From Geminocystis sp. NIES-3708 (GTDB lineage Bacteria; Cyanobacteriota; Cyanobacteriia; Cyanobacteriales; Cyanobacteriaceae): DNA of 64,000 nt. Where the stretch lies: assembly GCF_001548095.1 (NCBI RefSeq), contig NZ_AP014815.1, forward strand, positions 1,673,656-1,737,655, written 5' to 3'. Positions 1-64,000 of this stretch are shown piece after piece (within the stretch, counting starts at the first letter, position 1; every line of letters starts with the position of its first letter). Position numbers and translations under genes: made by a program. Under the pieces are notes generated by a model. It was not told the origin of the DNA. It did no database searches and was given only the letters and a program-made list of their open reading frames with translations.

Positions 1-820
1 CTAAATCAGCAAATTCTCTCAAGGGTTTAGTAATTAATTCTGAATAACGATCAATCACAAGATAACAAACTTTAGGAAAATTTGCTTTTGCTAAAGGTAA
101 GACTTGTAATAGTTCAGAGGTAATATGTTTTTTTGTGATGGGTTGAATTTCATCTTCATCATCTTCATCATCCTCATCATCTTCATCATCCTCATCTTCC
201 ATATCCTCACCAAACATTGCGGCTAAAGCATTAACGGATTCGAGATTATCTTCTTCGTCTAATTCTCCTTCTTCTTCTATTTGTGTATCGTCAATTATAT
301 TTTCTTCTTCAAATGGAGGTGTAACGACTTCTTCTGGTTCAAATAAAATATTATTTGATTCTTTATCTGTTTTTGGACTGTTTTTTATGATAGGTTTATT
401 AATATTAATGGAAACTTCTGAGATGGAATCTTCTTGAACACAAACCTCTAAAATAAGGTTTTCTTCTTCTTGTATAACAGTTTCTTCTACAGGAGGAATT
501 TCCGATGTCGGATTAATACTTACCTGTGTTTCAGGAATAATCTCTGATAATAATGTTTGTGTTTCTACTTCTGTTGTTGAGTTTAAGTTTAATTGTGCTT
601 GATTTTCTGTTTCCCCCGAGCCTCTGGTAGTACGAGCAAGACGTTTTTCTTGTATCAAATCTTCATATTCTAAATCCGATAAACTGATTTTGAGAAAACG
701 ACTAACTGTAGAACTACTCACCCCAAAACGTACCGCTAAAGTTGAAGTAGTTTCTTCTGTGTTGCGATATAGTTCTAAGATTTCTTGGCGATCGCCATCA
801 GACAATTTTCTCGGACTCAT
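1..820 (-). CDS. HTH-domain protein with long acidic region (C-terminus outside window)
   Basis: The ATG is at 820 and the frame stays open to base 1, so at least 273 residues are present and the C-terminus is cut off. Residues 1-45 form a resolvase/transposase-like helix-turn-helix (motif LAVRFGVSSSTVSRFLKISL). A long Glu/Asp/Ser-rich low-complexity linker follows, ending in an almost pure Asp-Glu run, and then a folded-looking segment starts (LPLAKANFPKVCYLVIDRYS). It is divergent to carA across about 210 bases. The HTH suggests DNA binding; the acidic tail could be a protein-interaction or DNA-mimic segment (inference). Function not recognised. Confidence 0.7.
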   Translation of the reverse strand, partial: MSPRKLSDGDRQEILELYRNTEETTSTLAVRFGVSSSTVSRFLKISLSDLEYEDLIQEKRLARTTRGSGETENQAQLNLNSTTEVETQTLLSEIIPETQVSINPTSEIPPVEETVIQEEENLILEVCVQEDSISEVSININKPIIKNSPKTDKESNNILFEPEEVVTPPFEEENIIDDTQIEEEGELDEEDNLESVNALAAMFGEDMEDEDDEDDEDDEDDEDEIQPITKKHITSELLQVLPLAKANFPKVCYLVIDRYSELITKPLREFADL

Positions 821-1032
821 AATCTCAACCTTACTCGTTAATGTAGTCAAACTCAAACTAATCTAGCCATTATTAATGTGACTTATGTTAGTGCTATTTG
901 TCAAGAATAGCTCAAATAAGAGTATCACTATCAGCTAATTTTAATGTACATTGCTTATTAGTATATTTAATCTGAACCTCAGATAAAGTGACCTAATTGC
1001 ATTATCTCAAATAAAATTTATTTCTCTTACTT

Positions 1033-2169
1033 ATGTCTATCTTGCGTTTTAATCCTGCATTATTAGTTTTAGCCGATGGTACATCTTATGAAGGCTATGC
1101 TTTTGGTGCAAAAGGTACAACTTTCGGAGAAGTCGTTTTCAACACAGGCATGACAGGTTATCAAGAAGTCATGACAGATCCTAGTTATTCTGGTCAAATA
1201 GTTACTTTTACTTATCCTGAATTAGGTAATACGGGTGTCAACTCTGAAGATGAAGAATCTGCGAAACCTCATATCAAAGGAGTTATTGCCCGTAACATTA
1301 CAGAAAAACCGAGTAACTGGCGATCAACTCAATCATTACCAGACTATTTAAAACAACATAACATTGTAGGAATTTATGGCATCGACACTCGTGATTTAAC
1401 TCGTCGTTTACGCTCATCAGGAGCAATGAATGGGGTGATTTCTAGTGAAATACTAGATCCTGACCAATTACTCGTTCAACTTCAAGCAGTACCTTCTATG
1501 GCAGGTTTAAACCTTGTTCAAGAGATTAGTACAAAAGAAATTTATGAATGGACAGAACCCACCTCCACAGAATGGGAATTTAGTCATCGTACTAATTTAG
1601 AAGAAGAAAAATTCACCGTTGTCGCTATTGATTTTGGAGTTAAACGTAATATTTTACGTCGTTTAGCTAGTTATGGTTGTAAAGTGGTTGTTGTTCCTGC
1701 CAACACTCCTCCTGAAGACATCCTTAAATATAATCCTGATGGTATTTTTCTGTCTAATGGACCTGGAGATCCCTCTGCTGTGGCAGAAGGTATCGAAACG
1801 GCAAAAGCTTTATTAGAAGCAAAAAAACCAACTTTTGGTATTTGTATGGGGCATCAAATTCTCGGTTTATCATTAGGAGCGGAAACTTTTAAATTAAAAT
1901 TTGGTCATCGAGGTTTAAATCAACCTTGTGGGTTAAAACAAAAAGTAGAAATAACCAGTCAAAATCACGGTTTTGCCGTTACAGAAGAATCTTTAGGTGC
2001 TGATATAGAAATTACTCACCTAAATTTAAATGATCGCACAGTAGCAGGACTCAAACATAAAACTTTACCCTTTTTCTCCGTACAATATCATCCAGAAGCT
2101 AGTCCTGGTCCTCATGATGCTGATTATTTATTCGAGCAATTTGTGAAAATGATGCGCGATCATAAGTAG
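1033..2169 (+). CDS. carA: Carbamoyl-phosphate synthase small subunit (glutaminase)
   Basis: CarA hydrolyses glutamine and passes ammonia to CarB to make carbamoyl phosphate for arginine and pyrimidines in the cytoplasm. The N-terminal CPSase_sm domain ([16 protein letters not shown], then [16 protein letters not shown]) covers about residues 8-140. The class I glutamine amidotransferase domain covers about 198-375. The triad is visible: the nucleophile Cys near residue 271 in [11 protein letters not shown], and His353/Glu355 in YHPEAS. At 378 aa it has the usual length. carB is not adjacent, which is common in cyanobacteria. No strong Shine-Dalgarno precedes the ATG. Confidence 0.97.
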
Positions 2170-2327
2170 GTAATAAATGATAAGTAATAAGTAAGAAATG
2201 ATTTTATCACTGCGGTAAAAGTATTCCTGAATTTTATTGATTGTCCAACAGTCGGTAAAATGAGATTGCCTCCACTGTACTATTATAAATTTAAAGGTTA
2301 TCTAAAAAGCCTACTAATAGAGCAACT

Positions 2328-2500
2328 TAAGCTCCTTCTCTTAATTTATCTAATATACTACGATTTTCTAACATAGAAGTATCTCCTGTTACTTCCTGCC
2401 CAGAGGCTAAACTACGCAATAATCTGCACATGATTTTACCCTATCAAGTTTTCGGCACTCCTTACCGTAAATGGGATCTCTCCTGAACAAGCGATCGCAC
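2328..2500 (-). pseudogene. Remnant copy of the acs 3' end
   Basis: About 173 bases match the last part of the intact acs gene (5115-5288) base by base with scattered substitutions, same strand, including the stop (GAAGGAGCTTAA in sense). The match ends near a GCGATCGC site. Only about the last 55 codons are represented and they contain disabling changes. This is a decayed partial duplication, not a gene. Confidence 0.85.
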
Positions 2501-2804
2501 TTATTTTAAAAATATGACCCCTAAATCTTTACAAATTTTTTTAGCAAGAATATCAGGAATTTTATTATGTCGGGGAATAGCTGATCGTTTATTTTAAGAC
2601 GGATTATGCCAACATCAATGATTACCACCTTCTCTCAACAATTCAGATTCTTGAGAGTGAAGATAACGCAAAAGCTCACTTCTTTTTATATAACTTATAT
2701 GACAACTGCAATTTTTCCTCAAAATAACTACCATCTGCCGAATTAATAGCTTCTTGTGGATTAAATTCTAAAGCCTGTTCTAAGGTGATTTTTAAATTTT
2801 CCAT
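2501..2804 (-). pseudogene. Decayed HicA-type toxin and its small partner gene
   Basis: Reading from ATG 2804, a 42-residue peptide (start MENLKITLEQALEFNPQEAI) ends at a stop. In another frame a HicA-like mRNA interferase follows: KRSELLRYLHSQESELLREG, then GGNH, then RSAIPRHNKIPDILAKKICK, ending at 2501. HicA proteins are about 60-80 aa with a G-x-H near the start of a double-stranded-RNA-binding-like fold. Here stop codons interrupt the reading after GGNH, so the toxin is dead. The remnant abuts the acs tail remnant directly. Confidence 0.7.
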
Positions 2805-2811
2805 TAATTAA

Positions 2812-2946
2812 TTATAGGCGAGTCTTTTCTTGACAATTAATCCCTAGTATTTCTTGAATTCAACCTAATTGTCAACCATCAATTTTTATTTTGATCTGAT
2901 TAGGTTTTGATTCAATTTTATGAATAACAAAATCAATAATTTTCAT
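2812..2946 (-). pseudogene. Degenerate small ORF with two internal TGA codons
   Basis: ATG at 2946 opens MKIIDFVIHKIESKPNQIKI, then TGA codons occur where Trp would fit (DG-stop-QLG-stop-IQEILG), with the frame otherwise open to a TAA at 2812. The pattern suggests a small gene inactivated by Trp-to-stop changes. Family unknown; it lies among other toxin-antitoxin debris. Low confidence. Confidence 0.3.
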
Positions 2947-2988
2947 ATTATATATCTAATCTTTTTCTCGCCTCTGCCAGAGTTAAAG

Positions 2989-4266
2989 CTAAGAAATAAT
3001 TGTTAAAGAATAATGATTATTATACAAAATTACAGTACCATTATCTTCTAGTTTGAGATGAGAAATTAATCTATTAGCTGTATTAGAAGCCCAAGGATTA
3101 AAACCATCAAAATAAATCACAAAATTACCATCTTCTTGCATAACCGCACTTATAGGTTTTCTACCATTTGTACCTGAAGCCCATATAGCTTTTGAAGACC
3201 TACAATTATATAATACCAAGTTTCCATCTGCTTGAAGTACTAGACTATAATTACCATTAGCAGATATTAAAAATTCATTTACCGATAAAAATTCACCTGA
3301 TTTAAGGGTGTCTTTATTTGTATTAATAGTATTATTTACCTTATTTTCTATAGTTTTATGTATCGGAATTTTATCTAATACACTCTCTTTTTTCAATAGT
3401 AAAATATTAAAAACTTCATCGACAGATTGATAACGTTTTTTATAAGCAAATTCTACCAATTTATCTAAAATATTTCCTAAATCATTACTAACAAAATTAT
3501 TGTTTAAATAATCACGCCAAACCCAATTACCTTCTCCCATATCAAATAAATTAAAAGGTTCAATTCCTGTTAATAAATGTAAGCAAGTTACCCCTAAACT
3601 ATATAAATCACTGCAATATTGAGGTTTCCCAAAAGATTGTTCGGGAGGACAATACTGAGCCGAACCTATAACGGTAGCAGTGATGGATAAACGACTATTT
3701 TCGACAACTTTTGAAGCACCAAAATCAACTAAAAATAAATTGTTATCTTCCCTTCTTCTAATAATATTTTCAGGTTTAATATCTCGGTGAATTATATTAT
3801 TTTGATGAACAAATTTTAAGACATTTAATATATTTATTAATAAAGCCTTAATTTTCTGCTCATTAAAATTACCTTGAGAGTTTAATTCTTGCTTTAAATT
3901 TTGTCCTTCAATAAATTGTTGAATTAAATATTGACGATTATCTTGAATAAAATAAGCTAATAATTCAGGTATTTGAGAATGTTTGCCTAACTCGTCTAAT
4001 CGGTGAGCTTCTTGGGCAAATAATTCCGATGCTTTTTCTAAATTATCTGTGCCTTGAGCTTGGAGTAAAAATTGTTTTATTACGCAATAAGACTTAGATG
4101 GTTTATCTTCATCAATAGCTAAAAAAGTTCTACCAAAACCACCTTGTCCAATTATTTTTACCGCTCTATAACGTTCTTTTAATAATAATTTATTACCACA
4201 TTTTTGACACATTTTATCACTTAATTCATTTTCTGCCAAACATTCAGGATTAAGGCATTTACTCAT
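2989..4266 (-). CDS. Serine/threonine protein kinase with N-terminal zinc ribbon and C-terminal bulb-type lectin domain
   Basis: 425 aa. Residues 1-24 form a zinc ribbon (Cys4, Cys9, Cys20, Cys23). A PKN2-type kinase domain spans about 33-290: Gly-rich loop GQGGFG (40-45), Lys64, HRD at 160-162 in IIHRDIKPENI, DFG at 181-183 and a CPPEQ activation segment, so it should be active. After a linker, residues 324-417 form a bulb-type (mannose-binding-like) lectin domain with Q-x-D-x-N-x-V-x-Y repeats: LQADGNLVLY and MQEDGNFVIYF are good, the third is degenerate. No membrane helix separates the domains, so the lectin part is probably cytoplasmic. Substrate and ligand unknown. Confidence 0.9.
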   Translation of the reverse strand: MSKCLNPECLAENELSDKMCQKCGNKLLLKERYRAVKIIGQGGFGRTFLAIDEDKPSKSYCVIKQFLLQAQGTDNLEKASELFAQEAHRLDELGKHSQIPELLAYFIQDNRQYLIQQFIEGQNLKQELNSQGNFNEQKIKALLINILNVLKFVHQNNIIHRDIKPENIIRRREDNNLFLVDFGASKVVENSRLSITATVIGSAQYCPPEQSFGKPQYCSDLYSLGVTCLHLLTGIEPFNLFDMGEGNWVWRDYLNNNFVSNDLGNILDKLVEFAYKKRYQSVDEVFNILLLKKESVLDKIPIHKTIENKVNNTINTNKDTLKSGEFLSVNEFLISANGNYSLVLQADGNLVLYNCRSSKAIWASGTNGRKPISAVMQEDGNFVIYFDGFNPWASNTANRLISHLKLEDNGTVILYNNHYSLTIIS

Positions 4267-4381
4267 AATAGTTACACAAATAATTTCACAGTTTCTGGTA
4301 AGTATAAACTTGATTTAATAAGATTCAACTTAATTATAAATAATGCTTAATCTTATAATCAAACTTTTATATTTAGGTAAC

Positions 4382-4589
4382 TTATAAATTTTTCGGTTGA
4401 GGAATAATATCTCTTTCTTGTTGCCATATTTCTAAATACATTTCGATAACTTCCTCTCCATGTTCGATCGCTTCTTGACGAGTTTTACCGTGACAACAAG
4501 GCATCATTTTTTTCCGAAAATTCAGGTATTGTTACTAAAAAAAGTTGATCTTCTTCTGATCATTCAATTAGCATAGTATATTGAATCAT
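4382..4589 (-). pseudogene. HicB-type antitoxin pseudogene
   Basis: ATG at 4589 gives MIQYTMLIE, then TGA where HicB proteins have Trp (IEW), then SEEDQLFLVTIPEFSE. A frame change in an A-run follows, and then the typical tail CCHGKTRQEAIEHGEEVIEM, ending in IIPQPKNL and a stop at 4382. Both a premature stop and a frameshift are present. No HicA gene is adjacent here; the HicA remnant is about 1.8 kb away. Confidence 0.8.
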
Positions 4590-4592
4590 TGA

Positions 4593-4811
4593 TTATTTTT
4601 CTCCTTGATTTTTCTGTTTTTGTAACTTTGCTTGAATAGCCTTTTCTATTTTTAGGTCGAAATCAGGATCACCTACTTTTGTAATTACTTTTCTCTGTTG
4701 CTGATTTTTTCTGTCTAAATAAGCGTGTAAAGCAGATGGATTATTTTTATGTGCTAAAAAGTATTTTTTTAACGCCTCATCGGACATTGTAGTATAATTA
4801 ATATCAGACAT
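4593..4811 (-). CDS. Small conserved cyanobacterial protein (DUF6887-like)
   Basis: 72 aa, highly charged and soluble. The N-terminus NYTTMSDEALKKYFLAHKNN resembles the DUF6887 family. It is translationally coupled to the preceding small gene: that gene's TAA and this ATG share one base (TAATG at 4809-4813). In cyanobacteria DUF6887 and DUF6888 genes occur as a pair of unknown function; the arrangement looks like a two-gene toxin-antitoxin module, but that is inference. The family name is recalled, not searched. Confidence 0.6.
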   Translation of the reverse strand: MSDINYTTMSDEALKKYFLAHKNNPSALHAYLDRKNQQQRKVITKVGDPDFDLKIEKAIQAKLQKQKNQGEK

Positions 4812-4987
4812 TAAAGCACCTCCCCAATGGGTGTAATTTCCATCTCAATATTCTCCTCATCTCCTGCCAAAATAAACAGATTACCTGTTCTTTCATCAAG
4901 ACAAATAAGGTGAATTGGTTGCAAAGCTCGATAAGTTAAATAATAACAAATTCGATAAAGACCTTCTAATTGTTGCGAAGTTGGCAT
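4811..4987 (-). CDS. Small conserved cyanobacterial protein (DUF6888-like)
   Basis: A 58-aa ORF: MPTSQQLEGLYRICYYLTYR, then PIHLICLDERTGNLFILAG, then an acidic stretch and EITPIGEVL. This matches my memory of the DUF6888 family, whose members share the pattern 'PIHL...LD.RTGNIFILAGDEE.I'. It is first in a two-gene unit with the DUF6887-like gene, overlapping by one base. Function unknown. Confidence 0.6.
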   Translation of the reverse strand: MPTSQQLEGLYRICYYLTYRALQPIHLICLDERTGNLFILAGDEENIEMEITPIGEVL

Positions 4988-5114
4988 AAATTCACCCTAA
5001 TAATTATCAGAAATTGATCTCCTCGGTTTCATAAATAAATCTTCATGATGGTAATATAAATCATTTTCATTATCAAATAGTTGGGTTTTGTTTCCTCCAC
5101 CCAACCTACTTTTA

Positions 5115-7088
5115 TTATGCTCCCTCTCTTAATTTATCTAAGACACTACGATCTTCTAAAGTAGAAGTGTCTCCTGTCACTTCCTGCCCAGAAGCCAGGC
5201 TACGCAATAATCGACGCATAATTTTACCCGATCGAGTTTTGGGCATTCCATCAGTAAATCTGATCTCTCCCGGACGGGCGATCGCCCCAATTTCTTGTAC
5301 TACATGGGCTTTAAGTTCATTCGCTAACTCATCGCTAGGGATAAAATCACCTTCGAGGGTGACAAAAGCAAAGATTTCCTCCCCTTTAATTTCATCAGGT
5401 TTACCAACAACGGCGGCTTCTGCTACCGCAGGATGAGATACTAAAGCCGATTCTACCTCCATCGTACCTAAACGGTGTCCCGAAACGTTAATCACATCAT
5501 CAACACGCCCCATTACCCAAAAATAGCCGTCTTCATCTCGTCTTGCACCATCCCCAGCAAAATACAAATATTTTCCATCTTTCGGCGCTATATGCTCCCA
5601 ATAGGTGTTACGGAATCTGTCAGGATCACCATATACTGTTCTCATCATACCGGGCCAAGGATGTTTTATCACCAAATAACCGCCCTCGTTATCCTCAACA
5701 GAATTGCCCTCTAAATCCACAATATCCGCCATGATGCCGGGAAAAGGATGGGTCGCAGAGCCGGGTTTTGTGGGGGTAGCACCGGGTAAAGGAGTAATCA
5801 TCACTCCTCCTGTTTCTGTTTGCCACCATGTATCGACTATGGGACATTTTTCCTTACCAATTACCTTATGATACCACATCCACGCTTCTGGATTAATGGG
5901 TTCGCCCACCGTACCTAAAAGCCTTAAAGATGATAAATCACGAGCGTTGGGGTGATGTTCGCCCATTTTGATAAAAGCACGAATAGCGGTAGGGGCAGTG
6001 TAAAATATATTTACGCCGTATTTCTCGATTATATCCCAAAAACAACCGAGATTAGACGGACGGGGTACACCTTCATACATAACAGTTGTCGCACCATTGG
6101 AAAGAGGTCCATAAACTATGTAACTATGCCCGGTAATCCATCCCACATCGGCAGTACACCAATATACATCATCGTCACGAAGATCAAAAATCCACTTAGT
6201 CGTCATGTGAGAGTAAAGGTTATAGCCTCCTGTTGTATGCACAACTCCTTTAGGCTTCCCTGTACTACCACTGGTATAGAGAATAAATAACATATCTTCA
6301 CTATCCATTGCTTCAGCTTCACAATGGGCGGATACTCCAGCTTGTAAGTCGTGCCACCAATGATCTCTACCTACTTCCATAGAGACTTTTTCCTTCGTGC
6401 GTTGTACTACTAACACGTTTTCGACATTGGGGGCTTGATTATCAGCAATGGCTAAGTCCACTTGCTCTTTAAGGGCTACAATTTTATCTTTACGGAAACC
6501 ACCATCGGCGGTGACGACTAATTTAGCGGATGCGGCGTTAATTCTATCTCTCAAGGCTTCGGCACTAAAACCGCCAAATACTACACTATGCACCGCTCCA
6601 ATTCTGGCACAGGCTAACATGGCGATCGCCGCTTCAGGAATCATGGGCATATAAATTGCCACTATATCACCTTTTTTGACTCCTAACTGCTTCATGACGT
6701 TAGCAAATTGACAGACCTCTCTATGCAATTGAGCATAGGTTAAAGTACGACTGTCACCGGGTTCGCCTTCCCAAATAATAGCGGCTTTGTTGCGTCTCCA
6801 AGTAATTAGATGTCTGTCTAAACAGTTGTAGGATATATTAATTTTGCCATTGACAAACCATTTAGCAAAGGGAGGATTACTCCAGTCTAATACTTGCTCC
6901 CATTTTTGAAACCAATTTAATTCTTTTTCCGCTAAATCGGCCCAAAATTCCGTAGGATTATTAATAGACTGTTGATATAATAATTGATAGTTTGTCCAAC
7001 TTTTAATCTGTGCTTTTTCTGCAAATTCTGATGGCGGGGTAAAAGTACGTTTTTCTTGTAAGATTGATTCAATTGTTGGTTGTGTCAT
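5115..7088 (-). CDS. acs: Acetyl-CoA synthetase (acetate-CoA ligase, AMP-forming)
   Basis: Activates acetate to acetyl-AMP and then acetyl-CoA, letting the cell assimilate or salvage acetate. The ANL-superfamily motifs are complete: P-loop-like [47 protein letters not shown], and the C-terminal acetylation-site motif [11 protein letters not shown], whose Lys is the usual regulatory acetylation site. The frame extends two codons upstream to a TTG at 7094, but the ATG at 7088 ([11 protein letters not shown]) is the likely start, giving 657 aa, normal for the family. Confidence 0.97.
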
Positions 7089-7287
7089 AATCAAATATAT
7101 AAATATAAATTCTACTAGGATAAAAGATTAACCTATTTGTTCAATTTTTATTGTTAATTTTTATTGATCAATGATAAATAGGTCTAAAAATTATTACACT
7201 TAAGAGCTATTGATAAATAATTTAAAAATTTTGTTATATGGTTAATTATTAGAATCAAATTTCAAAAGATTTTTATTCAGTAAAGCT

Positions 7288-8079
7288 ATGAAAATCAAAA
7301 AACAAACCTCTCAAATATTAGAGTTAGGGAATAGTAAATTTTATTTAGGAAGATTATTCTTATTTCTTTTTGCAACTCCTTTTTTTTGTGCGGGAATAGC
7401 TGTTATTTTCTTTATGGGAACATTAAATACTTTACAATGTAATCGAGTAGAATTTCAACAAATATCTTGTCAATTAATCAGAGAAGGTTTAAGGGGGAAA
7501 AAAAATATTGATATTGGTCAAGTATATAGTACAGAGTTAGGAATCAGTGGAGGAGATGAAGGAGATACCTATCGCATTGAATTGAATACATCTGAGGGAA
7601 TAATTCCTTTAACAGAAGTATATAGTTCAGGCAGTACAAATAAACGAAAACAAGTAAAAAAAATTAATAATTTTATCACTGATAAAACTCAAAATTCTCT
7701 AAAAATTAAGCAAGATGATCGACTTTTTGCCTATCCTTTTGGTGGAATTTTTGTGTTGGTTGGTGGTTCTTTAATGCTAGGTTCATTAACATTTTTTAGA
7801 CAAATTAATTGTATCTTCAATAATGGTAACGGAACGTTTTTTATTAGAGAAGATAATCTATTCCAATCAAAAATAAAACAATATGGATTAGGAGAAATTA
7901 AAGAAGTTATAATAGTGGAAGAAAAAGATAGTGATGGAGATAAAATTTTAAAATCAAAAATTATTTTACATCGAGGTTTAGAAATTCCTCTCGATCTTAC
8001 AGGTAATATTTCTGAAAAAGAAAAGATAATTAAGAGTATCAATCATTTTTTACAATTAACAGATTTCAACAAAAACTAA
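7288..8079 (+). CDS. Membrane protein of unknown function, two transmembrane helices
   Basis: 263 aa. Hydrophobic helices at about 21-45 (GRLFLFLFATPFFCAGIAVI) and about 145-168 (FAYPFGGIFVLVGGSLMLGS) flank a roughly 100-residue soluble segment with two Cys. The C-terminal third is cytoplasmic-looking and PH-like in character (alternating hydrophobic strands, IIVEEKDSDGDKILKSKIIL). It stands alone between divergent acs and the convergent penicillin-binding protein gene. No enzymatic motif seen. Confidence 0.7.
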   Translation: MKIKKQTSQILELGNSKFYLGRLFLFLFATPFFCAGIAVIFFMGTLNTLQCNRVEFQQISCQLIREGLRGKKNIDIGQVYSTELGISGGDEGDTYRIELNTSEGIIPLTEVYSSGSTNKRKQVKKINNFITDKTQNSLKIKQDDRLFAYPFGGIFVLVGGSLMLGSLTFFRQINCIFNNGNGTFFIREDNLFQSKIKQYGLGEIKEVIIVEEKDSDGDKILKSKIILHRGLEIPLDLTGNISEKEKIIKSINHFLQLTDFNKN

Positions 8080-8205
8080 TAACAAAGAAATTACTTTATT
8101 AACTTAAGTCAATACATATTTGAAAAACTTTAATGTCAGAAAAAAAATTTTTTTAACATATTACTTATTTTCTACTTTTCTAAATAAAGTTAGATGTGCT
8201 TCAGT

Positions 8206-10446
8206 TTATAAAATTTTTTTCATATAATCACCCCATAATATCGCTGCCTGTCCACTACTGCTATTGGTGGCGGAATTATTATCATTCCCTAACCAAATTC
8301 CAGTCACTAAATTATCCTTCGCAACATAACCAATAAACCATAAATCAACACCTTTATTTGTTGTGCCTGTTTTACCCGCTTCATTTTTTCCTATGTAAGC
8401 ACTTCTACCCGTACCAGATGAAATTACTTGTTGCAACATTTGATCCATTGTTTTGGCAATTTTTGGCTTAATTGCTTGTTTTTGTTCATCTTTATTTTGA
8501 TTAAAACGGTAAATTTCTCGACAAGTATTATGTTTTTCGTAATCTTCACAATCTCTTCCATCTCGAATTACTTTTATAGCGTGAGGACGTGACCAAATTC
8601 CTTGATTGGCAAAAGCCGTATAAGCACCCGTCATTTCTAAAACGTTAACCTCACTTTGTCCTAATATTAAACCCGGTACTGGATTTAAGTTTGACTTTAT
8701 TCCCATTTTTTTTGCTGTTTCTACTACTTTATTTAAACCAACATCCTTCGCAACTCTCAAGGCAATGGCATTTTCTGATAAAGCTAAACCTTGATACATA
8801 TTTGTCGCTCCTCCTGATCTTTCACAAGCCCGATAGGTAAATCCTTGCCAACGAAGAGGACTGCAAGAATAGCTCTTATTTGCTGAAATTCCTGCTTCTA
8901 AGGCTGCGGTATAAGCAAAAACCTTAAAAGTTGAACCTGGTTGTCTTTGTGCTTGAGTAGCACGATTAAATTGACTTTGTCGATAGTCTTTTCCACCAAC
9001 TAAAGCAACTATTTCTCCATTTTTAGCTTTAATAGTGGCGATCGCACCTTCAGAAAAATTATTTTGTTTACCGTTAGAGTTCAGATGATTTTTGAGACTT
9101 TCTTCCGCAATAGCTTGAATTTTAGGATTCAAAGCTGTTTCAATAATAAAATCTCCTTCCTGAGTCAAATTATCTCCCAATAAGCGATTCATTTCTTGAA
9201 AAACGTGACCATAATAATAAGGTGCTAAAATTTTAGATAAAGTTTCTTGTGCTTTAGGGCTAATATAAATTCTTGATCTTCTAGCGTCAGAAGCCTCATC
9301 TTTAGTTATCATTCCTGCGTTTAACATTCTTTCTATGACTCGGTTACGTAATTTAACGGCGGTATCATAATCTTGCACAGGATTATAGGCATTAGGTGCA
9401 GGTAAAATAGCTACAAGGGTAGCGGATTCAGCTATATCTAAATCTCTGGCAGATTTATCAAAATAAAATTGTGCAGCGTCTTCAAAACCATACAAGTTTA
9501 CTCCTAAATAAACTCGATTAAGGTAAGTTTTCATGATTTCATCTTTGCTGTAAACTGTTTCTAGCTTCAAGGCTACAATCATTTCCCGTAGTTTACGAGC
9601 GAGATTATTTTCTCTCCCCACGTCAGGATAAATACTTCTTGCTAATTGTTGTGTTATAGTACTAGCACCCTGTTTAAGTCCATCTTCTCGTTTATTAATT
9701 AATATTGCTCTTAAAATGCCCAAAGGATCAACCCCAAAATGCCAATAGTAGCGACTATCTTCTGATGCCATTAATGCTTGAGGTAAAACAGGAGAAAATT
9801 CTTTTAAATCTTCCAATTCTCGGTGAGGGGAATCAATACGAGGAGAAAGTAGGGTTTTACCATCATCACCATACACCACCGTTGAACCCCCAACATGATC
9901 AGGAATAGGATAAACGTCATATTTTGCCCATTCAAAGTTGAGCCAAGCGATTATTAATAATAAGCTAACACCGCTCACAATTAAACCATAACGAGCAAAA
10001 ATCAAAGACTTTGGAGGACATTTATCAAAGCGTATTTCAATCACATCGGCTAATTCTGGCGGTCCAAGGGTGATAATATCGTTATGCTGAAGGGTTAAAG
10101 ATTGATAACGCTGATTGCCACAATAAACACCGTTAGTTGAATTTAAGTCTCGGATAATAAACTGTTCAGGATTATTAGTATCTCTTTCGATTACACAGTG
10201 AGTTTGACTGATAATTGCACTACGAATAACTATATCACAACTTTTAGTACTTCTCCCTATAATATAGCGATCACCTAATAATGGATAAAAAGAGGTATAG
10301 TTATCTTGTCCATTTTTAACATGAATTCCTTGTACTTTAGCATTCGGCTTTAAAGTAGGAAAATGTAACTGAGTTTGGATATTTTGCCATATTCCCGTAA
10401 CTACCTTACTGATAGAAGAATCTGAGTTACCCGAAGGATTATCCAT
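8206..10446 (-). CDS. Class A penicillin-binding protein with N-terminal FHA domain
   Basis: Bifunctional peptidoglycan synthase: GT51 glycosyltransferase plus transpeptidase. Residues 55-128 form an FHA domain (GRS at 64-66, SAIISQTHCVIERD, then LNSTNGVYCG), a phosphothreonine reader on the cytoplasmic side. A single transmembrane helix lies at about 147-169. The GT51 domain (about 185-355) has the catalytic Glu229 in ASEDSRYYWHFGVDP and the GASTITQQLAR motif. The transpeptidase (about 430-740) has Ser505-x-x-Lys508 (STFK), SEN at 558-560 and KTGT from Lys692. The FHA suggests regulation by Ser/Thr kinases; the kinase at 2989-4266 is a nearby candidate (inference). Confidence 0.93.
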   Translation of the reverse strand: MDNPSGNSDSSISKVVTGIWQNIQTQLHFPTLKPNAKVQGIHVKNGQDNYTSFYPLLGDRYIIGRSTKSCDIVIRSAIISQTHCVIERDTNNPEQFIIRDLNSTNGVYCGNQRYQSLTLQHNDIITLGPPELADVIEIRFDKCPPKSLIFARYGLIVSGVSLLLIIAWLNFEWAKYDVYPIPDHVGGSTVVYGDDGKTLLSPRIDSPHRELEDLKEFSPVLPQALMASEDSRYYWHFGVDPLGILRAILINKREDGLKQGASTITQQLARSIYPDVGRENNLARKLREMIVALKLETVYSKDEIMKTYLNRVYLGVNLYGFEDAAQFYFDKSARDLDIAESATLVAILPAPNAYNPVQDYDTAVKLRNRVIERMLNAGMITKDEASDARRSRIYISPKAQETLSKILAPYYYGHVFQEMNRLLGDNLTQEGDFIIETALNPKIQAIAEESLKNHLNSNGKQNNFSEGAIATIKAKNGEIVALVGGKDYRQSQFNRATQAQRQPGSTFKVFAYTAALEAGISANKSYSCSPLRWQGFTYRACERSGGATNMYQGLALSENAIALRVAKDVGLNKVVETAKKMGIKSNLNPVPGLILGQSEVNVLEMTGAYTAFANQGIWSRPHAIKVIRDGRDCEDYEKHNTCREIYRFNQNKDEQKQAIKPKIAKTMDQMLQQVISSGTGRSAYIGKNEAGKTGTTNKGVDLWFIGYVAKDNLVTGIWLGNDNNSATNSSSGQAAILWGDYMKKIL

Positions 10447-10773
10447 AATTTACGTTCAAACTTTGTCAAAGAAGGAATTTTTAACTATACAAGTATATCT
10501 TGAAAATCCTTATCTTTGGATCAATTAATATACCTATTACTTATTACTAAGGGGTTATTAAATAAACCAAAAAGCCATAAAAAAAAGGTTTAAGCTCGGA
10601 CGTATCTAAGTTGATTGGTGAAGATAGGCAATGGGCAATGGGTAATATTTTGAGATATTTTCATTAGTTTGAAAAAATGCAAGTTAAATGCGTCCTAGTT
10701 TATCCTTATTTTTCCTAGTCTTCTCTTTTCCTAACTGCTACCTTCACACTCAAAATTTTTCGGCAACCCTTAG
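10447..10773. other. Intergenic region, 327 bases
   Basis: No gene seen. It carries a short tandem repeat of GGCAATG (two copies near 10627) of a kind scattered through cyanobacterial intergenic DNA, and A/T-rich runs. No convincing terminator or promoter was recognised. Confidence 0.5.
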
Positions 10774-11670
10774 TTAATTACTTTCCCACAATTGCCATGC
10801 CAATTTTGCCGCCCCCACCATTCCCGCTTGATTTCCCAATTCTGCTACCATCAACCTTAAGTTAATACGAGAGCTTTCTAAAACTCTACGATTAATTTCT
10901 GCTTTAGTGGAAGGCAAGAAAAATTGACTACTAGCACTTACACCACCGCCAATAATAATCGCTTCAGGTGTCAATATATAGATTAAACTAGCTAATCCTG
11001 ACCCTAATTGCTTACCATAATTTTGCCAAAATGTCAAAGCTTCAATGTTATTATTTTCTGCTAATTGTCCTAATTCCGCAGGAGTTTTATTTGTATCTCG
11101 ATAAATTGCTGTAGCAGATACATATTGTTCAAGTGATCCTTGATTACCGCTATTACAATTATGTCCATCAGGGTTAAGGGTGATTAAACCCAATTCTCCT
11201 GCTGATCCTAGATGTCCTGTAAATAACTTACCATTAAGTATTATTGCACCACCAACTCCTGTACCTAGAGTTAAAAGAATCAAGTTTTGATAATGTTTTC
11301 CTGCCCCTAACCATGCCTCTCCTAATCCAGCACAGTTGGCATCGTTAGCGATGATAGTTTTTAAGCCTGTTTTGATTTCCAATTCATCGGCTAAAGGAAC
11401 ATTTTTCCATCCTGATAAATTAATGGCAACTAATGTTATTCTGCCATGAGCGTCCGCTGGTCCTGGTGTACCTATTCCTAGGGCTACAGCTTTTTTATTG
11501 GAATTTAATTGTATTACTATATTGGCGATCGCATCAATAACACTTTCAGGGGTAGCTGGTTGGGGGGTAGGAATAGTAACAGATTCTAAACAAGTACCAT
11601 TTTCGAGAAATCTGCCTAACTTTATAGCCGTACCGCCTAAATCAACCCCTATTACTTCTTTTTCTGTCAT
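10774..11670 (-). CDS. ROK-family glucokinase
   Basis: 298 aa ROK kinase, probably phosphorylating glucose with ATP. Phosphate-binding loop DLGGTAIKLGRF at about 10-21; catalytic Asp in NDANCAGLGE; GTGVGGAIILNG; C-terminal GGGVSAS. The usual ROK zinc motif C-x-C-G-x-x-G-C is altered: the sequence is CNSGNQGSLE, keeping the first Cys but with Ser at the other two positions, so metal binding there is doubtful. This may be a cyanobacterial variant. It lies 83 bases downstream of rdgB on the same strand and could be co-transcribed. Sugar specificity is inferred from the family. Confidence 0.85.
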   Translation of the reverse strand: MTEKEVIGVDLGGTAIKLGRFLENGTCLESVTIPTPQPATPESVIDAIANIVIQLNSNKKAVALGIGTPGPADAHGRITLVAINLSGWKNVPLADELEIKTGLKTIIANDANCAGLGEAWLGAGKHYQNLILLTLGTGVGGAIILNGKLFTGHLGSAGELGLITLNPDGHNCNSGNQGSLEQYVSATAIYRDTNKTPAELGQLAENNNIEALTFWQNYGKQLGSGLASLIYILTPEAIIIGGGVSASSQFFLPSTKAEINRRVLESSRINLRLMVAELGNQAGMVGAAKLAWQLWESN

Positions 11671-11752
11671 TTTCTTTTATTTAATTAACATTTCTATCAT
11701 TATTTATCATAAAAACTTTATTCTCTACCTGTCCATTTGTCTATTCTTTTTC

Positions 11753-12328
11753 TCACTTAAGCCGAGATTTAAGTAAAGGTGTTAAGTTGGTAAATGCTTT
11801 TCCCCGATGGCTTATTTTTGCTTTTAATTCTGGTGACATTTGTGCAAAGGTTTTGTTAAATTCAGGCACAAAAAAAATTGGGTCATAGCCAAAACCATTA
11901 TTTCCTCTTGCTTCTGTTAATATTTCCCCCGCACAAATACCCTCAGTTTGAATGATTATTTCTCCTTCAGGATTGGTAATAGCCACAGCACAAACAAATT
12001 GGGCATTACGATTATTTTCTCCTTCTAATTCTTTTAATAAACGAGTAATGCGATCTTGATCTGTTTTACCATATCTAGCAGAAAAAATACCTGGTTGTCC
12101 ATTTAACGCATCTACCATTAAACCAGAATCATCGGCGATCGCCCATTGTTTTAATGCTTTAGAGATTTCTGAGGCTTTAAGAATCGCATTTTCCAAAAAA
12201 GTTAACCCCGTTTCTTCTATGTCTAATTCTGAAGGTTTTAAAGCCAATTCAATGTTAAATTCCCTTAAATATCCCTGTATTTCTCGAAGTTTACCCGCAT
12301 TTCCTGTGGCTACAACTAACTTTTTCAT
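11753..12328 (-). CDS. rdgB: XTP/dITP diphosphatase (non-canonical purine NTP pyrophosphatase)
   Basis: 191 aa HAM1/RdgB protein that removes ITP, dITP and XTP from the nucleotide pool. Family signatures: VVATGNAGKLREI at the N-terminus, ADDSGLMVDALNGQPGIFSA with the catalytic Asp, then RGNNGFGYDPIF, and the end SHRGKA. Normal length. Last recognisable core gene before the accessory island begins. Confidence 0.95.
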   Translation of the reverse strand: MKKLVVATGNAGKLREIQGYLREFNIELALKPSELDIEETGLTFLENAILKASEISKALKQWAIADDSGLMVDALNGQPGIFSARYGKTDQDRITRLLKELEGENNRNAQFVCAVAITNPEGEIIIQTEGICAGEILTEARGNNGFGYDPIFFVPEFNKTFAQMSPELKAKISHRGKAFTNLTPLLKSRLK

Positions 12329-12519
12329 AATTCAAACATTATTTAATTCCAAATAATTAAAAATGATACCCTAAACCTCAATAAAAAGCCTTCGTCATCT
12401 AACCTTTAATAAAAACCGATTTTACTTTCAACTTGCTTACAAAAAACGATTAGACAGTGATCAATAATTTATATTAGGTTTAGATAAAAAAATAGAAGTA
12501 ATATTTATTAATAAAATAA

Positions 12520-12747
12520 ATGGAATTAAAAACTAAAATATTGGAAATGCTGGAAAAAATACCCTTATGTCTTCAAAAGGAATTATTACACTATGAAAAG
12601 TATCATCAAGAAAAATATCATCAAGAAAATCTGATTCAAGATAATTCTACTATTAGAAGTCAAATAGACAGATTAAAACATATTTGTGATGAATCTTTTA
12701 ACAATATTAAGGAGATTTTTTTCCTTAGCTGGTTTATGACAGGATAG
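12520..12747 (+). CDS. Small antitoxin-like protein, probably damaged
   Basis: 75 aa. The start MELKTKILEMLEKIPLCLQK resembles the N-terminus of VapB/DUF2281-type antitoxins (MELKEKILE-LEKLP-SLQ). A 5-residue unit KYHQE is repeated (KYHQEKYHQE), and the hydrophobic C-terminus is unlike the family, suggesting a changed reading frame. A truncated PIN-toxin start follows about 50 bases downstream on the same strand, supporting a decayed vapBC pair. Confidence 0.4.
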   Translation: MELKTKILEMLEKIPLCLQKELLHYEKYHQEKYHQENLIQDNSTIRSQIDRLKHICDESFNNIKEIFFLSWFMTG

Positions 12748-12798
12748 GGAAATTTCGATCCAATCAATTAGTAAACAATCATCGTTAGATAAAACTAA

Positions 12799-12864
12799 AT
12801 GATATTAAGTGATACAAATATTTTGATAGAGTTATATCAAAACAATTCTCAAATTATCGATTAA
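12799..12864 (+). pseudogene. N-terminal fragment of a VapC-type PIN toxin
   Basis: A 21-codon ORF reads MILSDTNILIELYQNNSQII-D-stop. The first ten residues are the typical PIN-domain start, with the metal-binding Asp in SDTNILIE. The rest of the roughly 130-aa domain is missing. It sits just after the antitoxin-like ORF at 12520-12747. Confidence 0.65.
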
Positions 12865-12904
12865 AATATCCGTATCAATTAATTTTTTTTTAGTCATTTA
12901 ATTA

Positions 12905-13134
12905 TTACCATTCTTACTTTGTATTTTGTCTGACATAATTAATGTTGCTTTTTATATTATCTATCTTTTAACATTTTAATAAAAGATTCCTTATCTATAT
13001 CTTCTGTGACTTCAATATTTTCGCTTTTTAATGAAGAATAAAGTTTTTTATAATTCAATAAAATCTAGTAAGAATAATTATACTTCTTCAGGAAAAGTAT
13101 CAATTTTGGCTTTCATTAAGTCTGAGATCGAAAT
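12905..13134 (-). pseudogene. Decayed VapB-type antitoxin downstream of methyltransferase copy 1
   Basis: Aligned with the intact antitoxin at 41226-41441, the start codon ATG has become ATT (13134-13132). Reading on gives ISISDLMKAKIDTFPEEV, a stop, then pieces DFIEL, SENIEVTEDIDKESFIKMLK and a tail resembling VRQ...EW. It occupies the same position relative to the methyltransferase as the intact antitoxin does in the second copy, and resembles the remnant at 14717-14959. Confidence 0.7.
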
Positions 13135-14163
13135 AAAATACCTCTAAATAAGTTTCATAGATATATCAGATTATAACAAAATCAATTCAGCAAATAAATG
13201 ATTAATCTCTAAAACATTTTCAATGATCGATTTTAAAACATTAACCACCAAACTATTTCCGAATTGTTTATAAGCAATATTGTTACTATTACTAATAATA
13301 AAATCATCAGCAAACCCCATGATTCTCGCACATTCTCTTGGTGCTAATTTTCTAATTTTACGATTAATTAAATAAATCCCCGTTTTCGCCCCAATACCAC
13401 CACCATAAGCCGATAAAGTGATAGTATGACCAAATTGATGATAAATTCTTTCCCCCTGCCCTCCCTTATTAATAGTACCAATTCTAATGGGTTTTTGCGG
13501 ATAATTGCCTAAAATATCTCTAGTTATCTCTAAATTTTCCTTAATTTTTATATCATTTCTATTAATAATAAAATCCTTAGTTTCTGAGTCATCTAAACAA
13601 AAATCGATTAAACTTGTTGCCTTACCATAACTATGAGGAAAAGTAAACTTTTTAACCTTTAAATCTTTTCTAAAACCTAAAATATAGATTCTTTCTCGTT
13701 TTTGAGGTACACCAAAATTAGAAGCATTTAAGGCTTGATAAAAAACATCATAACCAATCTCATCTAACGTATTTTCAACAACTTTTAAGGTTTTTCCCTC
13801 ATCATGCCTAGCAAAATTTTTCACATTTTCTAAGATTAATAATGACGGTTGATGATATTGGGCAATTCTCACTATATCAAAAAATAAAGTACCCCTAGTA
13901 TCATTAAATCCTAATTGTTTCCCTGAAATACTAAAGGCTTGACAGGGAAAACCTGCACACAAAATATCATGACTAGGTATCTCATTTTCGGGAATTATGG
14001 TTATATCTCCTTCGGGTAAAATACCATAATTTTTTAAGTAAATTTCCTGACAATATTTATCCCATTCAGAAACAAAAACACATTTAGCACCATAATAACT
14101 TAATGCTTGATGAAAACTGCTAATTCCAGCGAATAAATCAATAAATTTTAACCCTGTTAACAT
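13126..14163 (-). repeat. Long direct repeat, copy 1
   Basis: About 1.0 kb covering the methyltransferase gene and the start of the following antitoxin. It matches 41433-42470 with few substitutions and in the same orientation. The copies enclose about 27 kb of accessory DNA and are long enough for homologous recombination. Confidence 0.85.
13171..14163 (-). CDS. DNA (cytosine-5-)-methyltransferase, copy 1 (probably inactive)
   Basis: 330 aa C5 methyltransferase. Motif IV with catalytic Cys is intact (GFPCQAFSISGKQLGF), as are motif VI (ENVKNF), motif VIII (PQKRERIYILGF) and a FGNS motif X. Motif I, which binds SAM, reads DLFAGISSFHQ where copy 2 has DLFAGIGGFHQ; loss of both glycines should harm cofactor binding. 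The conserved GFPDDF near the end is GFADDF here. Compared with the copy at 41478-42470 the protein is nearly identical, with more changes at conserved positions. No cognate restriction enzyme is adjacent. Recognition sequence unknown. Confidence 0.9.
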   Translation of the reverse strand: MLTGLKFIDLFAGISSFHQALSYYGAKCVFVSEWDKYCQEIYLKNYGILPEGDITIIPENEIPSHDILCAGFPCQAFSISGKQLGFNDTRGTLFFDIVRIAQYHQPSLLILENVKNFARHDEGKTLKVVENTLDEIGYDVFYQALNASNFGVPQKRERIYILGFRKDLKVKKFTFPHSYGKATSLIDFCLDDSETKDFIINRNDIKIKENLEITRDILGNYPQKPIRIGTINKGGQGERIYHQFGHTITLSAYGGGIGAKTGIYLINRKIRKLAPRECARIMGFADDFIISNSNNIAYKQFGNSLVVNVLKSIIENVLEINHLFAELILL

Positions 14164-14179
14164 TAAATTATTTTAAATT

Positions 14180-14450
14180 TTAGTAAACTTGATCATGATT
14201 TCCTATATCAATAAATACAATTTTATCTGTATCAATGAAATAAAAAACTACTCTTTGATCATATTCAATACTAAAACTCCATAAATCTTTGAGTTTTCCT
14301 GCATAGTTTATGAGTTTTTAATCTTGAATCAAAGGGATTATTTTTAAATATTTCCAGTTTATTTCTAAATTTTTGTTCTAAATTTATATTACCTTTAATC
14401 CTTTTTTTATAAGCTCGTTTAAAAGATTCATCAAAACTTATTTCTAACAT
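14180..14450 (-). pseudogene. RelE/YafQ-type mRNA interferase toxin, frameshifted
   Basis: ATG at 14450 overlaps the antitoxin stop (TAATG). The reading starts MLEISFDESFKRAYKKRIKG, then NPFDSRLKTHKL. The frame breaks near 14305, and in another frame the family's C-terminal half continues: KLKDLWSFSIEYDQRVVFYF, then DTDKIVFIDIGNHDQVY and a stop at 14180. RelE/YafQ toxins are about 90 aa, as here when the frame is restored. The toxin is dead but its antitoxin is intact. Confidence 0.85.
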
Positions 14451-14656
14451 TAATTTTCCAAAGACTCCATTAACTCATCTATGTCTGAAGAAAAGTGTAA
14501 TTTACCTTCTTTATGGTTTTCTTTACTAATTAAATAATTCTGATAAATTTCTTCTCTTTTATCTTCGATTAAATAATGTTCAATGAGTGATTTTATCTCA
14601 TTTTTTTCTTCATTAGATAGTTTTTTAACTGCTTCCACTACGTCACAAAAAGTCAT
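14450..14656 (-). CDS. Type II antitoxin of a RelE/YafQ-type module
   Basis: 68 aa, acidic, mostly helical: MTFCDVVEAVKKLSNEEKNE followed by a helix ending in SSDIDELMESLEN, a pattern common in cyanobacterial small antitoxins paired with RelE-family toxins. The stop overlaps the toxin ATG by one base. Since the partner toxin is frameshifted, this is an orphan antitoxin. Family assignment by resemblance and context. Confidence 0.65.
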   Translation of the reverse strand: MTFCDVVEAVKKLSNEEKNEIKSLIEHYLIEDKREEIYQNYLISKENHKEGKLHFSSDIDELMESLEN

Positions 14657-14716
14657 ATTATTTAATAATTACCTGATTAATTAAATAGTTACTATTATAG
14701 CTTGTATATTATTTAA

Positions 14717-14959
14717 TTAATACCATTCTTATTTTCTAATTTGTCTTACTCATTCACTGCTATTTTTCATATCTTCTCTATCTTTCCATATTCCAATAAA
14801 AGATTGTTTATTTATTTTATCAGTAACATCTAAATCTATATTTTTATCTTTTAATGGGGGATAGCGTTTTTTTTATAATTCAATAAAATCTAGTAATAAT
14901 AATTATACTTTTTTTGAGAAAGTATCAATGTCCGCTTTTATTAAGTCACCAACAGTCAT
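14717..14959 (-). pseudogene. Decayed antitoxin gene related to the one at 12905-13134
   Basis: ATG at 14959 gives MTVGDLIKADIDTFSKKV, then a stop. Recognisable pieces continue: LLLLDFIEL, a frame break, KINKQSFIGIWKDREDMKNS, then TGA where Trp is expected (SSE-stop-VRQIRK), another stop and a final EW. This is the skeleton of a common cyanobacterial VapB-type antitoxin ending in DREDM.DSS.WVR..R..EW. It is homologous to 12905-13134, so both come from one family or a local duplication. Confidence 0.7.
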
Positions 14960-15003
14960 AAAATACCTCTAATCAATAAAATAAATTAATCGGCGTTGGT
15001 GAA

Positions 15004-17227
15004 TCAGACTATGAATAAAAATATTTTGAAGATAAATTTTGATTCTGTAGTGTAATCAGCATCTTGGAGATTTTGCCCTACGGAGAGAGTTTCAGAACCG
15101 ATTAAAACAGCTATTTCTTCATCAGCAGATGGTTTATTACCTTTAGCGTTGGCGGAGGGAGCAAATAACCTAAATAACTCTAATCTTGTTATTCCTTTTT
15201 TCTCCCGCTGATTCTTGACTAGATTATGTTTATTTACCTTAACTATCTGATTATCGTTAAAGTAACGTTTATTACCCCCCATTGCCATACCAATACCTTT
15301 AGAAGTAATAATCAATCGTATCTTGTGCCATGTAGCGGTAGTAATCAATAACAGTATCAGCAAAAGTAGAAATTAATAATACTTTGTGACCTGATTTAAC
15401 TAATTCTCGGACTTTAGCGGTAACAATCTCTCTTTTGTGGTCAGTAATAAACTCATCCTTTAATAAACTCTCAATTTCTCTTAATTGCTCTAAATCACTA
15501 TCACAGTCTGTTAACATTCTCTGATAAATATCGATCGCTCTTTCATCGGTTAAATTATGAGTCACTAAATTGATACTGGTTTTTAACTGTTGTCTGCTAT
15601 CTTCTTGGTTATTATCCGTTTCTTCTTCCCCCTCATCTTCCTCAAAACCTTCTTCCCAATTATCAAAGTCAAGTAAATTATCCTCTAACTCATCTTGGTT
15701 TAACTCATTCTCAGTAATAAAATCATAATGTAATAACAAAAACTGCTTTAATCCTTCACCGTTAGCTGTTACACTCTCTAATCTTCTCTGTAATAGTATA
15801 ATGCGATCGCTAAAATTCTTAATAGTTCTTCTTAGTGCATACATACTAGATTCAGCTCTTTGTAAGAACATCCGCCGTTGGTTGCGTAGTAAAGAACGTT
15901 GCTCGACAGTATCAGTAAAATAGCGGATAGGGTCAGCAAAGGGGATAAATAAGCTATTCTCAAATTGAGTGAATATCTGTTCTAAAGCTGTTTCTGTTTC
16001 TGTTTCAAATTCAACGGGTAACCATTCTGCTATCCTCTTAGCGTATAGGTTTAAATCAGGGGTGGCATCCCTCAACATTTTACGGGTGCGTTGCAAAAAT
16101 AACTCTCGGTAAACGTTACGAAAAATAGGGGTATTATCAGTAAAGTTTTCTACTCCTATTTCTCTATTACTAAACCAATGAGATAATTCTGAAGGAAATC
16201 CTAAATCAGTGAATCCCTCTGGACGAGTTAAAAAAGGTGATAAAATATTATAAATGTCTTCTCTGCGATTATTCCACGGGGTAGCAGTCAACAGTAAATA
16301 ATATCTTTGTCTGTTATCAACTATATCCTGTTGTCTAATGCGTAAACAAGTTTTATGGATACGGTTATTATAGTTTCTGATACCCTCATGGACTTCATCA
16401 ATAATCACTAATTCAGCACCACCAAAACGGTTAAAGTCATCGAAGAAGTTACTATTTTTACGACTCATCAGGTTTTTATTATAGAGTTCGTAATCGCCTT
16501 TTCTGAATCCTAACTCTCTCATTTCTCTTTCCCAGTTAGAATGTAATTTCTTGGCGGCGATAATTGCTATTCTTACTTGTCCTTGATTATATTGGTAAAG
16601 TTTAGCTACGGCGGAGGCTAACCTAGTTTTACCTAATCCCACCGCATCAGCACACACCGCCACCCCAAAATCCTGCATGATTCTATAACAGTGTTGAGAG
16701 CCTGATTTCTGATGTTCAAACAGGATACCATCATTAACCAATTCTACCAATAAATCACTATCTTCTACCCTCAGTAAATGGGGTTTTTGTTGAGCTAACC
16801 AATAAATAAAATCCTCTGGTTGTCCATGTCTTCCTTGTAAAATAAGTTCAACAGCTTCTTTGAATCCTTCAATCTCTGGAAATTCAGGTATTACTATTCT
16901 CTGGATAATCTCAATAGCTTGACTTAATTCTAATAAGTATGGTTTATCTGTACTAAGTATTATTTCTGTTAATTGTTGATGAGGATGTTCTGGTAATACC
17001 TGAAATTCTGTTATTATCTTTGTCTTATCCTGTTGTTTAATAGTAATTAAAATTAATTCATTATCAGGAAATACGATCGAGCTTACATTGTCTAAATTAT
17101 TACCAGTAATAGTAACAATAATATTTTCTCCTGCTCTTAATTGGTAAAAACTGATTGTGACTGCAAAGATTTCAAGAATCGACAAGAAGCCCAGAGAGTA
17201 CTTGATACTTTTCCTAATGACCCTCAT
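15004..17227 (-). pseudogene. SNF2/DEAD-type helicase, frameshifted and truncated at the 3' end
   Basis: From ATG 17227 the frame runs 642 codons. Residues about 30-100 look like a beta-sandwich of IPT/TIG type (RAGENIIVTITGNNLDNVSS; weak call). The helicase core follows: Walker A VGLGKT with Lys200, DEVH at 277-280, LLLTATPWNN at 311-320, and an acidic insert near 535-560. Domain 2 starts (HKVLLISTFADTVIDYYRYM) and then the frame breaks near 15300. A second frame carries the motif GSETLSVGQNLQDADY (about 15045-15095), after which homology stops and an unrelated tail ends at 15004. The arginine-finger motif VI is missing, so it is not a working helicase. A defence role is possible but unproven. 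Confidence 0.75.
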
Positions 17228-17381
17228 CGATTAGACTGAAATAAAGATGGTATAGCTTGTGAAGCACCGAAAAAATAACTTTACATTATTATCTATAAAA
17301 TCTGAAAAAATTTATTACCAATTAATTTTAAACAAACTTAAAGGTTTACAATTAATCAATAGTATTTTATCTATTTCATAA

Positions 17382-17558
17382 ATGGGTAAATTAATAAAAT
17401 CTAAAAATTGTAATTATTGTAGTAATTTAGTATCAACTCGTTATCGTATTCAATATGATCAGAGTCAAAAATGGATAATGGTTTGCCCAGATTGTTGGGA
17501 ATTATTAGCTAAAAATAACAAATTTTATCGTTATGGTGGTACATGGAAAGCTAAATAG
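17382..17558 (+). CDS. Small zinc-binding protein
   Basis: 58 aa: a CNYC pair (Cys10, Cys13) and a CPDC pair (Cys35, Cys38) about 20 residues apart form a zinc ribbon. The tail ends YRYGGTWKAK. The stop lies 3 bases before the ATG of the next gene, so the two are probably one operon. Function unknown. Confidence 0.7.
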   Translation: MGKLIKSKNCNYCSNLVSTRYRIQYDQSQKWIMVCPDCWELLAKNNKFYRYGGTWKAK

Positions 17559-17561
17559 ATT

Positions 17562-18230
17562 ATGAAAAAAATTATAGTTATTACAGGAGTAAGCAAAGGA
17601 TTAGGACGTGCTTTAACAGAGAAATTTATTAGTCTCGGTCATACTATTATTGGTTGCTCTCGTTTTCAAGATGCCATTAACAAATTACAGCAACAATATC
17701 CTCAACATTATTTTACTGTTCTTGATGTAGCAGACGATGAACAGGTCAAAACATGGATTGAATCTTTCCCTGATATTCCTGATTTAGTAATCAATAATGC
17801 CGCAGTTATTAATCGTCCAGCACCACTTTGGGAAATTCCAGCCACCGATTTTTCTTATTTGATTGATGTCAATATTAAAGGTACTGCTAATGTTATTCGT
17901 CATGTTGTACCTGTAATGATAAAGAATAGACAAGGAATTATCGTTAATATTAGTTCTGGTTGGGGACGCTCAACATCCCCAGAAGTTGCACCCTATTGTG
18001 CTTCCAAATGGGCAATAGAAGGATTAACTCAGGCACTAGCCCAAGAATTACCATCAGGCATGGCAACGGTTGCTCTTAACCCTGGTATCATTCAAACAGA
18101 TATGTTAAATATTTGTTTTGGAGATGAAGCCGAATATTATACTCCTATTGATGAATGGGTAAAACAAGCATTACCGTTTTTGCTTAAATTATCTGCAAAA
18201 AATAATGGACAGTCATTAACTGTTAGCTAA
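17562..18230 (+). CDS. SDR-family oxidoreductase
   Basis: 222 aa classical short-chain dehydrogenase. Rossmann motif VITGVSKGLGRAL (TGxxxGxG), NNAA at about 86-89, catalytic Ser in VNISSGWGRS, and Tyr-x-x-x-Lys as YCASKWAIEGL, where Lys follows Tyr after three residues. The tail is somewhat short. Substrate unknown. Follows the small zinc protein after 3 bases. Its intactness contrasts with the surrounding decay, so it may be a core gene enclosed by the island. Confidence 0.88.
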   Translation: MKKIIVITGVSKGLGRALTEKFISLGHTIIGCSRFQDAINKLQQQYPQHYFTVLDVADDEQVKTWIESFPDIPDLVINNAAVINRPAPLWEIPATDFSYLIDVNIKGTANVIRHVVPVMIKNRQGIIVNISSGWGRSTSPEVAPYCASKWAIEGLTQALAQELPSGMATVALNPGIIQTDMLNICFGDEAEYYTPIDEWVKQALPFLLKLSAKNNGQSLTVS

Positions 18231-18439
18231 TTAAATTCAACTAATATCTGAACTCTCCGTACAATTGTATTCAATAACGATAAAAGCCTTTATCAATAAT
18301 CTTTTAGATACTCATAGTCTTAGTTTATTTATACCCATGTATTTTGAAGATTTGTGGAGACTAAATTTTTATAAAATTCTCGACTTTTTTTTTTGCAATG
18401 TAGTGTATCTAAATTTTTGTTTTTTTATACTCTTTTGGT

Positions 18440-20323
18440 TTATTCAGCATCCCTAATTAAATTAATAATTGTTGTTTTATCTAATGCCTCTGGAGAAAGA
18501 TTAATATATTCTTCTTCTTTATTATCTGGTATTTTATCGATAATTTTTGCTCCTGCTGCCATTAAAATTTCCCTTAATTCAAGAGCATTTATCAACTTAG
18601 TTACTAAATATTTTCTAGTTTTTATAGACTGATAATTATAACTAGAAGTGATAGAATTACCTATAATTATATTAGCAAAATAAGCCCTATTTTCCCCATT
18701 AATATTAATAATTAAACCTAAAATATTTTGCTTTTTAGTAATAGTTATATTAGCAGAAGCAATAATTTTATTGACATCTACCATATAATTTCTATTAAAG
18801 TTATCTGGTTTTTCCTGTGCTACTAAAATTTTAGCGTCAACTTTTTCTCCTTGTATAAAATTATAATAGTTTGCCATTAAAATTCTCGCTTCGTAATCAG
18901 CTTGTTTAAAATAAAAAAGCTCAACTGCACCATGGGGAGGTGGTGCATCAGTGACATCTCCAGAAAATAAAACCTCTTTTTCTTCTGCATAATAATTGGC
19001 ATCCCAACCAATTTTTCCTGATTCTCCTATCACAGATAAGTCTAAATCTACTCTATTTTTCTTCGTATTTGTCCAATGAATCCCGACAATCATATCTTCA
19101 GTACTGGTAACATAAGTACCTGTGGGAAAATATCCTGTAAATTGTTTTTCTGTGGCTGGTAAAGCATAATGAATATTATGGGGAATATAAATAGTTTTAC
19201 CCTCGACATTTTTTTTCACATCCTCCACAATGGAGTTAACGACAATATCTAAGGCTTGTTGGGTTTTATCTTCAACCATATCCCACCATTCAAAATCAAA
19301 TTCTGTTGCCCAACCTTTGCCATTTCTAACTCGATAAACAATAGAATCGGAAATATCCAAGCGGTATTTTAAGGCATAAGCGAGGCGAATTTTACGAAAA
19401 ATGGTTGCTTTTTTGAGTTTTTGAGCTAAAGTTTCTAACTCTAATTTTTCATATTTTATTTGACTGGTGACATTATTTAGATAGTCAGTGGGAATAGGTT
19501 TGTGTAATTTATTCGCTTTTTTTCTCAGTTGGTTAAAATATCTCTTATTACTGGAAATTGATTTCATTGCTAAGAATAATGGTTTGAAGCGAAAGAAAAT
19601 TGAAGCTAAATCATCGGGTGCTTTTTTTAGTAAAGTATCTAAAAACTTGCCATTAGATTGTTTAATTTTATTGATTAAATATTGATTTTTTATTAGCAAA
19701 GATTCATCAGTTAATTTACTGATCAAATGACGCAAAAATTCTACGGATTCTGATGGTACAATGCCATAAAAATCATAAAGTAAGGCTTTTAATTCTCGGT
19801 TGCCAATTTTTTCAACAAAACTAGGATTGAAGTTATGGCTTTTAATTATGTTCATTATATCATCGAGGGTTTCTTGTGCTAAAGCAATACCATTGGCTAA
19901 ATTAATAATCTGCTCAAGAATTTCATCTGCCGTCATGGCTTTAATCACCACCAACGGAATATCATCGGTGATAGTAGGTAACTCTAATATTTCTTTGGGG
20001 ATATAAACTGCGTCTTCTCGATAAATACCTAGTCTTTCAAAGCCATAGGTTGTAATGTAATGAATGATTTGTTGCGTAACCAGTAATTCTAAATCCGATT
20101 CTTGAATTATTTGCCAAGATTTATGAAAGGCGGAATTGGCTTTAATTCCTGAAATACCGACAACGCTTTCAATGAGATTGAGTAAGTCTTCATCAGGTGC
20201 GATTGCATCTTCAAGAATATAACCATTTTGAATTGTTCTCACCAATACAGACTCAGGTAAGTTTTTCTTTTGCTTATGGTTAACTTCGATCGCATTAAAT
20301 AATTTTAACGTTGCTTTATTCAT
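18440..20323 (-). CDS. Large protein with a TerD-like region, function unknown
   Basis: 627 aa. The N-terminal half (about 1-330) is helical. Around 420-480 a segment VGIHWTNTKKNRVDLDLSVI, then GKIGW, then LFSGDVTDAPPPHGAVELFY resembles the TerD/stress-protein beta-sandwich, where Asp-rich DLDLS loops bind calcium. This looks like the large tellurite-resistance-associated proteins seen with vWA and MoxR proteins, none of which are next door. No enzymatic motif is visible. A structured stretch and an interrupted tRNA gene lie just upstream. Call by motif memory only. Confidence 0.6.
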   Translation of the reverse strand: MNKATLKLFNAIEVNHKQKKNLPESVLVRTIQNGYILEDAIAPDEDLLNLIESVVGISGIKANSAFHKSWQIIQESDLELLVTQQIIHYITTYGFERLGIYREDAVYIPKEILELPTITDDIPLVVIKAMTADEILEQIINLANGIALAQETLDDIMNIIKSHNFNPSFVEKIGNRELKALLYDFYGIVPSESVEFLRHLISKLTDESLLIKNQYLINKIKQSNGKFLDTLLKKAPDDLASIFFRFKPLFLAMKSISSNKRYFNQLRKKANKLHKPIPTDYLNNVTSQIKYEKLELETLAQKLKKATIFRKIRLAYALKYRLDISDSIVYRVRNGKGWATEFDFEWWDMVEDKTQQALDIVVNSIVEDVKKNVEGKTIYIPHNIHYALPATEKQFTGYFPTGTYVTSTEDMIVGIHWTNTKKNRVDLDLSVIGESGKIGWDANYYAEEKEVLFSGDVTDAPPPHGAVELFYFKQADYEARILMANYYNFIQGEKVDAKILVAQEKPDNFNRNYMVDVNKIIASANITITKKQNILGLIININGENRAYFANIIIGNSITSSYNYQSIKTRKYLVTKLINALELREILMAAGAKIIDKIPDNKEEEYINLSPEALDKTTIINLIRDAE

Positions 20324-20349
20324 CTTTCAATATCCTTGAATTAGAAAGA

Positions 20350-20415
20350 GGGCGAGAGATAAAATTAGTTCTTAAGACTAATGGCGTAAGCCACTATAAG
20401 GAATCTCTTTTGCCC
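20350..20415 (-). other. Possible structured RNA between the tRNA and the 627-aa gene
   Basis: An outer imperfect stem (GGGC plus GAGAT at 20350-20360 with ATCTC plus GCCC at 20403-20415) encloses two hairpins: a near-palindrome at 20365-20381 (TTAGT, loop around CTTAAG, ACTAA) and TGGC-GTAA-GCCA at 20382-20393. Together they make a three-way-junction-like fold. It could be part of a tRNA 3' trailer or a leader of the downstream minus-strand gene. By eye only. Confidence 0.4.
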
Positions 20416-20423
20416 CCTTTTGT

Positions 20424-20588
20424 TGGGGAAGCCAGGAGTCGAACCTGCAACCAGCGGGTTATGAGCCAAAATTAGGAACTTGCTTTGCATTATGCGGAAA
20501 GTAATAATTTATCCAAAAATTTAATCAAGGAACTTTGTTTGCATCCTGCGAAAAGTAAAACGCTGCTCTACCATTGAGCTACCTCCCC
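20424..20588 (-). tRNA. tRNA with CAU anticodon (Met/Ile2), interrupted in the anticodon stem
   Basis: Two halves make a cloverleaf. The 5' part, 20588-20561, has acceptor GGGGAGG, the D arm GCTC/GAGC and the first three bases (GCG) of the anticodon stem. The 3' part, 20467-20424, supplies GG, the loop CTCATAA with anticodon CAT, CCCGC, a T arm with TTCGACT, and CTTCCCC. Joined, the anticodon stem is GCGGG/CCCGC, perfect. The T stem has one mismatch (49:65) and CCA is not encoded. 93 bases separate the halves (20468-20560). The C11:G24 pair is elongator-like although three G:C pairs in the anticodon stem are typical of initiators. Either a dead gene or one with an unusual intron. Confidence 0.7.
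20468..20560 (-). repeat. Two diverged direct repeats inserted inside the tRNA gene
   Basis: In the tRNA sense the 93 bases contain two related units of about 40 bases, each with the pattern TTACTTT-CGCA-ATGCAAA-AAGTTCCT followed by an AT-rich stretch ending TTTTGG. The unit lacks the conserved core expected of a group I intron and is much shorter than one. I saw no other copy in the window. Confidence 0.7.
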
Positions 20589-20665
20589 TTTATTGTTCCT
20601 ATTTTCAGTTTAACAATAAAACATAAAAAAGTATAAGTTATAGTCATTTCAAGAGACTATGAATT

Positions 20666-20983
20666 TTAACTAGATGTTTTATTAACAAGAATCTGGTAAA
20701 CCTGTTCGGGGTCATCAGGAGTAATAACAGGTTTTGTTAATTCTCCCTCATCAATAATGATTAATTTATCTTTCCATGGACGTTTAATATCCAAGTTTAA
20801 CCAATACTCAAACGAACCACCCCATATTCTGGTTTTACCACTCAACCATGTCATTTCTTGCTGATCAATTTTAGCTATGTTTTTGTATGGTATTCGCTTA
20901 TCTCCAAAGGGGAAATAGTAATAAAGAATAGTTAAAGCATCATCGTCACAAATAATATATTCATCTTCATATAAAATAGTCAT
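20666..20983 (-). CDS. Small beta-rich (PH-like) protein, unknown function
   Basis: 105 aa, no signal or membrane helix. Alternating hydrophobic/aromatic strands (MTILYEDEYIICDDDALTIL) and the pattern RIPYKNIAKI followed by a Trp/Gly-rich segment are typical of bacterial PH-like domains. Stand-alone gene; function unknown. Confidence 0.6.
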   Translation of the reverse strand: MTILYEDEYIICDDDALTILYYYFPFGDKRIPYKNIAKIDQQEMTWLSGKTRIWGGSFEYWLNLDIKRPWKDKLIIIDEGELTKPVITPDDPEQVYQILVNKTSS

Positions 20984-21206
20984 GGAAGGATAGCTTTTTT
21001 TCTCCTATTAGCTTTAGTTTACCATTACTACTCATTGGCGGAGAGGATTTTATCGGTGGCAATCTTATGGTACAAGGGAAAAATCAGAACATAAATTAAT
21101 TTTGATTGAAGCAACTTTAGTTAATGATGGTCATTAATTCTATTTCTTCATCGGTAAAATGTACATTCCTTACCACTGGTAGCCATCCTAAGCGTTTAAA
21201 AGAGTA

Positions 21207-21860
21207 TTGGGAGAAGCTCAGAAATTAAGATTGATGGAATTTGAGATTTATCAAAAAACTATTGATTTTAAAAAAGTTGTCGGTACGAGCGAACCAAAAG
21301 GACGAGCATTAAGTAAACAGGAAATTCAGCAAATAATTGCTACTTATGATGGTGATAGTCCTTTCGATATTCGAGACAGAGCTATTCTCAGTGTCCTCAG
21401 AGGTGGCGGTTTACGCCGTACTGAATTAATTAATTTAGAATTACGAGATGTTACCTTAGAAAATTCAGAATTATATATTCGTAACTCTAAAGGCAATAAA
21501 AGTCGTAAAATTTTCCTTCCTGATGAGGCTTTATTTTTTATTAAACAATGGTTAGAATTACGAGGTTATGAAAACGGCTATCTTTTCTGTCGTATCCATC
21601 GAGGCGGACATCTCAAAATCGGTCAAATGCACTCTAACTCTATTTGGCGTATGCTCCAAAAACGAGCTAAACTTGCTAAAATTGAATCCTGTTGTTCTCA
21701 TGATTTAAGACAAACTTTCTGTGGTGATTTATTGTCGGCAGGAGTGGATATTGTTACAGTACAAAAATTGGCAGATCACGCCTCCCCCATTACTACAGCT
21801 AGTTATGATCGACGAGAGAATGATATAAAAAGGAAAGTCGTTCAAAATCTTAGTTTTTAG
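21207..21860 (+). CDS. Tyrosine recombinase/integrase, catalytic domain only
   Basis: 217 aa. The catalytic domain is complete: Arg in GGGLRRTELINL, the beta-hairpin Lys in NSKGNKSRKI, HDLRQTF (H-x-x-R), LADHASP, and the nucleophile Tyr in TASYDRRE. The N-terminal SAM-like core-binding domain of XerC/D-type and phage integrases is missing; the frame opens with TTG at 21207 and the DNA upstream does not encode it. A 5'-truncated integrase that may have mobilised the plasmid-like genes to its right (inference). Confidence 0.85.
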   Translation: MGEAQKLRLMEFEIYQKTIDFKKVVGTSEPKGRALSKQEIQQIIATYDGDSPFDIRDRAILSVLRGGGLRRTELINLELRDVTLENSELYIRNSKGNKSRKIFLPDEALFFIKQWLELRGYENGYLFCRIHRGGHLKIGQMHSNSIWRMLQKRAKLAKIESCCSHDLRQTFCGDLLSAGVDIVTVQKLADHASPITTASYDRRENDIKRKVVQNLSF

Positions 21861-21903
21861 AGGAAGGCTTTTTTATAATAAAATTAAAAATAAATATTAA
21901 ATT

Positions 21904-22218
21904 TTAATTAATCTCATTACTTTTTTTGTCTATTTCTGTATTAAGACCAAACATAAATTTATCTAAAAGTTCTGGTGAGAAGTGTTGCATTAAAAAATCT
22001 ATATCTTGTTGTTCTGTACCAGCATTAAGCAAAAATACATTTTTGCCAAAAATATTATTTGATCCAATGATAAGAATTGGGTGGGTTTTTTCTTTTTCGT
22101 CATTGTTATTGTCATTTGAAGGTTTTATATTTAATTCTCTCTCCGCAATAATTACCTTTTTCGACTTGGTTACTAATTCTTCTGTTCCCAATATTTTATA
22201 TTTATTTCTTTGACTCAC
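21904..22218 (-). CDS. Hypothetical protein
   Basis: 104 aa, hydrophilic, with an Asn/Asp/Lys-rich linker in the middle and the pattern HPILIIGSNNIFGKNVFLLN. Convergent with the integrase. Not recognised; position next to the integrase and replication genes suggests an element-encoded protein. Confidence 0.5.
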   Translation of the reverse strand: MSQRNKYKILGTEELVTKSKKVIIAERELNIKPSNDNNNDEKEKTHPILIIGSNNIFGKNVFLLNAGTEQQDIDFLMQHFSPELLDKFMFGLNTEIDKKSNEIN

Positions 22219-22286
22219 AATTTATCTCTTGTATAATAAACTACAGTTTTATATTGTAATTTAAAACACTATCATATAAAATTTTA

Positions 22287-22613
22287 TTAAAAAGAACTCA
22301 ATACTTTTTGATTATTTTTATCTTGTGCCATTTCTGATAATCGGGTAAACACCCCAGTCGAAGCAATAGCTTTTAATACCTCTGCCTGAACCGAAAATGG
22401 AGCTTTAGCAACCAATTCAGCTAAATTTATCTCTTCTAATGGTTCTACCTCTGCTAATAATTCCATAAAACGTCTATATGCTTTCGGCGAAATTTGTTGT
22501 AAACCTTCTCTAAGTTGATCAAAAATTTTGACACCAGTATTTCTTTCTCCTGTTCTAAATAAACTAATCACTGTTTCTGGAACTCCTGAAACTTTAGATA
22601 AATCAATGGTCAT
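22287..22613 (-). CDS. Small HTH-like protein
   Basis: 108 aa. The N-terminus LSKVSGVPETVISLFRTGER looks like helices 2-4 of an XRE-type HTH whose first helix is missing. The rest is helical. A GGA-rich stretch precedes the ATG, supporting this start. Divergent to the large replication gene, whose open frame overlaps the first bases of this gene. Possibly an element regulator. Confidence 0.55.
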   Translation of the reverse strand: MTIDLSKVSGVPETVISLFRTGERNTGVKIFDQLREGLQQISPKAYRRFMELLAEVEPLEEINLAELVAKAPFSVQAEVLKAIASTGVFTRLSEMAQDKNNQKVLSSF

Positions 22614-22715
22614 TCCTATTACGCTCCTATTAATGATTTACCCACCAAGCAACCCCGACAATCTCAGACAAGGACATGGGAATATTTAGATCGCTCTGGT
22701 AATAAATTAATCAGA

Positions 22716-25700
22716 GTGGTAAGAATTGACCCAAATAAAATTATTTGGCAGGAATATTGGCTAGAACATCCAGATTTAGCTAAATTCAGAACCGAGAAAT
22801 ATTGGGTTAAATTATCCCAAAAAGATTATGACAATGGTAAATGTAACGATACTGAATGGGAATTATTTAATCAACTTAAAGAAGAAAAACGTCAACATAT
22901 CCCCATTTATCGTTATCACGAAATTCAGAAGGCGATTACCGAAGATAAGATTATCTTTATTGTAGAAGGAGAAAGTTGTGCTGATGCTTTATGGAAATTA
23001 GGTATTCCAGCTACTACTAATATCGGTGGCAGTAAAAAATGGCGTGATTCTCATTCTCAAGATTTATTAATAAATATAGGCAGTACAGAGCGGGGAGTAG
23101 AGAACAGTAAAGAAAATAACCATTTGCCTTCAATAGTTTTATGTCCTGACAGAGATATTGTTGGTGTTGAACATATGGACAAAATTAATCAATATTTTAA
23201 AAATGCTTTCTGGTTATATGCTTTTCCTCAATCTCCTTTGTGGAATATAACATTACCTGATAGTAATGGTTTAGATATTGCTGATTGGATTGATGAACTC
23301 AAAAATAGTTATGGACTCAATAATGAACAAATTAAAGAAACTATCTTCCATTCTGTTGAAAATCAATCTCGTCATTTTCAAACTCTCAACTTAGAAATTG
23401 AAACTGAGAACTCAAAATTAAATAATCTTTTGCCCCTTGCTTTTTCCCGTTTACCTTTTCATAAATCAATGTCAACAAAATCAGTCAACACTTCGATAAA
23501 TAATGAATCACAGTTTAATGAAGGTAGTCAACAAACAACAGAACAATTTAACGATAAACGATTAATAATTGAATTAGAGCAATTAATTGATAGCAGTCCA
23601 AAAGAGTCAGTTTTGACTACAATATTTAATAAACTTAGTCGATTAATTGGATTACCAATAACCGAAGTTCGGAAATTATACCGAGATTTAACGAAAGAAT
23701 CTGATAAATCTGCTGAGTTATCCATTCGCCAAGATGAAATTAATCAATTATTAAAATTAGAATCTGATTATTTTGATTTATCGAAGTATTTACCGATTGA
23801 AATAGTTCATCCTTTAAATCAAATTGCTGAAATTTTAGGAAGTAATAGCATCGCTCAATTAACGGCTTTATTACCTGTAATAGCTTCTCTTATTAATCCT
23901 CACACGAAATTAACTTTAATCAAAAGCTCTAAATTTATCGCTCGTCCAATTTTTTATTCGGCAGTGGTGGGTGAAAGTGGTTCTTCTAAATCTCCGACTA
24001 TGGATATTTTTACTGCTCCTCTTATTCAATATATCCAACAAAAAGCAGAACATCAATATCAACAATCTCTCGCTGAATATGAAAGAATTAAAGTTGACAA
24101 AAGTATCGAAGAAAAGCCTCCTAAGCCTAAACCATTAGAATATTACGTAACTGATGTTACTTCTGAATGTATTGCTCAAATTATTAATGATCAACCCAAT
24201 AAAGGCTTTTTGATGTTATTCGATGAGTTATCAGGCTTAATTAAACAAAATAATGCTTATCGTGGCGGTAAAGGAGCTGACCAAGAAAAAATACTCTCAG
24301 GTCGTGACGGTACTGGTTGGAAAGTTAACCGTAAAAATGGCGATCGTTTTAATAATGCTCGGTCAACTTATTCAATTTTAGGAGCGATGACTCCTGATGT
24401 TTTACGTCAACAAATGGGAAGTTGTCAGGATGAATCAGGTTATTGGGCAAGATTCGTTTATGCGAGTTTACCTCTGAAAAAATGTAAGTTTCCTGATGAT
24501 GAAGTAAAATTCGATATTTATCCTTTACTATGTGGTTTATATGAAAATATTGAGAATCTTCCTGCTTATCAATATCATCTTTGTCAAACAGGAAGTAAGA
24601 TTTATCAACAATTTTTCGATGAAATGGAGGAGTTAAAGTTAAATGAACCGAATCAAGCACTGAGGGCTGTTTATTCTAAATTTAAACGAGTAGCAGGAGA
24701 AATCGCTCTTTTACTTCAATCTCTCCATAAGGCTTTTTATCATAATGTTGGTAATGTTGACAGCAATATGTTGCTAGAACCTAAATTTATGGCGATGGGA
24801 GTCGAATTAGCTAAACGATATATAAATGAAATTAAAAGTATATATCTTAAACATGAAGGAAGTAATGAGAAAAATTTAAGTCCGATTTATTCAAAAATAA
24901 TAAGTTTGAGTCAACGGAAGGGATGGTTAAAAGCAAGAGATTTAAAACAATGTGACCGTTATTTCCGTAATGTATTAAGTATCGACATCCGCCGACATTT
25001 TCAAGATTTAATTGATTTAGGTTTTGGGGAAGTTCGAGGTAATGGGAAACATTTAGAATGGCGATTTATTACACAAAGTGACAGGATTAAAGAAAATAGT
25101 AATAATTCAAATGAAAACAATAAAAATGTTGATATTGTTGACAATAAAATATCAGAATTGCCAAATTATCTTGTCAATGGTGAAAGCTATAGTTATTCTT
25201 ATCAACAGCCCTTTATTAATGAAGAAGTTGCTAATGTTGACAGTTTACCAAATTTAGAAAGAAAAACTGAAAATTCAGAAAATGAAAAGATTTTATCTTC
25301 TGCTTATTCGCAACTAAAAAATGAAAATGTAAAACTAAAAACAAATTTATCAGAACTACAAATTAATTTTTCACAATTAAGAAATCAAAATTTAGAATTA
25401 ATCTCCGAACTTAAGGAACTTAAAAATTCTGTCAATTCTATTATTACTCAAATTAATTCACAATCTCAATCCTCTATAATCGAGGAAAATATAAGAGAAA
25501 ATATTAATAAATCAAAACTCAATCTATCTAATGAAAAAGATGAAAAACAAAATTTAAACCTTCTCTCTTCAAATGAAGAATCATTATCAACATTTGAACC
25601 AATGTCAATTTCTGACCCCACTGATATATTATCTTCCAATAAAGTTAATTCTGATGATGAATTAGCAGTAAATAAATATGAAGGATTATATGCTCGTGTT

Positions 25701-25844
25701 CCTGTTGAATATGCCAAAAGTCAAATCTTAGTTGGTTTAAGTGAACGACATGGTTATTTATTCGGAAGAGAATCAGGTATAACTAAAATAATTAAAGTTC
25801 CTCTCTCCCAAGTAATTGAATACAAACAGGATGAAGAATATTGA
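22716..25844 (+). CDS. Toprim/DUF3987 replication-type protein of a mobile element (5' truncated)
   Basis: 1042 aa from a GTG start. A Toprim-like domain lies near residues 70-180 (IIFIVEGESCADALWKLGIP, then LCPDRDIVGVEH). A DUF3987 ATPase/helicase-like domain runs about 355-690 with GESGSSKSPTMDIF as the nucleotide loop (near 418), FDELSGLIKQNN, and LGAMTPDVLRQQMGS. A coiled-coil follows near 870-905. Such proteins act as primase-helicases of plasmids and phages. The frame is open upstream to about 22600 and encodes QTRTWEYLDRSGNKLIRV, typical of family N-termini, with no start codon, so the 5' end is lost and GTG 22716 is a fallback start. Confidence 0.8.
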   Translation: MVRIDPNKIIWQEYWLEHPDLAKFRTEKYWVKLSQKDYDNGKCNDTEWELFNQLKEEKRQHIPIYRYHEIQKAITEDKIIFIVEGESCADALWKLGIPATTNIGGSKKWRDSHSQDLLINIGSTERGVENSKENNHLPSIVLCPDRDIVGVEHMDKINQYFKNAFWLYAFPQSPLWNITLPDSNGLDIADWIDELKNSYGLNNEQIKETIFHSVENQSRHFQTLNLEIETENSKLNNLLPLAFSRLPFHKSMSTKSVNTSINNESQFNEGSQQTTEQFNDKRLIIELEQLIDSSPKESVLTTIFNKLSRLIGLPITEVRKLYRDLTKESDKSAELSIRQDEINQLLKLESDYFDLSKYLPIEIVHPLNQIAEILGSNSIAQLTALLPVIASLINPHTKLTLIKSSKFIARPIFYSAVVGESGSSKSPTMDIFTAPLIQYIQQKAEHQYQQSLAEYERIKVDKSIEEKPPKPKPLEYYVTDVTSECIAQIINDQPNKGFLMLFDELSGLIKQNNAYRGGKGADQEKILSGRDGTGWKVNRKNGDRFNNARSTYSILGAMTPDVLRQQMGSCQDESGYWARFVYASLPLKKCKFPDDEVKFDIYPLLCGLYENIENLPAYQYHLCQTGSKIYQQFFDEMEELKLNEPNQALRAVYSKFKRVAGEIALLLQSLHKAFYHNVGNVDSNMLLEPKFMAMGVELAKRYINEIKSIYLKHEGSNEKNLSPIYSKIISLSQRKGWLKARDLKQCDRYFRNVLSIDIRRHFQDLIDLGFGEVRGNGKHLEWRFITQSDRIKENSNNSNENNKNVDIVDNKISELPNYLVNGESYSYSYQQPFINEEVANVDSLPNLERKTENSENEKILSSAYSQLKNENVKLKTNLSELQINFSQLRNQNLELISELKELKNSVNSIITQINSQSQSSIIEENIRENINKSKLNLSNEKDEKQNLNLLSSNEESLSTFEPMSISDPTDILSSNKVNSDDELAVNKYEGLYARVPVEYAKSQILVGLSERHGYLFGRESGITKIIKVPLSQVIEYKQDEEY

Positions 25845-25944
25845 TTCGATGAGTAATATTCTTCATGAATTTTAACGAATACATATATAGTTTAGTTTAT
25901 GGCAAGATAAAGTGAGATCAATGAAAAATAAAAAGGAGCAAATT

Positions 25945-26598
25945 ATGAAAATATTTTTAGCTGGTGCAACGGGGCAAACTGGTAGAAGAATTGCCTCAGA
26001 ATTGGTAAAACGAAATATATCGGTTTGTGCTTTAGTAAGAGATGAAAATAAAGCACGGAAAATTTTACCTTCTGAAGTAGAACTGATAATTGGTGACGTG
26101 CTTAATCCTAATTCTTTTTCTTCTGCTTTAACTAATTGTAATATTGTTATTTGTGCTACTGGTGCAACTCCTAGTTTAGATCCTACTGCATTTTATAAGG
26201 TAGATTATGAAGGTAGTAAAAATTTGATTAATTCGGCAAAGGAAAACAATATTGATAAATTTATCTTTGTTACCTCTTTGTGTGTATCAAGATTTTTTCA
26301 TCCTCTCAACTTATTTGGTTTAGTTTTATTTTGGAAAAAACAAGCAGAAAAATATTTAATTAACAGTGGGTTAAATTATACAATTGTTCGTCCTGCTGGA
26401 TTAAAAAATGAAGATAATCAATATCCTTTAGTGGTTAGTGGTGCAGATACTTTATTTGAGGGTTCGATTCCTCGTGTTAAAGTCGCTCAAGTTTGTGTCG
26501 AGTCTATTTTTCACCCTAAAACTAATAATCATATTTTAGAAATAGTCGCCAAAGAAGATGCTCAATCTAAAGAATGGAGTCAATTATTTTCAGTTTAG
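25945..26598 (+). CDS. NAD(P)-binding atypical SDR (NmrA/YCF39-like)
   Basis: 217 aa starting at ATG 25945, chosen because AAGGAG lies 7 bases upstream (25932-25937); an upstream in-frame ATG at 25921 lacks this. Rossmann motif FLAGATGQTGRRIASELV (GxxGxxG), then GDVLNPNSF and VTSLCVSRFFHPLNLFG. Similar proteins act in photosystem assembly or as isoflavone-reductase-like enzymes; exact role unknown. Looks intact and typically cyanobacterial. Confidence 0.8.
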   Translation: MKIFLAGATGQTGRRIASELVKRNISVCALVRDENKARKILPSEVELIIGDVLNPNSFSSALTNCNIVICATGATPSLDPTAFYKVDYEGSKNLINSAKENNIDKFIFVTSLCVSRFFHPLNLFGLVLFWKKQAEKYLINSGLNYTIVRPAGLKNEDNQYPLVVSGADTLFEGSIPRVKVAQVCVESIFHPKTNNHILEIVAKEDAQSKEWSQLFSV

Positions 26599-26971
26599 TT
26601 ACGAAAATTATTACATTGACCATCGTAATCACCCATTGCAATAATTAAACCACTAAAACCAATACAACATTGTTGAAGATATTTTTTTGATTTAATCAAT
26701 AATATTTCTTCTCCTTTAAATACTCCATTCTGATAATTTAATTTCAGTGGTTTTTCAATTTTAATGATTCAGCACAATCCGAAGTTACTATATTTTTTTT
26801 AAAGTTAATTGTACATTGTTTTTTACTATCACTAATTTTAGTTACATATTCCTTAATTTTTATTATTTGCTTACGATAATCATATTGTTCTGTTATTCTG
26901 CTAATAAATAGCAAGGCAACTAATATACTACCGATAACAATAATTGTAATTTGAATATTTCTCAGTTTCAT
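26595..26971 (-). pseudogene. Single-pass membrane protein, frameshifted
   Basis: From ATG 26971 an N-terminal helix (ITIIVIGSILVALLFISRIT) and a soluble part run 75 codons to a stop at 26744. In the next frame the sequence continues sensibly: LKLNYQNGVFKGEEILLIKS, then KYLQQCCIGFSGLIIAMGDY, stop at 26595. A one-base loss in an A-run near 26755 explains the break; the original protein was about 122 aa. Overlaps the SDR stop codon by a few bases. Function unknown. Confidence 0.6.
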
Positions 26972-26996
26972 TTTTTATTTACTATGGCTATTACTA

Positions 26997-27749
26997 TTGC
27001 CTTTATTTAATCAGGCTGGAGGAGTCGGTAAAACGACTATTACTTATAATCTTGGTTATCATCTCTCCCTCTTAAAATATCGAGTTTTACTCATTGATCT
27101 TGACCCTCAATCTTCTTTAACTACTTTCATGGGCATTGAGCCTGAGACATTAGATAAAACACCTTTTGATGCTATTATTAATGAAGAACCTTTGTTTATC
27201 TTAAAAAATATTCATGGTGTCGATTTAGCCCCGACTAATATTAATTTATCCGCCGCCGAAATTCAGTTGGTTAATCTTGATTTTCGTGAGGTAAGATTAC
27301 TTGAAGCTATCGCCCCCCTATTACCCAATTATGATTTTATCTTGATTGATTGTCCCCCTAGTTTAGGGTTACTCAGTTATAGTGCTTTAATTGCATCAAC
27401 TCATGTTTTAATACCCATTGAAACTCATTTTAAGGCATTTCAGGGAACTAATTTATTACTCGAAACTATTGCTAAAGTAAAGAAAAGAGGTAATCGTGAT
27501 TTAAAAATAGCTGGTTTTATTCCCTCTCGTTATAGTAAAGCAAATTCTCAGGATAAAAGAACATTACAAGCTATTCAAGAAGAGTTTGGACAAATTGCCA
27601 CAGTTTATGATGCTATTCCTCGGTTAACTGCTTTTGCTGATGCTTCTGAAGAAGCTGTACCCCTTGCCGTTTATGATCTTAAATGTCCTGCGGTTAAAAT
27701 GATGAATAAGTTAGCCAAAGAAATTACCAATATTCAAGTTAAAAGCTAA
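26997..27749 (+). CDS. parA: ParA-family partition ATPase (N-terminal frameshift or TTG start)
   Basis: ParA ATPase for plasmid or chromosome partition. Walker A NQAGGVGKTTITYNLG has Ala where ParA proteins usually have the signature Lys (KGGVGKT). DLDPQSSLTTFMG, then FILIDCPPSLGLLSYSAL are present. An ATG at 26983 with MAITIAFI fits the normal ParA start but is separated from the rest by one extra T (around 27000-27007); without it the protein would read MAITIAFINQAGGVGKTT. So the gene is frameshifted after 8 codons, or is translated from TTG 26997. parB follows after 12 bases. Confidence 0.8.
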   Translation: MPLFNQAGGVGKTTITYNLGYHLSLLKYRVLLIDLDPQSSLTTFMGIEPETLDKTPFDAIINEEPLFILKNIHGVDLAPTNINLSAAEIQLVNLDFREVRLLEAIAPLLPNYDFILIDCPPSLGLLSYSALIASTHVLIPIETHFKAFQGTNLLLETIAKVKKRGNRDLKIAGFIPSRYSKANSQDKRTLQAIQEEFGQIATVYDAIPRLTAFADASEEAVPLAVYDLKCPAVKMMNKLAKEITNIQVKS

Positions 27750-27761
27750 AAGTTAAAAATA

Positions 27762-28664
27762 ATGGTAACAAGAAAAACAGATAAACCTTATCGTGGGAAA
27801 GCTAATCTCGATGTTATTTTTAGTGACACTGAATTATCCTCCAATACCATTAACATCAAAAATATTGTTTTACCTAAACAACAACCGAGACGTTATTTTG
27901 ATTCTGAAAAATTAGAACAGTTAATCCTCTCCATTAAACAACATGGTATCCTCGAACCATTATTAGTTAGACCATTATCAGAAGGAAAATATGAATTAAT
28001 CGCAGGAGAAAGACGTTATCGGGCTAGTCAATCATTAGGATTAATAGAAATTCCTGTAGTTATCAAGGAAATTACTGATGAAGAGGCTTTACAAGTAGCA
28101 TTAATCGAAAATTTACAACGAGAGGATTTAAACCCTATAGAGGAAACAGAGGGTTTTTTACAGTTACTCTCTATTCAACTCAATTTATCTATTTCTGATG
28201 TCATTGCTCAGTTATATCGAATGCAAAATGAGAAAGTTAGAGTGAATGGAAACGTTTCCATTCACAATGAAAGTACTGTAATTATTCAGTTATTTGAATC
28301 ATTAGCCATTAAATAGGAATCTTTTATTAGAACTCGTTTACCTTTACTCAAATTACCTGACGATATTTTACAAGCTCTCAGAGAAGGAAAGATTGCTTAT
28401 ACTAAAGCGATCGCTCTCAGTAAAATAAAAGAAGAAAAGATAAGAGTAGATTTATTGAAGGAATCACTCGATCTTAATTTATCAGTAAGGGAGATTAAAG
28501 AAAAGATAAAACAATTACAAGAAAAACTAATAGAATCAGCATCAAAAACAGTTAAGGATTTAGTCAAAAATATTGAGAAAAAGAAACTATGGGAAACTGA
28601 ACGGAAGAAGTGGGAGAAAGTAGAGAAGTTATTAGAAAAGATTAATTTATTGTTAGAGAATTAA
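27762..28664 (+). pseudogene. parB: ParB-family partition protein with internal amber stop
   Basis: Residues 1-184 contain the ParB/Spo0J N-domain (PRRYFDSEKLEQLILSIKQH, ELIAGERRYRASQSLGL, ALIENLQREDLNPIEE). A TAG at 28314-28316 then interrupts the same frame, which continues with the central ParB region ESFIRTRLPLLKLPDDILQA, then LREGKIAYTKAIAL, to 28664 (300 codons in all). Trp would fit at the TAG. The first part lacks the full DNA-binding HTH, so it may be non-functional. A perfect 24-bp palindrome lies inside the gene. Confidence 0.75.
28242..28265. repeat. Perfect 24-bp palindrome inside parB
   Basis: Half-site GTGAATGGAAAC is followed directly by its reverse complement GTTTCCATTCAC with no mismatch or spacer. 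Position within a parAB locus makes a parS-like centromere site possible; it is not the classic chromosomal parS sequence. Inference only. Confidence 0.6.
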
Positions 28665-28973
28665 GAAGCTTTTTTCTTACGAAAGGAAATGATTTTACTT
28701 GGAGTGCTAGATAAGGGGATAATTTTTCCGTTCTAATTATCTGTATAATCAGTTTTTGCCCAATATTTTAGCTTTGATTAGCTGTTTATTATAAATTATT
28801 AAACTATAAAGATTATTTAGCTAAAATATTTACAGCCCTGTTTAAATTAATCAGCCAATTTTATTGTATATTTAAGTAAAGATTAGGAATAAGGAATTGA
28901 CACAATTCTTGTTAATTTTAAAGTCCACAATCTATTTTGTTTAGGTACTTATTTGTTTAATAATTGAAAAAGA
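28665..28973. other. Intergenic region after parB, about 310 bases
   Basis: Very AT-rich, no gene or remnant recognised, no clear hairpin terminator and no further copies of the parB palindrome seen. Confidence 0.4.
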
Positions 28974-29577
28974 ATGATTTATTTTTTTAAGAGATTATTA
29001 TTTCTTGTTTTTTCTTTAATGATAATTACTGAAAATTCAACACCATTGAAAGCTGATGGTTTAAACTCAAGTATAGAAAAATCTCCAGATATTTTAGAAG
29101 AAAATAATCGAAATGATATTTGTAATAACTCTGCAAAAGATTTACCAGTGAATAAAGATGATAAGCCCCTTTATTCACTGGCATATAGGCAATTAGATAA
29201 ATTTAGAAATGAACTTTCAGCCCCATTAGTATATGATAAATCTTACATACAAAAAACATGGGCTTACAGAATCATAGGGTTTACAAGATTAAATAAAGAT
29301 TCAATAGGGATTTCACTTGTAGCCTAAACGAGGGATACAGGAGATGAAACCCCCCGTATGCCTTATATGGAATTAAAAATAAATGATAAAGTTTTTGATT
29401 TGCAAGAAATGAGCTATGCTTCAGGTTTTCAATTTTTTTTCTCTACCTGATGAGGCTAAACCTCTATTAATAAGAGCAGAAAAAATAACTTTTAGAGGTA
29501 ATAGAGATGATTACTGGAAATGGGAACTAAATAAAAAAACTGTTGAGGAATATAAATATGTGTTACGCTCAGAATAA
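28974..29577 (+). pseudogene. Secreted protein of unknown function, broken
   Basis: N-terminal signal-like helix (KRLLFLVFSLMIITENSTPL) then a soluble domain with LAYRQLDKFRNELSAPLVYD. The frame stops at 29327, continues in the same frame (TRDTGDETPRMPYMELKIND), and shifts in the T-run near 29437. The new frame gives PDEAKPLLIRAEKITFRGNR and WELNKKTVEEYKYVLRSE, ending at 29577. Two defects, so a pseudogene of about 200 codons. Confidence 0.6.
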
Positions 29578-29719
29578 TAGTTTAAAATTTGAGATCATAT
29601 TTCAAACAAAATTTAATAACTATTCAATAAAAATTTCTTCTATTTAGTACATTGTCTAATATTTTTAACTCTTCAAATCGGACCAGTAATCCTTGTAATG
29701 ATTAAAAGATTATTAAATT

Positions 29720-30877
29720 TTATCCATTTTGGTTAATTAGTAATTCCCTTATTGAGAATCGAAGATTATCAACTAATGTAGTGTTGTATAAAAATTCTTC
29801 TCTTTTCCATGCTGGATTCTCAGGATTACCATACAAAAACTGATTTTTATTTATCAAAGATAAACCAAACATATCAGCTACAATACATAAATAGTTGTTA
29901 TTCGTAACTCTCTTTCCTTTATTTTTTCCTTTTGTTGCAATAAAATTATTTGCGTCTGTATATTTTCTAACCTGAGCCAAAATATCTTTTTCACAACTTA
30001 TATTAAGTTTAGCTTCAACAGGAATCCAATGTCCATTTATTCTAATACAATAATCAACAATTCCGTTATTATATTTATTTTCTTTATAACATTTACATTC
30101 CTCAAGTAAAGGCGTGTTTTTATCCTTTATTTCAGTTAATAAATAATTAAGAAAATAAGTTCTTATTTGCGACTCATCAATAAAAGTTTTTTCAGGCGAA
30201 CATGATATTGTTTTCCATGTATCTTTACCTATATTTGTGAAATTAATATTACCACCCTGTGCATTTTTTAAGTAATCAGGTAGTATATTATTTCTCGATA
30301 ATTCTAATTTTATTCCATCAAAATTTTGTCCTCTGACAGGAGTTGTAGTAGCACCTCTTATTATTTTTATGTGTCTCTCTATTTTTTCTAAAGGCAAAGG
30401 ATTTTGAAAAACATAACATTGAGCATAAGAAATATATATCCTACCTTTATGATGATAACTATCATGATTGTTTTGAGAACGTATGGGTGAACCTACAACT
30501 CTTGCACAGGCAAAAATTTTTCCTTTATAAGTTTCAATTAATTGCTGATTTCTATATAAAATTTTAATCAATTTAAAGTCTTTATTTTCTTCAGCAAATT
30601 TAATTAAATTTTTAACATATTTTATCGGTCTATCTTTAGTTAAATAAAAGTAAATAATATCGTTTTTTGTTGTCCATTTCGGAGCAGACCATTCTCCGAT
30701 TTCTTCTAGCTCAAATTCATTTCTGGCTTCTCTCACTAAAGATTCAAGATTTGTTTCTGAATACCCATTAAAATTTATATGAAAATCAATTTCATTTTGC
30801 AATTGTTCAATGTTCCCTGCAAAACTGATAGCAGAGATAAAACCATCAACAAAATTAATTTTACTATTACTATTCAT
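29720..30877 (-). CDS. PD-(D/E)XK nuclease with possible EVE/ASCH-like N-terminal domain
   Basis: 385 aa, soluble. The C-terminal half carries a nuclease signature: Asp275 in GIVDYCIRI, Glu288-Ala-Lys290 in PVEAKLN and Gln302-x-x-x-Tyr306 (QVRKY), as in RecB-like nucleases. The N-terminal half has KNDIIYFYLTKDRPIKYVKN, KIFACARVVGSP and RIYISYAQCYVFQNPLPLEK, which resembles the PUA/EVE/ASCH fold that reads modified bases (weak call, inference). Such a fusion would fit a type IV, modification-dependent restriction enzyme. Neighbours: an unknown 157-aa gene and a methylase-specificity fusion on the same strand, though spacing of about 70 bases or more leaves operon status open. Confidence 0.6.
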   Translation of the reverse strand: MNSNSKINFVDGFISAISFAGNIEQLQNEIDFHINFNGYSETNLESLVREARNEFELEEIGEWSAPKWTTKNDIIYFYLTKDRPIKYVKNLIKFAEENKDFKLIKILYRNQQLIETYKGKIFACARVVGSPIRSQNNHDSYHHKGRIYISYAQCYVFQNPLPLEKIERHIKIIRGATTTPVRGQNFDGIKLELSRNNILPDYLKNAQGGNINFTNIGKDTWKTISCSPEKTFIDESQIRTYFLNYLLTEIKDKNTPLLEECKCYKENKYNNGIVDYCIRINGHWIPVEAKLNISCEKDILAQVRKYTDANNFIATKGKNKGKRVTNNNYLCIVADMFGLSLINKNQFLYGNPENPAWKREEFLYNTTLVDNLRFSIRELLINQNG

Positions 30878-30946
30878 TAAAAATTACCTTTTATCTAATT
30901 TTGACTCACTTTTTGATTTATTCAGCAGACCCTATTTACTAATAGA

Positions 30947-31420
30947 TTATTCTTCTTCTTGTAAATCTTGAGGTAACAATGATAATGGGCAGACAATCTC
31001 ATCGTAACCATAAACAGTGAAAAAGTTATAATCCCAATACTGAGATATTTCTTTTAACACTTGATCATCAAGATATAAATGACCAGTACAATCATCAAGA
31101 TGTACATTTTCATCCCAACCATAACCAAGAATATCATCACAAAAAATAATAAATAAAGCTCGAATACTCATATCTAATTGACAGTCACGCAAACGAGCTT
31201 TTAGCCATTCTGAAGGAGTACATTCTCTCAGGGAAGCTAAAAAATCAGGATAAATCTTCGTTAACTGATTGGTAAAATAGAATTGATCATGCTCTGCAAA
31301 CTTGTTTCCTTTATACAATAGAAAAAGAGTCATGAAACGATCTTTATTATCAAAGTAATGTTTAAAGTTGATAACTAAATCAATAAATTTTCTGGCATTG
31401 TTTGATGCGATATTAGTCAT
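30947..31420 (-). CDS. Hypothetical protein between nuclease and methylase-like genes
   Basis: 157 aa from ATG 31420, chosen because GGAG lies 6 bases upstream (an upstream in-frame GTG at 31432 would start inside this site). Acidic, aromatic-rich C-terminal half (ILGYGWDENVHLDDCTGHLY), no known motif. Its fixed place in this cluster makes it a candidate accessory or immunity protein; that is inference. Confidence 0.6.
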   Translation of the reverse strand: MTNIASNNARKFIDLVINFKHYFDNKDRFMTLFLLYKGNKFAEHDQFYFTNQLTKIYPDFLASLRECTPSEWLKARLRDCQLDMSIRALFIIFCDDILGYGWDENVHLDDCTGHLYLDDQVLKEISQYWDYNFFTVYGYDEIVCPLSLLPQDLQEEE

Positions 31421-31501
31421 AATTATCTCCACTATATTTTTATTTATCCGAATAACTTTAATGATTTATGCAAACAAATATACTTGTCTGTTATCTGTTG
31501 T

Positions 31502-33295
31502 TTACGGACTTATCGCCCAATGTTGACGTTTCAAGTTTTCTTGTTCTTGAAATAAATTTTGTATTTGAGATTGAATTGTAACCATTTGGTCGAAAGTACT
31601 AATAATTTTTTGAGATTCTTGTTGATTAGGCATCATAATTTCTAATTCTTTTAATAGTTTCAATTGAATTAAAGGTATAGTTGCACCTGAGATGATTCTT
31701 TTTACTAAAGTTTGACCTACTTCAGAGTTTAGATACATAAATAATACTTTTGCATTTATTTTTTTATTCGGGCGTAAAATCAAACAGGATTGATTAACAA
31801 CCCATCCCCCTTCACCTTTAGGTGGTACATCTTCTGGAATAATTCCCACTTTACCAACACTACCTTTATATATAAAAACAACGTCATTAGGTTGTAAAAA
31901 ATGTTGATTATCTTTTTTAGAATAAATGGTTTCAACTTCTTTTTCTGGCTTTAGTAAATAACCATATTCAGGAAAATTAGATGCAGTTATTTCCCATGCT
32001 TTAATTTTTGATTCTTTGTCAGCACGTTTTAGATAGCTAATTTGAAGGGGCGAAATAATTGTTACTATCTCTGATAATTTGACGGTTTTTTGATCTATTA
32101 ATAGTTGAGTAACTTTTTTTTGTTCTGGGGGTAATATATATTTAGATACTTCCAGAATAGAATGATTGTTAAGGATGGTTTCAATATCAATATCAACAAC
32201 CAAAGATTCATCCTCACCATATAAATAAGTTTCCAGTAAAGATTGCCAATTAACTAATTGAGATTGATGATGAGATCGAATAAAAAACTGTTCATCACTA
32301 CCATCAACAAATCGGACTGTTTTCTTTGTTTTATGTAAATCAAAGATAAGGATTGAAGATTGAAAAGAAGTATAAGGGAAAATAGCTGAAGGTAAAGCTA
32401 TTACAGCTTCAATTTGATTTTCTTTCAATATCGTTTCTCTAAAAACTTCCGTTGTGGAGCTAAAAAGCATACTATGAGCTACAATTACCACGATTCGGGA
32501 TTTAGTTTGAGAAAGAATATGAGAAAGAGCATAAACATCGCCATTACGATTGATGTGACTAAAACGATTAAACCAATCTTTCTTAACAACTTCAGAATCA
32601 TATTTAAGTCCTATTGGGGGACAAGACATTGCTAAATCAAACTGTTTTAATTTACCCTCTTTCACATAGGAAGGATTTAAAATTGGATCACTATGAGCAA
32701 TAGTTATATCCGAATTATTTAATATATTTATTAACTCAGGAATTAAATTAGTTGATAATATTTCAATATAAGGTAAACCCCCCTTTTCATAGATTTTTAG
32801 ACTAAAATCACAATAATTATCATAAGGACAATATATTTCTTTTTTTGTAATATCCCCCAATAAATTAATCATTAAATCGCATAATTCACTAGGGATAAAA
32901 AAGATTCCTGTATAATTTTTATCTGAATTTAAAATTTTATATAAAATTTCGTTAGAAATTCTAAAATTGTTAATAATACCATTTTTACTTAAATCTTCAA
33001 CTAAAATCAATAGTTTTTTAACAGAATCATTATCAATATTAATATCTGATAATTTAAAAGCTAAAGCATTTTTTAAAAAAGAATTATTCTTATAAATATC
33101 ATTAAATATGGCTTTTACTTTTTCAAAATTATCAGATAAAAATTGGGGATTAAATGATAATTCCTGTTTTAGAGAATCTGATGCTGAAAGTTTCGCCCAT
33201 GCTAAAATTTGAAGATAAAAAACTACATATTCTGGTTTATTTTTGTCCAAGGGTAAGCAATCTAATAAACTTGACAATATTTTTTCGTTATCCAT
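31502..33295 (-). CDS. N6-methylase-like/specificity-domain fusion with degenerate catalytic motifs
   Basis: 597 aa. Residues about 60-390 follow the layout of type I HsdM N6-adenine methylases (IPSELCDLMINLL like the 'TP..v..lm..l' region; LPSAIFPYTSFQSSILIFDL near the end). However motif I, normally DPFCGSG, reads CPYDNYCDF (156-164), and motif IV, normally NPP[FY], reads SCPPIG (224-229). Methyl transfer is therefore doubtful. Residues about 395-590 resemble a single HsdS target-recognition domain (LQPNDVVFIYKGSVGKVGII, SGATIPLIQLKLLKELEI) followed by a coiled coil. Possibly a DNA-recognition protein working with the nuclease at 29720-30877. Confidence 0.7.
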   Translation of the reverse strand: MDNEKILSSLLDCLPLDKNKPEYVVFYLQILAWAKLSASDSLKQELSFNPQFLSDNFEKVKAIFNDIYKNNSFLKNALAFKLSDINIDNDSVKKLLILVEDLSKNGIINNFRISNEILYKILNSDKNYTGIFFIPSELCDLMINLLGDITKKEIYCPYDNYCDFSLKIYEKGGLPYIEILSTNLIPELINILNNSDITIAHSDPILNPSYVKEGKLKQFDLAMSCPPIGLKYDSEVVKKDWFNRFSHINRNGDVYALSHILSQTKSRIVVIVAHSMLFSSTTEVFRETILKENQIEAVIALPSAIFPYTSFQSSILIFDLHKTKKTVRFVDGSDEQFFIRSHHQSQLVNWQSLLETYLYGEDESLVVDIDIETILNNHSILEVSKYILPPEQKKVTQLLIDQKTVKLSEIVTIISPLQISYLKRADKESKIKAWEITASNFPEYGYLLKPEKEVETIYSKKDNQHFLQPNDVVFIYKGSVGKVGIIPEDVPPKGEGGWVVNQSCLILRPNKKINAKVLFMYLNSEVGQTLVKRIISGATIPLIQLKLLKELEIMMPNQQESQKIISTFDQMVTIQSQIQNLFQEQENLKRQHWAISP

Positions 33296-33441
33296 AAAAT
33301 TTTGTGTCTGTGTAGTGAAAATTAATAATTAATTGAATATGTTGATTTTAATAAGAGTTATCCAATAAAGAAAAATATAGACTTTTATCTAAAGGTTATG
33401 TTCTATCTTTATCCCATTAAAAAATATTCTGATTTAGAAAT

Positions 33442-33684
33442 TTAACAGTTGTAGGTAGTGATTAATATATCCTGTTCTTGCACTACTACAATTCCTTTTT
33501 TATCAATAATTTTTTTAAGAGTTTTAAGCTGTGTTTGTAGATCAATTGCGAGTTGTTCAGCTAATTTTTTATTTAGAATATACTGATCTTGTTTTGGTGT
33601 TCCATAATGAATTGCTAACTCAATCATCGTCTTAGTAATTCCCCTCTGATTCATCCTTTGATGTCCATGTTTAGTAATATTCAT
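33442..33684 (-). CDS. DUF4258-domain small protein (putative toxin)
   Basis: 80 aa with the DUF4258 pattern HGHQRMNQRGITKTMIELAI and a C-terminal strand IVVVQEQDILITTYN. DUF4258 proteins are often found in toxin-antitoxin-like settings and relate to RelE/BECR folds. No antitoxin is obvious next to it. Confidence 0.7.
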   Translation of the reverse strand: MNITKHGHQRMNQRGITKTMIELAIHYGTPKQDQYILNKKLAEQLAIDLQTQLKTLKKIIDKKGIVVVQEQDILITTYNC

Positions 33685-33837
33685 CGATTCCCCTCAAAAA
33701 TAATCGTGTTATCGCAAAAAACAAGTTAATTAGTAATAAAGCTACAAGAATTAACAAATAGTGGATGTTTCACCTTTGCCCCTTTCCCTTTACTATATTT
33801 AATATACTAACCAATAAAGAGAAAACTGTCAATAGGT

Positions 33838-34091
33838 ATGCCATACTTTTTTAAGGTAGATCATAGTATTATTCTCAATATTATCAACCGAATTGAGGAA
33901 TTACTTGAAATTAAAGCTAATAATGAAGGAGATTAAGATTTGGCTTAGTAACAGGTTGGTTTAATGGTTATTTAAAGCAAACGAACGTATGGGAAGGTAA
34001 TGATGATATGGACGATGTTAGTGGTGAGGGATCGATTGAATTAATAAATGAAAATGAAGACGAATCTCTTTTCAAAGCTACAAGGCAATAA
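33838..34091 (+). pseudogene. Possible gene remnant in two frames
   Basis: ATG 33838 opens a 32-codon ORF (MPYFFKVDHSIILNIINRIE) ending at 33936. A second frame then reads FGLVTGWFNGYLKQTNVWEG followed by an acidic stretch, ending at 34091. The joined composition looks coding but no family was recognised. Confidence 0.3.
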
Positions 34092-34195
34092 ACTATTGAT
34101 TATTTTTTCTTGATGATTATTAACTTTGCTTCTGTAAATATTTACAGAGTGAATTATAATATCTTAATAATTTTTAATAATTTCTGTGTGAGGAA

Positions 34196-34417
34196 ATGAC
34201 TAACTTAATATTCATCAAAGCTCGTGGTGGTTTAACTACGGGTGAAACTTTGCTAAACGTAATTAATCAAAATCCTCAAGGATTAACCATCAAGCAATTA
34301 AGTAATATCATTAACCGCCCTGTAAGTATGATTAATATTTGTTTAAAGCAATTAACCAGTAACAGACAGATAACAATACAGTTTAGCGGAATGCAAAGAC
34401 TGATTTATCCAAAATAA
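34196..34417 (+). CDS. Small winged-helix-like protein
   Basis: 73 aa. GETLLNVINQNPQGLTIKQL, then SNIINRPVSMINICLKQLTS and IQFSGMQRLIYP fit a winged-helix HTH. Its last 35 bases overlap the convergent methyltransferase gene. Possible small regulator; family unknown. Confidence 0.5.
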   Translation: MTNLIFIKARGGLTTGETLLNVINQNPQGLTIKQLSNIINRPVSMINICLKQLTSNRQITIQFSGMQRLIYPK

Positions 34418-35141
34418 GTTGTTCAGTTTTTATATACTCTGCTATTTGTATCTTATTTTCTTTTTCAAAATAAGTATTGATTTTATTTTCTTTTAATCCT
34501 AGTTTTTTAAATAGGTCAAATTCGTGTTTTGACAATGCCCAAGGTGGTGAATCTGTTAGTTCTTCATCATTATCTCGAAAATAATTAATAACTAATAAAA
34601 TACCGTTATCAGCTACTAAGTTAGCAATATTAGTAATCACTTCAGTTCTCACATTTAAAGGTAATGCTTGTATGTTTCTACATTCATAAACAAAATCAAA
34701 CTTTTTACTCCATTCTGCATTGAGATTGAATAAATCAGCGACAAGATAATTAACTTTACTATTCGAAAAACGTTTTTTACACCAAGCAATCGCATGAGGA
34801 GATATATCAAATGCAGTAATATTTTCAACTCCCAAATCAGCTAAAGCTTCGGCATCATCACCCAATCCACAACCAATTACAAGGCTATTTAATCCTGATA
34901 AATTACTTGGTTGAAGTTCATTAAGCCAATCATGGAAATAAGGATAAGGTTGCATTTTTGCCCAAGGAACTTGAGTTGCATCGTCTCCAGCTTGTTGATA
35001 AATAAGATCAAACCAGCCCGAAGGTTCAGAACGTTGTAAAGATTCTTGAGCTAATAATTTAACCTGTTCTTTAATGGTTTTTTGTTGTTTATTTGTTTTG
35101 TTTATTGTCACTTTAATTTGGTATTTAATTGAATATTTCAA
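34383..35141 (-). CDS. Class I SAM-dependent methyltransferase (thiol/thiopurine methyltransferase-like)
   Basis: 252 aa. Motif I LNSLVIGCGLGDDAEALADL, motif II acidic AFDISPHAIAWCKKRF, then DFVYECRNIQALP and LLVINYFRDNDEE match the TPMT/halide methyltransferase class of small-molecule methyltransferases. The first 20 residues are extra. Eleven bases separate it from the glutathione transferase gene upstream on the same strand, suggesting an operon with a detoxification theme (inference). Confidence 0.82.
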   Translation of the reverse strand: MKYSIKYQIKVTINKTNKQQKTIKEQVKLLAQESLQRSEPSGWFDLIYQQAGDDATQVPWAKMQPYPYFHDWLNELQPSNLSGLNSLVIGCGLGDDAEALADLGVENITAFDISPHAIAWCKKRFSNSKVNYLVADLFNLNAEWSKKFDFVYECRNIQALPLNVRTEVITNIANLVADNGILLVINYFRDNDEELTDSPPWALSKHEFDLFKKLGLKENKINTYFEKENKIQIAEYIKTEQLILDKSVFAFR

Positions 35142-35152
35142 AAAGGATAAAA

Positions 35153-35842
35153 CTATCTTTTAGCAGTTTGTCCGAACAAAATATTTCTACTTTCTTCGGT
35201 AACGGTTGGTTGATTATTAAATTGTTCTGCTTGTTGATAAGCTCTAATCACTGCTTCTCTTTCTCCCATGCGTTTAAACCATGCTTCTAAATGAGGAAAC
35301 TCTCTTATATCCTGTTGTTGAATTTTATACGGTACTATCCAAGGATAACAAGCCATATCTGCGATGGAATACTCCCCTACAATATAATCTTTCCCTTCTA
35401 ACTGTTTATTCAATACTCCGTATAATCTATTAGTTTCTTTAACATATCGATCGATGGCATAGGGTATTTTTTCAGGAGCATATATACCAAAGTGATGATT
35501 TTGCCCCGCCATTGGTGCGAGTCCGCCTACCTGCCAGAATAACCATTCTAAAGTTTTAGCATATTGTCGAGTATCGGATGATATAAACTTGCCTGTTTTC
35601 TGGGCTAAATAAAGTAATATTGCCCCTGATTCAAATAAACTAATGGGTTCTCCGTTATCAGTCGGTTTAGTATCGATGATGGCAGGAATACGATTATTAG
35701 GAGATATTTTCAAGAAATCTGGTTCAAACTGTTCTCCCTTGGCAATATTGACAGGGATAATCTGATAATCAAGACCAGCTTCTTCTAAAAATATACTGAT
35801 TTTATGCCCGTTAGGAGTTGTCCAATAGTAAAGTTCTATCAT
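35153..35842 (-). CDS. Glutathione S-transferase, YfcG/Nu-class type
   Basis: 229 aa. Thioredoxin-fold N-domain starting MIELYYWTTPNGHKISIFLE, with SPNNRIPAIID (cis-Pro) and LFESGAILLYLA. The helical C-domain contains YSIADMACYPWIVPY. The YYWTTPNG start is typical of YfcG-type disulfide-bond oxidoreductases. Cytoplasmic. Probably co-transcribed with the following methyltransferase. Confidence 0.9.
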   Translation of the reverse strand: MIELYYWTTPNGHKISIFLEEAGLDYQIIPVNIAKGEQFEPDFLKISPNNRIPAIIDTKPTDNGEPISLFESGAILLYLAQKTGKFISSDTRQYAKTLEWLFWQVGGLAPMAGQNHHFGIYAPEKIPYAIDRYVKETNRLYGVLNKQLEGKDYIVGEYSIADMACYPWIVPYKIQQQDIREFPHLEAWFKRMGEREAVIRAYQQAEQFNNQPTVTEESRNILFGQTAKR

Positions 35843-35899
35843 CTGTTACTCTTTATTCATATTAATAGTTTGATTATATTCCAGTATCAGAAAAATCTT

Positions 35900-36157
35900 T
35901 TATATATCTCCTTTATAAGTAGATGACCAACCAAATAATTTTCGTAGGCGTTGAGAAGGATTAAATTTAAACAGTGTACTATCCCTTTTTTCTTGGATAT
36001 AAAATATTCCAAAATTTCTTAAATTGACACTTTCTTTCTTTTTTAAACAATTATATATTTCTTCTAAGGTAGCATTAACAATTTCTTTAACAATCCCATC
36101 TTTTTTATTAACTTTTTGAGCAATACATTTTACCGATTTTTTCTGATTTATAGACAT
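35900..36157 (-). CDS. HU/IHF-family DNA-binding protein
   Basis: 85 aa. Helical start, then VNATLEEIYNCLKKKESVNL, RNFGIFYI and a truncated beta-arm ending with FNPSQRLRKLFGW. The NLRNFGIF pattern matches the HU/IHF fold; the body is shorter in the DNA-binding arm than standard HU. Plasmid or island type. A 31-codon ORF lies immediately upstream. Confidence 0.75.
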   Translation of the reverse strand: MSINQKKSVKCIAQKVNKKDGIVKEIVNATLEEIYNCLKKKESVNLRNFGIFYIQEKRDSTLFKFNPSQRLRKLFGWSSTYKGDI

Positions 36158-36158
36158 C

Positions 36159-36254
36159 TTATTCTTTCAAATCAATACCGTTTTCTTCTAAATATTGAGT
36201 GATACCAACTTCTAAATCTGCTAAGGCATCCTCCATAGTGTCTTTTACCCTCAT
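36159..36254 (-). CDS. 31-residue ORF with a strong Shine-Dalgarno, just upstream of the HU-like gene
   Basis: ATG 36254 is preceded by AAGGAGGA with ideal spacing (36261-36268). The peptide MRVKDTMEDALADLEVGITQ...NGIDLKE resembles the tail of HicB-like antitoxins (acidic helix plus YLEENG) and stops one base before the HU-like ATG. Could be a relic under the original signals or a translation-coupling leader. Confidence 0.4.
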   Translation of the reverse strand: MRVKDTMEDALADLEVGITQYLEENGIDLKE

Positions 36255-36515
36255 AAACCGTTCCTCCTTAATCATGAGCAACGACAAAAGAGTTAATGTT
36301 CTCGTTAACCGATTTCTATTCTTCCTTGATAGTAAACAAAATCGCTAAGTTTGAAGTATTTTTCTTCAAAACTTTAATTGTTACTCATGATTTCTTAAAT
36401 ACTAAATAATGTTATTGGGATAAAAATTTCGAGGTTATTGAATTTCCTGAAAAATCAGAAATTGTTATGACTTGGTTTAATCCTAATTTCTCAGGTGAAT
36501 ATCATCTGTTTCTGC

Positions 36516-37010
36516 CTAATTGATTGTGAATTCAATAATACCTCTTAATCTAGCCTTTTCAGGTGCATCGCTCCATGTTCCTACTGTACGGTTAAAAGGA
36601 TTTTTTCCTCCATTTATTACTCCGTAATCTTCACCGCCTTGTAGTAAATTATTATTCGGTTCTCCCGATGCCCAGTTTGTATAGGGAACATTTTCATTAT
36701 TAATCCAAATAAAATGCCCTTCTTCTTGGTAATCATTTATACCAATCCAGACAAAATCAGTGTCATGGTGAAGGAATGTATTTATTAACCACTGATTCTC
36801 TTTTTCATCATTGATTGTCACTAAATATCCGCCTAATTTCTCCGCTAAAACTCTTGCTTCCTGCCATGACATTACGTCTGTCAAAAGATATTCATTCCCA
36901 TTGTCAGGATTGACTATTTTTCTTTCATCTCCTTTTACTTTTGGGCTTATTAATAGAAAAAATATACTAAACAAAATTAAGTAAAATTTGTTCCATCTAT
37001 TTTGCAACAT
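36516..37010 (-). CDS. Secreted C-type lectin-domain protein
   Basis: 164 aa with a signal peptide (about 1-27, core FYLILFSIFFLLISP). Residues about 35-160 form a C-type lectin fold: YLLTDVMSWQEARVLAEKLG, then GYLVTINDEKENQWL, WIGINDYQEEG, the sugar/calcium motif EPN in ASGEPNN, and GTWSDAP in place of WND. Exported, perhaps cell-surface glycan binding. Cysteines typical of animal CTLDs are absent, as is usual in bacteria. Confidence 0.82.
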   Translation of the reverse strand: MLQNRWNKFYLILFSIFFLLISPKVKGDERKIVNPDNGNEYLLTDVMSWQEARVLAEKLGGYLVTINDEKENQWLINTFLHHDTDFVWIGINDYQEEGHFIWINNENVPYTNWASGEPNNNLLQGGEDYGVINGGKNPFNRTVGTWSDAPEKARLRGIIEFTIN

Positions 37011-37103
37011 AAAATTTTTTATCTCATAGTTTTGGTCAACGATATTAGAAGCTGTTTGAAAAGTTTTGATGTAGAATATGTTAGTGGAAAACTGAAAAAC
37101 AAA

Positions 37104-37175
37104 ATGATAAGACTATTGTACGATATTGACCTCACCGATTACTGGTGACAAATTTTAGAACCATTAATTTTTCAG
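37104..37175 (+). pseudogene. Possible transposase start remnant in a 330-base gap
   Basis: ATG 37104 reads MIRLLYDIDLTDYW, TGA, then QILEPLIFQ, like the N-terminus of IS4/IS5-family transposases (DLTD.QW..LEPLI). The rest is missing. Otherwise the gap 37011-37339 contains nothing recognisable. Confidence 0.45.
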
Positions 37176-37339
37176 ACTTTCAGGTATTTATTAATTTTTA
37201 TTGCTTTTATTTTGAATTTTTGTTTATTTCTCTAACTTCTAACAGATGACTGTTTTCCTGAGTGCTGAGGTGTAATCATTCACTGTCGGCACATCTAATA
37301 AAGTATTATTATATTGGGTGCGATCAAACATTGATAAGA

Positions 37340-37867
37340 TTATGGGGTATTTTTGATTTGCATTACTTGAGAAAAAATTATCTCTCTGTTAAATTGTTTT
37401 TGACACTGTTTATCCCACATTTCTTCTAAATCATTTACTGTTTCTATAAATTTTTGTACATTATCTTTATTTACTCGATTAAATAAATTTTTTATCTCAT
37501 AAATTTTTGTTGGTATATAACCAATGGCATCAGAATTATTTTCATAATAATATGGACCATGTTCTATTTTTAAAGGTTTAGAATGTACTAAATTATTCCT
37601 AAATTTTTTCATTTCATCTATTATTGTCTCTAATTCAGAAAACTCATCTTCACTTATATTTAATTGCTCATTTATTTCCTTGATTTTGTTTTTGAAGTCA
37701 ATATCTTTTATTTTCTTTAAACTATCTTGAATAAACTGAATATAAACAACATTAGTTAAGGATTCGATCGCAAAGAAAGAAAAAGCCATTAAGGATGGTA
37801 GAAAAAAATTAACTCTTGGATCATCTGTTACCCCTTCTCCATAACATTCCAGAAAATAAATATTCAT
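37340..37867 (-). CDS. Hypothetical protein with HEPN-like R-X4-H motif
   Basis: 175 aa, helical. The motif RNNLVHS (Arg, four residues, His) within a helical context (DEMKKFRNNLVHSKPL) is the signature of HEPN domains, many of which are RNA-cutting toxins or defence effectors. There is no MNT nucleotidyltransferase partner nearby; the gene upstream at 38071 is a PIN toxin. Call by motif only. Confidence 0.5.
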   Translation of the reverse strand: MNIYFLECYGEGVTDDPRVNFFLPSLMAFSFFAIESLTNVVYIQFIQDSLKKIKDIDFKNKIKEINEQLNISEDEFSELETIIDEMKKFRNNLVHSKPLKIEHGPYYYENNSDAIGYIPTKIYEIKNLFNRVNKDNVQKFIETVNDLEEMWDKQCQKQFNREIIFSQVMQIKNTP

Positions 37868-38070
37868 ATTTTTTAATACAATATAGTTAGAGTAATCATG
37901 TTATTTTATATTTAAGAAAACCATAAATTTAATATTATTTAGTATTATTTATTCCTTATTTTATTTTGTCCTTTATTGATAAAGTTATATCGTTATTTTT
38001 TAAAAGATTGAAAAGCAACATAAGCATATAAAAATTAGGTTAGTAGAATATTAAATTTTTTATTGTCTTG

Positions 38071-38448
38071 CTAACAATAAATATTAAAGTCTCTAAAATC
38101 TGTAGTTAAAATTCGATTTTCCTTAATTTCTTCTGCTAAAATTACCAAAGAAGCATCTGCTAAATCCATTGGTAAATCAGAATATTTTTTCATTAACTCA
38201 ATCATTCTCGTTAAATTATCGTTACTTAAATGAAAAATATCTATACTATCTTTTGTTAACTGATTTAAGAACTTAAATTGAGCTTCTTTATTGCATCTTT
38301 CTAATAATAAATAACTGGTTTCTACTATTAGTGGATAGGTAATAACTAATTTTTCTTTAAGAGTAACAAGTTTTTGTTTTGCTAGTTCATGAAATTTATC
38401 TTTATTATTTCCTAAAGCTATGAAAAAACCAGTGTCAGCAATAATCAT
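38071..38448 (-). CDS. VapC-type PIN-domain toxin
   Basis: 125 aa PIN-domain ribonuclease. Acidic residues of the active site are visible: Asp5 in IIADTGFF, Glu43 in IVETSYLL, Asp98 in DLADASL and Asp117 in LTTDFRDF. Paired with the antitoxin gene 2 bases upstream. Apparently intact. Confidence 0.9.
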   Translation of the reverse strand: MIIADTGFFIALGNNKDKFHELAKQKLVTLKEKLVITYPLIVETSYLLLERCNKEAQFKFLNQLTKDSIDIFHLSNDNLTRMIELMKKYSDLPMDLADASLVILAEEIKENRILTTDFRDFNIYC

Positions 38449-38450
38449 AA

Positions 38451-38696
38451 TTAACCTTTCTTCGACATAATATCTTGAGCAATTTGTTCTGATTTTTCTG
38501 CTAAATCTGGTTCATCAGCAAAGCAACCAATAAAATCACTATTCCTTAATTCTGCTAATGGATCATCCTTTACATAACCTTTTTTTTCTTCTTTCTTATT
38601 CTCAATTGTTGTTATAATTATTTGGGCAATCACTTCTTGTCCTGTTTCTGATAATTCTGACAATTTACTAATTGCTTTTTCTAGTTGTTTAATCAT
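38451..38696 (-). CDS. Antitoxin partner of the VapC-type toxin
   Basis: 81 aa, charged, helical. MIKQLEKAISKLSELSETGQ at the start and a C-terminal segment (DPLAELRNSDFIGCFADEPD) that likely wraps the toxin. It ends 2 bases before the toxin ATG, the usual layout with antitoxin first. Family by context. Confidence 0.78.
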   Translation of the reverse strand: MIKQLEKAISKLSELSETGQEVIAQIIITTIENKKEEKKGYVKDDPLAELRNSDFIGCFADEPDLAEKSEQIAQDIMSKKG

Positions 38697-38820
38697 GGTT
38701 TAATTTCCTTTATTCAATAAAAAAATGAGGGATTATTCGATCATCATTAACATCAATTTAATGGTTTTAAAGAGGATAAAACTATCTTTTGATGTAGTTG
38801 ATTTTCCTTAATTATGCTAA

Positions 38821-39932
38821 TATAGTGTTCTTAAATAAGTTGTAAGAATATAACTAATAATTAATTAACCAAAATTAGTAGATTCCTCGCCATGTATCAG
38901 GAAGACCTTAATCAATATATTCAGTCAAATCCAGACCCTAGAGAATTGAAACGTGCAGTAGCAGTAAAAATGTGGTTGGACGGATATAAACATTATCAGA
39001 TTCAAAATATTTTAGGGGTAAGTTCAGGTTTTATTAGTAAATGGACAGATAAATATGAACACTCAGGCATTGAAGTCTTAAAATTAAAATATATGGGTTC
39101 AAATGGTTATTTGAAAGAGGAACAACGACAACAAATAAATAAATGGCTAAAAGAAAAAACTATTGGTCTTTATCATCCGTAAAAACAGAAATATTAGTCA
39201 GATATAATGTGGAGTTTGAATCTAATCAAAGTTATTATGATATGTTGAATTTAGCGGGAATTAGTTGGAAAAAAAGTCAAAAATCAAATCCCAAAGAAGA
39301 TCAAGAATTAGTCGAAAAAAAACAAGAAATAATAGATTGGTTAGAAATAAATAGTTATGAAATACAAACAGGAGAATTAGCAGTTTTTTTTGAAGATGAA
39401 TGTCATTTATTATGGGGAGATACCTGTGGTTATATTTGGGGTAAAAAAGAATAAAGAGTAGAAATAGCGATGATAAATGAAAGAAGAAGGCAAACTTATT
39501 ATGGAGCAATAAATATATTAAATCAAAAGTGTATAAGTAAAAAATATGAAGGGTGTAATTCAAAGAATACAATAGATTTTATCAAATATTTATTATCAGA
39601 AAATAAAGAAAGTCGTATCGCCATAATATGGGATGGAGCGAGCTATCATCGTTCAGAAGAAATAAGAGAATATTTACAGTCATTAAATGAGGGTTTAGAA
39701 GAAACAAAATGGAAGGTAACTTGCATAAGATTTGCCCCCAATTGCCCAAAACAAAATCCAATGGAAGATATATGGCTACAGGGAAAAAGATTTATTAGAG
39801 AATTTTATCATTTATGTAAATCATTTAAGATTGTTAGATATTTATTTGAATTTTCTACGAATAATAATATTTTTAATTTTCCCAAAATGTTTATGTATGG
39901 TAATTTCTCACAAATGATTTAGGACTGTTATA
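38821..39932 (+). mobile_element. IS630-family insertion sequence, about 1.1 kb
   Basis: Imperfect terminal inverted repeats: the left end starts TATAGTGTTCTTAAATAAGT (38821) and the right end, read in reverse, TATAACAGTCCTAAATCATT (39932), matching at about 16 of 23 positions. Each end carries TA, the IS630/Tc1 target. The enclosed transposase ORF is interrupted. Confidence 0.8.
38892..39922 (+). pseudogene. IS630-family transposase in two frames with an internal stop
   Basis: The first frame (97 codons from ATG 38892) is the helix-turn-helix part (AVKMWLDGYKHYQIQNILGV). At AAAAAAC (39154-39160) the reading must move -1 to continue as YWSLSSVKTEILVRYNVEFE, a classic slippery stretch, so frameshifting may be programmed. 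The catalytic DDE residues follow: Asp in FEDECHLLWGD, Asp in IIWDGASYHRSEE, Glu in PKQNPMEDIWLQGK. A TAA at 39452-39454 interrupts this second frame (Gln likely originally), so the element probably cannot move by itself. Confidence 0.85.
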
Positions 39933-39962
39933 AATAATTTTAATCCTAAATAACTAAAATAT

Positions 39963-40333
39963 TTATTCATTTTTTACTGGTAAATATCGAACACGATAAT
40001 TATTATCTTTAATAGTAATAATTGCACCATTTTCTAAGATATTTTGAAATTCTTCTAAAACAGGATTTCATTTAGATAAAACATAATCAGGATTAGCTTT
40101 TTCTAATCGAAAAATCATCACACTAGGCAAAGAATCACCCCTAAACGCCAACAATTCCCCAAAATCTAAATCGAAAGTGAGAATTATTCTTCCTTCATCC
40201 TTTGCTTTGACATAATCAGAGAATCAGGTAAATAAAACAAGCCTTCTTCTGATAGATGAATAGCATAATATCCTTGCTGAGATAAAGCCTTAACAGTTAA
40301 AGGTGATACTCCCATATCTGCTAAAAATTTCAT
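39963..40333 (-). pseudogene. DUF5615 (PIN-like) toxin, frameshifted
   Basis: ATG 40333 overlaps the antitoxin stop (ATGA). MKFLADMGVSPLTVKALSQQ and YAIHLSEEGL match the DUF5615 N-terminus. The frame breaks near 40217 and continues as VKAKDEGRIILTFDLDFGEL, with metal-site Asp residues in TFDLDFGE. Later TGA replaces a codon after YVLSK, and the tail ends at 39963. Two defects; the antitoxin is intact. Confidence 0.85.
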
Positions 40334-40581
40334 GCCACTTTTTGCTCAAAAGAATAAACTTTTTCATCCGCTAACAAGGAGGCATAGTTAAGGGAGGCTT
40401 GAATATCCCCTAATTCTAAGTCAGGATACTCTCTTAAAATTTCTTCGATCGACATATCACTAGCTAACAATTTTAGCACTAAAGCAACTGTAATGCGCAT
40501 TCCTCGAATACAAGCCCTTCCTCCCATGATTTCAGAGTTAAAGGTGATTCTTCCCAAAATAACTTTTGTATTTTCCATCAT
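40330..40581 (-). CDS. DUF433-family antitoxin
   Basis: 83 aa HTH antitoxin: ITFNSEIMGGRACIRGMRIT, then VALVLKLLASDMSIEEILRE and LELGDIQASLNYASL are the DUF433 pattern. It overlaps the following broken DUF5615 toxin by 4 bases. Intact orphan antitoxin. Confidence 0.9.
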   Translation of the reverse strand: MMENTKVILGRITFNSEIMGGRACIRGMRITVALVLKLLASDMSIEEILREYPDLELGDIQASLNYASLLADEKVYSFEQKVA

Positions 40582-40806
40582 CTTCTACTTAATTGCATGA
40601 TTTTAATTCTATTTTATGACATTATCTATTTGCTCGATCAAAAACATAAAACGGAATAAAATACTATCTATAAACTTATAATACTAGGATAGAAATAATT
40701 TTTTCTGCAAATAAATCAATAAAATTTAACTCTGTAAAAAAATATGCAATTAGTTAGATTATTTTTTAGAACCTAGAATAAAAAACAAAATTAGTAATTA
40801 ACATTT

Positions 40807-41226
40807 TCAAGATAAAATTTTTAACTTAAAATCATTAGGATTTAGAATTTTAATACCTCGAAAAGAATTTAAAACTAACAAGTCTAAATCACCAGTAATA
40901 ATGAAATCTACTGGAATAGATAAACCAGCTTCTAAAACTATTTTATCCTTTAAATCTCTTAATTCTTTCACTGCTAATATTGACAGAGGTTGACATAGTA
41001 TAGTAACAGATTTTATGGTATCTATCAAATCTTGTTCTGAATAGTTTAGCTGTTTTAATCTTTTCTGTAACTTTGATTTTGTTAAAGTATCTTCTAACTC
41101 TTGTAATAAAGAATTAGATATATAAATACTCGCCAAATTATTTTCTGTTAAACTAATTATTTCACGAGGCACTCCGCCCCACAATAATCCAGAAATCCAA
41201 ATATTTGTATCTAATAAAAGTTTCAT
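40807..41226 (-). CDS. PIN-domain toxin (putative toxin component, VapC-like)
   Basis: 139 aa. LLLDTNIWISGLLWGGVPRE is the typical start of the PIN-family 'putative toxin component' group; acidic positions are Asp6, Glu43, Asp94 and Asp113/Asp115 in ITGDLDLLVLNSF. It follows its antitoxin with a one-base overlap. Intact. Confidence 0.9.
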   Translation of the reverse strand: MKLLLDTNIWISGLLWGGVPREIISLTENNLASIYISNSLLQELEDTLTKSKLQKRLKQLNYSEQDLIDTIKSVTILCQPLSILAVKELRDLKDKIVLEAGLSIPVDFIITGDLDLLVLNSFRGIKILNPNDFKLKILS

Positions 41227-41441
41227 TATTTAGTCTTGGTTTCTCTAACTTCTTTTACTAGAGATACGATTTCTTCCATTGATAATTGATCTTCATCTTC
41301 TCCTAATTCATCTATTTTTTGCCATAAGTGATTAAGAGTTTTTTGTGGTTTTGCTAATTTTTTAATATACTGATATAATTCAGCTAATTTATCTTCGGGA
41401 ATGTTATCAATTTCTGCTTTAATTAAATCTGCGATCGACAT
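41226..41441 (-). CDS. Antitoxin of the PIN module next to methyltransferase copy 2
   Basis: 71 aa. MSIADLIKAEIDNIPEDKLA, then a helix and an acidic C-terminus. The start sequence and upstream bases match the decayed copy at 12905-13134, marking the edge of the duplicated segment. One-base overlap with the toxin gene. Intact. Confidence 0.8.
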   Translation of the reverse strand: MSIADLIKAEIDNIPEDKLAELYQYIKKLAKPQKTLNHLWQKIDELGEDEDQLSMEEIVSLVKEVRETKTK

Positions 41442-42470
41442 AAAATACCTACAAGTAAAGTTGATATATACATCAAATTATAACAAAATCAACTCAGCAA
41501 ATAAATTATTAATCTGTAAAACATTCTCAACGATCAATCTTAACACATTAACTACGACACTATTTCCAAATTGTTTATAAGCAATATTATTACTACCACT
41601 AATAATAAAATCATCAGGAAATCCCATAATTCTCGCACATTCTCTAGGTGCTAATTTCCGAATTTTACCATTAATTAAATAAATACCAGTTTTTGACCCA
41701 ATACCCCCACCATAAGCGGATAAAGTGATAGCATGACCAAATTGATGATAAATTCTTTCACCTTGCCCACCTTTATTAATCGTACCAATTCTAATGGTTT
41801 TTTGCGGATAATTCCCTAAAATATCTCTAGTTATCTCCAAATTTTCGTTCATTTTTATATCACTTCTATTAATAATAAAATCCTTAGTTTCTGAGTCATC
41901 TAAACAAAAATCAATTAAACTGGTTGCTTTACTATAACTATTAGGAAAAATAAACATTTTAACCTTTAAATCTTTTCTAAAACCTAAAATATAGATTCTT
42001 TCTCGCTTTTGAGGTACACCAAAATTAGAAGCATTTAACACTTGATAAAAAACATCATAACCAATTTCATTTAAAGTATTTTTAACAACTTTTAAAGTTT
42101 TACCACCATCATGCCTAGCAAAATTTTTCACATTTTCTAAGATTAATAATGACGGTTGATGATATTTAGCAATTCTCACTATATCAAAAAATAAAGTACC
42201 CCTAGTATCATTAAATCCTAATTGTTTCCCTGAAATACTAAAGGCTTGACAAGGAAAACCAGCACACAAAATATCATGACTAGGTATCTCATTTTCAGGA
42301 ATTATGGTTATATCTCCTTCGGGTAAAATACCATAATTTTTTAAGTAAATTTCCTGACAATATTTATCCCATTCAGAAACAAAAACACATTTAGCACCAT
42401 AATAACTTAATGCTTGATGAAAACCGCCAATTCCTGCGAATAAATCAATAAAAGTTTTTCCTTTTAACAT
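41433..42470 (-). repeat. Long direct repeat, copy 2
   Basis: Second copy of the segment at 13126-14163: methyltransferase gene plus antitoxin start, same orientation, differing by scattered substitutions. Confidence 0.85.
41478..42470 (-). CDS. DNA (cytosine-5-)-methyltransferase, copy 2 (intact)
   Basis: 330 aa. All main motifs look right: I DLFAGIGGFHQ, IV GFPCQAFSISGKQLGF with catalytic Cys, VI ENVKNF, VIII PQKRERIYILGF, then MGFPDDF and X FGNSVVV. The target recognition region is short (about 60 aa), so one specific short site is expected; which is unknown. Near-identical to 13171-14163 but with conserved residues kept. Flanked by the GmrSD-like pseudogene upstream and the PIN module downstream. 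No restriction partner is next to it. Confidence 0.95.
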   Translation of the reverse strand: MLKGKTFIDLFAGIGGFHQALSYYGAKCVFVSEWDKYCQEIYLKNYGILPEGDITIIPENEIPSHDILCAGFPCQAFSISGKQLGFNDTRGTLFFDIVRIAKYHQPSLLILENVKNFARHDGGKTLKVVKNTLNEIGYDVFYQVLNASNFGVPQKRERIYILGFRKDLKVKMFIFPNSYSKATSLIDFCLDDSETKDFIINRSDIKMNENLEITRDILGNYPQKTIRIGTINKGGQGERIYHQFGHAITLSAYGGGIGSKTGIYLINGKIRKLAPRECARIMGFPDDFIISGSNNIAYKQFGNSVVVNVLRLIVENVLQINNLFAELILL

Positions 42471-42481
42471 TCACCTGATTA

Positions 42482-44163
42482 TTATCTAATCCAAACTTTA
42501 ACTGCAATATCTGCTAAATATTTTGAACGTTGATTAATAGCTTCTAAATTCCATATTTCAATATTTTGTTCTCGAAAATAATGATTAATTCGGAGATTAC
42601 TATTATTAAAATAATCTATTTTTTTAGAAAAAGATTTATTGGATAGTTCGCCATTATAAGCTGTCAACGTTAAATTTCCTAATCTGTGAATATATGAATC
42701 TAATTTTTCTTTTTCATTTTCTAACATAAGTTTCCATTCATCATTTAATGTCTGAGGTAAGATATGTTCTATTGTTAAATTATCCAAACTAACAATTTCT
42801 TTTGTTTGATATTTCTCTATACTACTTAAAACTAATTTTACCCTTTCATTATTAGTTTTTTCTTATATATTGATTTTGTAATAATAGCCTGTCTAAATTC
42901 TTTATCATCAGGCCATCTATCATTATCCTTAAAACTATCTAAAACTTTATATAATTTCATAGGTAAATTTCCCTCTTCAGAAGATAGTAAACTATATAGT
43001 TTGTTACAAATATTTCCTAAACTTCTGGTAGAAATATCAACTATCCATCTTCTCACAAAATAAGATTCTAAATAACGAAGAATTTCGAGAAAATCACACT
43101 GTGGTAAATTATTTTCTTGATAATCATGAAAAACGTTTAATAAAAAAATATAAACTACCTTAAAGTCCAAAATTTTAAATCGTCCTAAGTATTCATTAAT
43201 AGTGGTATTATCATTAGGACATGAAAGATTTAGATAATAGCTGATAAATTTTGTTATTTCAGTTAATTTATTTTCTATATTTTTCTCTTGTTTTTTAAAT
43301 CTATTTTGAAACTCTTTGTATATATTTCTTTGTAAAACAGATTTTCCATCTTTTCGCAAATAAAACCATAGTGCATTTGTCAATTCTTCCGCAACTTTTT
43401 CTTGATTATTTTCAAATTGATTTAAAAATTTATTTTGAACTAGCAACCATGTTTCATTATAAATTTTTTCTCTTTTATGAGGTTCTAAAAGCATAAAAAT
43501 ATAATTACGAACTAAATCAGATTGAGTCAATTCTTGACCTTTATAGTTTAAACTTTCAAAGATTAGATAAGGATTATCTTCCTCTCCAGATGTAATATTG
43601 ACAAAAAATAAACGCTCTAAAATTATATTTTTCAGTTTTCTAAACTCAATATTATTACTAGACTTATTAATATTTTTATCAAAAAATTTAAACAGTTCAA
43701 AAATTTTACTTTCCCTACTTAATTCTTCAATATTTTCTAGTTCTAAATCAATAATTTTTTTATATGATTTTTTATCTGTTTGAGTAGGTAATAATTTATA
43801 ACGATAATCTTCTGATTGATATTTATTAATTAAATGTGTTTCATAAATTTCTTCTTTTAAAGAATTTTCATTATCAAGAGAATATCTAATTGCAGCTAAT
43901 AAGATAGTTAAAGTCGTAAGTCGTTGTTGTCCATCAATAATTATAAACGGGGAAATACCGTCAGCCGTTCCAGGTATTGATTGTGTAACAATTGAACCCA
44001 TAAAAAAAGGATCATCGCTATGATCATCATAAATCATTAATAAGTCTTCCCATAACATTTGCCAATTATCTTTTTTCCAAGAATAAGATCTTTGAAACAA
44101 TGGTACTTGAAACTGTTTTGTACCTTCTAGTAAATTTCTTAAACTGGTTTCAGAGGCTTTCAT
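42482..44163 (-). pseudogene. GmrSD-like type IV restriction protein (DUF262 plus HNH), frameshifted
   Basis: The first part (441 codons from ATG 44163) has the DUF262 signature: PLFQRSYSWKKDNWQMLWED and IIDGQQRLTTLTILL, a nucleotide-dependent domain. The C-terminal DUF1524/HNH nuclease part lies in another frame: LTIEHILPQTLNDEW and RLGNLTLTAYNGELSNKSF, ending at 42482. The frames are joined at an A6C run near 42860 (AAGAAAAAAC in sense). Such enzymes cut modified DNA. The break is either a mutation or a switchable homopolymer. Confidence 0.85.
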
Positions 44164-44296
44164 TTTATAATTGACTTTGGGATAAATTTAACAATATGAA
44201 AGTTGATAGTTTTTTATATGTTGTCGTTTTTTCTACAAAAACAAAATTAATACACTACTACTTTACTCTATCAATAAAAGGTATTGATTTCAAGCA

Positions 44297-47200
44297 TCAA
44301 ACAGTAACCCCCTCCAATTCATCCTCCGTCATTTCATAAAGACTTTTGATTTTCTCTAATTTCTCCTCATCCGCATCCCAAAAACCACGCCCATTCGCCT
44401 CCAACATCCTTCCCACAATATTTCGGAAGGCTTCGGGATTCGCTTCCCTTAACTTATTTGCCATGTCTTGATCTAATACATAAGTATCAACAGCTTGATC
44501 ATATACCCAATTATCGGTAAAATCGACAGTACCTCCCCAACCGATTAATGCCGTCATCCGTTGAGAAATTTCATAAGCACCACCTGAACCCTGATCAGCC
44601 ATAGCTTTCGCCCATTTTGGGTTAAGTAACTTAGTGCGATATTCCATCCTTAACACCTGCTCTAATTTACGGGGAGTAGTATCTTTAGAGAAACTTTCCA
44701 CAAAACTAGCCGATACCTTTTTACCGCTTTGTTTTTCGGCGGCACGTTTCAAGCCTCCCGTGTTAGCATAATATTCCTGAATATCCGTCAAGCCATATTC
44801 CACCGAGTCGATTTCCTGCACAACGGTTGCACTGGTTTGTAATAGTTTATCTAAAATTTCAGGGCGCGTTTGCCCTTTATCCTTTCTACCGTAGCTGAAA
44901 ACATTGCGATTTTTCCATGTATCCGCTAATTCATCCCCAGAATCCCAGTTACCATCCACAACCTGATCATTTACTAATGAGCCAAAATCGCCGTTAGGAT
45001 TAGAAAATAGTCGTGCGGAGGCGTTATCAATGCCTTTTTCCTTTAATTCAAGGTAATGTTTCCGAATAAAGTTATTTTCGATCGATTCCTCCGCAGTAGA
45101 AGCCCGTTGAAATAAATCATCCAGCAATTCGATGATATTAATAAAAGTATCTCGGAAAATGCCTGATAAATTACCTAAAACATCAATGCGAGGATGCCCT
45201 ACTTTTTTCAACGGCATTAACTCATATCTAACTATGCGCCCTGTGCCTTCTTTAACAGGCTCTGCACCCACTAATTCTAGTAAAATGCCGATCGACTCCC
45301 CCTTGGTTTTAATAGCATCTAAACCCCATAACATGACGGCTACGGTTTCTGGATAACAACCGTTTTCTGCTAAATTTTGCTCAATAATTTTCTTACCAAT
45401 CTCCCTACCCCTTGAATACGCACCCTGAGAAGGCATCCGATAGGGATCTAATGCGTGAATGTTACGTCCTGTAGGCAATACTCCAGCACCATCTCGCAGT
45501 AAATCACCTCCGGGCGCTGGGGGGATGTATTCACCGTTTAAGCCTCGCAATAAATTAGTTAATTCGTCTTCGGTTTGCATTAACAAGTCAGTAATTAGCT
45601 GTTGTTGCGCAAAACGTTGCTTTAATTCTTCTTCTTTTTCCGCTTTCTTCTCAACTCTGGCGAATAAGTCGCTATTGTTTAACTCTTGGGCGAAGTTTTG
45701 TTGACTATAAGTATCATCGAAATAAGCCTCAAGGTATGATTGCAATTGTTCTTGATTCGGATTTTCCCCTAAGATGTGTAAACCACTGGAAAATAATCTT
45801 TGTTCAACTATTTGCAAATAGTCATATATTTGGACAAAATAATCATTTAATGCCTGTTTACTGAATACCTTGGCATTGTCAGCAGTAAATTCAATACCTC
45901 GTTTTTCCTCTTCGCTAAATTTACAGTCTTTATTTAAGCTACTATCGACTATTTTTTGGACAATATCTTCTTTTAAGAGGGCGTTTTTCTCTGTATCTTC
46001 TCGATACTCGTTAATTAACTCTTTTAATGCCATTAACTCTTTATATAATCCTGCCCTGCCGTAAGGAGGCACATTGTGAGAGATAATAACACCATAACCC
46101 CGTCTTTTTGCCAACATGGATTCGGAAGGGTTGTTAGCGGCATAAATATATAGGTTAGGAATATCTCCTAATAGTACATCTGACCATGAATAGCCCGTAT
46201 TACCTAAAGGATTACCGGGCAACCATTCTACTGTGCCGTGCATTCCGAAGTGTATAATCGCATCGGCTTGAAAGTCATTTTGCAACCATTTATAAAAAGC
46301 TGTGTATTGAGGATGAGGGGTTAAATCTTTCTCAAACATAAGCCTCATGGGATCACCCGCTATACCGAGTGGCGGTTGTACTCCAATCCAGACGTTTCCT
46401 AATTGAATACCGCCGATTTGGAATTTGTCACCAATGGTTTTAATACCAGTTTGAGTCAGATTACCCCATTGTTTCTTGATCTTATTTATTAGTATATATC
46501 CTAACCATCGATCGAGGGTCTTCACATCAACAGTATTAGAGTTAATAGTTAATAGTGACTTGTCAATAGTTAAATCATCTTCTGCCTTCTGCCTTCTGCC
46601 TTCTGCTTTTCCTGAATAGGAGATAAAATCATCAGCGGTTTTGACTTGGTTAAGAATTTCCTCGCCGTCTTCGGGAATATTATCAACGGTATAGCCTTCT
46701 TCCTTCAATGCTGTTAGTAATTTTTGCAAAGATTTAGGTACATTTAATAGTGCGGCCGTACCAGTTGCACCGTATCCGGGGGGGAATCCATATAAAATAA
46801 TGGCAATCTTGCGATCGCACTTCGCCTTTCTTCTTAACTTAATCCAGTTATTAACCCTACCAGTAAGACGCTTAACCCTTTCAGGAATCAGGTATATATC
46901 TTCACCTACTAAACCACCTAATGGGATAGTGTCGATCGCACCATCCAACTCAGGTAAAGCGTATAATACCACACTTTGCAAACCACCGATACCCTTTCTT
47001 ACCCATGAATGAATATCTTGGATTAACAGAGGTGCGGCGACAATGTAGGGAATATTTTTTGCCGTTAAGATACGTTTTGCCACCTCTACCTGTCTTCCAG
47101 CTTCCATACTACCAGCAGGCCCACCCACCAAAGGAAACCCGATGGTAGAGATTACCGCATCTACTTTCACAGCATCTTTTGATAAAGAGGGAGTTTCATT

Positions 47201-48166
47201 AATACCCTGACTGCGTTTTTCTTGCTCATAATCCGTTGTCATCCAATCCCTTACAGCCACATGACCTTCCACACCATTAATGAAAATAGGTAAGGGAATT
47301 AATCCTGCTTCTTCAAAGTAACTAATCAGTTGAGGAATATAAGGTTGTTTGCTGATAACGTGCTTACGATATAACAATATACCAACAACAGGCAGTGAAT
47401 AGTGAATAGTTGATAGTGAATAGTTGATAGTATTTTCTTCTTGTCTTCCTGTCTGCCTGTCTGCCTGTCTGCCTGTCTTACCCTCATCTAATTTCTTTTG
47501 ATACCAACTCAAATACTCACTAGGAGAAGTAAAATAACCATCATAGTCAGGATGAAGTAATCCCATATTAGGAGTTTCGATAACGGGGGGAATTTCGGTG
47601 ACGGTTAAACCGAGATAATTTTCAGCGATAAACCAACACATAGAGGCAACATTCTCAACCCCTCCAGCATTCCAATAACCGTAAATAATCAACCAGTTGC
47701 GTAAATCTTGGACTTTTTTAACGGGAATATATTTTAATAATTTAGGCCCTGTTTTTAAGAAGCTGATATATCCTGCCAGTTTATCTTCTTCTTTGCTATT
47801 GGTAAACTTACTCAAGATGAATTGTACAGGTTTAGGCATTCCTTTAGGCTTATCACCAATAGCGAATTTACCTATCTGGGTAAGACTCATTAATTCTAAA
47901 GCCGACTCGAAAACAAGACGAATGGGAATATGGGCAACTTTTTCCCTTAACCATATTACTTGATCATAGTCGAAAAGCAGACTAGCAAAGAAAACATCAG
48001 CACTTTGTAAGGCCGATTCCACATTTTCTCTTTGAGTATTAATATCCGTATCGGTGAAAACTATTACTTCTAAACCTTCACAGCAAGATATAGCGATCGA
48101 AGCTGATTGACGGTATAAACTACTATTAAAAGTCTCAAATCCTGTTATTAATACGATACGTTTCAT
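44297..48166 (-). CDS. bchH: Magnesium chelatase subunit H-type protein (BchH/ChlH/CobN superfamily)
   Basis: 1289 aa large porphyrin-binding subunit of a metal chelatase: it holds protoporphyrin (or a corrin) while ChlI/ChlD-type AAA subunits drive metal insertion. Recognisable blocks: MKRIVLITGFETFNSSLYRQ at the start, WLIIYGYWNAGGVENVASM, HFGMHGTVEWLPGNPLGNTG, the YVMLWGLD-like segment VAVMLWGLDAIKTKGESIGI and EANGRGFWDADEEKLEKI near the end. The N-terminus differs from canonical cyanobacterial ChlH, so it may be a second H-type paralog; some databases call such proteins CobN. Two in-frame low-complexity insertions (about residues 229-259 and 518-546) derive from short tandem repeats. Confidence 0.85.
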   Translation of the reverse strand: MKRIVLITGFETFNSSLYRQSASIAISCCEGLEVIVFTDTDINTQRENVESALQSADVFFASLLFDYDQVIWLREKVAHIPIRLVFESALELMSLTQIGKFAIGDKPKGMPKPVQFILSKFTNSKEEDKLAGYISFLKTGPKLLKYIPVKKVQDLRNWLIIYGYWNAGGVENVASMCWFIAENYLGLTVTEIPPVIETPNMGLLHPDYDGYFTSPSEYLSWYQKKLDEGKTGRQADRQTGRQEENTINYSLSTIHYSLPVVGILLYRKHVISKQPYIPQLISYFEEAGLIPLPIFINGVEGHVAVRDWMTTDYEQEKRSQGINETPSLSKDAVKVDAVISTIGFPLVGGPAGSMEAGRQVEVAKRILTAKNIPYIVAAPLLIQDIHSWVRKGIGGLQSVVLYALPELDGAIDTIPLGGLVGEDIYLIPERVKRLTGRVNNWIKLRRKAKCDRKIAIILYGFPPGYGATGTAALLNVPKSLQKLLTALKEEGYTVDNIPEDGEEILNQVKTADDFISYSGKAEGRRQKAEDDLTIDKSLLTINSNTVDVKTLDRWLGYILINKIKKQWGNLTQTGIKTIGDKFQIGGIQLGNVWIGVQPPLGIAGDPMRLMFEKDLTPHPQYTAFYKWLQNDFQADAIIHFGMHGTVEWLPGNPLGNTGYSWSDVLLGDIPNLYIYAANNPSESMLAKRRGYGVIISHNVPPYGRAGLYKELMALKELINEYREDTEKNALLKEDIVQKIVDSSLNKDCKFSEEEKRGIEFTADNAKVFSKQALNDYFVQIYDYLQIVEQRLFSSGLHILGENPNQEQLQSYLEAYFDDTYSQQNFAQELNNSDLFARVEKKAEKEEELKQRFAQQQLITDLLMQTEDELTNLLRGLNGEYIPPAPGGDLLRDGAGVLPTGRNIHALDPYRMPSQGAYSRGREIGKKIIEQNLAENGCYPETVAVMLWGLDAIKTKGESIGILLELVGAEPVKEGTGRIVRYELMPLKKVGHPRIDVLGNLSGIFRDTFINIIELLDDLFQRASTAEESIENNFIRKHYLELKEKGIDNASARLFSNPNGDFGSLVNDQVVDGNWDSGDELADTWKNRNVFSYGRKDKGQTRPEILDKLLQTSATVVQEIDSVEYGLTDIQEYYANTGGLKRAAEKQSGKKVSASFVESFSKDTTPRKLEQVLRMEYRTKLLNPKWAKAMADQGSGGAYEISQRMTALIGWGGTVDFTDNWVYDQAVDTYVLDQDMANKLREANPEAFRNIVGRMLEANGRGFWDADEEKLEKIKSLYEMTEDELEGVTV
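46579..46606. repeat. Heptamer tandem repeat inside bchH-type gene
   Basis: Four perfect units of CTTCTGC (GCAGAAG on the coding strand), a heptamer known from cyanobacterial short tandem repeats. It encodes an in-frame EGRRQKAE stretch; flanking bases also look like intergenic filler (TTAATAGTTAATAGTGA). Confidence 0.9.
47448..47479. repeat. Octamer tandem repeat inside bchH-type gene
   Basis: CCTGTCTG three times followed by CCTGTCTT, encoding a Gly/Arg/Gln/Asp-rich stretch (TGRQADRQTGRQ). Next to it two 14-base units (AGTGAATAGTTGAT) stand in tandem at 47401-47428. The frame is preserved throughout. Confidence 0.9.
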
Positions 48167-48322
48167 CGGCTTTGCTTTCTCAAGAATAAATCTTTGTTAA
48201 GTAATGTAAACCATTTTAACAGGTGATGAAAAAACTTCACTTAATACCAATCATGAGGATAACCGATAAACCCCTTTGCGAGAGAAGATAAAATTTTTAC
48301 TAGGCAATACAGAAAAATGGAC

Positions 48323-48374
48323 AAGCCACCTCCCCCCGAGCGCTACGGCTCAAGAAAAGGCGGCTTTGTTTTTT
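48323..48374 (+). terminator. Hairpin with T-run between bchH and speB
   Basis: AAGCCACCT (48323-48331) pairs with AGGCGGCTT (48358-48366) with one mismatch around a loop holding a small inner stem (GAGC/GCTC); TTTGTTTTTT follows on the plus strand. On the minus strand the same hairpin follows the speB stop and is followed by a weaker T-run, so it may terminate speB. No plus-strand gene lies upstream. Confidence 0.6.
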
Positions 48375-48434
48375 ATACTTTGATCATAACAAATAATTTT
48401 AAAATATGCAATAGTTTTTATGAACTTTTTAAGA

Positions 48435-49481
48435 TTAATTTTGATGAGAAGAAAGATACATTAAATTAGTTAACTTATAGAGTAATCTAGCACCAATATT
48501 TCCATCCCATTGATCCTCTTTATTTGAACTAGGAGAAACTTCACAAAGATCAAAACCGATAATTTTTTTTCTTGATTTTACTAAAATTTGGATCAAATAA
48601 ATAGCTTGATTAAAGTCTAAACCACCAGCAACGGGTGTTCCAGTGCTAGGGCAAAATGCTTGATTTAAACCATCAATATCGAAGCTGATATAAACTTTTT
48701 CCGACAAATTCGAAATAATATTTTGACATTGTTTTTGCCATGATATACCTTCATAAAGATGATTTTTTAATTGCCAATCATCAAATAAAATAATACGATT
48801 ATCACTGCGAATTTTATTCATTTCTTCTTGACATAAATCCCTAATTCCTACTTGCACTAATTTATCAATATTTGGCAGTTGCATAACGTTATACATTATC
48901 GAAGCATGGGAATAAGTAAAGCCTTCATAAGCGTTACGTAAATCTGCATGGGCATCAATATGTAAAATGCTGAATTGTTGATGATGTTCTGTCAGAGCTT
49001 TAATATAACCGAAAGGCACACTATGATCACCGCCAATTAAAGCGATAGATTTTCCTTGAGATAAATAGTTTAGACATTGATTATATACCCATTCATTTAA
49101 ATCTATACTTCCTTTATTTACCATTGCTAAATCTTTTGCGATCGCCTTGTCATCAAGATCATTTCCTGACTCTAGGTGATCTATGACAGTTTTTGCCATC
49201 ATTCTTTTTGCGTTACTTTTAGCTTTAATAGTTTTATCAATGGGGATGGTAGCGTAACCTTTTTCCCATGCGTGGGGTAAATCAAAATCGTACCAATCTA
49301 ATTGATAAGAAGCATCAAGGATGGCTTCTGGTCCTTCTGCTGTACCTTCACCATAGGACACCGTGGCATCCCAAGGGACACTTAAAAAAACTATTTTCGC
49401 ATTTTCTATGGAATGAGGTAAACCGAAAAAACAATTATTTTTAATACTTATTTGATGAGGATTAAAGTTAGTAGAATTCAC
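48435..49481 (-). CDS. speB: Agmatinase / ureohydrolase
   Basis: 348 aa arginase-family enzyme with two manganese ions, converting agmatine to putrescine and urea (or a related guanidino substrate). Metal motifs: GGDHSVPFG, HIDAHADLRNAY, SFDIDGLNQAFCPSTGTP, and the C-terminal GFDLCEVSP. The N-terminal 70 residues follow the usual cyanobacterial SpeB form (SVPWDATVSYGEGTAEGPEA). Substrate by family. Confidence 0.88.
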   Translation of the reverse strand: MNSTNFNPHQISIKNNCFFGLPHSIENAKIVFLSVPWDATVSYGEGTAEGPEAILDASYQLDWYDFDLPHAWEKGYATIPIDKTIKAKSNAKRMMAKTVIDHLESGNDLDDKAIAKDLAMVNKGSIDLNEWVYNQCLNYLSQGKSIALIGGDHSVPFGYIKALTEHHQQFSILHIDAHADLRNAYEGFTYSHASIMYNVMQLPNIDKLVQVGIRDLCQEEMNKIRSDNRIILFDDWQLKNHLYEGISWQKQCQNIISNLSEKVYISFDIDGLNQAFCPSTGTPVAGGLDFNQAIYLIQILVKSRKKIIGFDLCEVSPSSNKEDQWDGNIGARLLYKLTNLMYLSSHQN

Positions 49482-49660
49482 TATTATCTTAGATTATTTT
49501 TATTAAATTTTGCTTTTTTATTTTTGCATAAAATTTTGGATTCGTAATCAGATAAAAGAGTATTATTTTCTCTATTTTGATTTTTCAGAGACAGAATTAT
49601 CTTGAGCAGAGCTAATGATTACGACTCTTTAATATTCACGAGTCAATTATATCCATCAAG

Positions 49661-50374
49661 TTAATTATTAATTATTTTCCCATCGGCAAAACGAATTATT
49701 CTTTTAGCTTCTTGGGCGACATCATGCTCATGGGTTACTAAAATAATGGTCATTTTTTCATCGTTTAATTGACGAAATATTTGCAATACTTCTTTTGTTG
49801 TTTCTGAATCTAATGCTCCTGTGGGTTCATCTGCTAGTAATATTAAAGGATTATTTACAATTGATCTTGCGATCGCAACCCTTTGTTGTTGTCCTCCAGA
49901 AAGCTGATTGGGTTTATTATTGAGACGATGGGATAAACCAACTTTGGTTAAGGCAGAAGTTGCCCGTTTTTTTTGTTCGACTTCAGACACCCCAGCATAA
50001 ATCATGGGTAGCATGACGTTTTCTAAAGCCGTTAACTGAGGTAAAAGGTGAAATTGCTGAAAAACAAAGCCTATTTGTAAATTGCGCACTGTGGCTAGTT
50101 TTTGACTGGATAAGGAAGCAACATTTTCGCCATTAAGAAAATAATTACCAGAAGTGGGACGATCAAGACAACCTAAAATATTCATCATAGTAGATTTTCC
50201 TGAGCCTGACGATCCCATAATGGCGCAATATTCTCCTGAATTAATGGTGAGATTTACCCCCGATAAAGCATGAACTTCTGTTTCACCACTACCATAAATT
50301 TTATAGATATTCTCTAAAGAAATTAAACCTTTAGATACAGAAATTTGTTGATTTTCTATTAAAGTTGAATTCAT
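49661..50374 (-). CDS. ABC transporter ATP-binding protein, MacB/LolD family
   Basis: 237 aa. Walker A MGSSGSGKSTMMNILGC, Q-loop FVFQQFHLLPQLTALENVML, signature LSGGQQQRVAIARSI, Walker B ILLADEPTGALDSET, H-loop VTHEHDVA. Type VII-like (MacB/LolD) exporters or mechanotransmission pumps. The partner permease is not adjacent. Followed upstream by small unknown genes on the same strand. Confidence 0.92.
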   Translation of the reverse strand: MNSTLIENQQISVSKGLISLENIYKIYGSGETEVHALSGVNLTINSGEYCAIMGSSGSGKSTMMNILGCLDRPTSGNYFLNGENVASLSSQKLATVRNLQIGFVFQQFHLLPQLTALENVMLPMIYAGVSEVEQKKRATSALTKVGLSHRLNNKPNQLSGGQQQRVAIARSIVNNPLILLADEPTGALDSETTKEVLQIFRQLNDEKMTIILVTHEHDVAQEAKRIIRFADGKIINN

Positions 50375-50417
50375 GAAAAATATAATATTACCTGTTATTA
50401 TAATGCTGATAGTTTTT

Positions 50418-50699
50418 TCAATTATTAATTATTTTCCATGAACCATATTTATTTTCATAGTAGCTTAGTATAGAGATGATTTTTGTTTGCTTTTCTTCTG
50501 TGGAAGAATATTCCAACCATAAACCACCTACTTGACTTTGCAAATAATCAAATTCCTTAGAAGTTTGTGGTAATAAATCAGCATTTACACCTTCTATTTG
50601 TCTCAAATGAGATACTATTTCACGATACACTGCTAAAGGAAGTTGCTCACAAATTAAATTTATTTTGTTCGTTGATTTATTAATAATAGTATTTAACAA
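50418..50699 (-). CDS. Small conserved hypothetical protein
   Basis: 93 aa, helical and soluble: LPLAVYREIVSHLRQIEGVN followed by LLPQTSKEFDYLQSQVGGLW and a C-terminal YYENKYGSWKII. Not recognised beyond a cyanobacterial flavour. It lies between the lipoprotein gene and the ABC ATPase gene on the same strand, 43 bases from the latter. Confidence 0.6.
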   Translation of the reverse strand: MLNTIINKSTNKINLICEQLPLAVYREIVSHLRQIEGVNADLLPQTSKEFDYLQSQVGGLWLEYSSTEEKQTKIISILSYYENKYGSWKIINN

Positions 50700-50776
50700 T
50701 ATTTTTTACCTCTTCATAAATTAATAATCTTGTTTATAAAAATAGTGACTGATAATATTTAATCGTTAATGAATAA

Positions 50777-51601
50777 CTATAATTTAGCCACATTTTTTTC
50801 ATCTTTATTATTTTCACCAATTTGACGGGTAACTCTTTGTCCAAATTGCTCTAAAACTACAACTCCATTATCATCATTAACACTGCGTAATACTGTTTGA
50901 TTATTTTCACGTAAGGCAATAGTAGTTGGGTATCCAAAATTAATATCTTTGACTCTCACACGAATACCCGAAGTGTTATCAGAAATTATGTCACCAACAC
51001 GTACTGATCGAGTCATACCATCCCAAGGGGTTTGAATCAATGCCACATTTTCACCGTTTAAATTCAATATACCTGAGACAATAATATTTTGTGCATCATT
51101 AGGTGAAGGAGGTTGAAAAGGTAAAGATGACTTACCATTAATATTAGTGATATTTGCATCTCTTCTGTCACTAGGGCTACTGGTATTAGCTGTGGTATTT
51201 TTACCCATATTTGGAGCAGTATTATTTGCCTTGCCAGTGGTTTCTGAATTGACAACTTTAGGAGCTTCTTTAAGAATAGCTTTATTCGTAGCTACAGATT
51301 CACTAATAATTTGATCTGTTTTAACCCTAATAATTGCTGGTGGATTAATTGTATCAAAAGGATCATTTCTACCCTGACTAATCTCATTTAATCTATCTTG
51401 AGGATTAGTAGAAGGAATTAAACCACTAGAGCTACTGATATTATTACTTTGATTACTTTGATTATTTTGAGAAGTTTCAGGAATGGGAGTAGGAGTAGGA
51501 TTTTGCGGCGGAATTGGGGCAACAGTAGATGTTTCTTCACCACCAGTACATCCTGTCAATAAAACTAAAGCTGATATTACTGATAAAGATAATTTTTTCA
51601 T
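50777..51601 (-). CDS. Lipoprotein with low-complexity linker and PilP-like C-terminal domain
   Basis: 274 aa. Signal peptide with lipobox LLTGC (Cys18), then a Pro/Ser/Asn-rich linker to about residue 170. The C-terminal domain (VSGILNLNGENVALIQTPWD, then RVGDIISDNTSGIRVRVKDI) resembles the beta-rich PilP/GspC-type domain of pilus assembly proteins. Membrane-anchored; role in pili is a guess from that likeness. Confidence 0.65.
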   Translation of the reverse strand: MKKLSLSVISALVLLTGCTGGEETSTVAPIPPQNPTPTPIPETSQNNQSNQSNNISSSSGLIPSTNPQDRLNEISQGRNDPFDTINPPAIIRVKTDQIISESVATNKAILKEAPKVVNSETTGKANNTAPNMGKNTTANTSSPSDRRDANITNINGKSSLPFQPPSPNDAQNIIVSGILNLNGENVALIQTPWDGMTRSVRVGDIISDNTSGIRVRVKDINFGYPTTIALRENNQTVLRSVNDDNGVVVLEQFGQRVTRQIGENNKDEKNVAKL

Positions 51602-51762
51602 AATTTAATAATCACTATATTCATTAACTAATAGTCTAATCATAATCATAGATCTCTGACTATCATAAAATATACTGAATTTGTATCAAAATAAACCTTA
51701 AGTAATGTTTTTTCACTCTTTACTGATAAATTAGGTGCAGAGAAAAAAATTAACTAATTTAA

Positions 51763-53406
<1,644 letters not shown>

Positions 53407-53474
53407 ATAATTAATAATTAATAATGAAGGAAAAATGAAATAACTGCTTAAATTACTTAATTCCTTAATTGTTT

Positions 53475-53939
53475 TTACCATTTACTATAAGGATTTTTAG
53501 CTAAATTAGAATTATAATAACGTCTATCGTGGGTTACTTCTTCAGTTACCCATGATGGTAAAATTACTTTTTGATTTTCATTTTTTAACTCCACTTCTGC
53601 TAAAGTTAAACCTTGATTTTCTCCTAAAAAATTATCTATTTCCCATGTTAATTCACCTATTTTTTGTTTAAATCTAATCTTCTCAATTAACGGGCGATCG
53701 CATAATGTATCTAACATTTCTCCAGCATCATCTAAAGGTATTTCATATTCAAATTCTGAGCGTACACTACCTTTAGTTTTTCCCTTTAAAGTCAAATAAC
53801 CTTTATTTCCAGCGATTCTAACTCTAACAGTATTACCGTTATGGGTGTAAATATAACCTTGGCGATATAAAATACCATTATCTGAAGGTTGCCAAAGAGT
53901 ATGATTAACTAAAAATTTACGTTCAATTTCTAAACCCAT
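53475..53939 (-). CDS. CYTH-domain protein (triphosphate tunnel metalloenzyme)
   Basis: 154 aa from ATG 53939 (MGLEIERKFLVN), preceded by AAGGAAA; an in-frame start 21 bases upstream is less likely. The EIERKFL motif defines the CYTH/TTM family, with alternating basic and acidic residues of the tunnel (RVRIAGNKGYLTLKGKT, EFEYEIPL, WEIDNFLGENQGLTLAEVEL). Bacterial relatives are inorganic triphosphatases or adenylate cyclases; cyanobacterial short forms are usually triphosphatases. Confidence 0.9.
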   Translation of the reverse strand: MGLEIERKFLVNHTLWQPSDNGILYRQGYIYTHNGNTVRVRIAGNKGYLTLKGKTKGSVRSEFEYEIPLDDAGEMLDTLCDRPLIEKIRFKQKIGELTWEIDNFLGENQGLTLAEVELKNENQKVILPSWVTEEVTHDRRYYNSNLAKNPYSKW

Positions 53940-54001
53940 AATTAAAAATTTCCTTGCCAAAAAATACTATTTTACGTTAAGATGATAAAGTATAAAAAAA
54001 T

Positions 54002-54073
54002 GGCGGCGTAGCCAAGTGGTAAGGCAAGGGTCTGCAAAACCTTCATCCCCCAGTTCGAATCTGGGCGTCGCCT
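54002..54073 (+). tRNA. tRNA-Cys (GCA)
   Basis: Full cloverleaf: acceptor GGCGGCG with CGTCGCC, D arm AGCC/GGCA, anticodon loop CTGCAAA with anticodon GCA, T arm CCCAG-TTCGAAT-CTGGG, discriminator T. CCA is not encoded. The CYTH gene upstream is divergent. Confidence 0.95.
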
Positions 54074-54169
54074 TTTAAAATTGTATAGTAAATAATTGTT
54101 TATTATCTACGATAATTTACTGTAATGCAAAAGTACTTCTCAAAGAAAAATTGATTCTAAAAATTTGAA

Positions 54170-54538
54170 CTACTTAAAAGTATCAACAATTTTCACAATT
54201 TCTGTTGCTAAATCAAAATCTTTTTGAGTGATTCCTCCTGCGTCATGGGTCGTTAGATGAATAGTGACTTTATTATAGGATATTTCAAGATCTGGATGAT
54301 GTCCAGCTTTTTCTGCAGGTATAACTAAGCGATTAACAAATTCTACAGCTTGAATAAAATCTTTAAATTTATAGGTTTTAGTTATAGCTTGTCCATTTGT
54401 CATCCAATCAGGGAGATTTGCTAATTTTTGTCTGATTTCTAATTCGTTTAAAACCATATTTTTATTAATAATATCTTTTTTCTCTATCATAATGTTTTGT
54501 GCAATGTATTTTTCTAGTATTATATTTTCAATAAACAT
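54170..54538 (-). CDS. 4a-hydroxytetrahydrobiopterin dehydratase (pterin-4a-carbinolamine dehydratase)
   Basis: 122 aa. The PCD core LPDWMTNGQAITKTYKFKDF, the catalytic motif AEKAGHHPDLEISYNKVTIH and THDAGGITQKDFDLA are intact. Recycles pterin cofactors or supports molybdopterin chemistry. The first 27 residues are extra compared with the usual 95-aa family length; a start at the ATG near 54457 (MVLNELEIRQ) is equally plausible, and no Shine-Dalgarno decides. Confidence 0.92.
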   Translation of the reverse strand: MFIENIILEKYIAQNIMIEKKDIINKNMVLNELEIRQKLANLPDWMTNGQAITKTYKFKDFIQAVEFVNRLVIPAEKAGHHPDLEISYNKVTIHLTTHDAGGITQKDFDLATEIVKIVDTFK

Positions 54539-54605
54539 TTTTATGCTTTGGTAATTATAAGTTTAAATATTTAATAGGCAATGAAAAAGGAAATTTTTCT
54601 TTTAT

Positions 54606-55688
54606 TTATTGAGTTAAATTAGGACGAATAATTTTTGTGACATTATGATCATAATCAATATTTATCACCAAATCAGTTAACCAAGAATTTTTGATCATCG
54701 GTTGAATATAAATTTGTGGGTGTAATGCTTTCCAAAAATAATGCACAAACTGCTCTATTTGTTCATCATTCATTCCTGCTTTACCTTGATTTATCATTTT
54801 ATGTTCAGCTATTTTCCGCCATTGTAAACTGAATCGATAATCTTCAGGATTTAATATCATTAGATAATCGAGTATTTCCCATAACGGCAAATATTCTTTG
54901 AGTCTTTGATTACAATCGAGGGCAAATTTCTGGTCTTCTTTCGTGATAATAGGATAAGGAGGATAAATAAATTTTTCTTCTGCTACAGGTTGCACTCCAA
55001 CAAACCAACCTTCTAAGATGATTATATCTATTTGACTTCTTCTTTTTTGTCCTATATAATTAGTTAACAATTCATTTTCAATGCGATCGCCCGAACCACT
55101 ATAAAGAGATTTATCAAAACGGGGAATCTCCACAGGATAATAGCCATGACGAAGTTGATTTAAAACTTTAATACCCAATTCTACATCATGAGTACCAGGA
55201 GGTCCTCGCCAAATTAAACGAGAATCAATTTTAAGAAGTTTTTGTCTTTCTTCATAGGTTTTATATAAATCATCAAGGGAAATTCCCACACTAGAGATAT
55301 TAAGACACTGCCATATAACAGGTAATATTTGTGTCAAAGTACTTTTTCCTGTACCTTGTCCTCCTAAAATACCTATAGTGAAAGGATAATTTTGTTGTTT
55401 TCTTTTCTTGGCTAACTCTAAGGCTAAAGGAATCCAAAAATACCAAAGATGATTGAGATAACTAGATTTATGAATAAGTTGTACATCATTAAATAATAGT
55501 TTTACATGGTGATAGACAAGTATTAAAATGTCAAGTTTACTTTGTAAAAAATCATAATTTTGTTTGAATTTTAATGGATATTTATTATTAATTGCATCAT
55601 CATCATATAATAGCTTTAGGTCTAATGATGATAAGTGATGATTTTCAATAAAATTAGATAAAATGTCTATAATTGATAATTGTGTCAT
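54606..55688 (-). CDS. D-glycerate 3-kinase
   Basis: 360 aa plant/cyanobacterial-type glycerate kinase, the last step of photorespiration giving 3-phosphoglycerate. P-loop GILGGQGTGKSTLTQIL, then SLDDLYKTYEERQKL, WRGPPGTHDVELG and IILEGWFVGVQP. Same strand as the histidine kinase gene upstream, 35 bases apart, so possible co-transcription. Confidence 0.9.
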   Translation of the reverse strand: MTQLSIIDILSNFIENHHLSSLDLKLLYDDDAINNKYPLKFKQNYDFLQSKLDILILVYHHVKLLFNDVQLIHKSSYLNHLWYFWIPLALELAKKRKQQNYPFTIGILGGQGTGKSTLTQILPVIWQCLNISSVGISLDDLYKTYEERQKLLKIDSRLIWRGPPGTHDVELGIKVLNQLRHGYYPVEIPRFDKSLYSGSGDRIENELLTNYIGQKRRSQIDIIILEGWFVGVQPVAEEKFIYPPYPIITKEDQKFALDCNQRLKEYLPLWEILDYLMILNPEDYRFSLQWRKIAEHKMINQGKAGMNDEQIEQFVHYFWKALHPQIYIQPMIKNSWLTDLVINIDYDHNVTKIIRPNLTQ

Positions 55689-55723
55689 CTAAAAAATAAT
55701 TAATATTTTCGTTAATTGTTTAT

Positions 55724-57970
55724 TCAATTTTTAATTATTCTACTCATTTTTTTTAGTAAAACTCTTGGTAGTAAAGGTTTTAATAAATACTCATCAATAC
55801 CAGAATTAGATAAATTTTCCCAATCATTACCATTAATTTCGTCCCTAATTACTATTAAGTAAAAGCTTTTATTTTCATCATTTTTAAGAGCATTAGAAAT
55901 ACTTAAAGATATTTGCTGATTTTTTTCTAAAATAACAACAGCAGGATTAATTAGTTTGATTCTATTAATAGCTTCACTAACATCAATTAACCAAATAACT
56001 TGATAATCAGCCGCAGTTAATAATTCACATAAAAAAGTGCCAATCTCATCATCATCACAAATAATTACAATTGTTTTATTAATTTTTATATCACCAATTT
56101 CTTTTTCAATTATTTTTGGCTTAATATTATTTTTTTCTTCAGAGTTAGGTAAAATAACAGTAAAAATAGAACCTTTTCCGACAACAGATTCCACTTCTAT
56201 TAAACCACCATGTAATTCTACTAAATGTTTGGTTAATGCCAATCCTAATCCTGTGCCTGAATAAGTACGAGTTCGATAATTTTCTAGTTGTTGAAATTTG
56301 GTAAATAAAAGAGAAATTTGTTCTTCATAAATACCTATTCCTGTATCTTCGATTTGAAAAATTACCTGATTTTGATTTCTCATTAATCTAATAATTACTT
56401 CTCCACCTGATGGAGTAAATTTAATGGCATTATCAACTAGATTTAATAATATTTGATATAGTCTTTCTCCATCGGCATAAAATAAGTCTAATTCTGGAGT
56501 AGTTAGATTATCTAATTTTACACTGATACCTTGATTACGAGCAATTTCTATCCCCGCTAAATAAATCATATTACTAATATTTTGTAGGGATATTTGCTCA
56601 ATAAAAAGCAATGATTTACCTGCTTCAATATCAGCAAAATCTAAGATATTATTAATTAATTGTAATAACTTTCTTCCGCTATCTTGAATAATTCTTAAAT
56701 ATCTTATTTGTTGCTCAGTAGATAGTTTATGTTGTTTATCTTGTGACCAATGTAACAAAGTTCCTGACAAGCCAATAATACAAGTTAAAGGAGTTCTTAA
56801 TTCATGGCTAATACTACCTAAAAATTCAGTTTTTGATTGATTAGCAATTTGAGCCGCAATTAAGGCATCTTGTAATTCTTTCGCTTTTTTTTCTATTTGC
56901 TGTTCTAGTAATTTTTTTTGTTTTTCTAATTTTTGATAACAGTTATATTGATAAATAGCAACGGCTAAATACTCAGAAATATTTTTCAAAAAATTAACTT
57001 CACTACTTTTCCATTTTCTAGGAGAAAAACATTGATGAGCAATTAATAAACCCCATAATTTATTTTGAACAATAATAGGAACAACTATTTTAGCTTGTAC
57101 TCCTAATTTTTGCATTGATTCTTTAAGACAATTATTAATATTAGAATTGTCAACATCTTCTACAGCTAAATAAAAACCATTTAGATATTTTTCTTCACAG
57201 TTTTTTATATTATTAAAGCAACTTTCTTCTTGAAAGTTTAAAACAGAAGGAATAATACTAGATACTTTTGCTTCATAGGTAACAGTATCAATAAATTTAA
57301 TTTCATCAGAAATTTTCTTTTGAACTGGTACTTTAATTTGATATATTAAAAGACGATCTATTTGTAATAATGTTTGTACTTGTTCTATCGTCATTTTAAT
57401 AATAATTAATAGATCTAAATCTTGCTGTATTTGTTGAGTTACTTGATGTAAAATTCGTTCTTGTTCGATTCTATTTCTTAAGATGACTTCGATGGGTTGA
57501 TTTTGATAATAATCTCCAAAATATCCTTCTTGCAAGCACAAAGGTTCTGTTAGTATTCTTAGTAAAGCAAAGATAAAAGTATGATTACTACAATCTTTAT
57601 TTTGATCTTTAGATAATATTTGATTTAGCTTCGTTAATTTTTCATTTGATATAATTATTTGAGGCTGGATTAATTCTAAAAAATCCACTATTTCTTGATA
57701 ATCAAAAGTGACAGTTATTTGATAATATACTTGATTAATTTGTTTTTCAATTAATAATAAAGCCTGTATTTTTGGTGATACAAATAATTTAAAACTATGA
57801 AATTTTTGTTTTGTAGTTTCAATATTAGTGGAAGAAACTAAATTATCCTCATTCAGATAAATTCCTTCATCCTCATTTTCATTTACTAATTCTTGCCAAA
57901 GATGACTTATTTTAGTAAACATTTGATGGGGAATAATTCTACTAATTAGGGATTGACTGGGGATAAACAT
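55724..57970 (-). CDS. GAF-domain hybrid histidine kinase with degenerate receiver
   Basis: 748 aa, no membrane helix. GAF domain about 170-345, coiled coil 345-378, HisKA with His389 in SISHELRTPL, HATPase with Asn514, DTGIGI (542-547) and GTGLGL (572-577). The C-terminal receiver (633-745) keeps the acidic cluster DDDE (639-642) and Lys731, but the phosphorylated Asp is Glu682 (VVILEKN), so it cannot be phosphorylated normally and may mimic the phosphorylated state. GAF lacks an obvious bilin Cys, so the ligand is unknown. Confidence 0.9.
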   Translation of the reverse strand: MFIPSQSLISRIIPHQMFTKISHLWQELVNENEDEGIYLNEDNLVSSTNIETTKQKFHSFKLFVSPKIQALLLIEKQINQVYYQITVTFDYQEIVDFLELIQPQIIISNEKLTKLNQILSKDQNKDCSNHTFIFALLRILTEPLCLQEGYFGDYYQNQPIEVILRNRIEQERILHQVTQQIQQDLDLLIIIKMTIEQVQTLLQIDRLLIYQIKVPVQKKISDEIKFIDTVTYEAKVSSIIPSVLNFQEESCFNNIKNCEEKYLNGFYLAVEDVDNSNINNCLKESMQKLGVQAKIVVPIIVQNKLWGLLIAHQCFSPRKWKSSEVNFLKNISEYLAVAIYQYNCYQKLEKQKKLLEQQIEKKAKELQDALIAAQIANQSKTEFLGSISHELRTPLTCIIGLSGTLLHWSQDKQHKLSTEQQIRYLRIIQDSGRKLLQLINNILDFADIEAGKSLLFIEQISLQNISNMIYLAGIEIARNQGISVKLDNLTTPELDLFYADGERLYQILLNLVDNAIKFTPSGGEVIIRLMRNQNQVIFQIEDTGIGIYEEQISLLFTKFQQLENYRTRTYSGTGLGLALTKHLVELHGGLIEVESVVGKGSIFTVILPNSEEKNNIKPKIIEKEIGDIKINKTIVIICDDDEIGTFLCELLTAADYQVIWLIDVSEAINRIKLINPAVVILEKNQQISLSISNALKNDENKSFYLIVIRDEINGNDWENLSNSGIDEYLLKPLLPRVLLKKMSRIIKN

Positions 57971-58142
57971 TAATTAGAATTTAAAAAAAAAGCTAGTTTT
58001 TTCTACCTCAACAGATATCTATTACTATGATGTCTTGATTTGTTTTATTTTGGTAAAACTGTAATCTTTTCTAAAGATTGAATCGATTTTTAGCGTAAGA
58101 TTTTTTATTTTTGACTACGTAATCTTGACTCAAAAGTTATCA

Positions 58143-59225
58143 TTAGTATAGATTAATTTTAGCATTATTATCAATCAATCGTGGCTTTCCGTCACTATCA
58201 ATAGCACCAAATTGTTGAAAATACTGATTAATTAAAGGCGGTAATTCAGGAAAATTAAATGTTTTATCACCATGTGCAATATCTGCCCAAAAATGCTTTA
58301 GCAGTGGTGCATATTTTTGTGCATCTGTCAATGGTAAATTTAGAGGGGGAGAAGTTAACATCGTCATCATAAAAGAAAATGAGCGTTCACTTGTCCATTT
58401 CTGAGAAAAATTCCCTAAATTTTCCATGTTTGGTAATTGAGTGATACGATAAGATTCAATAATTAATTGATTATCTTTCAATTCTAAGATGCGATAAGGA
58501 TGAGGATAAGTAATTAATGAGCCTGTGGTAATTTCATAAATACCCTTATAAGTAGAAATGTCTTGTATGTGTAAATGTCCTGTAAAAATAAATTTAACTC
58601 CATATTTCTCTAAAATTGATAATAAACGAGGTGCATTATCTAACATATATCTTTGCCCTAAAATATGATCCGATTGTTGAGGTAAATGTTCAATGACGTT
58701 ATGATGAATCATCAAGAAAACTAATTTATCGGTAACATTAGAAAGAGTTTCCTCTAACCAGATAAACTGATTGTCTGTTAAGCAACCTAATTGTTTTTCT
58801 TCAGAGTTAAATTGATTAGAATTTAGAGCAACTAATTGTAAACCTTCTGCAATCTCACAGGTATAATCTAACAATTTAGTATTTTTATAACCGAATTGTT
58901 GGTAATAGTAAGGAAAATCATCAAAAGCAATAGTTTTGTCATTTCCTTGAAAACTTGGTACATCATGATTACCCGGAATCACATACACCCGATAAGGTAA
59001 AGTAGCTAATTTTGCCTGTAGCCAACGATGATTAACTTTTTCACCATCTTGGGTTAAATCCCCCGGCAATAAGAGAAAATCAAGATTAAGAGTGCTTAAA
59101 TGCTCTAAAACCACTTCTAAGGCTGGTATGCTGAATTGGGTTAAGTGAAAACGATTAGCATTATTATCAATGGTTTCAGGTAAAGCTATATGTAAATCAC
59201 TGGCGACAGCAAAACGTACATTCAT
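58143..59225 (-). CDS. Calcineurin-like metallophosphoesterase (CpdA-type)
   Basis: 360 aa. Metal motifs: ASDLHIALP (D-x-H), LLPGDLTQDGE (GD), YVIPGNHDVPSF (GNH[DE]), MIHHN and FTGHLHIQD (GHxH). Cyclic-nucleotide phosphodiesterases (CpdA) and related enzymes share this layout. Substrate unproven. The C-terminal 90 residues are an extra region typical of cyanobacterial members. Confidence 0.88.
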   Translation of the reverse strand: MNVRFAVASDLHIALPETIDNNANRFHLTQFSIPALEVVLEHLSTLNLDFLLLPGDLTQDGEKVNHRWLQAKLATLPYRVYVIPGNHDVPSFQGNDKTIAFDDFPYYYQQFGYKNTKLLDYTCEIAEGLQLVALNSNQFNSEEKQLGCLTDNQFIWLEETLSNVTDKLVFLMIHHNVIEHLPQQSDHILGQRYMLDNAPRLLSILEKYGVKFIFTGHLHIQDISTYKGIYEITTGSLITYPHPYRILELKDNQLIIESYRITQLPNMENLGNFSQKWTSERSFSFMMTMLTSPPLNLPLTDAQKYAPLLKHFWADIAHGDKTFNFPELPPLINQYFQQFGAIDSDGKPRLIDNNAKINLY

Positions 59226-59274
59226 ATTTTAAATAAATCGATAAGTAAAGATAAATAGAAGGAGAAATAACACA

Positions 59275-59913
59275 TTGGCTAGAATAAGAGTGCGTCAACA
59301 CGTCAATCCATTAAGTAATAAATATCAACAATCAATATCTATACCTGACTGGAGTCAAATATATTCTAATCTATCTTTGCCTTTTCATCTTGATTTAGGT
59401 TGTGCTAGGGGGCGTTTTTTATTACAAATGGCACAAAAAAATCCCCATAGAAATTATTTAGGTATAGAAATAAGAGAAGCATTAGTAATAGAAGCTAATG
59501 AGATTAAAGATGAATATAATTTAACGAATCTTTACTACTTATATGGAAATATTAATCATTTTTTATCAGAGTTATTAGCATCTTTACCAATAAATAGTTT
59601 ACAGTTAGTAACAATACAGTTTCCTGATCCTTGGTTTAAGAAAAAGCATCAAAAAAGAAGAGTTGTACAACCAGAAATTGTAGAAATTATAGGACAATTT
59701 TTAAATAAAAAAGGACAAATATTTTTACAGTCAGATATTGAAGAAGTTGCCCAAGAAATGTGTGAGCATTTTTTAGAAAATCCTCAATTTAAACCTTTAA
59801 AATCTGATATCTGGTTAACGGAAAATCCTTTAGAGGTGATGACAGAGAGAGAAATTGCAACTTTAAATAAGGGAGAAAAAGTTTATCGTACAATTTTAAC
59901 TCTTAATAATTAA
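59275..59913 (+). CDS. trmB: tRNA (guanine-N7-)-methyltransferase
   Basis: 212 aa, methylates G46 of tRNA. SAM motif HLDLGCARGRFLLQMAQ, then NYLGIEIREALV, and the TrmB signature FPDPWFKKKHQKRRVVQ. Translation starts at TTG 59275 (LARIRVRQHVNPL), the only start that keeps the usual length. Divergent to the phosphoesterase gene. Confidence 0.94.
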   Translation: MARIRVRQHVNPLSNKYQQSISIPDWSQIYSNLSLPFHLDLGCARGRFLLQMAQKNPHRNYLGIEIREALVIEANEIKDEYNLTNLYYLYGNINHFLSELLASLPINSLQLVTIQFPDPWFKKKHQKRRVVQPEIVEIIGQFLNKKGQIFLQSDIEEVAQEMCEHFLENPQFKPLKSDIWLTENPLEVMTEREIATLNKGEKVYRTILTLNN

Positions 59914-59955
59914 TTTTTTATTTTCTTAATTATCAACTATCAATGATTAATTACT

Positions 59956-60693
59956 TTAAAAAGATGGTAAATCAAATAAAACAGAATTCATATAATTTTC
60001 TGCCCATTCCACTCCAAAAGATTTTTCTAAAACTCGACGGGTTTTATCATTTTTTTGTTGCTGTAAACAGTAATTTTTTTGTCCTTCAAAATAGACCAAT
60101 TTTTCATTATTAGATAATGGTTTTGATTGATTTGCTACTTGACAATGAATAGTTAAATAATCTTTAACTCTTTTTAAAAATAACTTTTCTTCTTCCTCAC
60201 TATTTGGGCGAATAAATAAGCAAAAAGGAGAAAAAATATCTCCCCATGTGGGTAAATCTCGTTTATCAGTAAAAATGATTTCTTCTAAATTGGATAATCT
60301 TTGTTGATAATCAGTTGATAAGATTTTTTCAGCATTGGTTGCAGATAAATCTACGATAGCCGCACTAATTCCCGCTTTTCCTGCCACAATATCACAACCA
60401 AACATTGGTAAAGGATACTCAATATTAGGAAACATTACACAGTGAAGAATATCTAAGTTATTACCAACTTTTGCTAATTCGAGGTGCATTTTACGAAATT
60501 CCCGACTTTGATAACAACGATTTTGAATCGTCAATCTTTCACCTTCTAATTTTCCTTCAACGTATCCTAAACCTTCAGGTAATTCATAGACAGATAAAGA
60601 AAGATTTTCTTGCCAAGTGGCAACGATAATTTCAGCTAATTCATTAATAATGGGATGTAAACGACTTTTCAAATCAGAGGAAGAAACTACCAT
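59956..60693 (-). CDS. pcyA: Phycocyanobilin:ferredoxin oxidoreductase
   Basis: 245 aa; reduces biliverdin IXalpha with four electrons from ferredoxin to phycocyanobilin, the chromophore of phycobilisomes and phytochromes. Family hallmarks: YELPEGLGYVEGKLEGE, LHCVMFPNIEYPLPMFGCDI, including Glu and His/Asp positions of the bilin pocket, and IFSPFCLFIRP. Convergent with trmB. Direct evidence of a phycobilisome-bearing cyanobacterium. Confidence 0.96.
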   Translation of the reverse strand: MVVSSSDLKSRLHPIINELAEIIVATWQENLSLSVYELPEGLGYVEGKLEGERLTIQNRCYQSREFRKMHLELAKVGNNLDILHCVMFPNIEYPLPMFGCDIVAGKAGISAAIVDLSATNAEKILSTDYQQRLSNLEEIIFTDKRDLPTWGDIFSPFCLFIRPNSEEEEKLFLKRVKDYLTIHCQVANQSKPLSNNEKLVYFEGQKNYCLQQQKNDKTRRVLEKSFGVEWAENYMNSVLFDLPSF

Positions 60694-60800
60694 AAAAAAT
60701 AATTTAATTGTTGATTTATTCTGAATTTTAGTTATGATCAGGTACTGGCATTAAAAAATATCCAGTATTTTCTACCATAGCATTTACAGGAAAATCTATT

Positions 60801-60953
60801 ATGTTTGGTTTAGGATGGACAGAAGTAACTCTTATAATTGCGATCGCACTTTTAATTTTTGGACCAAAAAAACTCCCTGAATTGGGCAATTCTTTAGGGA
60901 AAATGTTGCGAGGTTTTAAAGAAGAAATAAAACAACCTGATGAAGATAATTGA
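60801..60953 (+). CDS. tatA: Sec-independent translocase TatA/E-type protein
   Basis: 50 aa: MFGLGWTEVTLIIAIALLIF, FGPKKLPELGNSLGK, then an amphipathic and acidic tail. One short transmembrane helix followed by the FGPKKLPELG hinge is the TatA/TatE/Hcf106 pattern. Forms the pore of the twin-arginine system in thylakoid or plasma membrane. Short for TatA but normal for cyanobacterial small forms. Divergent to pcyA; tatC not seen. Confidence 0.9.
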   Translation: MFGLGWTEVTLIIAIALLIFGPKKLPELGNSLGKMLRGFKEEIKQPDEDN

Positions 60954-61111
60954 TAATATAAACTCAGACACATCTAAATACAAAATCAATAGGCAATAGG
61001 AATTTTTTATCAATAAAGTGTTTCCATATTTATTCATGATACTGAAATAAACATCTTTATTTATAAGTATTTCTCCTATCTCCTACCTTCACCAAAAAAC
61101 AATAAGGATAA

Positions 61112-62059
61112 TTATTTAATAGTTGCAACTAAAATAACAACTCCAAAAACAAGACGATACCAGACGAAAACCCAAGTATCTTGTTTTTGTAAATAACGAA
61201 TTAACCAAGCAATAGCAAGGTAAGAAAAAATCCAAGAAGAAATTAAACCCACCGTCAAAGGTATAGCATAAGAAATTTTCAAACCTTGATCAAAAACATC
61301 TTTTAACTCCACAAAACCTGCTAAAGTAATAGCCGGAATACCAAGTAAAAAAGAGAAACGAGCGGCAGTTGCCCTTTCTAAATTCATAAATAAACCAGCA
61401 GTAATCGTTGAGCCTGAGCGAGAAACCCCTGGTATAATAGCAAGAGATTCTGCTAATCCCATTAAAATTCCGTCTTTTGTGGATAATTGGTCAAAATTTC
61501 GTTTATGACTGCCAATTTTTTCTGCTACACCCAATAGAATCGCCATCACAATGGAAGCTATTGCAATAGTAGTCAAACTACGAAAAGGAGAATTATCTAA
61601 ATCTGGCACTAAAATTTTTAAACCTAAGCCAAATATGATGATAGGAATTGTACCAATAATAATACCTAGACCAATTTTAAACTCTTGAGCTTGATAATTT
61701 TTTACTTTTACAGCTTTAAAAATACCACTACCTAAATCCAGCAAATCCCGTCGAAAATACCATAAAACCGCTAAAATACTCCCTAATTGAATAATAGCGG
61801 TAAAAGTCACTCCCGGATCACCCCAACCTAAAGCGACAGGAATAACCTTGAGGTGTGCAGTACTACTAATAGGTAAAAACTCCGTTAAACCTTGTATTAA
61901 ACCCAGAATTAACGCCTGAAAAATATTGATACCAACTAGAGGATTATTAATTGTATTTTCATTTTCAGCCAACATTAAGGGTTGGAAGAAAAAAACCAAT
62001 AACAATCCCCCCATGACACCAGAAATTAAGGTATAAATTTGTAAATTAGATTTAGACAT
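61112..62059 (-). CDS. uppP: Undecaprenyl-diphosphatase
   Basis: 315 aa, multi-spanning membrane enzyme (BacA/UppP) recycling undecaprenyl diphosphate for cell-wall synthesis. Signatures: ALILGLIQGLTEFLPISSTAHL with catalytic Glu and His, and SLAIIPGVSRSGSTITAGL. The first 40 residues are an extra helix before the usual start. Follows the TPR gene 35 bases downstream on the same strand. Confidence 0.95.
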   Translation of the reverse strand: MSKSNLQIYTLISGVMGGLLLVFFFQPLMLAENENTINNPLVGINIFQALILGLIQGLTEFLPISSTAHLKVIPVALGWGDPGVTFTAIIQLGSILAVLWYFRRDLLDLGSGIFKAVKVKNYQAQEFKIGLGIIIGTIPIIIFGLGLKILVPDLDNSPFRSLTTIAIASIVMAILLGVAEKIGSHKRNFDQLSTKDGILMGLAESLAIIPGVSRSGSTITAGLFMNLERATAARFSFLLGIPAITLAGFVELKDVFDQGLKISYAIPLTVGLISSWIFSYLAIAWLIRYLQKQDTWVFVWYRLVFGVVILVATIK

Positions 62060-62094
62060 TCATCAAAGTGGTAATTACAGCAACGAGCTTTAGA

Positions 62095-63192
62095 TTATAT
62101 CTGTTTTTGTACTTCTGCCACCTTTTCTAATTTTCCTTGTTGCTGATAAATACTCTTGGCTTTTTCTAACATTTCTTTTGCTTCTGGTTTTCTACCCCTG
62201 TCTTTGAGAAGTAAACCCAAACGATGATAACCGTAAGGATTTTCTGGTGCTAATTCGATAAAACGACGATAAGCAACGATAGCTCGAAAATAATCTTGTT
62301 TTTGTTCTAAAATTCTAGCAGTACCACCATAGGCTTGAATTGATTTATTATCTAAACCAGAAGCTTTTTGATAAGCTAAAAGAGCATTATCCCAATTTTT
62401 TTGTTGCTCATAAACCATAGCCATTTTTAACACAACTTGAGGATTATTAGGCTCTGATGTTTCTAAAATCTTTAATTGTTCCAATCCTAAATCAGATTTT
62501 TCTTCTTTAAAATAAGCTGTAGCTAACTTTAATCTTAGATCATTATTAGCAGGAAATTTGAGAATGGCATTTTCTAAAAAAGCAATAGCTTCAGTATTTT
62601 TATTTTGCTGATAAAGTGCTGTTGCCATCATGTCATAAGCAGTTTCATTTTTACTATCTAAAGCGATAGCTTGTTGATAATAATTTTCTATCTGGGAATA
62701 TTCGCCATTTCTGAGTAATAAAACTCCCAAGGCGATTAGATTATCTGGGTTTTTAGGTTGTAGGGCAATTGCCCTTCTATAAGCATTGATAGCGTTAGTA
62801 TTATCACCCCTTTGAGCAAAAGTATAACCTAAAGCAGTGTAAAAATCACCATTATCAGGGGCAAGAGAAATAGCTTGTTGATAAGCATTCGTAGCGGCTG
62901 AATAGTCTCCGAGGGAAGCGTAGAGATACCCTAGACTAGAAAATATTTTCGCATTATTTGTATCTAAAGTAGCGGCTTGACGATAGATTGATAGTGCGTT
63001 GTTTAAATCTCCTGTGGTAACATATTGTTTACCTTGTTGTAATAAGCTGTATAGTTGTTGTCTTTGTTGAGAATTTAATTTTGTGGCTACCTGCACGGAA
63101 TTTTGAGCTTCTGCGGGTAAATTTTGCGGGATTAAACCCATACCTCCTAAAAGTAAAGAGATGATTATTTGAGGGATAATTTGTTTATACAC
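62095..63192 (-). CDS. Exported tetratricopeptide-repeat protein
   Basis: 365 aa. Signal peptide at the start (IIPQIIISLLLGGMGLIPQN, cleavage near AEA). Then about eight 34-residue TPR units, e.g. FSSLGYLYASLGDYSAATNA and YTALGYTFAQRGDNTNAINA. Scaffold for protein complexes in the periplasm or thylakoid lumen. Partner unknown. Possibly co-transcribed with uppP. Confidence 0.88.
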   Translation of the reverse strand: MYKQIIPQIIISLLLGGMGLIPQNLPAEAQNSVQVATKLNSQQRQQLYSLLQQGKQYVTTGDLNNALSIYRQAATLDTNNAKIFSSLGYLYASLGDYSAATNAYQQAISLAPDNGDFYTALGYTFAQRGDNTNAINAYRRAIALQPKNPDNLIALGVLLLRNGEYSQIENYYQQAIALDSKNETAYDMMATALYQQNKNTEAIAFLENAILKFPANNDLRLKLATAYFKEEKSDLGLEQLKILETSEPNNPQVVLKMAMVYEQQKNWDNALLAYQKASGLDNKSIQAYGGTARILEQKQDYFRAIVAYRRFIELAPENPYGYHRLGLLLKDRGRKPEAKEMLEKAKSIYQQQGKLEKVAEVQKQI

Positions 63193-63288
63193 TCGGTTTT
63201 TGACCTCCGTTAAACTTAAAGAATCTTAATATTAGCATGAAAAAAGCCAATGAGCAATAAAAAAAGGCAAACCTCAGTTCGAGATAGG

Positions 63289-63330
63289 AAAAATCAGGAA
63301 GACAAAATAGAAAAAATCAGGAAGACAAAA
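63289..63330. repeat. Short tandem direct repeat in intergenic DNA
   Basis: The 19-base unit AAAAATCAGGAAGACAAAA occurs twice with a 4-base spacer (63289-63307 and 63312-63330). Otherwise the gap 63193-63462 holds nothing I recognise. Confidence 0.8.
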
Positions 63331-63462
63331 CCTTTAAACAACTGTAATAGTGGGTAAGTAAAATAGTAAAAAATTCTCAAAATAAATTTGTGGATTTTTG
63401 AGACAATCTAATTCATTCACAAAAACATAATCTCCCAGTCTCTTAGTCTCCTCTTTTTGTCA

Positions 63463-64000
63463 TCATGCAGCCAAGGATAAATTACCCGATACTACCCCTT
63501 GATAAAAATTCCTTAATTGAGCTGTTGCTGAACTCCAGCCCCATTTTTCGGCTTCTAAACGAGCATTTTGTCTTAATTTTTCCCTCTCGTCTTGATGAGC
63601 CAATAAACGTTGAGTAGCTGCGATCGCCCCTTGAGCATCATCAGGATTAAACATATAACCATTAATACCATCAGTAACAATATCAGGAATTCCTCCCCGT
63701 CTTGCAGCAATAACTGGGCAACCCGCCGCCATGGCTTCTAATAATACTAAACCAAGAGTCTCAGTGGAAGAGGGAAAAATAAAAGCATCAGCAGAAGCAT
63801 AAGCCGCACCTAATTCTTGTCCATGAAGATAACCAACAAAATTTGTGTTAGTATTAGCAAAAAGTTGTTCTAATTCATCTTTAGCAGGACCATTTCCTAC
63901 GATTGCTAGTCTTGCATCAGGAATACTCTCTAAAACAGGTTTTATCTTGTCAATTTCTTTTTCGGCGGAGACTCTACCGACATATAATAAAAGTGGTGCA
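63463..64000 (-). CDS. sqdX: Sulfoquinovosyltransferase SqdX, C-terminal part (start outside window)
   Basis: The frame is open to the window end; about 178 residues are visible. GT4-type glycosyltransferase core: LLLYVGRVSAEKEIDKI, LAIVGNGPAKDELEQLF, FVGYLHGQELGAAYASADAF, FPSSTETLGLVLLEAMAAG (E-x7-E), GGIPDIVTDGINGY. This C-terminus matches cyanobacterial SqdX, which makes the thylakoid sulfolipid SQDG from UDP-sulfoquinovose. Gene name is fairly sure; other GT4 enzymes are the alternative. Confidence 0.8.
   Translation of the reverse strand, partial: APLLLYVGRVSAEKEIDKIKPVLESIPDARLAIVGNGPAKDELEQLFANTNTNFVGYLHGQELGAAYASADAFIFPSSTETLGLVLLEAMAAGCPVIAARRGGIPDIVTDGINGYMFNPDDAQGAIAATQRLLAHQDEREKLRQNARLEAEKWGWSSATAQLRNFYQGVVSGNLSLAA

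Follow-up and report, generated by a model that had tools for sequence, protein, structure and literature searches.

Short repeats in frame within three variable linkers of a BchH-type chelatase paralogue of cyanobacteria

The small repeats of cyanobacteria are commonly regarded as non-coding filler. STRR heptamers and small dispersed repeats are known from the non-coding DNA of these bacteria and also from RNA genes such as rnpB. Rickettsia palindromic elements (RPEs) are in-frame insertions of small palindromic repeats in protein genes. According to passages of one study, which also mentions RPEs, intragenic REPs, that is palindromes tagged with GTAG or CGTC, are read in frame inside proteins, sometimes twice per ORF, GTAG families occur in cyanobacteria, and in two Xanthomonas species recB has acquired different REPs at roughly one position; no chelatase is mentioned in these passages (PMC3733652). 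According to a second study, TAACTGA heptamer direct repeats are common to Beggiatoaceae and cyanobacteria, and in the main genome described there most of them are located directly upstream of putative start codons, which led to the proposal of a regulatory role (PMC4679880). In-frame repeats in bacterial proteins, such as RPEs and intragenic REPs, are already known. The titles and opening lines of abstracts listed in our literature search contain no account of repeats in a cyanobacterial chelatase. Here, we describe a chelatase gene of Geminocystis sp. NIES-3708 and its orthologues, in which repeats of several kinds lie in frame.

Two composite repeat insertions in one chelatase gene

The window, by which we mean the whole stretch of 64,000 nucleotides that was analysed, contains the following features:

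44297-48166, minus strand: gene for a BchH-type (magnesium chelatase H-like) paralogue, an intact ORF of 1289 codons that houses the linkers S1, S2 and S3
47396-47494, minus strand: linker S1, codons 225-257, hypervariable in orthologues and containing the insertion reported initially
47442-47478, minus strand: octamer array in S1, sense unit GACAGGMA, four exact consecutive units and degenerate ones
47399-47431, minus strand: 14-mer array in S1, two ACTAT-type 7-mers per unit, sense ACTATCA/ACTATTC
46538-46624, minus strand: linker S2, codons 515-543, with a second composite insertion in the same gene
46579-46606, minus strand: array of four GCAGAAG units in sense (four CTTCTGC on the forward strand), found by Tandem Repeats Finder with 100% match
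46540-46573, minus strand: imperfect array of ACTATTA-type 7-mers in sense (AGTTAAT on the forward strand), period 7, 4.9 copies, 74% match
45608-45715, minus strand: linker S3, codons 818-853, repeat-bearing in other cyanobacteria

The initial annotation assigned the gene to the H-type chelatase family, an assignment that is borne out by Pfam and TIGR02025 and can be narrowed to a BchH-type paralogue. The protein has near full-length CobN-Mg_chel (PF02514, 1089 bits, residues 163-1269) and DUF3479 (PF11965, 159 bits, residues 3-159) domains, and it scores 1530.2 bits with the BchH model TIGR02025, for which the cut-off is 829, whereas the other two Mg-chelatase H models remain under their cut-offs (967 of 1300 and 817 of 1166). 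Its best match in the PDB is the solved ChlH structure 4zhj. An AlphaFold2 model of residues 1-870 is weak (pLDDT 63.7, with 297 of the 870 residues below 50); S1 and S2 are low-confidence coil in this model, as are many other stretches. Two further homologues are encoded in the same genome. C1:1159269-1163072, which is 41% and 35% identical to the window protein over two segments, is likely ChlH and was, with its relatives, treated as ChlH proper, and C1:3615076-3617868, which is more distant from the window protein, is probably CobN. The idea that the window gene is itself the ChlH gene of this genome was rejected, as the likely ChlH is found at another locus and ChlH of 20 genomes is fixed in length at the linkers. 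We regard the window enzyme as a putative BchH-type chelatase paralogue, which might insert Mg with the help of the I and D subunits. Of 60 genomes, counting the window's own, 40 gave a BchH-type match that, by our reading, clearly exceeds the ChlH level. As the remaining 20, three of which are less than 80% complete, gave no match beyond the ChlH level, the paralogue seems to be dispensable at the level of the clade.

Octamer and 14-mer tandem arrays in frame within this gene had been reported initially, and Tandem Repeats Finder recovers both (octamer array: period 8, 4.6 copies, 96% match; 14-mer array: period 14, 2.4 copies, 100% match) inside ORF 44297-48166, which stays open through both arrays, with no stop or frameshift, as had also been claimed. 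A chance origin of the repeats was rejected, since probes of 22 nt for the octamer and of 28 nt for the 14-mer, each with up to three mismatches allowed, both have an expectation of 0.00 when the window is shuffled 100 times with its dinucleotides preserved. Together, the two arrays are translated as KTGRQADRQTGRQEENTINYSLSTIHYSL. The description of the insertion as rich in Gly, Arg and Gln holds for the octamer half (KTGRQADRQTGRQEE) only, the 14-mer half encoding NTINYSLSTIHYSL. The composite in S2 (46540-46606), which was missing from the initial annotation, lies approximately 0.8 kb from the S1 arrays and encodes GKAEGRRQKAEDDLTIDKSLLTINS. In sense orientation, its GCAGAAG units precede the ACTAT-type 7-mers, and in each occupied loop of the window gene an ACTAT-type 7-mer array comes after a purine-rich one, GACAGGMA in S1 and GCAGAAG in S2. 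S3 of the window gene shows none of the 14 repeat motifs introduced below.

Other tandem repeats are present in the window. An ORF on the minus strand (2-856), which leaves the window, carries a period-9 array (150-196) encoding an Asp/Glu run, EDMEDEDDEDDEDDEDDEDE, an in-frame tandem repeat of a different kind from the octamer/7-mer type. A 23-mer is found twice at 63284-63330 (95% match), with no ORF of at least 60 aa around it.

Linker variation and reading frame across orthologues

We collected 114 loci and analysed 100 rows, the window protein included. Dropped from the 114 were L001-L005 (the copy of the window itself and four segments of paralogues), six duplicates of identical sequence and the partial sequences L095, L111, L113 and L114. 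L092 was kept among the 100 although a frame break, located outside the linkers, truncates it. The three linkers are hypervariable in length across these rows: the distance between the conserved codons 224 and 258 (S1) has a median of 13.5 aa, a range of 2-65 and a standard deviation of 13.9 aa, that between codons 514 and 544 (S2) ranges from 0 to 45 (sd 8.6 aa) and that between codons 817 and 854 (S3) from 6 to 55 (sd 13.0 aa). Two minor length-variable spots directly precede S1 (sd 2.2 and 1.9). The S1 segment is not shared by orthologues with normal conservation. The initial view of S1 as an insertion stands in so far as the arrays are in frame; the site is not occupied in this gene alone, as orthologues often hold other repeats there.

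The repeats in the linker DNA of orthologues include GTAG palindromes, GGCGGGCAAGATGCCCACCCCACA, CCCACCCC, CCCCCC..GGGGGG elements, CGCAGAG, ACAGATG and arrays of 7- and 8-mers. Using 14 repeat motifs picked post hoc, we found at least one in a linker of 68 of the 100 rows (46 in S1, 36 in S2 and 24 in S3). The density of these motifs is 8.28 per kb in the linkers versus 0.077 per kb in the remaining 352 kb of gene sequence, an enrichment that is descriptive because the motifs were chosen from the linkers themselves. Flanking DNA (718 kb) contains 0.102 hits per kb per strand, barely more than the gene outside its linkers, and lacks seven of the 14 families altogether, the octamer included. 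In a motif-free test of 12-mer recurrence against approximately 740 kb of flanking DNA, the share of linker 12-mers that recur in the flanks is significantly raised for S1 (0.255 vs 0.169, p=0.0018) and not for S2 (p=0.81) or S3 (p=0.40). The reading frame is maintained in nearly all orthologues examined; the clear exceptions are L111, L092 and G029, whose broken frames may be assembly errors. The same loops have been entered repeatedly by short repeats, usually without breaking the enzyme.

How the frame constrains such repeats can be seen from the GTAGAGACG..CGTCTCTAC palindrome, which is present in both S1 and S2 of L044, L054, L057, L061, L084 and L107. Its G occupies codon position 2 in S1 and position 1 in S2, and the two frames give peptides such as CRDVACNVST-like and VETLHATSL-like ones. 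That one palindrome is read as two unrelated peptides speaks against selection on the peptide. The linker does not strictly fix the codon position: in L013 and L014, S1 contains a related GTAGGGGCG form that stands at position 1. Codon position 3 for the palindrome G would yield TAG, and in L111 (a metagenome-assembled draft, ~5970) it is precisely this TAG of the palindrome that interrupts the frame at S2. As the TAG adjoins a homopolymer run, an assembly error is possible; if it is not one, the break is the outcome that a frame filter predicts for the forbidden frame. Among the tandem units, GACAGGMA and GCAGAAG contain no stop in any frame of either strand. ACTATTC and ACTATCA are stop-free in the sense direction alone, and this is the direction in which they are read here. 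At 33% GC, the proportion of random 7- and 8-mers that are stop-free on a given strand is 0.517 and 0.470, respectively.

It was also seen that L084 and L057 carry an identical 28-nt palindrome at codons ~234 and ~505, approximately 812 nt apart and in different frames. This pair could possibly have arisen by copying within the gene.

ChlH served as a homologue for comparison and was taken from 20 related genomes, 16 of which also gave a BchH-type row. At the positions aligned with S1, S2 and S3, ChlH has 28, 34 and 66 aa with a standard deviation of 0 in 20/20, versus standard deviations of 17.2, 12.5 and 10.8 at the same positions in 23 BchH-type rows picked from the 100. ChlH is left alone in largely the same genomes in which the BchH-type paralogue is colonised. 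A second protein with repeats in a linker is encoded elsewhere:

L126:582-3020, minus strand (G000:C1:2879893-2882328 in this genome): radical-SAM fusion protein (TIGR03960 and TIGR03936) with repeats in its interdomain linker

In this genome, the interdomain linker contains GCAGAAG units and ACTAT 7-mers in frame. Radical-SAM matches were obtained in 19 of 20 genomes, and 17 of them were aligned besides the window's own, G022 being dropped as it is split over contigs. The linker has a mean length of 17.8 aa (sd 13.0 aa); several of the aligned proteins have other repeat-like inserts in it (for example L193-L196, L200 and L204), and it is short and free of repeats in L197, L198 and L206. Every pairwise alignment of the S1, S2 and radical-SAM composites beats all 500 shuffles, with scores that are overstated because the shuffles preserve dinucleotides only and tandem structure raises scores. 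As the radical-SAM linker behaves similarly, the phenomenon is not peculiar to the chelatase.

Insert combinations among close relatives and genomic copies of the repeats

The window gene and its six close relatives (four congeners, and L007 and L008 of the same family), which have pairwise DNA identities of 0.85-0.91, carry unrelated inserts at the same codons. In S1, the octamer array is found in the window gene and L012, a CCCCCCCAACCCCCCTTAATAAGG element with an identical left junction in L007, L009 and L010, and other sequence in L006 and L008. In S2, the window gene, L006 and L009 have the GCAGAAG composite, L010 and L012 an APKSPKLG element, and L007 and L008 others; the sequence that replaces the composite in L007, L008, L010 and L012 is repeat-like too. 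The initial annotation suggested that the repeat number could vary between strains, and between species it does vary: the octamer array has four exact units in the window gene and ten in the congener L012, a difference of 48 nt that keeps the frame, and the sequence following the array differs between the two.

All four pairings of S1 and S2 inserts exist, namely octamer with GCAGAAG (window gene), octamer with APKSPKLG (L012), PPQPPLIRGE with GCAGAAG (L009) and PPQPPLIRGE with APKSPKLG (L010). A tree of codons 1-110 leaves L012 beside the window gene and places L006 and L010 among the outgroups (support 1.00); the tree of the whole gene conflicts with this and pairs L012 with L006 (0.97). Given the four pairings and the discordant segment trees, there must have been recombinational exchange or repeated insertion. 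A scan of identity along the gene gave no clean recombination breakpoints and no consistent rise in identity around the linkers for pairs that share an insert. At the N-terminus, codons 1-75 of L006 and L010 are only ~0.75 identical to the window gene and far more diverged than most of the gene, which suggests a mosaic ancestry.

The 22-nt octamer array is found at two places in this genome, both coding, namely in S1 of the BchH-type gene and in L116/L137, an ORF that exceeds 1000 aa. In the congener G004, it is found at 44 places (95 hits), 39 of them outside and five within ORFs of at least 100 aa, and the other 12 genomes searched have 0-2 hits each. The statement that such repeats are normally intergenic filler thus describes the congener well and fails in this genome, where both octamer places are in large ORFs. 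At L247 and L248, two of the five G004 sites within ORFs, the orientation is antisense and the array stands close to where a frame of 185-227 aa begins. These two ORFs are probably spurious, and without them three of the 44 places lie in ORFs.

Some of the other octamer-bearing ORFs can be described further. L250 and L252 of G004 are large ORFs with in-frame octamers, which in L250 follow a PPSIPPINGG-type element. In L116 (G000:C1:1075105), the in-frame octamer array encodes VETGRRGDGETRRQEDRQTGRVGEEK; a 996-aa piece of this ORF gave no Pfam or NCBIfam match, and its product may resemble TamB.

Arrays of three GCAGAAG units are found, among 14 genomes, only in the BchH-type S2 of this genome (G000), G002 and G003. 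Exact 14-nt GCAGAAG pairs are present at two places in this genome, S2 and the radical-SAM linker, both coding; with one mismatch allowed, there are two more places, outside ORFs of at least 100 aa. As the octamer arrays and the exact GCAGAAG pairs are coding-only here, their intergenic source is not seen in this genome. Three-unit ACTAT-type arrays are found at 13 places in this genome (22 pattern hits vs 9 for the reversed control). Of these places, eight fall outside ORFs of at least 100 aa, three coincide with the start of an open frame and two lie well within ORFs. Each of the seven genomes whose linkers bear GGCGGGCAAGATGCCCACCCCACA or a relative has 13-50 copies of GGCGGGCAAGATGCCCACCCCACA, versus 0-4 in eight others, and the reversed-pattern control gave none in 15/15 genomes. 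The exact 28-nt GTAGAGACGTTGCATGC palindrome is present at 0-5 places in each of 11 genomes, often counting two in the BchH-type gene, and these counts do therefore not show a wide dispersal of the exact GTAGAGACGTTGCATGCAACGTCTCTAC palindrome. Y1_Tnp (PF01797), a model that also takes in IS200/IS605 transposases, is present in 15 of 16 genomes and is therefore not discriminating.

Origin of the inserts and comparison with known repeat systems

We consider it probable that permissive loops of the enzyme have been colonised by non-coding repeats, which were tolerated after passing a filter on reading frame and then changed by slippage and recombination. The three loops of the BchH-type paralogue would tolerate extra residues, and non-coding repeats (7- and 8-mer arrays, GTAG-type palindromes and small dispersed elements), moving from intergenic into genic DNA, would land at random or, as another presumed means of arrival, by recombination. 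The survivors would be those with a length of 3n and a stop-free strand and frame that lie inside a loop, the remainder being purged by selection on the protein; surviving inserts would be neutral, and the protein would presumably be made with its insert. As units of 7 or 8 nt are not multiples of three, an array without a stop in any frame can be read in any phase, and such arrays would therefore pass the filter easily. Later, arrays would gain or lose units with a net change of 3n.

The repeats might instead have arisen by slippage in situ on short unique sequence under weak selection, their likeness to intergenic repeats reflecting nothing but stop-free units. This is possible above all for GCAGAAG, whose exact pairs are confined to two coding linkers in this genome, and it agrees with the four and ten exact octamer units at one site in two congeners and with a filter that is easy to pass, given that roughly every second random 7- or 8-mer lacks stops on a given strand at 33% GC. 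As an account of the inserts as a whole we find it unlikely, since the S1 octamer is dispersed at 44 places in G004, since the three linkers, in two genes, have the same composite order with each pair above 500/500 shuffles, and since numerous other linkers contain palindromes or longer repeats that are not in tandem, neither being a product of simple slippage. Old inserts could also have been shuffled as cassettes by homologous gene exchange among relatives, a process compatible with frame-filtered colonisation and indicated by the existence of all four S1 and S2 pairings and by the disagreement between trees of gene segments. We doubt that it is the main route of arrival, as identity around the linkers is not consistently higher for pairs that share an insert and as shuffling cannot account for the first arrival of the inserts or for the variety of repeat families across orders. 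It is also conceivable, but quite unlikely, that the loops act as a refuge and exchange site, in which families lost from intergenic DNA persist in frame because deletions inside proteins must keep the frame, and from which recombination moves them between species. If so, the exact GCAGAAG pairs and the long octamer arrays would be such families here and could spread again.

An adaptive linker, whose insert would influence how the protein folds, binds partners or is regulated and whose length would be tuned as in a contingency locus, seems very improbable to us. Tandem units can alter length fast and S1 and S2 are located within a multidomain enzyme, but a change by a single unit of 8 or 7 nt breaks the frame, which is nevertheless kept in nearly all orthologues, and a single DNA element yields unrelated peptides from two frames. 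Because of this two-frame reading and the unrelated sequences in close relatives, the peptide itself is not conserved. That the gene is a decaying pseudogene or an assembly artefact is barely credible. The 20 of 60 genomes that lack a match beyond the ChlH level (three of them under 80% complete) and the broken frames of L092, L111 and G029, themselves maybe assembly errors, would fit such a reading; the window gene, however, has an intact frame of 1289 codons and a full-length identity of 91-93% to relatives in five other assemblies (G001, G002, G003, G008 and G011), and its S2 array is shared with G002 and G003. A pseudogene was rejected, as the gene is intact and conserved.

If non-coding repeats have indeed colonised these loops, one enzyme family offers many natural trials, with three loops, many inserts, two frames and a control protein of fixed length, and thereby a direct route to how protein sequence originates in non-coding DNA and how the frame filter works. 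The loops may also archive which repeats passed through each lineage, including ones that have since been lost from the genome. A further caution is that TGRQADRQTGRQ, VETLHATSL and similar peptides of cyanobacterial proteins can be translated repeats and not motifs.

Compared with the closest described systems, the window gene shares with intragenic REPs and RPEs an in-frame repeat in an intact ORF that is missing from orthologues, the octamer being common to L012 alone among the close relatives. The REPs and RPEs are families of palindromes, whereas the window inserts are composites of tandem 8-mers and 7-mers, the latter arranged as 14-mers in S1; GTAG palindromes were found in the linkers of other species only. 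STRR arrays resemble the GCAGAAG and ACTAT-type arrays in being tandem 7-mers, a likeness at the level of unit length, and differ from them in that the arrays here are in an open protein frame. The TAACTGA repeats are likewise heptamer direct repeats, but lie, in the main genome of that study, mostly just upstream of putative starts, unlike the in-frame arrays described here (PMC4679880). As in the intragenic REPs described in PMC3733652, small repeats are read in frame within proteins here too; the differences are that three loops of one enzyme family are occupied in many cyanobacteria by many unrelated repeat families, that arrays of 7- and 8-mers are among them, and that a related protein is fixed in length. 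What the present case adds is that insertion recurs in many cyanobacteria at three loops of one family, that tandem 7- and 8-mers form a class of their own among the inserts, and that a homologue stays fixed.
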